A DNA stretch of 37,741 nucleotides from Flavobacteriales bacterium (GTDB lineage: Bacteria > Bacteroidota > Bacteroidia > Flavobacteriales_D > Sanyastnellaceae). The stretch spans positions 1 through 37,741 of the forward strand of contig JADFAK010000107.1 of NCBI GenBank assembly GCA_015665315.1, written 5' to 3'. Positions 1 through 37,741 of the stretch are shown here, in pieces. The notes below the pieces were generated by a model. That model ran no database searches. It was not told the DNA's origin and saw only the letters and a program-made list of their open reading frames with translations. The position numbers and the translations under genes were made by a program. The stretch's first letter is position 1. Each line of letters opens with the position of its first letter.

Positions 1-517
1 AACGCTGAGCCTGTGCAGACTTGAGTTGTTCTTCAAGATCGGCCATATCATTGTTCTGATACCTGTAGCGCGCCGCTTTACAGAGACGGACCCCATCAAT
101 TATAGACGCATGATTTAATGAATCGCTAATTATCGCATCATCCTTTGTTAAGATTGGCTCGAAAACACCACCGTTGGCATCAAAGGCAGCTGCGTATAGT
201 ATAGTATCTTCGGTATGCAGAAAATCTGAAATCTTACCCTCCAATTCTTTGTGAATATCCTGTGTCCCACAAATAAATCGAACCGACGACATGCCAAAGC
301 CATGGGTGTCCAAGGTGTCTTTTGCGGCTTGAATTACTTTGGGATGTGACGAGAGACCCAAGTAATTATTGGCGCAAAAATTAATTACCTCTTCACCAGT
401 ACTTACCTTAATTACCGCATCTTGTGGAGTAGTAATTATGCGCTCTCTTTTAAATAGACCTGCATCTTGAATCTCCTTCAATTCATTTCGCAGATGATCT
501 TTGATGTTTCCGTACAT
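1..517 (-). CDS. kbl: Glycine C-acetyltransferase (2-amino-3-ketobutyrate CoA ligase), N-terminal part, cut by window edge
   Basis: PLP enzyme of threonine breakdown, cleaving 2-amino-3-oxobutyrate with CoA to glycine and acetyl-CoA in the cytoplasm. Reading leftwards from the ATG at 515-517 the frame is open for 172 codons to the edge. The start [13 protein letters not shown], the block [15 protein letters not shown], and [21 protein letters not shown] are typical of Kbl and distinguish it from the related AONS and serine palmitoyltransferase enzymes. The family is about 395 residues, so the C-terminal half, including the PLP-binding lysine, lies outside the window. A TAnnTTTG promoter box sits 19 bases upstream; there is no Shine-Dalgarno sequence. 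Identification comes from motif recognition and is firm for the family. Confidence 0.93.
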
Positions 518-536
518 ACTTTAAACGATTATCTGC

Positions 537-544
537 CAAAGTTA
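537..544 (-). promoter_or_regulatory. Promoter -7 box of kbl
   Basis: On the minus strand this reads TAACTTTG, an exact match to the Bacteroidota -7 consensus TAnnTTTG, 19 bases before the kbl ATG. No good -33 TTTG is seen at 17-23 bases upstream, so the call rests on the -7 box and its position. Confidence 0.5.
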
Positions 545-790
545 GGAAGGACTTACAATTAAGTAGTGCTCGAAATGATAAAATCCATGCGATTGTCAAA
601 TTTCCCTTAAATCCTACCGATTTTGTAGGAATCTCTCTGATATAAGTCTGACCGTTGTGATAGTGGTCAAAAATGCTTTACATTTACGTCGGTTGTAAAT
701 AAATAGCCAAACGGTACACAATGGTTTAGTGTCTTATGCATGTTTTTCTATCGAGATTGAACAACTTTTGTATGTCCTAGACTAGTACCG

Positions 791-826
791 CAAAGCTCCC
801 TTCGGGGGGCTTTGGCTATTTTTAGG
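791..826 (+). terminator. Orphan rho-independent terminator with UUCG tetraloop
   Basis: Bases 791-800 (caaagctccc) pair with 805-814 (gggggctttg) to give a 10 bp stem with one G-U pair, closed by a ttcg loop at 801-804 and followed by ctattttta. The U run is on the plus strand only; on the minus strand the hairpin is followed by cggtactag, so it cannot serve ldcA. No rightward gene lies upstream inside the window. Confidence 0.65.
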
Positions 827-862
827 GGCAACTGTTCGCGGACCCCAGAAAGATTGATAGTC

Positions 863-1798
863 TTAACTTTCCCACACCAGATCTACACTGTTTTCTCTCA
901 CCTCCAGCGAGACACTCCGGTTCAAGAAAAGAGGGAGATTGCGAAAAGTATGTCCTGCGGGAAAATCAAAGCATACCGGGAAATCATACCCTTCAACATA
1001 TTCCAAGATAATTTCCTTCGCGGTTTTCCCAAATGGGTTTTCGGTGCTAAAGCCAAATTCGACAGTGTTATCTTTCATATCAGATAAACCACCAACGATT
1101 AGTCCATCTATTGTATCAAACCAACCGTTGAGTTTGAAATTCATCATCATTCGGTCCAAGTGATATAAGTACTCATCCAGGTCTTCGATGAAAAGGATGG
1201 TTCCAGGTTGCGATTGATGTACGAAGGACCCCGACAAGCTGTACAACACTGATATATTTCCACCTCTGAGAATCCCTTTTGCATTTCCTGTCCGATAAGA
1301 ATCGACAGAAATGCCCTTGTATGATTTTAATTTCCCTTTTAAAGCGTGAACTAAGTTTGACTGTGAATCATTCGATGAATTGTTAAAACTAACAGGCATG
1401 ATCGCATGCAAGGAGGCTATATTCTTTGTTCCGAGAAAAGAATGCAGCACTGTTACATCGCTGTATCCGACAATCCACTTGGGATTAGCACCAATAATAT
1501 CTGCATTCAGGAATTCAATGATTCGCACCGTTCCATATCCTCCACGCATACACAAAATAGCCTTCACATTGGGATTGGAATATGCTTCGTTGATTAGATT
1601 TGCTCGGTTTTCGTCTGATCCAGCGTATTGATCCTCCCGATTCAATAAACCATCTAGCACGAGTGGGATGAATCCTGCAGATTCAAGAAATTTACAGGCT
1701 TCATCAACTAAATTTTGATCAACAAAACGTGCAGTAGCGACTAAGGCTACCACATCACCTGATTGAAGAAAAGCGGGCAATACTTCTTGCTGATTCAT
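863..1798 (-). CDS. ldcA: LD-carboxypeptidase (muramoyltetrapeptide carboxypeptidase, peptidase family S66)
   Basis: Removes the terminal D-alanine from murein tetrapeptides during peptidoglycan recycling, normally in the cytoplasm. The protein has 311 residues, the usual family length. The S66 catalytic triad is visible: Ser113 in VGYSDVT, Glu205 in LFIEDLDEY and His283 in FDFPAGHT, spaced as expected for this family. MRGGYGTVRII around residues 84-94 is another conserved block. No signal peptide is present. The gene starts with ATG and is divergent from metG across a 72-base gap. I see no terminator for it downstream: the hairpin at 791-826 points the other way. Confidence 0.93.
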   Translation of the reverse strand: MNQQEVLPAFLQSGDVVALVATARFVDQNLVDEACKFLESAGFIPLVLDGLLNREDQYAGSDENRANLINEAYSNPNVKAILCMRGGYGTVRIIEFLNADIIGANPKWIVGYSDVTVLHSFLGTKNIASLHAIMPVSFNNSSNDSQSNLVHALKGKLKSYKGISVDSYRTGNAKGILRGGNISVLYSLSGSFVHQSQPGTILFIEDLDEYLYHLDRMMMNFKLNGWFDTIDGLIVGGLSDMKDNTVEFGFSTENPFGKTAKEIILEYVEGYDFPVCFDFPAGHTFRNLPLFLNRSVSLEVRENSVDLVWES

Positions 1799-1825
1799 GC
1801 GTCTAAAAATGTGACTATTACTAGC

Positions 1826-1833
1826 TATCTTTG
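1826..1833 (+). promoter_or_regulatory. Promoter -7 box of metG
   Basis: TATCTTTG matches TAnnTTTG exactly and lies 37 bases before the ATG at 1871. No clear -33 TTTG is visible. Confidence 0.45.
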
Positions 1834-1870
1834 ACGCCCCTCAGCGAAAATTCTGAAACATACATTGTTC

Positions 1871-3937
1871 ATGGATTCACAAGATCAAAGCACACCAAAA
1901 AGATACATGGTCACATCGGCATTACCTTATGCCAATGGACCCTTGCACGTTGGACACGTTGCCGGCGCATACCTTCCTGCCGACATTTTTGTTCGGTATT
2001 TGAGAGCTAAGGGCAAGGATGTGGTTTGGATTTGTGGTTCGGATGAGCACGGGGCTGCAATTACATTGAGGGCAAAAAAGGAAGGTATTTCACCACAAGA
2101 TATTGTCGACAAGTACCATGTGATCATACGCGATGCGTTCGATGATTTTGGAATATCTTTTGACCATTACGGTCGCACTACGTCGCAACAACATCATCAG
2201 ACGGCGCAAGAGTTTTTCACGGTATTAAATGACAAAGGGTCATTCGAGATCAAGACATCTGAGCAATTCTTTGATGAAGAAGCTCAGCAGTTTTTAGCTG
2301 ATCGTTATATCACGGGAACATGTCCAAAATGCCAATATGACCAAGCTTATGGCGATCAATGCGAAAAATGTGGTTCGACACTGAGTCCGCTTGAACTCAT
2401 AAACCCAAGGTCTACTTTAAGTGGTAGCACTCCTGTCACGAAAGAAACTTCGCTTTGGTACTTACCAATGGGCGATCATGAGGATTGGGTAAAAGACTAT
2501 CTTCAAAAAGGAATTTTAGATGGTGTTCAGCATCACGATCCTAAAGCTTGGAAAAACCACGTGTTAGGTCAGTGTAAATCATGGATCGACGCCGGATTGC
2601 AGAGTCGAGCTATGACTCGAGATTTGGATTGGGGAGTACCTGTCCCCGTCGAAGGTGCCGACGGAAAAGTGTTGTATGTCTGGCTCGATGCTCCAATTGG
2701 GTATGTGAGTGCAACACAGGAGTGGGCGAAGAAAAACGGGAAAGATTGGGAGACATATTGGAAGGATGATGAAACCGCATTGATTCATTTCATTGGAAAA
2801 GACAACATCGTATTTCACTGCATAATATTTCCAATTCTCTTGAAAGAGAGAGGGGGATATATTCTTCCTACGAATGTTCCTGCAAATGAATTTATGAATC
2901 TCCAGGGAGACAAAATATCCACGTCGCGAAATTGGGCCGTATGGCTGCATGAATACTTGGAAGATTTTCCAGGACGACAAGACGAGTTGCGGTATGTGTT
3001 AGGGAGCATTCTTCCGGAGCAAAAAGACAGCGAATTTACGTGGGGAGAATTCCAGGACAGAGTAAATAACGAATTGGCAGATATTCTCGGGAACTTCGTT
3101 AATCGCGCGGTTGTATTAACTGGCAAATATTATGATGGAGTCATCCCAAAAGCTGGGCATTTCACCCCAGAGGATCTTCAGGTTCTTGAGGATATGCGAA
3201 GCAAACGTGGAATTGTAGGTAAATCAATTGAAGCGTACCGATTTCGCGAAGGGTTGCAGGAGGCAATGAATATTGCTCGAATCGGAAATAAATATCTGGC
3301 AGATAGCGAGCCATGGAAAGTCTATAAAACGGACCCAGAACGCGTTAAAACAATTCTGAATATTTGTCTGCAAATCGTAGCCGAATGCACCGTCGTACTC
3401 GATCCCTTCCTCCCGTTTTCCATGCAAAAAATTCGAGCAGCCATGAATATTGGTCATCAGGCATGGGATTCGACCGAAGCAGCATTTGCCGAAGGCCAAA
3501 AAATTACTAGCCCTGGAATCCTTTTTACGAAAATTGAGGACGAAATGGTCGCGCAGCAGATAGAAAAATTGGGATCCAAAGAAGTTGAGACCACCATCGA
3601 AGCGCCCAAGGAAACGTGCACTTTTGACGATTTTGTGAAAAGTGATATTCGGGTTGGGACCATATTGGAAGCCGAACAAATACCTAAAACGAAGAAACTC
3701 CTAAAGCTTAGAGTGGACATCGGATTAGAAGTTCGGACCATTGTGAGTGGCATTGCGGAGTCCTATTCTGCAGAGGATGTTATTGGGCAAAAAGTGAGTG
3801 TAATAATCAATTTGGCTCCGAGAAAAATCAAAGGAGTTGAGAGCGAAGGGATGATTCTCATGGCACAAAATAGTGAGGGGGAATTGTCGTTTATCTCACC
3901 AACGAAGGATTTCGGATCAGGAAGTACGATAAGTTAA
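1871..3937 (+). CDS. metG: Methionyl-tRNA synthetase with C-terminal tRNA-binding domain
   Basis: Charges tRNA-Met (elongator and initiator) with methionine using ATP. The product has 688 residues from the ATG at 1871; an in-frame TTG at 1865 would add two residues but is less likely. The class I signatures are present: HVGH at residues 26-29 and the KMSKS loop as KISTS at 348-352. Between them a zinc knuckle has Cys151, Cys154, Cys164 and Cys167. The last 110 residues or so (from TFDDFVKSDIRVGTILEAE) form the OB-fold tRNA-binding and dimerisation domain, as in the long E. coli-type enzyme. It is divergent from ldcA, with its own -7 box, and is followed by a hairpin terminator. Confidence 0.97.
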   Translation: MDSQDQSTPKRYMVTSALPYANGPLHVGHVAGAYLPADIFVRYLRAKGKDVVWICGSDEHGAAITLRAKKEGISPQDIVDKYHVIIRDAFDDFGISFDHYGRTTSQQHHQTAQEFFTVLNDKGSFEIKTSEQFFDEEAQQFLADRYITGTCPKCQYDQAYGDQCEKCGSTLSPLELINPRSTLSGSTPVTKETSLWYLPMGDHEDWVKDYLQKGILDGVQHHDPKAWKNHVLGQCKSWIDAGLQSRAMTRDLDWGVPVPVEGADGKVLYVWLDAPIGYVSATQEWAKKNGKDWETYWKDDETALIHFIGKDNIVFHCIIFPILLKERGGYILPTNVPANEFMNLQGDKISTSRNWAVWLHEYLEDFPGRQDELRYVLGSILPEQKDSEFTWGEFQDRVNNELADILGNFVNRAVVLTGKYYDGVIPKAGHFTPEDLQVLEDMRSKRGIVGKSIEAYRFREGLQEAMNIARIGNKYLADSEPWKVYKTDPERVKTILNICLQIVAECTVVLDPFLPFSMQKIRAAMNIGHQAWDSTEAAFAEGQKITSPGILFTKIEDEMVAQQIEKLGSKEVETTIEAPKETCTFDDFVKSDIRVGTILEAEQIPKTKKLLKLRVDIGLEVRTIVSGIAESYSAEDVIGQKVSVIINLAPRKIKGVESEGMILMAQNSEGELSFISPTKDFGSGSTIS

Positions 3938-3941
3938 AAGC

Positions 3942-3966
3942 AAGAGGGGCCAATGACCCCTCTTTT
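3942..3966 (+). terminator. Terminator of metG
   Basis: AAGAGGGG at 3942-3949 pairs perfectly with CCCCTCTT at 3957-3964 around a 7-base loop, with the U run overlapping the 3' arm (tctttt). It begins 5 bases after the metG stop and faces the end of asd. Confidence 0.75.
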
Positions 3967-4112
3967 CACATCAAAACTTGAATACCACAAAGTGCTATTT
4001 CAAGAAAAACCTACCTCTAATACAAGTAGTTAAGTACTTCCCCTACTCTTTCTAAAGTCGAATTAGAATTTCTTCTTGGGCAGTCTGCCAAATGTGGCTC
4101 CGTTCGACTAGC

Positions 4113-5129
4113 TCAATTCCCAGTGGTCATCGAAGGTTTTAAGAACCATGGCATTGCGATCAACTTTTCAGCAATTTGGACTGCATTTGTGGCGGCACCT
4201 TTTCTGAGGTTATCGCTCACAACCCACATATTGAGGGTATTCTCATTGGATTCATCTCTTCGAATTCTTCCTACGAAGACATCATCTTTGTCATGCGCAA
4301 AAAGTGGCATTGGGTAAATATTCGTGTCGGGGTTGTCTTGAACCGTGATCCCTTCAGTCTGACTCAGTAATGTCCGGATCTCGGAAACATCAAACGCTGA
4401 ATTAAGTTCCAGATTGACTGATTCGGAGTGACCTCCCACCACAGGGACGCGCACGGCCGTCGCAGACACTCTCAACTTAGGTTCCTCGAGAATCTTGCGA
4501 GATTCCTCAACGATCTTCATTTCTTCTTTGGTGTAACCGTTGTCTAAGAACACATCACAATGCGGAAGACAGTTTTTATCAATCGCGTATGGGTAGGCCA
4601 TAGTAGCCAAATTTCCATCACGCTCAGCATTCATTTGATTGACGGCTTTTACGCCGGTTCCAGTAATTGATTGGTATGTTGAGACCAAAACCCGCTTGAT
4701 TCCATAGGCCTTATTGATTGGATACAATGCGAGCACAAGTTGAATGGTGCTGCAATTTGGATTGGCAATAATCTTGGTCGCTTCAGTGATCGTATGTGTA
4801 TTGATTTCAGGCACAACCAGAGGCACGTCGTCTGCCATTCGCCAAGCCGATGAATTGTCGATCACAAAAGTCCCTGCCTCTGCAAATCGGGGTGCCCATT
4901 CTTTGCTGACCGCACCGCCCGCGGAAAAAAGAGCTATGTCGGGCCTGCTATCGACTGCAGATTGCAGGTCAACAATCGTCCACTCTTTATCTGCAAAATT
5001 CAATTTCTTTCCCACTGACGTTTGTGACGCGACAGGAATGAGTTCATCGACTACAAAATTGCGCTCTGTTAAAATCTCCAACATTTTGGTGCCAACCAAG
5101 CCTGTTGCACCTACGATAGCTATCTTCAT
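4113..5129 (-). CDS. asd: Aspartate-semialdehyde dehydrogenase
   Basis: NADPH-dependent reduction of aspartyl phosphate to aspartate semialdehyde, the branch point to lysine/diaminopimelate, threonine and methionine. The product has 338 residues starting at ATG 5127-5129, which gives the Rossmann start MKIAIVGATGLVG; the open frame runs 27 codons further upstream, but that part is hydrophobic, non-conserved and overlaps the promoter. The active-site cysteine is Cys126 in ANPNCSTIQ and the catalytic histidine His234 in VVGGHSE. The gene is convergent with metG across 175 bases and divergent from the lamin-tail protein gene. Confidence 0.96.
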   Translation of the reverse strand: MKIAIVGATGLVGTKMLEILTERNFVVDELIPVASQTSVGKKLNFADKEWTIVDLQSAVDSRPDIALFSAGGAVSKEWAPRFAEAGTFVIDNSSAWRMADDVPLVVPEINTHTITEATKIIANPNCSTIQLVLALYPINKAYGIKRVLVSTYQSITGTGVKAVNQMNAERDGNLATMAYPYAIDKNCLPHCDVFLDNGYTKEEMKIVEESRKILEEPKLRVSATAVRVPVVGGHSESVNLELNSAFDVSEIRTLLSQTEGITVQDNPDTNIYPMPLFAHDKDDVFVGRIRRDESNENTLNMWVVSDNLRKGAATNAVQIAEKLIAMPWFLKPSMTTGN

Positions 5130-5186
5130 AATTCTAATGGGGAAAAACAATACTACATTGACAAAAAATACACTTCCTATGGTCTT

Positions 5187-5215
5187 CAAAAATACTATAT
5201 TTAGCTCCATTCAAA
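5187..5215 (-). promoter_or_regulatory. Promoter of asd (-33 TTTG, -7 TATTTTTG)
   Basis: Reading on the minus strand, TTTG (5212-5215) is followed after 17 bases by TATTTTTG (5187-5194), matching both Bacteroidota boxes with acceptable spacing. The predicted leader is about 50 bases. The box lies inside the in-frame extension of asd, which supports the shorter start. Confidence 0.6.
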
Positions 5216-5224
5216 TTTAGCTGC

Positions 5225-8200
5225 ATGAAGCTTTATCTACACCTGATTCTACCCATCGTATTTACCCTTGCCTCAAGCGTGGCATTTGCTCAATTATCCG
5301 ATAATTTTTCGGACGGAGATTTTAGTTCCGATCCTGTTTGGACAGGAGACGATCTACTCTTTGAAGTTGACAATGAACAATTGCATACAATCGGAACGCT
5401 GGCTGGTCAGGCAGTGCTTTCGACAGCAGTAAGTTCTGATCTAGTTAATAAAGAATGGCGGATTTGGGTGAAGCAATCCTTTTCGGGATCGGGTAACAAT
5501 CATTCGCGCATTTACTTATCCTCAAATACCGGCTTAATCAATTATGCCAGTGGTGATGCGGCAGGTGCTGAGGGTTATTTCATCCAATTGGGAGAAGCTG
5601 GAAGCGAAGATGCTATTAAGCTGTACCGAGACGATTTGGTAGATGACGCACCCATCTTGATTGCAGAAGGCAGTGCAGGAACGGTAAGTTCATCATTTGA
5701 GATTTCGCTAAGAGTCACGCGGGACGGCGTGGGTAACTGGGAAATATTCGCCGACTTGACCGGTGGAGAGGAATTCGCTTTTGAAGCCTCGGGTACCGAT
5801 GATACCTATACAACAACTGAGTTTTTTGGTCTGTCGTGCTTGTACACGGCTTCCAATGCCGACAACTTTTATTTTGACGATATTTATTTTGGAGATCCTA
5901 TTATGGATGTTGACCCACCAGTAGTCCAGTCGGCTACTGTATTAAGCATCAACACAATAGACCTATTGTTCAATGAAGCGATCGATCCTCTGACTGCAGA
6001 GGAAGAGGCCAATTATTCAATTGGGGGTATAGGCTCCGCCCAAATGGCTGTACTAGATGGTGATAATACTAGTCTTGTTCACTTAACATTTGGCACTGAC
6101 TTTACCATCAACGAAACATTCGAGCTCACCGTAAGCAACGTGACCGACCTATCGAGCAATGTGATGACAACATCGACGCATGAGTTGATTTGGGTTGAGG
6201 TAGAAATGGCGGGATCACGAGATGTCGTTTTTAACGAATTAATGGCAGATCCTAGTCCGCCAGTAGGGATGCCTGAAGTTGAATTTGTCGAATTATACAA
6301 TGCGAGTGCATTGGCTTTTGATCTTCTTGATTGGACATTTGTCAATTCAAGCACTGCTAAAATCCTTCCTTCTCACATTCTGGCATCGGGAGATTTTGTG
6401 CTTTTATGCGATGAAGATAATGCTGAACAACTGCAATCCTTTGGTCCTGTCATAGGTCTGAGTTCCTTCACCGCGCTGGCCAACACGGGCGACAGTCTGA
6501 CCCTCTTAAATTCCGGCGGACAAATCATCGATATCGTAGTTTACAAGGACACGTGGTACGGGGATGCGGACAAGGCAGATGGAGGATGGACACTGGAGCA
6601 AATCAATCCTGAAACAGATTGCTCTGGTTCTGGGAATTGGCTGGCTTCGAATGATCTTTCGGGTGGAACACCGGGATCAGTTAACTCAATAATAGATCTT
6701 TCTCCAGATGATGAAGCTCCAGGTATTGCCTCTGTGATAGTGAGCGAGGATCCAATGCTCACGGTAGTATTCGATGAAGTTCTTGACATTAACTCAATCG
6801 AATTATTGGATTTTAGTATCGATCAAGGTGTACTCATCGAAGGTTTTAGTCTTGCCTTGGATGGGACGACGGTAATTTTAGAGTTGGACTTACCCTTGGC
6901 ACCTGGCTCCAGTTATACCTTGACAGTAGATGAGGTAGGAGATTGCGCTGGCAATTCTTCTGGTGTTCTTGAATATGTATTTGACATCGGGTTTGTTCCT
7001 GAATATGGGGATTTGATCATCAATGAGTTTCTTCCAGATCCAGACGAGTCAATTCCTTCTCCAAATGCCGAATACATTGAGTTGTATAATCGATCCGCAA
7101 ATTCAGTTGAATTGTACGGCATTCAGTTATCAGGTGGGATTTTGGAATCCAATTACGTATTGGCAGCCAATGAATATGTGATCCTCTATCATCCTTCTGA
7201 TGCAGATTTATTCATCCCGTATTCCAATGCGGTGGCAATGACTGGGTTCCCTGGATTAACAAATTCGGGAAAATATTTAGAGTTATTGACTGAATCTGGC
7301 GATGTTCTCGATGCATTGGAATACGACTTGAGTTGGTACCGAGATGCGGCCAAAGATGATGGTGGGTGGTCCTTGGAGTTGATCAACCCGAACGACCCGT
7401 GCAGTGACGCAGATAATTGGCGTGCTTCTGAGGCCAGTTTTGGGGCGACGCCGGGGGATGAAAATTCGATACTCAACTTGGAACCTGACACACAATTCCC
7501 ACTTGTCCTTTGGCCGCTGGTGCATGATGCACAGACTATTGAATTTGTCTTCGACGAGGGCTTGAGCTCGGATATGACTGGAGTTAGCTTTGTCTTACTC
7601 GATGCTTCGGGCATAGACACGGGCATTCAATCGACGACTATTGAAACTACAGCAGGAGGAAATTCAATACTTGTTACGATAGACACGCCACTTGAGGAAG
7701 GGATAATCTATACTGCAGTGTTAATTGGTGTCTCCGATTGTTGGGGCAATAGCTCAGCGGAGTCAACCGCCGTTTTGGCCTTGGCCGAATTTGCAGAACC
7801 GGGCGACTTAATCATAAATGAAATCATGTTTGACCCACCGACCAATGGCTCGGATTACGTTGAAGTATTTAATAGATCCGACAAACATATCCGTATATCC
7901 AATTGGCAATTGGCCAATGTAGAAGGTGGTTTCGTGGATAATTTTAGTGTTATGACCGAAGCCCCTTTTGTATTGTTCAGTGGCGACTATATTGTATTCA
8001 CGGAAGACAGAGCTCAAACTATATCTGCCTATCCATTTGCCGAAGGCCAAAACATTATAGAAGTAGAAAGCCTACCAGCCATGGCTAATGGGGAGGGTGA
8101 TATATTGCTGTTCACTCCTCAGCTGCTGGAATCGGACGCATTTCATTACGATGCTGATATGCATTTTGAATTAATTGACGATGTGGAAGGTGTTTCTTTG

Positions 8201-8641
8201 GAGCGAATTGACCCCTGGGCGGAAACAAACAATCGATCCAACTGGCATTCGGCAGCGACTAGTCAGGGATATGGTACGCCGGGCTATTTAAATTCTCAAG
8301 ATTTCCAATTTACTGATGAGTCCTCGGATATAAGTATCGTCCCGGAAGTGTTTTCACCAGATAATGACGGGGTGGATGATATCGTTCAAATCCAATACAA
8401 TTTTACTGAGCCGGGGAACCTCGCTACGATCACTATTTACAACAAAAATGGGGTGGTCATTCGGAAGTTGGTCAACAATGAGCTTTTGGGTGCAAGGGGG
8501 GCTATTACTTGGGATGGTATTTCGGAAGAAAATCAAAAAGCGCCCATAGGAATATATGTTGTGATCATGGAAACTTTCCGAGTTGATGGATCTCAAAACA
8601 TTTACAAGGGTAGTTGCGTTTTGGGGCATCAACTGAATTAA
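5225..8641 (+). CDS. Secreted multidomain protein: three Ig-like/lamin-tail modules and a FlgD-like C-terminus
   Basis: The product has 1138 residues. A signal peptide (residues 1-22, ending VAFA before Gln23) is followed by a beta-rich region to about 225 resembling a LamG-type fold, then three tandem modules, each an SbsA-type Ig-like domain (about 230-330, 495-590, 756-855) followed by a lamin-tail domain (about 332-490, 596-755, 860-1020). The lamin-tail units share INE-plus-VE-LYN motifs near the start and end with a W-L-(E)-INP...NW-AS...GTPG block. The C-terminus (1037-1138) begins VFSPDNDGVDD and contains TWDGI and PIGIYVVI, like FlgD-Ig or gliding-associated C-terminal domains that direct proteins to type IX secretion. 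It is probably surface-exposed; the ligand is unknown. It lies 15 bases before the DUF4271 gene. Confidence 0.85.
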   Translation: MKLYLHLILPIVFTLASSVAFAQLSDNFSDGDFSSDPVWTGDDLLFEVDNEQLHTIGTLAGQAVLSTAVSSDLVNKEWRIWVKQSFSGSGNNHSRIYLSSNTGLINYASGDAAGAEGYFIQLGEAGSEDAIKLYRDDLVDDAPILIAEGSAGTVSSSFEISLRVTRDGVGNWEIFADLTGGEEFAFEASGTDDTYTTTEFFGLSCLYTASNADNFYFDDIYFGDPIMDVDPPVVQSATVLSINTIDLLFNEAIDPLTAEEEANYSIGGIGSAQMAVLDGDNTSLVHLTFGTDFTINETFELTVSNVTDLSSNVMTTSTHELIWVEVEMAGSRDVVFNELMADPSPPVGMPEVEFVELYNASALAFDLLDWTFVNSSTAKILPSHILASGDFVLLCDEDNAEQLQSFGPVIGLSSFTALANTGDSLTLLNSGGQIIDIVVYKDTWYGDADKADGGWTLEQINPETDCSGSGNWLASNDLSGGTPGSVNSIIDLSPDDEAPGIASVIVSEDPMLTVVFDEVLDINSIELLDFSIDQGVLIEGFSLALDGTTVILELDLPLAPGSSYTLTVDEVGDCAGNSSGVLEYVFDIGFVPEYGDLIINEFLPDPDESIPSPNAEYIELYNRSANSVELYGIQLSGGILESNYVLAANEYVILYHPSDADLFIPYSNAVAMTGFPGLTNSGKYLELLTESGDVLDALEYDLSWYRDAAKDDGGWSLELINPNDPCSDADNWRASEASFGATPGDENSILNLEPDTQFPLVLWPLVHDAQTIEFVFDEGLSSDMTGVSFVLLDASGIDTGIQSTTIETTAGGNSILVTIDTPLEEGIIYTAVLIGVSDCWGNSSAESTAVLALAEFAEPGDLIINEIMFDPPTNGSDYVEVFNRSDKHIRISNWQLANVEGGFVDNFSVMTEAPFVLFSGDYIVFTEDRAQTISAYPFAEGQNIIEVESLPAMANGEGDILLFTPQLLESDAFHYDADMHFELIDDVEGVSLERIDPWAETNNRSNWHSAATSQGYGTPGYLNSQDFQFTDESSDISIVPEVFSPDNDGVDDIVQIQYNFTEPGNLATITIYNKNGVVIRKLVNNELLGARGAITWDGISEENQKAPIGIYVVIMETFRVDGSQNIYKGSCVLGHQLN

Positions 8642-8656
8642 AACGGTTATTGGCCT

Positions 8657-9337
8657 GTGTTTCGATTGTTCTACATACTAGATCCGAGAAAAACTGAATA
8701 TTTGTCAGAAACATGGATGATTCCCTTGTTTTTGGTATGCTTGGTTGCTTTGGCTTGGGTTCGCGTTAACTATGGTCGACGGATCCCGCAGTTGTTCTCA
8801 GACCTCGTCAATGTGCGCCTCATGCGGCAGACCATGCGCGAGGAACTTGTTCTATCTCACCGTGCCTCATTGGCCATTAGTGGAGTATTCGTATTGCAAT
8901 TTTCTTTGTTTTGGTACCTGTTAGAAGTTCGCTCTGTCGTTTCGATTGCATCGGGTACTGGCTTCAACCTTTTTTGGAAATATGTGATCCTTGTCGTGCT
9001 CGTGTACTTCATTAAGATTATGCTAGTGCGCATTATTCAGTGGGTCGTTGAAGGAGATTTCAGCTTGGGGGAGTATATCCATACGATTTTTCTGAGCAAT
9101 AAAGTACTAGGTCTCGTGCTGTTTCCGCTATTATTGTTTGCTCTTTTCACCGATTACAAGGGGTCTCAATTCCTTTTGACAACCGCGCTCGTTAGCGTTG
9201 GACTTATGTATGTTTTCAGATTGTTTCGAGGTTCGGCAAATGCGCTGGCTCAAGGTATACGTCCAGTGTATATTATTTTATACCTTTGCACTCTTGAAAT
9301 TTTGCCCCTGTTGCTATTTGTGAAGTTCATTTCCTAG
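8657..9337 (+). CDS. DUF4271 family integral membrane protein
   Basis: A 226-residue protein with about six hydrophobic membrane segments (roughly residues 20-38, 73-94, 109-134, 146-172, 176-197 and 201-225) and an arginine-rich connecting loop RQTMREELVLSHR. I recognise the DUF4271 pattern; the biochemical function is not known to me. Within Bacteroidota this family is commonly encoded just before a uroporphyrinogen-III-synthase-like gene, exactly as here. The start is GTG at 8657; the next ATG (residue 21) would cut into the first membrane segment. It sits 15 bases behind the lamin-tail gene, with no promoter visible between them. Confidence 0.78.
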   Translation: MFRLFYILDPRKTEYLSETWMIPLFLVCLVALAWVRVNYGRRIPQLFSDLVNVRLMRQTMREELVLSHRASLAISGVFVLQFSLFWYLLEVRSVVSIASGTGFNLFWKYVILVVLVYFIKIMLVRIIQWVVEGDFSLGEYIHTIFLSNKVLGLVLFPLLLFALFTDYKGSQFLLTTALVSVGLMYVFRLFRGSANALAQGIRPVYIILYLCTLEILPLLLFVKFIS

Positions 9338-9391
9338 CAAATATTGGCAATTTGGGATATCATTTTCAATATTGATCGAAAACAAGGTTCA

Positions 9392-10135
9392 ATGGCAGAA
9401 GGCAAGATCAAAACGATTCTTATTTCTCAACCGAGACCGGTTACTGAGAAGTCACCATATTTCGAATTGGCTGATAAGCACAATTTGAAAATAGATTTCC
9501 GCTCGTTTATTCACGTGGAACCTATCAATGCGCAAGAATTTCGACAAGATCGCATCAGTATTATGGAACATACTGCGGTAATCCTTACCTCGAAATATGC
9601 GGTGAATCATTTCTTCAGGATGTGTGAAGAAATGCGTGTGACTGTTCCTGACTCGATGAAATACTTTTGTATTTCGGAGAGTGTGGCGTTCTACTTACAA
9701 CACCATATCGTTTACCGAAAGCGCAAGATCTTTGTTGGAAAGGTTCGTTTTGCCGACTTGATCGAGATGATTAAGAAGCACAAACAGGAGAAATTTCTTC
9801 TTCCGTGTTCAAATTTGCTGAAGCCAACTATTCCTGAGTCTTTAGAGGCGGCCAAGATTAACTACACTAAAGCTGTCATGTACAAGACTGTGTGCAGTGA
9901 TCTATCTGACCTTGCGGAAGTAAAGTATGACATGTTGGTATTCTTCAGTCCGTCTGGAATTGAGTCGCTCCTGAAAAATTTCCCTGATTTTACGCAAGGA
10001 ACGACTAAAATTGCAGCCTTTGGTCCGACCACGATTTCGGCAGTTGAAGAAGCTGGATTTCGATGCGATGTGAATGCCCCTCATCCAAAGGCGCCATCCA
10101 TGTCAATGGCTATCGAGCAATATATCCTCGTTTAA
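9392..10135 (+). CDS. hemD: Uroporphyrinogen-III synthase-like protein (HemD family)
   Basis: The product has 247 residues from the ATG at 9392; an in-frame TTG at 9344 would add 16 poorly conserved residues. The start KIKTILISQPRPVTEKSPYFELA, the alternating beta-alpha pattern, YKTVCSDLSDL, and the block DMLVFFSPSGIESLL ... KIAAFGPTTISAVEEAGF fit the two-lobed HemD fold that closes hydroxymethylbilane to uroporphyrinogen III in haem synthesis. HemD sequences are poorly conserved and Bacteroidota carry paralogues near DUF4271, so a different role cannot be excluded. It follows the DUF4271 gene by 54 bases and precedes rnpA by 97. Confidence 0.78.
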   Translation: MAEGKIKTILISQPRPVTEKSPYFELADKHNLKIDFRSFIHVEPINAQEFRQDRISIMEHTAVILTSKYAVNHFFRMCEEMRVTVPDSMKYFCISESVAFYLQHHIVYRKRKIFVGKVRFADLIEMIKKHKQEKFLLPCSNLLKPTIPESLEAAKINYTKAVMYKTVCSDLSDLAEVKYDMLVFFSPSGIESLLKNFPDFTQGTTKIAAFGPTTISAVEEAGFRCDVNAPHPKAPSMSMAIEQYILV

Positions 10136-10232
10136 GTACTCTTTTGTAGTCATAAGTTTTTGACGAATTCGTTGTGCATTATTGTGCGACCTGTTTTCAA
10201 ATGCCATGTTATTTAGTCCGACCTTCGTCCTA

Positions 10233-10625
10233 ATGGAAGCACATTCACATTCTCGTGAAGAACGACTAAAGAGCAGGAAGCAGATAGAATTATTATTTGC
10301 CAGCGGCTCACCCATTAAAAAATTTCCGGTATTACTGATATGGAAAGAGAGTCGACATGAGAATGGAGTCGTATTGCAAACGGGATTCACTGTGAGCAAG
10401 CGAAACTTCAAGCATGCCGTTGACCGAAACCATATCAAACGACAAATGTTTGAGGTGTTTAGATGCAACAAGCACAAGCTAATCGAACAACTCTCATCAT
10501 TGGACAAACATGTGGACATCATGTGGGTTTACACGGGCCGAGAATTGCCTGATTTTGCTGAACTTAGTAGCAAAATAATATTCCTTTTAGAACGTTTCAG
10601 TAGTGAACATCCCTTTTCCGATTAA
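10233..10625 (+). CDS. rnpA: Ribonuclease P protein component
   Basis: Basic protein subunit of RNase P that helps the RNA subunit cut 5' leaders from pre-tRNA. From the ATG at 10233 it has 130 residues, normal for the family; the longer open frame (TTG at 10182) adds a non-conserved stretch. The N-terminal RLKSRKQIELLFASG, GFTVSKRNFKHAV and the signature RNHIKRQMFEVFR mark the family; the usual final RE of the RNxxKRxxRE motif is varied to FE. It is followed 9 bases later by the CtpA-type protease gene, an rnpA-S41 arrangement common in Flavobacteriia. Confidence 0.93.
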   Translation: MEAHSHSREERLKSRKQIELLFASGSPIKKFPVLLIWKESRHENGVVLQTGFTVSKRNFKHAVDRNHIKRQMFEVFRCNKHKLIEQLSSLDKHVDIMWVYTGRELPDFAELSSKIIFLLERFSSEHPFSD

Positions 10626-10634
10626 ACAAACTCT

Positions 10635-12311
10635 ATGAACAAGTTCAAGTCTCTTTTAAAGCGCGGTCGCCGATCAATTATCGTGGCATTGGGCGTTATC
10701 GTTTTATTCACCTCCTCAGCATTCGTTACCAGTTTCTTTGAGATCAGCAAGAACTTAGAGATTTTCACGACGCTTTATCGTGAGCTCAACATCTACTATG
10801 TGGATGAAACAGAGCCTGGTCAGCTCATGAAAACGGGTATTGACGCCATGCTTAAATCGCTGGACCCTTACACGGTGTATTATCCTGAATCGCGGATAGA
10901 AGACTATCGTTTCATGACGACAGGTCAGTATGGAGGAATTGGTTCTTTGATCCAGACTATTGACGGAAAAATCGTGATTTCGGAACCCTACGAAGGATTT
11001 GCTGCTGCCAAAGCCGGGTTGAAAGCGGGTGATATAATCTTAGAGATTGACGGCGAGAATATTGACGATAAATCTCAACAAGACATTAGCGATATTCTCA
11101 AAGGTCAGTCTGGAACTGAAGTCGAGTTGCTAATAGAAAGGCCTGGAGTTGATGCACCACAAACATTCAAATTCATACGAGAGGAAGTAAAAATTCCAGA
11201 CGTTCCCTATTATGGGATGCTGGATGAAAAAACTGGTTACATCAAGCTCACAGGATTCACAAAAACAGCGAGTAGTGAAGTGCGCAATGCGTACAAAGAA
11301 TTAGAGGGTAAGCAAGGAATGACGCAGTTGGTACTTGACTTGCGAGGAAACGGTGGAGGATTGCTGCGTGAAGCGGTCAATATTGTGAACTTTTTCGTAC
11401 CAAAAGGACAGGAAATTGTAAGTACAAAAGGCAAATTAGAAGAGTGGAACAAAACCCACATAGCCCTCAACCCACCGATGGCTCCAGATATTCCATTGAC
11501 AGTATTGATAGACGGAGGTTCGGCATCTGCATCTGAAATTGTTTCTGGTGCACTGCAAGACCTTGACCGTGCGGTAATTATTGGATCTGAGTCATTTGGA
11601 AAAGGATTGGTCCAGCAGACTAAGGACATTGCTTACAATACAAAGATGAAATTGACGGTGGCTAAATACTACATTCCTAGTGGAAGATGTATACAGCGAC
11701 TAGACTACTCACATCGCGGTCAGGATGGAGATGTTGACGCGGTGGCTGACTCTTTAATCCGGAAATTTGAAACGAAAGGTGGACGCGCAGTGTTCGACGG
11801 TCGTGGGGTTTATCCAGACTATGAAGTAGAGTTGGAAGAGGCGAGTAATATTCTGGCCGGCTTGGTAGCGAATCACGTGATATTTGACTTTGCAACAATG
11901 TTTGCTGCAGAGAACCAATCAATAGCTCCAGCGGCAGAATTCCGCTTGACCGATGAGCAGTATGCTGAATTTGTTGAGATGGCTTCCTCCACAGAATTCG
12001 AGTACCGCACTGGAACCGAACATATGTTCAAGGAATTAAAGAAAACTGCCGAGGCAGAGCACTATTTCGAAGGAGCCGAGTCTGAATTTGATGCATTATT
12101 CGAACGGATCAAGCCGACAAAATCAAGTGATTTGATCAAATTCAAGGACCAAGTCAAGGAATATTTGGAAAATGAAATTGTCGCGCGTTACTATTATCAG
12201 ACAGGGCGTATTCAGAACGGCTTAGCTATTGATCCATACATTATGGCGGTTAACGACGTTTTCGGAAACCACTACAAGTCTATTCTTTCAGGAGAATTTG
12301 CTGGCAATTGA
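10635..12311 (+). CDS. ctpA: C-terminal processing protease, peptidase family S41
   Basis: A periplasmic, membrane-anchored serine protease that trims C-termini of envelope proteins. The product has 558 residues. An uncleaved signal anchor (about 14-34) follows a basic N-terminus. A PDZ domain starts near GQYGGIGSLIQ (about 95-175) and contains KAGLKAGDIILEIDGENI. The S41 core follows, with LDLRGNGGGLL and the Ser-Lys dyad: Ser298 within GGSASASEIVSG and Lys323 in SFGKGLVQQ, 25 residues apart as in E. coli Prc. A C-terminal extension of about 140 residues (from about 420) is rich in charged residues and has no domain I can name. The stop overlaps the start of the next gene. Confidence 0.93.
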   Translation: MNKFKSLLKRGRRSIIVALGVIVLFTSSAFVTSFFEISKNLEIFTTLYRELNIYYVDETEPGQLMKTGIDAMLKSLDPYTVYYPESRIEDYRFMTTGQYGGIGSLIQTIDGKIVISEPYEGFAAAKAGLKAGDIILEIDGENIDDKSQQDISDILKGQSGTEVELLIERPGVDAPQTFKFIREEVKIPDVPYYGMLDEKTGYIKLTGFTKTASSEVRNAYKELEGKQGMTQLVLDLRGNGGGLLREAVNIVNFFVPKGQEIVSTKGKLEEWNKTHIALNPPMAPDIPLTVLIDGGSASASEIVSGALQDLDRAVIIGSESFGKGLVQQTKDIAYNTKMKLTVAKYYIPSGRCIQRLDYSHRGQDGDVDAVADSLIRKFETKGGRAVFDGRGVYPDYEVELEEASNILAGLVANHVIFDFATMFAAENQSIAPAAEFRLTDEQYAEFVEMASSTEFEYRTGTEHMFKELKKTAEAEHYFEGAESEFDALFERIKPTKSSDLIKFKDQVKEYLENEIVARYYYQTGRIQNGLAIDPYIMAVNDVFGNHYKSILSGEFAGN

Positions 12312-13888
12312 AACTGAGCTGGGCAGACTTCAAGCTTTACAATTACCTTATTGCGTTGAGCATTATGGTAATCTCATTGCCGATATTCAACGTAGGCATG
12401 AGTATTGGCGTGATTTGGATAGCAGCCATTTGGGTTGTCGATTTTGTTCATGACGTTGCATTCAAAAAGACACCTTGGGTTAAGTTCAAGGAATTTGCCT
12501 TAGATCGGCTAGCCCAAGTCTTCGTTGTATTCTTCTTGGCATTTGTTGTGGGGATGTTTTACACCGAAAATAGCGATTATGGCTGGCAAGATTTACGCAT
12601 CAAAGCTCCTCTTTTCGTTATCCCATTTGCCTTAAGTCTGCACCAACATTTGCCGAAGGCTTATTATCTCAACTTATTAAAGCTCTTCATTCTATCCGTT
12701 CTTTTTTCCGTGACTTGTGCGTTGATGGTCCGTTACCAGATCGTGGACATTCCGTATGACAATGTGCGTGAGGTGACCCTATTATTTATCACGCGGATCA
12801 GTCATATCAGATTGAGTCTAATGGTGGTTCTAGCTGGAATGATGGCTATCTGGATGGCACGTGAATACAGGAATTGGGCCTATTTGATCATCGTCGCTTA
12901 TTTTGGATTCTTTCTAATTTCAATTCAGTCGGGCACAGGAATCGTTATCTGGTTGGTTACATTGACCATTTTTATTCTCGCTTCGCGCAAATCAAAAAAC
13001 AAGCTTAGTCAACTAATCAAATTTGGCTTCATATTCATGGCTGCCGCGACGGTTGTTTATGTGGGATATTGTATCCATGATTACTACGATGTTGATGAAA
13101 ATGAGCGGATCAATCTCGAAGAATCAACCGAACTGGGGACTCCCTACATTCATGACCTGAATAACCCACAGATTGAAAATAAGCATTACGTATGGCTCTA
13201 CTATGCGGAAGAAGAGATGGTTTCTGCTTGGGATGCCAGAAGCAATATGGAACTAACAGGGCCTGATGGTCGCGGACAAAATTTAAAAAGTACATTGATC
13301 CGGTATTTGACTTCAAAGGGATTGAGAAAAGATAGTATAGGGGTGTTTTCACTTTCTGAAGAAGATTTAAAACGCATAGAGTCTGGCGTGCCCTCGGTAG
13401 TCGAAGGGAGTAGGTTCCCTCTCCGGGCGCGCGTAGAAAAGATCATCTTTGAAATAGAGAAATACAGATTGGGGTGGAATCCAGGGGGTAATTCTCTCAC
13501 ACAGCGTTTGGAATATTGGAAGACAGCAGCCTCGATCGCAAGAAATCATCCATGGATCGGCGTAGGAACGGGCGATGTACAGTCGGCCTTCGACGATGCT
13601 TATGAGTCGAGCGATAGTCAGCTCCGTGAAAAGTACCGCCTTCGCGCACACAACCAATACTTGACCTTGATGATAACGTTGGGGATTCCGTTTGCCTTGC
13701 TGTGTATAGGCATGCTCCTATTCTTCTTAGTCAGGTGCTTGCGTAGTGGCGAACTAATTTACACCTCTTTTATTGTCATTGCGGCACTTTCTTTCATCAC
13801 TGAAGACACATTAGAAACTCAGGCCGGAGTAACATTCATAGCGTTCTTCTTTGTTTTCTTGAACAAGGTCAAGATCGACCAAGATTGA
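12308..13888 (+). CDS. O-antigen ligase-like membrane protein (WaaL/Wzy type) with large periplasmic loop
   Basis: Probably joins O-antigen or another polysaccharide to lipid A-core, or polymerises it, on the periplasmic face. The product has 526 residues with about eight hydrophobic segments before residue 250, a large loop (about 253-450) and two or three more segments at the end. The loop contains IGVGTGDVQSAF and RAHNQYL; His448 in HNQYL is the likely catalytic residue of the family. The loop also carries a Bacteroidota-type insert around 305-385 with TLIRYLTSKGLRKDS. The start is TTG at 12308, overlapping the ctpA stop by 4 bases (TTGA), so the two are probably translationally coupled. 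The 3' end overlaps the convergent glycosyltransferase gene by 20 bases. Confidence 0.83.
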   Translation: MKLSWADFKLYNYLIALSIMVISLPIFNVGMSIGVIWIAAIWVVDFVHDVAFKKTPWVKFKEFALDRLAQVFVVFFLAFVVGMFYTENSDYGWQDLRIKAPLFVIPFALSLHQHLPKAYYLNLLKLFILSVLFSVTCALMVRYQIVDIPYDNVREVTLLFITRISHIRLSLMVVLAGMMAIWMAREYRNWAYLIIVAYFGFFLISIQSGTGIVIWLVTLTIFILASRKSKNKLSQLIKFGFIFMAAATVVYVGYCIHDYYDVDENERINLEESTELGTPYIHDLNNPQIENKHYVWLYYAEEEMVSAWDARSNMELTGPDGRGQNLKSTLIRYLTSKGLRKDSIGVFSLSEEDLKRIESGVPSVVEGSRFPLRARVEKIIFEIEKYRLGWNPGGNSLTQRLEYWKTAASIARNHPWIGVGTGDVQSAFDDAYESSDSQLREKYRLRAHNQYLTLMITLGIPFALLCIGMLLFFLVRCLRSGELIYTSFIVIAALSFITEDTLETQAGVTFIAFFFVFLNKVKIDQD

Positions 13889-14858
13889 GTTCTTGAAGCA
13901 CACTTTTGACAGAAATGTTTAGGTATTCCCCTGGTTGAGGATGATGGTCGGCTACTAGCGCAATGCTATTGGTTCCAAGCGGGGCCCATCGACCTGGATG
14001 CATAGGCTCTTGAGGTGTATACAGGCCAACGGCACGAATCCCCAACGCGGCGGCAATATGCAAAGGACCAGTACTCGCTGCGACTAAGCCGTCTGCCGAA
14101 TTTACAAAGGCGATAAGTTCTTGAAGTGACATTTGACCCATTAAATTCTTGACATTCGCCTGATTGAAAGGCAAGTCGTCGCGAACCAATTCAAATTCCT
14201 TTTGGGTGCCCGTAATCACCAACTCGACATCTTCCCGATCCAAGGATTCAATGAGATTGGAAAAATTCCGACTACCCCACTCGACTGCACTACCTTGAGA
14301 TTTTGGATGTAGAATTATTCTTTTTTTGCCTTCTAGTTTAGCGAATTTAACTGGCAATTCGGCAATCTGTGTAAAGCCTTGCATGGCTGGTAACTCCTCC
14401 AAGCTGGGTATTTGAAAAACCCCGAGAACCGAAAGTAGCTTGACATTCAGTTGGGCTTCGTGGAGATGTGACTTTTTACGAGAAAACCAGGTTTTTTTAT
14501 TGGCATACAGCAGAGAATGGAAGCGCTTTCCAGTGGCCACACGAATTTTTACCTTGGCGGCAGCGGCAGCCTTCATGACCTGTTTATCGGGAAAGGCAAA
14601 AATTATTGCATCCAATTTCATGGCCCTCAGCCAGTCCACTTGATTCTTGAAGGCCGTTTCTTTGACACTGTCCCAATCTTGAAATCTATCCACATGTTCG
14701 CAACAAGCAACAACTGGCGCTGTATATGCTTTGCCGATAAAGGTTATGTCGCACGACCACTTCTTTTTAATAATCCCAGCCATAGGCAAAGTGAGCATTA
14801 CATCCCCTATGCTGTCGGTGCGAACAATCGCTATTTTTTCAAAGTTCTTCACCAGCAT
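13869..14858 (-). CDS. Glycosyltransferase family 9 (heptosyltransferase-like)
   Basis: The product has 329 residues. The N-terminal IVRTDSIGDVMLTLPM is the GT9 nucleotide-sugar transferase signature, and the C-terminal half has SADGLVAASTGPLHIAAALG followed by AVGLYTPQEPMHPGRW, the sugar-nucleotide binding region. Proteins of this family add heptose or similar sugars to the LPS core on the cytoplasmic side of the inner membrane; the exact sugar cannot be read from sequence. Its ATG at 14858 lies 20 bases inside the end of the upstream GT2 gene, so the two form an operon. The O-antigen ligase gene converges on it, pointing to a shared job in LPS assembly. Confidence 0.88.
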   Translation of the reverse strand: MLVKNFEKIAIVRTDSIGDVMLTLPMAGIIKKKWSCDITFIGKAYTAPVVACCEHVDRFQDWDSVKETAFKNQVDWLRAMKLDAIIFAFPDKQVMKAAAAAKVKIRVATGKRFHSLLYANKKTWFSRKKSHLHEAQLNVKLLSVLGVFQIPSLEELPAMQGFTQIAELPVKFAKLEGKKRIILHPKSQGSAVEWGSRNFSNLIESLDREDVELVITGTQKEFELVRDDLPFNQANVKNLMGQMSLQELIAFVNSADGLVAASTGPLHIAAALGIRAVGLYTPQEPMHPGRWAPLGTNSIALVADHHPQPGEYLNISVKSVLQELNLGRS

Positions 14859-15609
14859 TCAGTTTGCGTAGGTTCGAATATTTTCGGAAAGTAGCGTAGG
14901 CAGAAAGCCTTGAAATCGTCCAGCCTGTGCGACCATCCAGAAAGCCCACTTTTAGCAAAAAGCTTTTCACAAATTGGGCAATTACCTTGATAACAACTAC
15001 CACAAATGAAACGTTCTTTCCTTGATTGTAAAGTTCAGTAGCGGCGATTTTGGAGAAGTATTCGATTTGGCGATAGTGATCGTCACGAGTATAATAGGAA
15101 TAATGCAATAGGTCGCCTTTCAAATGATTGACTTCCAATTGCGCTGGCACAATGACCTTATCATGTGGATTGACACCACCCCATTTGCACAATGTTTTAT
15201 CGAATAGACGCACTTTTGTATCGGGATACCAACCACAGTGTCTCACCCAGCTACCGCAGTAATTCGTGAGTCTGTTCATCTCACAAACAGCACCTTTTGG
15301 ATGTGACTTAAACTCAAGAATACTCGCTTTCAATTCAGGAGTGAGCGCCTCATCGGCATCGAGTGAGATAACCATGTTGTGAGTGGTTTGGCTCAGGGCA
15401 TAATTCTTTTGTTGGATATGCCCATTGAATTTATGCTCGACAAACCGCACTCCATAGCTTAGGCAAATTTCCTTTGTGCGATCAGTAGAAAACGAATCGA
15501 CCACAACAATTTCATCCGCAACATCTACAAGCGAGCTGAGACAGCGATCGATATTTCGTTCTTCGTTGAAACAAATTATCGCGGCGGATATGGAAATTGA
15601 CTGAGCCAT
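14839..15609 (-). CDS. Glycosyltransferase family 2, LPS core type (WaaE/KdtX-like)
   Basis: The product has 256 residues. The GT-A start ISAAIICFNEERNIDRCLSSL is followed by EIVVVDSFSTDRT and the metal-binding DADE motif in VISLDADEALTPEL. The second half has DTKVRLFDKTLCKWGG and VNPHDKV, then a hydrophobic helix near residues 205-225. This layout matches small lipopolysaccharide-core beta-glycosyltransferases of the WaaE/KdtX group; substrate not determined. It is the first gene of a leftward operon with the GT9 gene and is divergent from purD. Confidence 0.88.
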   Translation of the reverse strand: MAQSISISAAIICFNEERNIDRCLSSLVDVADEIVVVDSFSTDRTKEICLSYGVRFVEHKFNGHIQQKNYALSQTTHNMVISLDADEALTPELKASILEFKSHPKGAVCEMNRLTNYCGSWVRHCGWYPDTKVRLFDKTLCKWGGVNPHDKVIVPAQLEVNHLKGDLLHYSYYTRDDHYRQIEYFSKIAATELYNQGKNVSFVVVVIKVIAQFVKSFLLKVGFLDGRTGWTISRLSAYATFRKYSNLRKLNAGEEL

Positions 15610-15683
15610 AATCAGGCCGTGAAGATAGCGACAAATGTCGCGAAATTCCTTATCGAATCGGGCTTAGGTGTTGAAAACAATAT

Positions 15684-15714
15684 TTTGTTCAGGGGTTCAA
15701 TCTTCGTTCATTTG
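15684..15714 (+). promoter_or_regulatory. Promoter of purD (-33 TTTG, 19-base spacer, -7 TTCATTTG)
   Basis: TTTG at 15684-15687 and TTCATTTG at 15707-15714 are 19 bases apart. The -7 box differs from TAnnTTTG in one position. Predicted leader is about 22 bases. The box lies inside the upstream in-frame extension of purD and supports the ATG at 15740. Confidence 0.55.
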
Positions 15715-15739
15715 TTGGTTCAAATCACAGCCGAATATC

Positions 15740-17032
15740 ATGAACGTTTTGGTCTTAGGATCCGGTGGCAGAGAACACGCCATAAGCTGGAAATTAGCGC
15801 AGAGTTCGCAACTCAATAAATTGTACGTCGCCCCTGGCAATGCAGGAACAGGTGAGATAGCCGACAATGTCGATCTAGACATGATGGATTTCGATGCTGT
15901 GAAGCATTTCGTATTAGAAAACGCGATAGATATAGTAGTTGTCGGACCGGAAGCTCCTTTGGTGGAAGGAATTCAAGATTACTTCCTTGCAGATCCGTTG
16001 TTGTCGAAAACAACTCTTATCGGACCAGATAAAAAAGCCGCCAAACTAGAAGGTAGCAAGGAATTTGCCAAGCGATTTATGGATCGTCATAATATTCCGA
16101 CGGCCAAATATCAGAGTTTCAGTAAGTCTACTTTGTCGAAGGGTTACGTATTCCTTGAAAAGCTCAAGCCACCTTATGTGTTGAAGTGTGACGGGTTGGC
16201 TGCAGGTAAGGGGGTTTTGATAATTGAAGATCTTCAGGAGGCCAAAGACAAGCTTAAGTCAATCCTTCAAGGAAATGCATTCGGCAAAGCTGGTAGCAAG
16301 GTTGTAATCGAGGAGTTTTTGAAAGGAATTGAGGTGAGTATGTTCGTAATCACGGATGGCGAGTCGTACAAAATACTTCCAGAAGCCAAAGACTACAAGC
16401 GGATAGGCGAAGGTGATACCGGTCTGAATACTGGTGGCATGGGCGCCGTCTCTCCTGTTTCATTCGTGAATCCTGAATTCATGGAGAAAGTGAAGAACCA
16501 GGTGATCATCCCTACCATTAAAGGGATCAAGAAGGATGGATTAAATTACAATGGATTTATCTTCTTTGGATTAATCAAAGTAAGTGGTGACCCATATGTA
16601 ATTGAGTACAACTGCCGTTTGGGTGATCCAGAGGCCGAAGTAATAATCCCACGAATTAAGTCTGATCTACTCCACTATTTCGAAGGGATCGCATCGGGCA
16701 CCTTGTCAGAATGCGACGTCGAGATCGATGAACGAGCGGCAGCAACCGTGATGATGGTGTCTGGCGGTTATCCAGAAAAGTACGAAAGTGGAAAGGAGAT
16801 AACTGGCCTCGGTAAAGTGACTGGATCGGTTGTATTCCACTCGGGCACCAAGGAAAAAGATGGTAAAGTTGTTACGGCAGGCGGTAGAGTCTTGGCGGTC
16901 ACGACCTTGGCGAGTGACTTAGAGACAGCCTTAACAAAATCTTACGCGAACGCTGATTCTATTGGCTTCGATAAGAAGTATTTTAGAAGGGATATTGGAG
17001 CTGACGTAATGAAGCCTAAACAAAAGGCTTAG
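15740..17032 (+). CDS. purD: Phosphoribosylamine-glycine ligase (GAR synthetase)
   Basis: Second step of purine synthesis: ATP-dependent joining of glycine to 5-phosphoribosylamine. The product has 430 residues from the ATG at 15740, which gives the standard start MNVLVLGSGGREHAISWKL; 24 upstream codons in frame are not conserved. The ATP-grasp core shows VLKCDGLAAGKGVLI, TGGMGAVSP, and the metal-binding YNCRLGDPEAEVIIPR. The stop TAG interlocks with the stop of the convergent small membrane protein gene (4 bp shared). Confidence 0.97.
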   Translation: MNVLVLGSGGREHAISWKLAQSSQLNKLYVAPGNAGTGEIADNVDLDMMDFDAVKHFVLENAIDIVVVGPEAPLVEGIQDYFLADPLLSKTTLIGPDKKAAKLEGSKEFAKRFMDRHNIPTAKYQSFSKSTLSKGYVFLEKLKPPYVLKCDGLAAGKGVLIIEDLQEAKDKLKSILQGNAFGKAGSKVVIEEFLKGIEVSMFVITDGESYKILPEAKDYKRIGEGDTGLNTGGMGAVSPVSFVNPEFMEKVKNQVIIPTIKGIKKDGLNYNGFIFFGLIKVSGDPYVIEYNCRLGDPEAEVIIPRIKSDLLHYFEGIASGTLSECDVEIDERAAATVMMVSGGYPEKYESGKEITGLGKVTGSVVFHSGTKEKDGKVVTAGGRVLAVTTLASDLETALTKSYANADSIGFDKKYFRRDIGADVMKPKQKA

Positions 17033-17217
17033 GCGATTCCACCGTTTTGCTTGGCGTCGTTGTTGTAACGACCTTGCAATTTAAGCCAGTACACAAGGCC
17101 TATCATTCCTAGTACAATGCATCCCCAATTTACTAAATTTGGAAATCCACCTTCGAGGATTGCGAAGGTTGCTTCAGTAAGTTTCCCGATTGGGTTGATA
17201 ATATCTTGCAGATTCAT
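17029..17217 (-). CDS. Small single-span membrane protein, DUF6341-like
   Basis: A 62-residue protein beginning MNLQDIINPIGKLTEATF, with one membrane helix around residues 28-47 (GCIVLGMIGLVYWLKL) and a polar tail. The size, the N-terminal amphipathic segment, the YW-L motif after the helix and the position beside purD and a DUF6427-like gene resemble the small DUF6341 family of Flavobacteriia; I cannot confirm this without a profile search. Function unknown. The start is ATG at 17217: an upstream TTG at 17238 falls inside the -7 promoter box. Its stop overlaps purD by 4 bp. Confidence 0.65.
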   Translation of the reverse strand: MNLQDIINPIGKLTEATFAILEGGFPNLVNWGCIVLGMIGLVYWLKLQGRYNNDAKQNGGIA

Positions 17218-17235
17218 ATCGTCAAAATTTGGTGA

Positions 17236-17243
17236 CAAATGTA
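17236..17243 (-). promoter_or_regulatory. Promoter -7 box of the DUF6341-like gene
   Basis: Minus strand TACATTTG, an exact match to TAnnTTTG, 18 bases before the ATG. A T-rich stretch (ttttttacc) lies where the -33 element would be, but there is no exact TTTG. Confidence 0.55.
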
Positions 17244-17325
17244 ATCAATAAAATGTGGTAAAAAATGTTTTAGGTCATATCGATTTCACCTTGATTCAAA
17301 TTATAAAAACCACTACTAGGGTACG

Positions 17326-18306
17326 ATGCTGCAATTATTAAAGACAAATCAACCATTGGCACACATCCTCGTTCCAATAATTATTGGTCTTGGATTGCTG
17401 CCAATTCTAAACACAGATCTAACACCCTGGTCGGCCGGAACAATCGAACTTCCATTTATTGGATCGCTTGCTCCTTTGGCTATTTACTCGATAGAATTTG
17501 CCTTAGTATGGATAGGGTCTTTGTTGTCCAACAGACTCTTTAATAACGGGCATTACACCACACAAATAAGTAATTTTCCAGCATTCATATTTGCGTTATT
17601 GGCCGTTGTTGCGGTTTCCGGAAAACATGCAATACTGCCTCTTCTCGCAACAATTTTGGTGCTTCTCGGATTGCAGGCCATCACCAAAGTGTACAGACAA
17701 AACAACGCTTCATCCGAGTATTTTTCTGGGGCATTGTGGTTTGGAATCGCATCCATCGCCTGGAATAGCATGATCATCCTCTTGCCATTTTTAATTGTGT
17801 GCATCATTTTCACACGAGCAATGAATTGGAGGGAATACATAGTTGCATTGGTTGGTTATTTTCTACCCTATTTCTGGCTTTTATCCATGTGCTACTTATT
17901 GGAGGCCAATCAAATTCTTCAATCTACCATTTCGATTTCTCCTGATCAGTTTTCAAAAACCCTAAGCCTACCTTTCGAATGGCATACCTTGTTATTTGTA
18001 GGCACGATGGCCCTACTCATTTTACTCTCGCTTCGTTCGTTTTTATCCACCTACGGTCAGTCTACGAACCAATCGAAAAACACTAAAAACATCACCCTAA
18101 TCGCCTTGATCGCCTTCACATTTGTAGGATTAATTACTCCTGGTAATTGGATTTTAATCGCAGTCCTCCCTGTCATAAGCTTGATCATTCCTTTCTTTTT
18201 TGTGAAGAAGAAAATTGGAATAGGCACACGTATACTCTTTTATTTATTTCTTTTCTCCGCCTTCGGCAAATTGATCTGGCCGGTCGTAATGGATCTTGTA
18301 AGATAA
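17326..18306 (+). CDS. Polytopic membrane protein, DUF6427-like
   Basis: A 326-residue protein made almost wholly of hydrophobic segments, about ten in number, starting at an ATG. The block LWFGIASIAWNSMIILLPFLIVC ending in TRAMNWREYIVALVGYFLPYF (about 144-190) is the pattern I associate with DUF6427 proteins of Flavobacteriia, usually found near purD and a small DUF6341 gene, as here. No catalytic motif is visible and the function is not known. It is divergent from the small membrane protein gene across 108 bases. Alternative: an unrelated polysaccharide-linked membrane protein; the local context favours the DUF assignment. Confidence 0.7.
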   Translation: MLQLLKTNQPLAHILVPIIIGLGLLPILNTDLTPWSAGTIELPFIGSLAPLAIYSIEFALVWIGSLLSNRLFNNGHYTTQISNFPAFIFALLAVVAVSGKHAILPLLATILVLLGLQAITKVYRQNNASSEYFSGALWFGIASIAWNSMIILLPFLIVCIIFTRAMNWREYIVALVGYFLPYFWLLSMCYLLEANQILQSTISISPDQFSKTLSLPFEWHTLLFVGTMALLILLSLRSFLSTYGQSTNQSKNTKNITLIALIAFTFVGLITPGNWILIAVLPVISLIIPFFFVKKKIGIGTRILFYLFLFSAFGKLIWPVVMDLVR

Positions 18307-18414
18307 TTCCGAACATTGCTTTTTCTTGGCCCGTTGGCGAACATTTGTCAATGCCATGCGTAAAGTAGGGCAATCAGGATTTCATTCTGGTTCGATCACT
18401 TAAAACTCAATGGC

Positions 18415-21102
18415 ATGAAAAACGCTATAGTCCAACTCATTACAGTATTCATTCTCATCACAGGGAATCTTTCGGCACAATTTGTACCGGCAGGAAATAT
18501 CAATTACCCTGTTTCTCCGACAATCAGTGGAGATGAGGCCGCAGGAACGGTCTCCAACCTTGAAGAAATTGAGTACACCCCAATGGCCTTTGTCAATGCA
18601 GTAAACTCAACCCAATCTGGCGACTGGAATGCTCCAGGAACATGGGATTGCGGATGTGTTCCCAATTTACAAGACGATGTCAACATCCTTGCAGGACACA
18701 CGATTACCCAAAACTTAAATGTGCAGGTAGCCAATTTGAATATCGAGGCCGACGGAGAGTTGGTTGTTAATTCGGGCGGACTGATATTTGAAATCACAGG
18801 AGATTGGATCAATTCAGGTCAATTTACCGCTTCAGATGGAACGGTTTTATTCAATGGTACGACAGATCAGAACATAATAGGCTTTTCGACATTTTACAAT
18901 TTGGGGTTGACTGGATCTCAGTTAGTTCAAATTGTTTCGGACGTCCGAGTTGAAAAGGTGCTCAACATTACAGGCTCTACTTTGCAAACCAACGGTCGAC
19001 TTACTTTGGCTTCAGATGGTTTACAGACTGCTTCTTTGGACAAAATGACCACAGGAACGATAGATGGGGCCATTACAGTAGAATACAATGCCTACCCAGC
19101 CAACACCGGTTGGCTTACTCTTTCGGCGCCGTTCACAGATGCCACATTTGAAGAGTGGAACGATGACTTAGTAACCACAGGATTTGTTGGGGCCGACTAC
19201 CCAGCTTATTCGTTTATCAGTATCCAATACTATGATGAAACTGGTGATGATGTATCCTTTGTAGGAATTACAGATGTTGAAGATCTTGCGGAAGTAGGAC
19301 GTGGATATTATTTGTACGCCAATTCTGGCAGTTACGCCATTGACTTGCAAGGAGAGCCTCAAGTTGGCGACGTAGATTTTCCTATTAGCTATACATCGAC
19401 AGGAAACCAATTGGACGACGGACTGAACGTTCTAGGTAATCCATATCCCTGCGCTATCAATTGGGAAGAGGACGGAGCTTGGACCAAGTCCAATGTAAAC
19501 AGTGCTTTATACATCTGGGATGTTAGTCAGCGACAATTTCGAGTTTACATTCATGGATACGGTATCAATGGTGGGTCTCCGATTATTAAAAGCGGAGAAG
19601 CATTTTGGGTACAATCAAATGCTCCTGACCCTGTTCTGGGCATCACTGAAAACGCAAAAAAATTAGATTGGACATCGACCACGAATTCCACGACAGACTT
19701 CTTGATGATTTCCATGGAAGGAAATGGTACTACTGATGAATTGATCGTAGCCTTTGCTGAAGAATCAACTGAGAGTTACAGTCCAGCGGAAGACGCTTTT
19801 AAGTTCTATAGCGACGCACAGGTACCCAATATATGTACGAAAAGCGACGACGATATTATTTTGGCAGTGAATTGCATGCCACTGGGAACCGGCAACAAAG
19901 ATATTCCTCTTGTAGTACACTCCCCCAACGGTGGAGATTTTGTTTTGAGCATTGTGGACCTACCAACATTGGAATTCGACGCTTGTATGGTGTTAGAAGA
20001 CTTGGTAACCGGAGACATGTATGACCTGGCCGTGACAGACACAATCTCATTTTCGACTGACCCCGTCGAAGAAGAGGTGCGTTTTATGATCCATATCGGA
20101 GGTCTGATGTCTGTAGAAGAAACTAATATCTCATGTTTTGGATCAGCTGATGGTGAAGTTATTGCGATGGGAACTGGTGACGGTCCATGGGATTACGTAA
20201 TCACTGATTCAGAGGACCAAGAAATAGCCTCTAGCACAAGTGTTGATGCAGCTGAAGTTTTTGAAAACCTCACAACAGGGACATATACAATGACAGTCAT
20301 TAACAATGACTATTGCCCATCACTTTCCCACATCTTTGAAATAAGCGAACCAGATTCCCTGTATATCGAATCGTATACTGTTTCTGGTATTGACTGCGAT
20401 GAATCCAACACAGGGAGCATTACAGTTTCTGGAGCGGGGGGCACGGGTAATCTCGATTATTTGTGGAGTACTAGCGACGTAGGAATGACGGTTTCAGATT
20501 TACCACCTGGATCGCATAGCGTCATCATTATGGACGAGGCGGGCTGCACAACAGGTGAGACCTTTGTGATTGAATCGGCGCCGACCGTAGAGGCTATGTT
20601 TGATACCGACAACCAAGTTATTGATTTGATCAATGGACAAGCAACCGTGACATTCTCCAATTTGTCTGAGAATTCAACAAATTACCTTTGGGACTTTGGG
20701 GATGGGAATAACAGTTCGGACGAAAACCCATACCATGTTTACACCCTTCCTGGTGTCTACATCGTTGAATTGGTAGCTTCGAACGATCAGTGCACAGACA
20801 CCTATCAGGTAGTCATCCAAGTGCAGGAAGTGATCATCTCGGTAGAAGAATCAGAATTCACCAAAGGAATTAACCTCTTCTACTACAACAATGAGTTGCA
20901 GATTCAATTTGACTTCAATGCGGCTTACAATGTGACCATTGACGGTTATAACACGCTTGGGCAGAGAATTATTGATCCAATCACAAATACTTTCTCGACA
21001 GAAAAGGTTCAACTAGCCGTAAATCATCGCGTACCAGTGGGGATTATCACAATTTCGAACAATGACACTGGCGAATTTAAAACCTATAAAATCATCCACT
21101 AA
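18415..21102 (+). CDS. Secreted protein with PKD and SprB-like repeats, probable T9SS cargo
   Basis: The product has 895 residues. Signal peptide 1-21 (GNLSA before Gln22). Near residues 63-180 is a right-handed beta-helix-like region beginning SGDWNAPGTWDCGCVPN, with a DDVNILAGHTIT motif seen in many Bacteroidota surface proteins. The middle (about 215-560) is a beta-rich region with no named domain. Two SprB-type repeats (ISCFGSADGEV from about 572, and IDCDESNTGSITVSGAGGTG from about 660) precede a PKD domain (about 735-810) with YLWDFGDGNNSS. The last 85 residues (VEESEFTKGINLFYYNNELQ ...) have the layout of a T9SS sorting domain but lack the usual YPNP start. Probably surface-bound or released; the ligand is unknown. 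A strong terminator follows. Confidence 0.83.
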   Translation: MKNAIVQLITVFILITGNLSAQFVPAGNINYPVSPTISGDEAAGTVSNLEEIEYTPMAFVNAVNSTQSGDWNAPGTWDCGCVPNLQDDVNILAGHTITQNLNVQVANLNIEADGELVVNSGGLIFEITGDWINSGQFTASDGTVLFNGTTDQNIIGFSTFYNLGLTGSQLVQIVSDVRVEKVLNITGSTLQTNGRLTLASDGLQTASLDKMTTGTIDGAITVEYNAYPANTGWLTLSAPFTDATFEEWNDDLVTTGFVGADYPAYSFISIQYYDETGDDVSFVGITDVEDLAEVGRGYYLYANSGSYAIDLQGEPQVGDVDFPISYTSTGNQLDDGLNVLGNPYPCAINWEEDGAWTKSNVNSALYIWDVSQRQFRVYIHGYGINGGSPIIKSGEAFWVQSNAPDPVLGITENAKKLDWTSTTNSTTDFLMISMEGNGTTDELIVAFAEESTESYSPAEDAFKFYSDAQVPNICTKSDDDIILAVNCMPLGTGNKDIPLVVHSPNGGDFVLSIVDLPTLEFDACMVLEDLVTGDMYDLAVTDTISFSTDPVEEEVRFMIHIGGLMSVEETNISCFGSADGEVIAMGTGDGPWDYVITDSEDQEIASSTSVDAAEVFENLTTGTYTMTVINNDYCPSLSHIFEISEPDSLYIESYTVSGIDCDESNTGSITVSGAGGTGNLDYLWSTSDVGMTVSDLPPGSHSVIIMDEAGCTTGETFVIESAPTVEAMFDTDNQVIDLINGQATVTFSNLSENSTNYLWDFGDGNNSSDENPYHVYTLPGVYIVELVASNDQCTDTYQVVIQVQEVIISVEESEFTKGINLFYYNNELQIQFDFNAAYNVTIDGYNTLGQRIIDPITNTFSTEKVQLAVNHRVPVGIITISNNDTGEFKTYKIIH

Positions 21103-21186
21103 TTCTGACTGATTTCAGTTGTATTGGTGATGTATACAACACGATAAAAAACACTTAACCAGATACCATATAATAAAAGGTAGTAG

Positions 21187-21221
21187 GGAACGTCCAAAGT
21201 ATGGGCGTTCCTTATTTTTTT
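21187..21221 (+). terminator. Terminator after the PKD/SprB-repeat protein
   Basis: ggaacgtcc (21187-21195) pairs with gggcgttcc (21203-21211) with one G-U pair and a 7-base loop, followed by ttattttttt. This is a standard rho-independent terminator 84 bases after the stop. Confidence 0.88.
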
Positions 21222-21246
21222 GTGTGGATTAGAGCGTTCAAATTCT

Positions 21247-21254
21247 TAACTTTG
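21247..21254 (+). promoter_or_regulatory. Promoter -7 box of purQ
   Basis: TAACTTTG, exact match to TAnnTTTG, 18 bases before the ATG. A TTTG at 21219-21222 is 24 bases upstream, slightly far, and overlaps the preceding terminator's U run. Confidence 0.55.
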
Positions 21255-21272
21255 CGAGCAAAATAAGGTCAC

Positions 21273-21965
21273 ATGAAATTTGGAGTAGTAGTTTTTCCTG
21301 GTAGTAATTGCGATGAGGACATCGTGCACACATTGCAAAATATTCTAGGCCAAGAAGTTCAAAAGCTTTGGCACAAGGAGACTGACTTAAAAGGGAGTGA
21401 CTTCGTGGTAATCCCGGGAGGTTTTTCTTATGGTGACTATTTAAGATCTGGTGCAATCGCTCGGTTTTCTCCAATTATGGACTCGGTTATAGCTCACGCA
21501 AATAAGGGAGGCTATGTAATGGGTATTTGCAATGGTTTTCAAATCTTATGTGAGGCTGGTTTGCTTCCTGGGGCATTGTTGCACAACAATACGCGTAAGT
21601 TCATTTGCAAGAACACCTTCATTACTCCTCAAAGCCATACTTGTATGATCTCTTCCAATCTTGAATTTGGACGTGGATACCAAATTCCTATTGCTCATGG
21701 TGAGGGCAATTATTATGCGAATGAAGGGACTATTAAGTCGCTTAATGACAACGATCAAGTGATATTTAGGTACTGTCAGGAGGACGGACAAATAACCGAA
21801 AGTGTAAACCCGAATGGCTCGGTTCAAAACATCGCTGGTGTGTGTAACATTGGTAAAAATGTTTTTGGTATGATGCCACATCCGGAGCGCGCGGCAGACT
21901 ACTTGCTGAATAATACCGACGGGAAGGAATTGTTTGAAGGAGCACTAGAATTGATCAAGGCATAA
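21273..21965 (+). CDS. purQ: Phosphoribosylformylglycinamidine synthase, glutaminase subunit
   Basis: Supplies ammonia from glutamine to the FGAM synthase complex in purine synthesis. The product has 230 residues, like the separate PurQ of Bacillus (not the fused gamma-proteobacterial PurL). Class I glutamine amidotransferase features are present: MKFGVVVFPGSNCDED at the start, the nucleophile Cys86 in GICNGFQIL, and His203 with Glu205 in MMPHPERAA. A separate PurQ normally works with small PurL and PurS; neither gene is adjacent, so they must lie elsewhere if present. It stands alone between a terminator and the dxs promoter. Confidence 0.96.
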   Translation: MKFGVVVFPGSNCDEDIVHTLQNILGQEVQKLWHKETDLKGSDFVVIPGGFSYGDYLRSGAIARFSPIMDSVIAHANKGGYVMGICNGFQILCEAGLLPGALLHNNTRKFICKNTFITPQSHTCMISSNLEFGRGYQIPIAHGEGNYYANEGTIKSLNDNDQVIFRYCQEDGQITESVNPNGSVQNIAGVCNIGKNVFGMMPHPERAADYLLNNTDGKELFEGALELIKA

Positions 21966-22112
21966 GTAATGACATTTGCGTATGCTAAAAATAGCTAGCC
22001 TGCAAACAGAGGGAAAAACACCACGCTTACTTGCTTAATCAGGCGTTGATACAATGCTCAAAATAATTGTGCGTTAGGACTTCGACAATCAAAGTTCAGA
22101 ACAATAATTCGT

Positions 22113-22120
22113 TACATTTG
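22113..22120 (+). promoter_or_regulatory. Promoter -7 box of dxs
   Basis: TACATTTG, exact match to TAnnTTTG. It ends only 2 bases before the ATG at 22123 and 29 bases before the ATG at 22150, so transcription should begin at or after 22123 and the second ATG is favoured as the start. Confidence 0.5.
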
Positions 22121-22149
22121 TTATGCTTAGCGAATCTCAATCACAGACA

Positions 22150-24081
22150 ATGAGTGAATACAAAGCTGGTCCTCATCTTTCCCAAATTAACTTTCCGGAA
22201 GATCTTCGATCAAAATTTTCAGAAAAAGATCTAGAGGCAATTTGTACGGAATTACGTCAATTTATTGTCGATGTCGTGTCCGAAAAAGGTGGTCATTTTG
22301 GTGCTAGCTTGGGTGTGGTAGAGTTGACAGTTGCCTTGCACTATGTTTTCAACACTCCAGAAGATCAAATAGTGTGGGATGTAGGGCATCAGGCATACGG
22401 CCATAAAATTCTCTCTGGTCGACGCGATCAATTTCATACCAATCGAATATACAAGGGCCTTAGTGGTTTTCCGAAACGGTCGGAAAGCGAATACGACACG
22501 TTTGGTGTAGGGCATTCCTCTACGTCTATTTCTGGAGCATTGGGAATGGCCGTGGCGAATAGAATACAGAAAAAAGACTGTCATCACATTGCGGTTATTG
22601 GTGATGGTGCTATGACGGCAGGTTTGGCATTTGAGGCGCTCAACCACGGTGGAGTGGAGGATACGAATATGCTGGTTGTATTGAATGACAACTGCATGAG
22701 CATAGATCCAAATGTAGGAGCCCTCAAAGAATACTTGACCGATATTACCACCTCTCACACGTACAACAAAGTGAAGGATGAGGTTTGGAATTTACTTGGA
22801 AAGATCAGCAAGTTTGGTCCGAACGCGCAGGCCATCGCTCAAAAAATTGAGAATGGAGTTAAAGCTGCTTTGTTAAATCAGAGCAACCTTTTCGAATCAT
22901 TAAATTTCAGATATTTCGGTCCGATTGACGGTCACGACGTTGACTATATGGTCAAAGTATTGAACGACTTAAAAGACATTCCAGGACCAAAGTTGTTGCA
23001 CTGCGTGACGACCAAGGGAAAGGGATTTGCGACTGCCGAGCGAGAATCGGCCACAAAATGGCATGCTCCTGGCTTGTTCAACAAGGATACAGGTGAGATT
23101 ATTAAAGTCACGCCTAAGAATCCTCAACCACCGAAATTTCAGGATGTATTTGGGCACACCATCATTGAGTTGGCCGAGAAGAACGAAAAAATCGTAGGAG
23201 TCACTCCGGCGATGCCAACAGGTTGTTCGCTTAAATACATGATGGAAGCTATGCCTGAGCGTGCTTTCGACGTGGGTATTGCCGAACAGCATGCTGTAAC
23301 ATTTTCAGCCGGGATGGCAACGCAAGGATTGGTGCCCTTTTGCAATATCTATTCGTCTTTTATGCAGCGTGCTTATGACCAAGTAGTGCACGATGTCGCT
23401 ATACAGAACCTGAATGTTGTGTTTTGTCTGGATCGGGGTGGCTTGGTAGGTGCTGATGGCCCCACGCACCATGGCGTTTTCGACATAGCGTACATGCGCA
23501 GTATTCCGAACATGGTTGTGAGTTCACCGATGGATGAAAGCGAGCTGAGGAGCTTAATGTACACAGCTCAGTTGCCAGATGTAGGTCCGTTCAGCATACG
23601 ATACCCTAGAGGAAACGGCTCGCTTACGGAATGGAAGACACCCATGAAAAAGATCAAAATTGGAGCTGGACGGCGCATGCGGAACGGTGAAGATTTGGCG
23701 ATATTATCGATTGGCCCCATTGGTCTGGAGGCGACTAAAGCCTTGGAAGAATTAGATAAGAATGGGATCTCAGCGGCGCACTATGATATGCGTTTTGCGA
23801 AACCCTTGGACGAAGTCCTATTGCACGAAGTATTTGGCAAATTTGACTATGTAGTCACTGTTGAAGATGGGTGCGTGCAAGGAGGAATGGGAAGTGCCAT
23901 TTTGGAATTTATGGCCGACAATGAGTACAAGGCTGTCGTTAAACGTCTTGGTATTCCAGACCAATTTATAGAACATGGAACCCAAGCTGAGTTGTACCGA
24001 GAGTGCGGCTTTGATTGTACTGGGATAGTGGCCATTTGCAAGGAGCTTGTCGGAGAGAAGCGTAAGAAGCTAGTCGGTTAA
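22150..24081 (+). CDS. dxs: 1-deoxy-D-xylulose-5-phosphate synthase
   Basis: First step of the MEP isoprenoid pathway: thiamine-diphosphate-dependent condensation of pyruvate and glyceraldehyde 3-phosphate. From ATG 22150 the product has 643 residues (652 from ATG 22123); the extra residues MLSESQSQT are not conserved and the first ATG abuts the promoter box. Visible motifs: [43 protein letters not shown], the ThDP/Mg motif GDGAMTAG through LNDN, and the transketolase-type [17 protein letters not shown] with its catalytic Glu. The DUF2480 gene follows 9 bases after the stop and is probably co-transcribed. Confidence 0.96.
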
Positions 24082-24090
24082 TTTTCATAT

Positions 24091-24609
24091 ATGTCGGCTA
24101 TCATCAACAAAATAGAAAACAGCGGTATCATCACCGTGGATCTCGAGACCTACAAGCCTAGTGGAGACATTGTTACTATTGATATTAGAGATCAATTGTG
24201 GCAAGGTATGGTGTTAAAAGAAGAACCTTTTCGCGCTTGGGTGAAGGACACCGACTGGAGCCAATACAAGGGAAAGCATGTTGGATTGTATTGTTCGGAA
24301 GATGCTATAATTCCTGTTTGGGCTTATATGTTGATTGCTTCAAAATTAGAAGGGATATCCGAAAGCACTACACTTGGCCAAAATCTTAAGATTTTGGAGA
24401 ATCATTATCGCACAACCATTCAGAATTTAGATTCCGAAGACTTTGTCGATGCCAAAATAATGATCAAAGGATGTGGTAAAGACGTGCCCAGTTCGGCCTA
24501 CTTGGACTTTGTTTCCTTAGTTCAACCAATTGCGAAAAGCATCATGTACGGAGAACCATGTGGAGCTGTTCCTGTATGGAAGAAAGCTCGCGAAAAAAGA
24601 AGTCTGTAA
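24091..24609 (+). CDS. DUF2480 family protein
   Basis: A 172-residue soluble protein of unknown function, found mainly in Bacteroidota. Features that match the family: the start INKIENSGIITVDLETY, the block GKHVGLYCSEDAIIPVWAYMLIASKL, and the conserved C-terminal IKGCGKDVPSSAYLDFV and SIMYGEPCGAVPVWKK, with three cysteines that might bind metal or be redox-active (inference). There is no signal peptide. It follows dxs by 9 bases, and no promoter is seen between them, so they probably share a transcript. Confidence 0.88.
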   Translation: MSAIINKIENSGIITVDLETYKPSGDIVTIDIRDQLWQGMVLKEEPFRAWVKDTDWSQYKGKHVGLYCSEDAIIPVWAYMLIASKLEGISESTTLGQNLKILENHYRTTIQNLDSEDFVDAKIMIKGCGKDVPSSAYLDFVSLVQPIAKSIMYGEPCGAVPVWKKAREKRSL

Positions 24610-24665
24610 GACGATTCCTACACGATATAAAGAGTTGGTCTTACTCTAAACGCATATAAGGCGGA

Positions 24666-24673
24666 TACCTTTG
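24666..24673 (+). promoter_or_regulatory. Promoter -7 box of the three-gene signalling operon
   Basis: TACCTTTG, exact match to TAnnTTTG, 30 bases before the ATG at 24704. The in-frame TTG at 24671 lies inside this box and is therefore not the start. Confidence 0.5.
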
Positions 24674-24703
24674 GAAGCTAATCTAAGGAAATCCAGAGGC
24701 GGC

Positions 24704-25066
24704 ATGCGGACAAAGCTCTTATTAATTGACGACGAAGTTGTGACATTAAAGATGACCAAGATGCTACTTGATCAGCATGGTTACGACGTCGAGATTTCAC
24801 TGACTACAAGCGAAGCCATATCCGTATTAACCACTTCAGCCATTGATTTGATATTGCTAGACATCTCTATGCCAACGATTGATGGATTCGATTTTATCAA
24901 GCTCATGGCATCTTTGCGCATACGCGTTCCAGTTGTCTTTTTGTCGAATACAGACGATCCTTACACATTAAAACTGGCATCGGCGGAAGGTGTCCGTCGC
25001 TGCGTGAAAAAGAACGAAGAATTCATGAAACTTCCGCAGATAATCGAGGAAGTCCTTACTGAATAA
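24704..25066 (+). CDS. Single-domain response regulator (CheY-like receiver)
   Basis: A 120-residue stand-alone receiver with no output domain. The acidic pair Asp9-Asp10 (LLLIDDE), the phosphorylation site Asp53 (LILLDISMP), the Ser/Thr at FLSNTDD and a Lys near 103 complete the phospho-acceptor site. It probably passes phosphoryl groups between kinases or acts by protein contact. The start is ATG at 24704. Its TAA shares one base with the ATG of the kinase downstream (TAATG), implying coupled translation and fixed stoichiometry. Confidence 0.92.
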   Translation: MRTKLLLIDDEVVTLKMTKMLLDQHGYDVEISLTTSEAISVLTTSAIDLILLDISMPTIDGFDFIKLMASLRIRVPVVFLSNTDDPYTLKLASAEGVRRCVKKNEEFMKLPQIIEEVLTE

Positions 25067-25785
25067 TGCAAATGACACATCCACCTTTCACTCCAAAAAC
25101 GAGCACCAAACCGCTTAAAACGCCTACTACGGAATTCGAACGATTCGTGTATATAGTTTCTCACGACTTGAACGAGCCATTGCGTATGATGACATCCTTT
25201 TTGGATCTTATCAATAAAAAGCACGGCGCCAATTTGCCTGAAGAGGCTAGAACCTACATGGGCTATTGCATCGAAAATGCGGATAAGATGAAAAGCATGA
25301 TACGTGCGTTGGTCGACTATTCTCGTGTTGGTAGGAACAGCGAAGATATCACCAAAATCGTTTTGGGCGATTTGATGGAAGATCTATTCGAAATGTACAG
25401 TGGGGACTTGGAGTTGAGCAATGCCTCGGTTAATTATGATAATCTACCAACAGTCCAAGCGCAACCAGGATTGATTATTGATTTATTCAAGATCCTGTTC
25501 CAGAATGCGTTTGAGAATAAGCGTGCCGATATACTTCAAATCAATATTACATCGAAACCTTTGGGTGCTTTCCATGAATTTTGCATGGAAGACAATGGCA
25601 AAGGGATTAAATCTGTATATTTAGATAGTGTTTGTGAGATATTTCGCAAAGCAGATAAGAGTACTTCAAACATAGGTGCTGGCCTCGCAATAGCCAAAGC
25701 AATCATCGAAAAATTCGGAGGTGAACTTCGAATCGAATCAGAAGAAAATAAAGGGACGAAAGTCTATTTCACCTTACCAACTTAG
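25066..25785 (+). CDS. Sensorless histidine kinase with altered N box
   Basis: A 239-residue protein consisting only of a HisKA dimerisation/phosphoacceptor domain and a HATPase_c domain. The H box is IVSHDLNEPLRM with His33. The ATP lid motifs EDNGKGI and NIGAGLAIAKAIIEKFGG are intact. The N box reads ILFQNAFENK: the second Asn is kept but the first Asn of the usual NxxxN is Ile and the following Lys is Glu, so ATP turnover may be weak or the protein may act mainly as a phosphotransfer partner or phosphatase (inference). No sensor, membrane segment or signal peptide is present. It overlaps the receiver gene by one base and is 5 bases before the large kinase gene. Confidence 0.9.
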   Translation: MQMTHPPFTPKTSTKPLKTPTTEFERFVYIVSHDLNEPLRMMTSFLDLINKKHGANLPEEARTYMGYCIENADKMKSMIRALVDYSRVGRNSEDITKIVLGDLMEDLFEMYSGDLELSNASVNYDNLPTVQAQPGLIIDLFKILFQNAFENKRADILQINITSKPLGAFHEFCMEDNGKGIKSVYLDSVCEIFRKADKSTSNIGAGLAIAKAIIEKFGGELRIESEENKGTKVYFTLPT

Positions 25786-25790
25786 TACAA

Positions 25791-27974
25791 ATGAATTACT
25801 TGAAGATAAATATCCTGGTTGTTGAAGACAATTTACAGGACTACATCATCTTCAAAGAAATCTTGGGTCAAATACGTGATTTCTTCATCCACATCGAGCA
25901 TGCCGAAAACTTAGATCAGGCAATCGAGCTGGTGAATGAAAACGTCTTTGATATCATTTTTCTGGATCTGTTTCTTCCGGATAGCTTTGGCCAAGAAACA
26001 TTCACCTCCCTTCAGCGCGGAATTCTCGACACACCCATTGTCATACTATCAGGACTTAGTGATAAGAACATCGCTTTGGAAATTGTAAAACTTGGTGCAC
26101 AGGACTACATTGTAAAAGGTGAATTCGATAGCAACCTGCTTGAGAAATCGATTATCTATTCCATTGAAAGAAAGAAATTTCAAGACAAGCTTCTTCGTTC
26201 GGAAAAGAAATACAAATCCACCTTTCAATCGGTTGGAGTTGCCATTGGCGAATATGACTATGGCGCTTTGCACGATTATTTAGCCGATCTTAAAAAACAA
26301 GGAGTTACTGATATTTTGAAGCATCTGAACATCAACCATAGCAATTACATGGATATTCGATCCATGCTCAAACTGAAAGACTTAAACCCAGAGACCCTGT
26401 TGTTGTACGGATGTGATTCGGTATCGGACTTCAAAGCCAATGTGCATAAATTTTATTCAGCCAAGAGTACGGAGCACATGGAGAATTTGGTACTCGCAAT
26501 ATGGAACAATGTAGCCTCTTATGAGGGAGAAGCGTATTTTATTAATACTCATGGAAAAGAGATCTGTACTTGGAAACACGCCAAATTTTTAGGCAATGAA
26601 TTTGGGTATTATCGTATGTTGATGAGTACGACGAATATCTCCGCAATGAAGGACAAGGAGCGCGAGGTTTTCCATCAGGCTAAATTGCTTCAAGGGATAT
26701 CCAAAGGGGCAGGTGAGCTTATATCATCGGAAAACACATTGAAAGCTTTGACCAAGGCTATGAAGGTAACTTGCCAAGCCCTTGACGCCGATCTTGGAGT
26801 TATTCTGAAGCTTGATGATAATGGTGAAGATGCTCGGTTCAGCATTCTTAAAACGTGGTTGGACACAGGTCAGCCCATATCAAAAGAAGAAGCCGAACAG
26901 AGTTTACTAGAACTCAATAATTCCATTTTCGAATCCCACTTTAAAGAATTCTCGAGCGGGACCTGTGTGGAAGTTTACACAAAAGAAATTCGAAAAAGTT
27001 CCATTGAACTACCATTCGATATATGCAATTTGGTAGGCGCGCCAATCACCGTTAACAATACAATATGGGGTACTCTTCTTGTTGTTCGAAACACACGAGA
27101 CGTACAATGGTCGAACTATGAAAAGTCTAGTCTGCTCACGGTAGCCCGGAACATGGGATCAGCTATCTATAGGGAAACAGTATTGGAAGCGCTTGAAGAT
27201 TTGAATGACACGTTGGAAACAAGAGTAGTTCAACGAACTGATAAAATGCGTTCGGCCATCAAGGAGCTTGAGAGTTTCAGTTATTCCATTTCGCATGACC
27301 TTAGGGCTCCTTTGAGGGCGATTTCAAGCTTCTCTCAAGTGTTGGATGAGGAATCTGAAGAATCACTAAGTGAAACACACAGAGAGTACCTTGGACATAT
27401 CATTCGAGGCGCGCAGGAAATGAGTGAGCTCATCGACGACCTACTCAACTTCTCGCGCATGGGCCGACTTCCATTGAATTATTCGTTGATTGACCTTGAG
27501 GGACTTGTGAACGAAGTGATTCAAGAACTTACACTTTCCATTGATGACCAAGAAATTAGTTTTCTAGTTCATAGTCTGCCAAAATGCCAAGGAGATAAAG
27601 CGTTAGTACGACAAATCCTGGTTAATTTAATTTGGAATGCCATCAAGTATTCAAAGAACCAACCAAAGACAGTCATCGAAATTGGTGCCAATCAAAATGA
27701 CGACTTCATCGAATATTGGGTCAAAGATAATGGTGTGGGTTTTGACATGGCCTTTGCAGACAAGCTTTTTGGCGTATTCCAACGCTTACACAGCGGCGAC
27801 GATTTTGACGGCACGGGTGTAGGTTTGGCTATAGTGAAGAGGATCGTCGATCGACATGGAGGCTCTGTCAAAGCGCACGCCGAAGTGAACAAGGGAGCAA
27901 CTTTTTACTTTTCGTTACCCTCTTCCACGACCATAATTCAGAAAATGGATTTTTCCACGGAGGAAGAGGACTAA
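25791..27974 (+). CDS. Hybrid histidine kinase: receiver-PAS-GAF-HisKA-HATPase
   Basis: A 727-residue cytoplasmic kinase with its receiver at the N-terminus. Receiver 6-125: Glu12-Asp13, Asp59 in IIFLDLFLPD, Lys in YIVKGEFD. A PAS-like region (about 138-290) of the type with DYLADLKKQGVTDILKHL. A GAF-type domain (about 305-460) with QALDADLGVILKL and WGTLLVVRN. A coiled linker (about 462-495) leads to HisKA with His502 in SYSISHDLRAPLRAIS, and a complete HATPase: NLIWNAIKYSKN, KDNGVGFDM, GTGVGLAIVKRIVDRHGG. The C-terminal part resembles phytochrome-type kinases. The GAF lacks an obvious bilin cysteine motif. Its stop overlaps the DUF349 gene by 4 bp. Confidence 0.9.
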   Translation: MNYLKINILVVEDNLQDYIIFKEILGQIRDFFIHIEHAENLDQAIELVNENVFDIIFLDLFLPDSFGQETFTSLQRGILDTPIVILSGLSDKNIALEIVKLGAQDYIVKGEFDSNLLEKSIIYSIERKKFQDKLLRSEKKYKSTFQSVGVAIGEYDYGALHDYLADLKKQGVTDILKHLNINHSNYMDIRSMLKLKDLNPETLLLYGCDSVSDFKANVHKFYSAKSTEHMENLVLAIWNNVASYEGEAYFINTHGKEICTWKHAKFLGNEFGYYRMLMSTTNISAMKDKEREVFHQAKLLQGISKGAGELISSENTLKALTKAMKVTCQALDADLGVILKLDDNGEDARFSILKTWLDTGQPISKEEAEQSLLELNNSIFESHFKEFSSGTCVEVYTKEIRKSSIELPFDICNLVGAPITVNNTIWGTLLVVRNTRDVQWSNYEKSSLLTVARNMGSAIYRETVLEALEDLNDTLETRVVQRTDKMRSAIKELESFSYSISHDLRAPLRAISSFSQVLDEESEESLSETHREYLGHIIRGAQEMSELIDDLLNFSRMGRLPLNYSLIDLEGLVNEVIQELTLSIDDQEISFLVHSLPKCQGDKALVRQILVNLIWNAIKYSKNQPKTVIEIGANQNDDFIEYWVKDNGVGFDMAFADKLFGVFQRLHSGDDFDGTGVGLAIVKRIVDRHGGSVKAHAEVNKGATFYFSLPSSTTIIQKMDFSTEEED

Positions 27975-29647
27975 TCCCCGATCAAGTCTAGCTTTTTCTC
28001 AAGTTCAGAGATCTCTCTCTCGGCGGTTTTGATTTTCTTTTCAATCTCACGCTTCATTGCATCTGCGCCCTTGCCCGTAAATAGAAGCATGTTATTCTCG
28101 TACTGACGAATCATCCCTTGAATCTTTTCTACTTTTCCTAGAATGAATCCTCGCTCTTTGTTCAACTGTCCTTGCGAACTGCCATCTATGCGCTGCTTGA
28201 AGGTAAGAATACTCCTTTCTTCATTGTTGACATTTAACTGCAGGTACTTGACGTCCAGCGCAGCATTGTACTTGTCATAAACTGCTTGCAAATCTCTTTT
28301 CGGCACATGGCCAATCTCATGCCACTTGGCAGAAAACTCCTTCAACTTGGCTATGTCTTCCGACTTGTTTCCAGAAAGTTCCCAACTATTGACTTGCTCT
28401 ACGAGTTCCTCTTTTAACTTGAGGTTCTCCTCCTGCTTCTTGTCCATAGAGCCAAAATGAATCTTTTTGGCCTTGAAATACACATCGCAGGCAGCTCGAA
28501 ACTCATTCCATAGTTTTTGCTCTTCGAAATGGGCTGCTGGGCCAACTTTCTTCCACTCTTCTTGCAGGCCTATGAAGGCTTGAGTCGTTTCCTTCCAATC
28601 TGTCGAAACCGACAACTCCTTGGCCTTAGCAATAAGTGCCTCTTTCTTCTTTTTACTAGCGTTATGAATTTCACGTCTTGAATCGTAGAAAGCTTGTTTA
28701 GCAGCGAAAAACTTGTCGCATTTACCGCGAAACTCTTCCCATACCACTTCATTATCAGCTTTTCTCGCAAAACCAATGTTTCGCCAGGCTTCCTGAAGTG
28801 CAAGAACTTCTTCAGTCTTCTTCTTCCAGGTTCCGTGGTTCTGGATATCTAAATCAACTACCGCGTCCAATTGTACAACTAGCGCCTTCTTCTTCTCCAG
28901 ATTGACATCCTGTTCCTTTTGAAGTTCGTTGTAGTGATCTTTGATTTTTGAGATTAAATCTCGACAAACGCCAAAAAACTCATCGGCCATTTGCATATAA
29001 GTTTCACGAGGGGAAGGCCCTATCTCCATCCATTTCGATTGCAGACTCCGGACTTCCATATCTAACTCACGAATAGGCATTTCAGGATTTACTGCTTTTA
29101 CTTCAGCAATAAGATCGATTTTTTTCTTTTCGTTGATCCTCAGATCGTGCTCTTTGAGCTCCTTATAGATATTGATATTGTAGAAGAAATCATCCCTTAG
29201 TCGGATAAAATCATCTTGAATCTCTCTATGCTTGTCACCAGGGACCTTCCCAATGGTATTCCACTGTTCAGAAAGTTCTTTGAAATCGCCGAATGCTTTG
29301 CCAATGTTTTCCTCGTCCTTGATGAGGGCCTTCAAACTAGTCAGAATTTCGCGTTTCTTTTCGAGATTATTCTTTTGCTCCGCGGCGATTAATTCACGTT
29401 GTGCTCGGTCCTTTTCTCTGAATTCCGCATAACTTGCTTCGAATTCAGCATCCAATGGATTGGGCTGAAAGACAAACTCCTCACCCTCTTCATGTTCCAC
29501 ACCATCCCAAGCAGTATTCTGCTCTGTCTTCTCACGTAATGTCTCGGCATTGTACCGTGACACTAACGATTTTACTTCTGCTTTAATTGATGAGGGATCC
29601 TCAGTTGAGGCCATAGCCACCATTTGTGCCAGCAATTCTGCTTTCAT
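27971..29647 (-). CDS. DUF349 protein with five tandem helical repeats
   Basis: A 558-residue, highly charged, almost entirely alpha-helical protein. Five DUF349 repeats can be picked out by their W-x-x-I/V-G core: SEQWNTIGKVP, QSKWMEIGPSP, QEAWRNIGFAR, QEEWKKVGPAA and SAKWHEIGHVP, each followed by an F-rich helix (about residues 105-480). The C-terminal 70 residues (from GFILGKVEKIQGMIRQYEN) form a coiled coil. No signal peptide. DUF349 proteins are common in Bacteroidota; their role is not established. Start ATG at 29647 with a -7 box 31 bases upstream. Convergent with the hybrid kinase gene, sharing 4 bp. Confidence 0.9.
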   Translation of the reverse strand: MKAELLAQMVAMASTEDPSSIKAEVKSLVSRYNAETLREKTEQNTAWDGVEHEEGEEFVFQPNPLDAEFEASYAEFREKDRAQRELIAAEQKNNLEKKREILTSLKALIKDEENIGKAFGDFKELSEQWNTIGKVPGDKHREIQDDFIRLRDDFFYNINIYKELKEHDLRINEKKKIDLIAEVKAVNPEMPIRELDMEVRSLQSKWMEIGPSPRETYMQMADEFFGVCRDLISKIKDHYNELQKEQDVNLEKKKALVVQLDAVVDLDIQNHGTWKKKTEEVLALQEAWRNIGFARKADNEVVWEEFRGKCDKFFAAKQAFYDSRREIHNASKKKKEALIAKAKELSVSTDWKETTQAFIGLQEEWKKVGPAAHFEEQKLWNEFRAACDVYFKAKKIHFGSMDKKQEENLKLKEELVEQVNSWELSGNKSEDIAKLKEFSAKWHEIGHVPKRDLQAVYDKYNAALDVKYLQLNVNNEERSILTFKQRIDGSSQGQLNKERGFILGKVEKIQGMIRQYENNMLLFTGKGADAMKREIEKKIKTAEREISELEKKLDLIGD

Positions 29648-29678
29648 CGTCAGTTGTTTTTCAATCTAAGTACTAGGG

Positions 29679-29686
29679 CAAAAGTA
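29679..29686 (-). promoter_or_regulatory. Promoter -7 box of the DUF349 gene
   Basis: Minus strand TACTTTTG, exact match to TAnnTTTG, 31 bases before the ATG, with an ATTG 21 bases further upstream as a possible -33 element. Confidence 0.55.
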
Positions 29687-29861
29687 ACAATTATAGATGC
29701 TTTGCGCCAATTGGGAAAACGAATTCTAAAACAGAAGGTTTCACTCAAATCACTTTGCCTTCACGACTACTGAAAATATATGCTGCATTTTCCCAAATCG
29801 AGTAGGCACTTATTTTGATCACTTTTGACAAATTCGAGGTGAGCATCCTAACCAATTTTTC

Positions 29862-29869
29862 TAGTTTTG
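29862..29869 (+). promoter_or_regulatory. Promoter -7 box of recX, nearly touching the start codon
   Basis: TAGTTTTG, exact match to TAnnTTTG, ends 6 bases before the ATG at 29876. If used, the mRNA leader would be about 2-3 bases. No -33 TTTG is visible at the right distance. Confidence 0.45.
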
Positions 29870-29875
29870 GGAACC

Positions 29876-30328
29876 ATGCAAGAAGAACTGGCCGAAAGAC
29901 TTAGAAGGTGGTGTGCCTACCAAGAGCGCTGCTCCTACCAGCTCAATGAAAAAATGCGCCTGATGGAACTCACCGATGAGCAAAAAGCGAAATTTACCAA
30001 AATGCTTATTGAGGAGAAGTTCATTGATGATCAACGGTTTGCCCATTCTTTCGTGAGCGGTAAGATCAGAATAAAAAAATGGGGACGAATAAAGATTCGA
30101 ATAGAGCTTGGCAGACTGAAAATAGCGAGTACTTTGATCGCAGAAGCCTTGGACAGTTTTGATGAAAATGAGTACGACGCGATGGTCATCAGTGCGGCGG
30201 AGAAAAAATCTGAATTACTCAAAGAGCCTGACAAATTTATCAAAACAGGAAAAATCGCTCAGTTCTTGGTAGCACGCGGTATTGAACAATCACAAGCTTG
30301 GCATGCAGCCAAATTAGTCGTTGAATAG
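29876..30328 (+). CDS. recX: Regulatory protein RecX
   Basis: Small modulator that binds RecA filaments and limits recombination and SOS activity. The product has 150 residues from ATG 29876, typical for RecX; a TTG at 29867 lies within the -7 box. The helical three-repeat pattern is visible: RRWCAYQERCSYQLNEKM, then LIEEKFIDDQRFAHSFVSGKI-RIKKWGRIKIRIEL, the strongest family signature, then KIAQFLVARGIEQSQAWHAAK. recA is not adjacent. prfB follows after 39 bases with its own promoter box. Confidence 0.92.
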   Translation: MQEELAERLRRWCAYQERCSYQLNEKMRLMELTDEQKAKFTKMLIEEKFIDDQRFAHSFVSGKIRIKKWGRIKIRIELGRLKIASTLIAEALDSFDENEYDAMVISAAEKKSELLKEPDKFIKTGKIAQFLVARGIEQSQAWHAAKLVVE

Positions 30329-30354
30329 ATGGCATCAAATTAGGATTGCTTGCT

Positions 30355-30362
30355 TACATTTG
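30355..30362 (+). promoter_or_regulatory. Promoter -7 box of prfB, nearly touching the start codon
   Basis: TACATTTG, exact match to TAnnTTTG, ends 5 bases before the ATG at 30368, predicting a leader of roughly 0-3 bases. No -33 TTTG is visible. Confidence 0.45.
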
Positions 30363-30367
30363 CAGCT

Positions 30368-31466
30368 ATGTTTACACAAGACCAATACAACAAAATGTTG
30401 AAGAGACTAACCGCCCTGAGGGAGTATCTTTGACGTCTCTACAAAACTCTTACAAATAGCCGAAGACGAGAAGCAGACGCAAGACCCTGACTTTTGGAAT
30501 GATCCAAAAAAGGCAGAGCTAGTCATGAAACAAATCCGAAACAAGAAAGTCTGGACCGACGCCTATGCGAAGGCCGAGGCCCATGTTGAAGATGTCAAAG
30601 TTTTATACGAATTCTACAAAGAGGGTGAAGCAGACGCGGAAGAAGTCATGCAAAACTTCTTGGTGGCTCAACAGTCCATAGAAGATCTGGAATTCAAGAA
30701 CATGCTTTCGTCCGAAGAAGATGCTTTGAACGCAGTAATTCAAATTACGGCCGGGGCTGGTGGAACAGAGAGTTGTGACTGGGCTCGCATGCTCATGCGT
30801 ATGTACATGATGTATGCCGAGAAAAGTGGGTTTAAAATCCGCGAATTGGATTACCAAGAAGGTGATGTTGCTGGCATTAAACAAGTTACCCTAGAATTTG
30901 AAGGAGATTTCGCCTTTGGCATGCTCAAAGGGGAAAACGGTGTACATCGCTTGGTGCGCATCTCTCCCTTTGATTCCAATGCCAAGCGCCACACTTCCTT
31001 TGTCTCAGTTTACGTATACCCACTCGTTGATGACACTATAGAGATCGACGTAAATCCTGGAGATATTTCTTGGGAAACGTTTAGGTCAGGTGGTGCCGGC
31101 GGACAAAACGTAAATAAAGTTGAAACAGGTGTTCGTTTGCGCCATGCGCCTACAGGGATCATCATTGACAATACCGAGACCCGCAGTCAGCTCGGAAACA
31201 AAGAGAAGGCTATGCAGCTATTAAAGTCTCAACTTTATGAGATGGAAATTGCAAAAAGGAATGAAGCACGCGCGGAAATTGAAGCCGATAAGAAGAAGAT
31301 AGAATGGGGCTCACAAATTCGCAGTTATGTGCTTCAACCGTATAAACTTGTGAAAGATGTTCGCACAGGACATGAATCGAGCAACACCGACGCCGTTTTG
31401 GATGGCGAAATTGACGGCTTCCTAAAGGCCTACTTAATGGGCGAAGGAAAGGCTAGTGAATCATGA
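30368..31466 (+). CDS. prfB: Peptide chain release factor 2, expressed by programmed +1 frameshift
   Basis: RF2 reads UGA and UAA and triggers peptide release. The coding sequence is 30368-30430 joined to 30432-31466, 365 codons before the stop, the same length as E. coli RF2. The first 21 codons ([21 protein letters not shown]) end in CTT followed by an in-frame TGA at 30431-30433; skipping one base continues [14 protein letters not shown] in the +1 frame. The SPF stop-codon recognition tripeptide ([16 protein letters not shown]) and the catalytic GGQ ([14 protein letters not shown]) are both present. Reading only the long open frame would miss the N-terminal 50 residues or so. Confidence 0.97.
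30419..30434 (+). promoter_or_regulatory. prfB programmed +1 frameshift site
   Basis: The sequence AGGGAGTATCTTTGAC matches the E. coli prfB site in all but one base: internal Shine-Dalgarno AGGGAG (30419-30424), a 3-base spacer, slippery CTT (30428-30430), stop TGA (30431-30433) and the stop-weakening C (30434). When RF2 is scarce, termination is slow and the ribosome shifts to GAC, so RF2 controls its own synthesis. Confidence 0.95.
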
Positions 31467-31533
31467 TATTGGCGGTCTGAAAACCTGAATATTAAAATCA
31501 AATTGTGCTAATTTTTTAGTTCAAATTAGAGTT

Positions 31534-32928
31534 ATGGAATACCGAATAGAGAAGGATACAATAGGAGAAGTTCAAGTACCTGCAGATAAATACTGGGGAC
31601 CCCAAACAGAGCGTTCGCGCAACAACTTTAAAATTGGTCAGCCTGGCAGTATGCCAATTGAAATTATACATGCATTTGCTTTCCTCAAGAAGGCGGCAGC
31701 TCACGCAAATTGTGATCTAAACGCCCTGACGAATGAAAAACGTGATTTGATTTCAACCGTTTGCGATGAAATAATCACTGGCAAGCTTGACGATCAATTC
31801 CCGCTGGTAATTTGGCAGACAGGTTCTGGCACTCAGAGCAATATGAACGTGAATGAAGTGATTGCCAACCGAGGTCATGTTGTTCAAGGTGGTAGCCTTT
31901 TAGACAAGCCCAAGGCATTGCATCCCAATGATGACGTCAATAAATCGCAGTCATCCAATGACACTTTCCCAACGGGTATGCACATTGCGTGTTACAAAAT
32001 GATTGTTGAAACCACTATTCCGGGAGTTGAACAACTTAGAAATACATTGCAAGCCAAGGCAATTGAATTTGACCATGTTGTGAAAATTGGACGTACGCAC
32101 CTAATGGACGCAACTCCTCTGACCCTTGGTCAAGAATTCTCTGGTTATGTTTCACAATTGGATCATGGACTCAAAGCGCTGCGCAATACTTTGGCACATC
32201 TTTCTGAATTGGCTTTGGGAGGAACTGCAGTTGGAACTGGCATCAATACCCCAAAAGGGTACGCCGAATTAGTAGCACAAAAAATCGCTGAATTCACGGG
32301 CCTCCCATTTGTTTCTGCAGAAAATAAATTTGAAGCTCTCGCAGCTCACGATGCCTTTGTCGAAACACATGGCGCGTTGAAGCAACTTGCCGTTTCCCTG
32401 AATAAAATTGGCAATGACATTCGCATGATGGCTTCTGGCCCAAGGTCCGGAATTGGCGAATTGATTATACCAGCCAATGAACCTGGAAGCTCTATTATGC
32501 CAGGAAAAGTTAATCCAACTCAATGCGAAGCACTTACCATGGTATGTGCTCAAGTTATTGGCAACGATGTGGCCATTACCATTGGTGGTGCCCAAGGACA
32601 TTATGAGCTCAACGTATTCAAGCCAGTCATGGCATCGAACCTACTTCAATCGGCACGTTTGATAGGTGATGCTTGTGTTTCGTTTGACGAAAATTGTGCA
32701 CAGGGAATCGAACCGAATGCCGCGCGAATCGATGAATTGGTCAATAATTCTCTTATGCTCGTCACCGCTCTGAATACCAAGATTGGATATTACAAAGCTG
32801 CCGAGATTGCTGGAAAGGCTCATGCTGAGGGTACAACTTTAAAAGCCGCCGCCCTTGCGCTGAACTATCTGAGTGAAGAGGAATACGACGCTTGGGTAGT
32901 GCCCGAAAATATGGTTGGTCGCTCTTAG
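31534..32928 (+). CDS. fumC: Class II fumarate hydratase
   Basis: Interconverts fumarate and malate in the TCA cycle. The product has 464 residues, typical of FumC. Signatures: [35 protein letters not shown], the substrate site with [15 protein letters not shown] and [17 protein letters not shown], and the fumarase/aspartase signature [15 protein letters not shown] with the catalytic Ser near 319-320. The fumarase-type SGTQSNMN and ELNVFKP separate it from aspartase. It is preceded by an AT-rich 67-base gap without a clear -7 box. Its stop interlocks with the convergent methyltransferase gene (4 bp). Confidence 0.96.
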
Positions 32929-33542
32929 CTAGCGCTTTTTCGAATATGTACTAAGCGGAAGATAGACTTCAGTTTTTGATTTTCTACTATCTTCAGATTT
33001 GTGGTGCCCACGATTTCCACAACATCTCTGGTAATATTTGAAAAGAAGACATTGGTGATAGGGTTGATCATTCGGCGCATGACGCTTGGTTTGGTTCCGG
33101 GCTCAATGAATTTATCGAGAATCACCATTTGCCCGCATGGGCTCATAACCCTCTCAGCCTCTTGAATGCACTTGTAGGGATCGGGAATGACGGCTAAAAT
33201 TAAATGCAGGATAACTACATCAAAAGCACCATCGTCGAATGCTAACTTATGAGCGTCCATGACACGTGCGTCAACAGTTAAATTTAGTTTGCTTGCCCTT
33301 TTCCTCAAACGTTCTATCATTCCGGGTGTTAAGTCTATCGCAGTTATGTCATTTGCGCCTAGCAAATATTCTAAATCACCACCCGTACCCGCTCCAACTA
33401 GTAGAATTCTTTCATTTCCGGTTAGATTAAGCAATTCTATTGATCGTTTTCTGTAACCCGAAAAGACGGAGGCTACCGCATCATAAATAGGCAGATACAG
33501 CGTATACCTCAACTTATTCCAACGATTGGTATTTATTTTCAT
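32925..33542 (-). CDS. Class I SAM-dependent methyltransferase (UbiE/PmtA-like)
   Basis: The product has 205 residues. The SAM-binding motif I reads [16 protein letters not shown], followed by the acidic loop [13 protein letters not shown], motif [19 protein letters not shown] and the post-motif [17 protein letters not shown]. The set, together with the short N-terminal [23 protein letters not shown], resembles UbiE and phosphatidylethanolamine N-methyltransferases of the PmtA type; a lipid or quinone substrate is a reasonable guess only. Starts at ATG 33542; no clear promoter box found. Convergent with fumC, stop codons sharing 4 bp. Confidence 0.82.
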
Positions 33543-33676
33543 GAGCGATTTTTATGTGTATACGAATCGTTTCGCATCGTTTGGCCCCAGCACTAAGCCC
33601 ACAATAGGACAGCAATTTAAGCACCTTTTAGTTTATAACTCAGTCGGCCAAATTCCCGAACTTGGACATATACCCT

Positions 33677-33684
33677 TAATTTTG
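33677..33684 (+). promoter_or_regulatory. Promoter -7 box of the T9SS type A protein gene
   Basis: TAATTTTG, exact match to TAnnTTTG, 26 bases before the ATG at 33711. Confidence 0.5.
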
Positions 33685-33710
33685 GCAAGCATACATTCAA
33701 TTCAAGCGAC

Positions 33711-35876
33711 ATGAATAAACTACTACTTTTTTCTACATTCATACTTTCTGGTTTTTTCTGCCTAGCCCAAGACAACGGGGGTTTCGAGATGTGGGATGAG
33801 ACACCTACTTATTCCAATCCCGATGTTGAACCATCCAATTTTGCCAGTGGCAATGATCAGTTTTACTGGGCTGTGGGGCTTATCCCTGTGACCGAGGTTA
33901 GCGGAGTGACCGGATCAGGATTGAGAATGGAAACCATGATAGTTGACGACGAAACAATCGCGGGATACGCTATCTGGGGTGATGTTCCTGACGGGGATTC
34001 AGAACCTTTTATCTTTCCTGGTGGGTTTCCTTTTACGGATGCTAATGTTACTGGTCTGACCGTTTCCATGCGCTATGACATCGATGTGACATCTCCTGGT
34101 TTTGTATGGATTCAATTTAAAAATAATGGCGAGCTTGTTACAGGCGGACAAGACGGAAATGGAAACTATTTTTTCGAGGTTTCAGGTATGCAAAGCACGT
34201 GGGAAAGTTTTACGTTCAACTTTGATCAACCGCTGACATCTACTCCGGATGAGTGCTCGATTATTTTTGCATCAAACGATATTCTATCTGATCCTTCTAC
34301 AGGATTTGAAGGTGATTTTCTTGAAATAGACAATGTCATGCTCAATGGTACAATGGAGCTTGTGCCGGGAGGAAATTTAGACACTTGGATCGATGTACCA
34401 CCTGTTTTAAGACCAGCCGATTGGGAAGTGCTTTATAGTCCGTTTTTTGACACATTTGAGCAATCAACCGATGCTTATGAAGGTGAATTTTCGCTTAAGT
34501 TGAACACACTGTTGGGTTCCGAGAATGACACAATCGTGAGTGCGGCCTACCAAGGTGTTGCAAACGATGACGGGATTCTTGCAACCATTCCACTAGTTGA
34601 CGATGCGGAATCTTTGGATTTCTGGTATAAATACGACGCCGTAGATGGCGACCAAGCTATTGTCTTTCTAGTTCTTTCCGATGATCTTGAAAATGATGAA
34701 GATGGGCTATACTTTTTACCTTATTTCATTGATGCAGCCGCCGATTGGACAATGGCAACCATGGACTTTAGTGACGTCACCGATGATATCGATTTCCAAT
34801 ATTATGCGATCATCGCTTTTAGCTCACCTATTGACGACCTAGGCGCCCCACACCCTGGTTCTTCGCTTTGGCTGGACGCATTTAGTTTCAACTTGGAAGA
34901 GGGCTCCTGCGCTCACGACCCGGCAATTTTGGATGAGCCACCAACGCTGTGTCCGGATGAAATGGCCACCTTGGGCACGCAAGAATGGGATTCGTATCAG
35001 TGGTATCAGCAACTGGGAAACTTCGGAGACCCTATTTTGATAGAAGGAGCTACCGGACAAACATTTGATGTTGATGGCACCTACGCTGGATACTCCATTT
35101 GGTGTGAAACGACTTCAGACGGGTGTACTGAGTCCACTACGGCAGTTTTAATCGATGGATATGTATTTGCTCCTGTCGTTATTTCCGGAGATGGTACAAC
35201 AGAGTTGTGTGAAGGACAAAGCACCGAGCTTACAGTTGGGGGCGGACCGTTTGAAACCTATCAATGGTTGGACGATGGCAACGACATTATTGGAGCGATG
35301 TCAGATTCATTCACCGTAACGGAAACTGGTAGTTATACGGTAATCGTAACTGCATCCGAATGCCCGAATTACGAAATGACCAACGGAATTTCAGTAGATA
35401 TAACAACTCATCCACTTCCAGTTCCAGTCATTTCACAAAATGGTGGAATCCTGACACTCACTGAGTCGTATGATGAATATCAATGGTATTTAGATGGCAA
35501 TGCGATCAACGGAGCAACCGGCGACACCTACAATGCGGTTCAAAATGGCGACTACCATGTTGTTGTTTCCGACGAATGGGGTTGTGAAGGCACTGCGACG
35601 TCTGTCAGTGTTATTGTCGACCAAATAGATGAGCAACTGGCCCAACAATTCGTTGCGTATCCAAACCCTGCGACTTCAGTACTGAACATCGAATTCAACA
35701 AAATCGACAAGACCAACACCTTGAAAATAATCGATTTAACTGGCAATGTAGTCTATCAAACAAGCACGAATCTACCTAAGATAGGAATTGATGTATCGGC
35801 CTTTTCAGCAGGTATCTACTTCGTACAGGTAAGTAATAATAATCTCGCCAAAACGTCTAAAATAACCATTCGTTAG
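33711..35876 (+). CDS. T9SS type A sorting domain protein with duplicated jelly-roll-like and three Ig-like domains
   Basis: The product has 721 residues. Signal peptide 1-19 (FFCLA before Gln20; the Cys is not in a lipobox). Two related N-terminal units (about 22-215 and 220-395) start GGFEMWDE and GGNLDTWIDVP and look like carbohydrate-binding jelly rolls (inference). Three Ig-like repeats follow from about 399, 489 and 572, each with a YQWY/YQWL core and a GxYxV-V end. The C-terminal 75 residues, FVAYPNPATSVLNIEF through GIYFVQV to KTSKITIR, are a textbook type A T9SS sorting domain that is cleaved on export. Calculated to be acidic by its many Asp/Glu residues. A strong terminator follows. 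Confidence 0.9.
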   Translation: MNKLLLFSTFILSGFFCLAQDNGGFEMWDETPTYSNPDVEPSNFASGNDQFYWAVGLIPVTEVSGVTGSGLRMETMIVDDETIAGYAIWGDVPDGDSEPFIFPGGFPFTDANVTGLTVSMRYDIDVTSPGFVWIQFKNNGELVTGGQDGNGNYFFEVSGMQSTWESFTFNFDQPLTSTPDECSIIFASNDILSDPSTGFEGDFLEIDNVMLNGTMELVPGGNLDTWIDVPPVLRPADWEVLYSPFFDTFEQSTDAYEGEFSLKLNTLLGSENDTIVSAAYQGVANDDGILATIPLVDDAESLDFWYKYDAVDGDQAIVFLVLSDDLENDEDGLYFLPYFIDAAADWTMATMDFSDVTDDIDFQYYAIIAFSSPIDDLGAPHPGSSLWLDAFSFNLEEGSCAHDPAILDEPPTLCPDEMATLGTQEWDSYQWYQQLGNFGDPILIEGATGQTFDVDGTYAGYSIWCETTSDGCTESTTAVLIDGYVFAPVVISGDGTTELCEGQSTELTVGGGPFETYQWLDDGNDIIGAMSDSFTVTETGSYTVIVTASECPNYEMTNGISVDITTHPLPVPVISQNGGILTLTESYDEYQWYLDGNAINGATGDTYNAVQNGDYHVVVSDEWGCEGTATSVSVIVDQIDEQLAQQFVAYPNPATSVLNIEFNKIDKTNTLKIIDLTGNVVYQTSTNLPKIGIDVSAFSAGIYFVQVSNNNLAKTSKITIR

Positions 35877-35894
35877 GCAATGAAATAGCATGTG

Positions 35895-35925
35895 AAGGTC
35901 AGTGGTTTCCGCTGGCCTTTTTTTT
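35895..35925 (+). terminator. Terminator of the T9SS type A protein gene
   Basis: aaggtcagtgg (35895-35905) pairs with ccgctggcctt (35909-35919), 11 bp with two G-U pairs and a ttt loop, followed by eight T residues from 35918. It starts 19 bases after the stop. Confidence 0.92.
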
Positions 35926-35949
35926 GCTTTTAGCATTGCATGCAAATGA

Positions 35950-35981
35950 CTTGTTCGATACGGCTTGAAAAGCTAGTTTTG
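35950..35981 (+). promoter_or_regulatory. Promoter of the DUF6495-like gene, predicted leaderless
   Basis: CTTG (35950-35953), a 20-base spacer and TAGTTTTG (35974-35981, exact match to TAnnTTTG). The box ends 4 bases before the ATG at 35986, so transcription should begin at about the A of the start codon. Confidence 0.6.
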
Positions 35982-35985
35982 CACC

Positions 35986-36465
35986 ATGAAATTCCGCAGA
36001 CTCAAAGCAGAAGAATTAGATTCCCTTGAAGAAGACTTCATTCAATTTCTCGCGTCCAATACCGTGACCGCAGATGATTGGAAGTCGATGCAAAACAACG
36101 CTCCTGAAAAGGCTGAGGAGATGATTGATGTATTCAGCGATGTCGTTTGGGACAAGATTTTGGGCAATATAAAATACATGCAGCACCGCTTTCCTCAGGA
36201 GCTGCGAGTATATAAATTTGACGAAAACGAAGCTTCGGCTATCGTACTTCGTTTTAAATCAAACGGTATCGACCTGACCAACAACGATGACGTCCAAGGG
36301 ATAGCTACTGGTAAGATTGATTTGACAAAATTCTCGCCCGAGGTATTACATGGTACTCGCGCATATAGAAGCAACCGCAAGCAAGAGATTTTTGTTCTTA
36401 TGGAGCAGGGTGCGAAGCCTTGTAAAGAAGCCTTTTGGTTATCTATCGCCAAAATGCTGAATTAA
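35986..36465 (+). CDS. DUF6495-like conserved protein
   Basis: A 159-residue soluble protein of unknown function. The start MKFRRLKAEELDSLEEDFIQFLA, the TADDW motif and EEMIDVFSDVVWDKIL agree with my memory of the Flavobacteriia family DUF6495; a profile search is needed to confirm. The central part is beta-rich and the end helical (QGAKPCKEAFWLSIAKML). No signal peptide. It is monocistronic between a strong terminator and a convergent HAD gene whose stop shares 4 bp with its own. Confidence 0.72.
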   Translation: MKFRRLKAEELDSLEEDFIQFLASNTVTADDWKSMQNNAPEKAEEMIDVFSDVVWDKILGNIKYMQHRFPQELRVYKFDENEASAIVLRFKSNGIDLTNNDDVQGIATGKIDLTKFSPEVLHGTRAYRSNRKQEIFVLMEQGAKPCKEAFWLSIAKMLN

Positions 36466-37118
36466 ATGGGCAGCCATTCGGCAAATTCAGCTTCTACATT
36501 CGTTGTCGACAAGTCTAGATGAAAGGCGTGTAGCCCTGCTATTCGCGCCCCAGCAACATGTTGAATAGAATCATCAATAAAAAGGGTTCGCGCAGGATCA
36601 AGTTCATTCTGCTCAACAACATACTTGAATACATTCTCATCGGGCTTTCTCATGCCAATTTCATTCGAATAGTAGACAGCCTCAAAGCCATTCTTGAACT
36701 TTTGAATTCCAATTTCTTCGTCAATCATTCGTTCGAAGGCCCGAACGTGGATACTATTGGTATTGCTCAAAATGAAGGTGCGATAATGCTTTTGCATCTT
36801 TGCTACCCATTCCGCTCGAGACTTACTCATGCCAATTAGAATTGCATTCCATGCATGTTCCATCGCGCTGTAGTCGGCTTCTACTTGAAGGATCTCGTTC
36901 AGTAAACTCCAAAATTCTAGTTCGGTTATCTCACCTTTTTCTAGTCGGTTGAATAGATCATTTTGTGCCGACTTCGAGTACAGACCATCGAATTTTGAAG
37001 CGCCCAGTTTAATGAATTCACGCACGGGTGCTTGGTAGTCCACGTCAAACAGAACACCTCCAAAATCAAAGATTATGGTGTCTATGTTGCCTCGAATAGA
37101 AATAAGTTGGGGATTCAT
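36462..37118 (-). CDS. HAD superfamily hydrolase, subfamily IA (YihX-like)
   Basis: The product has 218 residues from ATG 37118; a TTG at 37145 would overlap the upstream SPOR gene and adds nothing conserved. HAD motifs: IIFDFGGVLFDVD with nucleophile Asp18, motif II Ser in FILSNTNS, motif III Lys in MRKPDENVF, and motif IV LFIDDS. The residue two after the nucleophile is Gly instead of the usual Asp, as in part of the YihX-like group; sugar phosphates are likely substrates, but this is inference. It follows the SPOR-domain gene by 8 bases, so the two are co-transcribed. Confidence 0.87.
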   Translation of the reverse strand: MNPQLISIRGNIDTIIFDFGGVLFDVDYQAPVREFIKLGASKFDGLYSKSAQNDLFNRLEKGEITELEFWSLLNEILQVEADYSAMEHAWNAILIGMSKSRAEWVAKMQKHYRTFILSNTNSIHVRAFERMIDEEIGIQKFKNGFEAVYYSNEIGMRKPDENVFKYVVEQNELDPARTLFIDDSIQHVAGARIAGLHAFHLDLSTTNVEAEFAEWLPI

Positions 37119-37126
37119 GTGCTCAC

Positions 37127-37741
37127 TCAATTTTTCGAGAGCCAAGCACTTTTATTTTCAGACGATTTAATCTCTCCCAGTGCTTTTTTCGCTGCAGCTT
37201 TATTCGTGTAGCTGCCGTAGCACACCAAGTGCAATCCTCGCTTGTGACCAAATATCGACGCGTCAAATCCTTTGGCTTTGAGCGAATTGACCAAACCTTC
37301 GGCATTCGATTTTTGCTTGAATGCTCCACCGACAATGAAATACAACTCCATTGAAGAAGTGGCACTATTGTCAACTGCAGGATTGGCAGAAACGGCTGGT
37401 TTTACAGCGGTATTGGGGATAGAATTTGAGTCTTCTATTGTGGGTGTAATAGCTTCGTCTGGAAGAACCTCATTTAGCTTAACCATAACTCCCGCTGGAC
37501 TTGGTTTATCATCGCCAAAGGAAAAATAGACGCTTGACATCAATGGATTATCATTTGCCAAAATCTCGAGCGAATTCTCGTCGGCTGGATAATCGAATAC
37601 GAGTGCTTCCTCCTCAAAACGAGGCTGATATGACGAGCTTATTTCCTTGGAAGAAAAAGGATTCAAAGTGGCAAAAGTTATGTCCTTCCCGCCTGGAATT
37701 CCATTCAGATACACATATCCGGTCGCAGCTATAAGAGGAAG
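37127..37741 (-). CDS. SPOR-domain membrane protein (probably HU-CCDC81/SPOR type), C-terminal part, cut by window edge
   Basis: The frame is open to the right edge, giving 204 codons. The first visible residues (LPLIAATGYVYLNGIPGG) are the end of a membrane segment followed by FATLNPFSS, a pattern I associate with the Bacteroidota proteins that have a cytoplasmic CCDC81-HU domain, one membrane span and a periplasmic SPOR domain. The SPOR domain is residues 122 onward (MELYFIVGGAFKQKSNAEGL ... LVCYGSYTNKAAAKKAL) and binds denuded glycan strands at division sites. A variable, Pro/Asn/Ser-rich linker precedes it. The GTG at 37714 is internal, not the start. The N-terminal domain lies outside the window, so that part is inference. 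Confidence 0.8.
   Translation of the reverse strand, partial: LPLIAATGYVYLNGIPGGKDITFATLNPFSSKEISSSYQPRFEEEALVFDYPADENSLEILANDNPLMSSVYFSFGDDKPSPAGVMVKLNEVLPDEAITPTIEDSNSIPNTAVKPAVSANPAVDNSATSSMELYFIVGGAFKQKSNAEGLVNSLKAKGFDASIFGHKRGLHLVCYGSYTNKAAAKKALGEIKSSENKSAWLSKN

Follow-up and report, generated by a model that had tools for sequence, protein, structure and literature searches.

How does an internal Shine-Dalgarno (SD) sequence serve translation in a genome that hardly uses SD sequences at its start codons? The question is raised by the prfB gene of a Flavobacteriales bacterium (assembly GCA_015665315.1), which lies in a stretch of 37,741 nucleotides (hereafter the window). A sequence-only reading of the window had described a near-canonical prfB frameshift signal one base away from that of E. 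coli. It had claimed that almost no start codon has an SD and that the anti-SD is present in 16S rRNA, and it had proposed the site as a natural reporter of anti-SD access: if the internal SD works, the anti-SD must be reachable in elongation and not at initiation, or the level of frameshifting is set in another way.

Bacteroidia keep the prfB frameshift and its SD despite a hidden anti-SD (523 of 726 genomes), and prfB pairing requires the 16S tail to leave the platform (PMC8710568, in part). Both the prfB element and the anti-SD question are already known (PMC8710568, PMC12421855, PMC13245932, all in part), as are changed anti-SDs in Flavobacteriia (PMC10783764, PMC6107199, both in part). 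Evidence for anti-SD access in elongation on Bacteroidia ribosomes comes so far from one model species. In sets of close relatives within the order, the frameshift, the SDs of prfB and rpsU, and the 16S core change independently of one another, and this makes the question testable.

Materials and Methods

SD usage was sampled in the window and 15 further stretches of 20 kb, about 338 kb of the 4.6 Mb genome. Genes were called as ORFs of at least 120 aa starting at the first ATG, a rule under which single starts may be wrong. The family set comprised 114 genomes; 104 had an RF2 match, and the 5' end was readable in 100 (four matches were partial). All 59 frameshift-less N-termini were placed in the alignment used.

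16S tails were retrieved by exact pattern from 11 of the 114 family genomes and, at a completeness of at least 97, from 32 of 145 genomes across the order, a union of 36 genomes; prfB was read in 34 of them (all except G003 and G230). The tails come from assembled 16S genes only, mostly one per genome, and a more sensitive 16S search gained no further genome. A set of named genomes was built from 50 named loci out of 80, and 17 of its 49 genomes gave a 16S tail. Citations marked "in part" refer to the part of each paper that was available.

Results

Anatomy of the prfB Site

The features of the locus are listed in Table 1. Positions 30419-30434 read AGG GAG TAT CTT TGA C, with UGA as codon 22 (30431-30433). 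One base separates this site from the E. coli site AGGGGGTATCTTTGAC (E. coli letters from PMC8710568, in part), and the near-canonical signal is borne out in its letters and coordinates. The RF2 body begins with GAC at 30432 and stops at 31464-31466. Its protein scores 480.7 bits against the NCBIfam prfB profile TIGR00020 (cut-off 370), and both Pfam domains, PCRF and RF-1, are present. Because the +1 frame is closed by the TGA at 30417-30419 and, read downstream of it, has no ATG, GTG, or TTG before 30525, full-length RF2 requires the shift.

Table 1. Coordinates of prfB features in the window.
Feature	Position	Strand	Basis or remark
Promoter-like TACATTTG (TAnnTTTG)	30355..30362	+	5 nt ahead of prfB ATG
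prfB ORF0, 21 codons and in-frame UGA	30368..30433	+	sequence read
TGA of +1 frame, blocks any upstream RF2-frame start	30417..30419	+	sequence read
Internal SD-like AGGGAG, codons 18-19 Arg-Glu	30419..30424	+	pairs with host 16S tail at -8.4 kcal/mol at best
Spacer codon TAT, E-site position at shift	30425..30427	+	sequence read
Slippery CTT, stop TGA, then C	30428..30434	+	sequence read
prfB ORF1, RF2 body of 344 aa, +1 frame	30432..31466	+	TIGR00020, PCRF, and RF-1 matches

A genome search found two genes with an RF-1 domain, prfB and one other. The other gene carries a PAT-type motif (PATESQGRVHTS) compared to SPF in the prfB of the window; the PAT type (PxT) is the RF1 motif, and the second gene reads like RF1. 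The prfB of the window is the single RF2 gene found in the genome. It is flanked by a RecX-like gene (29867-30328), whose top NCBIfam matches are RecX models under their cut-offs and whose Pfam RecX_HTH2 match is over its cut-off, and by a class II fumarase gene (31534-32928).

UGA terminates 49 of the 213 genes called in the window and the 15 sampled stretches, compared to 7% of genes in F. johnsoniae (PMC12421855, in part). Given this higher use of UGA, demand for RF2 may be higher in this genome.

The box ahead of prfB matches TAnnTTTG, which we take to be the Bacteroidota -7 consensus. Because it ends 5 nt before the ATG, the prfB mRNA is probably leaderless or nearly so. The same motif lies 4-7 nt ahead of the prfB ATG in 12 of the 41 frameshift-bearing loci of the family (genera g1, g2, g4, g5, g15, and g16), and TAnnTTYG lies 20-36 nt ahead of it in 22; in the remaining 7, no promoter-like box was found within 45 nt. 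The short gap in those 12 loci suggests that some members of the family, too, transcribe prfB without a leader.

Start Codons and the 16S Tail

SD sequences are not enriched before start codons. An SD 4-mer occurs in 7.1% of SD windows and 10.7% of mock windows for the 28 genes of the window alone, and in 5.6% of SD windows compared to 9.1% of mock windows further upstream for the 198 genes of the window plus 300 kb. The same script applied to 49 kb of E. coli (40 genes) gave 57.5% and 2.5%, respectively. An A-rich stretch at about -11 to -14 precedes the start codons of the sampled genes. The genome has the 16S tail GGAAUACCUCCUUU, with an intact CCUCC core, and its bS21 has Tyr at position 54, a residue linked to anti-SD sequestration together with the bS18/bS6 pocket. 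Thus, the claims that start codons have almost no SD and that the anti-SD is present both hold, and abundant good SDs before most genes, which would have spoken against the sequence-only reading, are absent from the 198-gene sample. Starts without SD usage in these 198 genes together with a kept CCUCC are the pattern of anti-SD sequestration in Bacteroidia.

A Weakened Copy of the Internal SD

The SD-like element of the window is complementary to the host anti-SD, though weakly. It is the fourth weakest of the 41 family sites (-8.4 kcal/mol, compared to -13.5 kcal/mol for AGGGGG in the sister species), because of one base change that also turns Gly into Glu. Optimal pairing lies one base out of register; an in-register alternative with a one-base bulge reaches -8.0 kcal/mol. 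Even so, of 1000 synonymous recodings only 0.9% match its pairing with the 16S tail, and the observed site beats the other 99.1%.

Codon Choice at Codons 18-19

Among the 100 prfB 5' ends read in the family, 41 bear the frameshift (14 genera) and 59 do not. The 41 sites carry the hexamers GGGAGG (22), AGGGGG (8), AGGAGG (7), AGAGGG (2), AGAGGA (1), and AGGGAG (1, the window); the same pairing element arises from three residue pairs at codons 18-19, Gly-Arg, Arg-Gly, and Arg-Arg. AGG is the rarest Arg codon of RF2 bodies (16 of 476), yet it encodes 45 of the 48 Arg residues at codons 18-19 of frameshift-bearing genes. Similarly, GGG accounts for 109 of 692 Gly residues in RF2 bodies compared to 32 of 33 at these two codons. 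In the 59 frameshift-less homologues, AGG encodes 6 of 22 Arg and GGG 13 of 49 Gly at the same positions.

Genus means of pairing energy are disjoint, ranging from -7.2 to -13.6 kcal/mol in the 14 frameshift-bearing genera and from -4.4 to -5.8 kcal/mol in 7 frameshift-less genera (one-sided rank test, p = 0.00014), with individual frameshift-less genes as low as -12.7 kcal/mol. The genera g13, g17, g18, g20, and g21 are frameshift-less, and genus g16 holds both states. G046 and G048 read CTA AGG GGG TAT CTT TGA C, and G047 reads CTC AGA GGC TAT CTC GAC; the amino acids are identical, and both the frameshift and the SD are lost in G047. Because codon bias exceeds what the residues require, the energies are disjoint, and G047 lost the SD together with the shift, the SD bases are selected as nucleic acid and relax upon loss of the shift.

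16S Core and prfB SD Across the Order

Among the 34 genomes of the order with both a 16S tail and a prfB reading, all 11 with an SD-bearing frameshift site keep CCUCC. In the other 23, the core is changed in 13, and CCUCC stands without an SD-bearing prfB in 10. Genomes with CCUCC and no prfB SD include those of the Crocinitomicaceae-like f3, G043, and G231. One of the changed genomes, G115, combines an SD-less frameshift site with UCUCC. The frameshift-less genomes comprise 10 with CCUCC and 12 with changed cores: UCUCC in G053, G119-G123, G141, G151, and G152, ACUCC in G099 and G108, and UCUCU in G126. Brumimicrobium is among the changed-core genera. In G141 and G152 the change is not an assembly slip, because two rrn copies agree in each. 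The UCUCC and ACUCC cores weaken pairing rather than abolish it, through G-U pairs or a register shift (AGGGGGUAU pairs at -8.8 to -10.9 compared to -13.5 kcal/mol).

The association is significant by Fisher's exact test when relatedness is ignored (p = 0.0018 for the 34 genomes), and p is 0.0049 with G228 counted as SD-less, its AAGGGA pairing at only -5.4 kcal/mol. Counted by genus, one-sided p is 0.013 or 0.022, g25 being scored as changed in spite of the CCUCC in G125. The named set includes, with CCUCC kept, four genomes with AGGAGG in prfB, three with an SD-less frameshift, and two without a frameshift; six Chryseobacterium genomes have UCUCA, and two Brumimicrobium genomes were already in the order set. 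Pooled without these two, CCUCC is present in 15 of 15 SD-bearing genomes compared to 15 of 34 others (p = 0.00011, relatedness ignored). On a tree built from 106 protein columns, the 16S core changed about four separate times, never on an SD-bearing prfB background. A phylogeny-aware paired sign test was not significant (median p of 1), with too few informative pairs.

SD-less frameshift sites were found in G114 and G115 (AACCGC TAT CTT TGA; loci L346 and L290). Sites with AGGCAC or AGGCAA, also without SD, occur in prfB of Bizionia, Formosa, Wocania, and others; CCUCC is kept in three of these.

The SD of rpsU

The rpsU gene has an extended SD (below -13 kcal/mol) in about 80% of Flavobacteriales (PMC9976891, in part). 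The rpsU of the genome (L201) pairs at -4.3 kcal/mol, short of this threshold. Of the 70 family genomes whose rpsU was read, 8 have a strong SD there: 7 members of genus g11, and G047. Elsewhere in the order, 28 genomes yielded a single case, G227; the start in G123 was misread. New here is that the prfB SD persists although rpsU is without a strong SD, both in this genome and in most of the relatives read. Since the prfB SD is kept in genomes without an rpsU SD, the two SDs are uncoupled. No matching SD was found in rpsU of changed-core genomes, where rpsU was read.

G115 encodes two different bS21-like proteins (L314 and L315). In the changed-core genera g18, g20, and g21, bS21 had seemed to have a truncated C-terminus, but this proved to be an artefact of alignments that end early; the full proteins read in these genera (G123 and G126 lay outside this reading) have 62-68 aa and keep the aromatic residue.

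Discussion

The site in the window is, in all probability, an autoregulatory +1 programmed frameshift of prfB. When RF2 is scarce, peptidyl-tRNA-Leu would slip from CUU to UUU, and reading would continue at GAC into RF2; when RF2 is plentiful, termination would occur at UGA. The internal SD would pair during elongation with CCUCC of the 16S tail, which would be hidden at initiation. The sequences show the anatomy of the site, the need for the shift, the single RF2 gene found, and the selection on the SD bases; the slippage itself we infer. With AGGGAG at -8.4 kcal/mol and AGGGGG at -13.5 kcal/mol, SD help is expected to be weaker here than in the sister species, and this species may shift less efficiently. 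The proposal that the anti-SD is reachable in elongation and not at initiation agrees with the selection on SD bases; it is not a new idea, being in print and tested in F. johnsoniae. As a reporter of anti-SD access, the locus has value as part of a comparison, while its own weakened copy is not the best reporter.

That the SD-like bases are a by-product of a conserved Leu-Arg-Gly-Tyr-Leu peptide is scarcely credible. The peptide is conserved in frameshift-less genes too, but there other codons encode it, and in frameshift-bearing genes the residues vary where the pairing stays. Moreover, when one representative for each of 14 genera was recoded synonymously, the observed energy was attained in only 0 to 2.3% of the recodings. 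The alignment of prfB 5' ends that the sequence-only reading had proposed thus revealed more than amino-acid constraint: the 41 frameshift-bearing genes are biased at the SD-like bases and the 59 frameshift-less genes are not, and unequal codon use in the two groups rules out an origin in codon or peptide constraint for the family. The internal SD of prfB is kept by selection beyond the amino acids it encodes. An assembly error in place of a true AGGGGG is very unlikely as the source of the one-base difference from the sister; AGGGAG is unique among the 41 family sites and the genome is a draft of 219 contigs, but the remainder of the site and the prfB gene are intact, with the reading frame as expected.

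More weight belongs to the possibility, which we consider unlikely but serious, that the shift proceeds without SD-antiSD pairing, a long pause at UGA and the slip on CUU-U being sufficient and AGGGAG a decaying remnant. The SD in the window is weaker than that of the sister by 5 kcal/mol, genus g2 is weaker still (AGAGGG or AGAGGA), and SD-less sites are known in G114, G115, and Flavobacteriaceae. In F. johnsoniae, Naeem et al. 2024 reportedly found about 7% frameshifting, raised by a bS21 mutation; SD-less Winogradskyella sites are said to work as well as the native one there, and the shift is said to occur mostly without SD pairing. Because such sites reportedly work and one persists in G115, the SD is not strictly needed for the shift. 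Against a general decay, 37 of the 41 family sites pair at -11.4 kcal/mol or lower, with pairing preserved through both synonymous and residue changes, and the site in the window is still among the best 0.9% of its synonymous recodings. We retain SD-assisted frameshifting as the preferred reading.

The association between prfB SD and 16S core fits SD-antiSD pairing in elongation, but it is not significant in the phylogeny-aware test. Something besides the prfB SD also keeps CCUCC, because ten CCUCC genomes have neither the shift nor a strong rpsU SD, as read. Candidates are 30S assembly, other genes, and time; a role of the 16S tail in subunit biogenesis or initiation has been described (PMC8710568, in part). 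A more speculative proposal, which we hold to be rather improbable, is that, in this order, the anti-SD has one regular client left, the internal SD of prfB: pairing in elongation only would keep CCUCC, and once the shift is lost or becomes SD-independent the core would be free to change to UCUCC, ACUCC, or UCUCU. If true, a single pair of codons in a single gene would hold the most famous sequence of the ribosome in place. Our literature search, with subscription journals largely outside it, found no report of a prfB-SD/16S-core association beyond Weeksellaceae.

Several genomes offer natural controls. This genome has a prfB SD and CCUCC without an rpsU SD; G053, G099, G108, and Brumimicrobium have no shift and a changed core; G115 has an SD-less shift and a changed core; and G047, compared to G046 and G048, represents synonymous loss within one genus.

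Compared to known systems, the site resembles E. coli prfB in its in-frame UGA, CUU slip codon, UAU spacer, C after the stop, SD at equal distance, and RF2 in the +1 frame. It differs in having AGGGAG instead of AGGGGG and in a host without SD usage at starts; unlike in E. coli, pairing between AGGGGG sites and the host 16S tail (AAUACCUCC) can run on into the UAU codon. As in F. johnsoniae, whose prfB site is AGGAGGUAUCUUUGAC, the same element faces a Bacteroidia ribosome whose anti-SD is hidden (PMC8710568, in part). F. johnsoniae has a perfect AGGAGG in prfB and a strong rpsU SD according to the literature (available in part), whereas this genome has neither; frameshifting in F. johnsoniae is described as low (cited in PMC12421855, in part). 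Weeksellaceae such as Chryseobacterium provide the precedent for a changed anti-SD in company with a lost prfB frameshift (PMC8710568, in part). Their core is UCUCA, compared to UCUCC, ACUCC, and UCUCU in families elsewhere in the order, and the published Chryseobacterium rpsU (source available in part) has a matching SD, whereas the changed-core genomes read here are without one.
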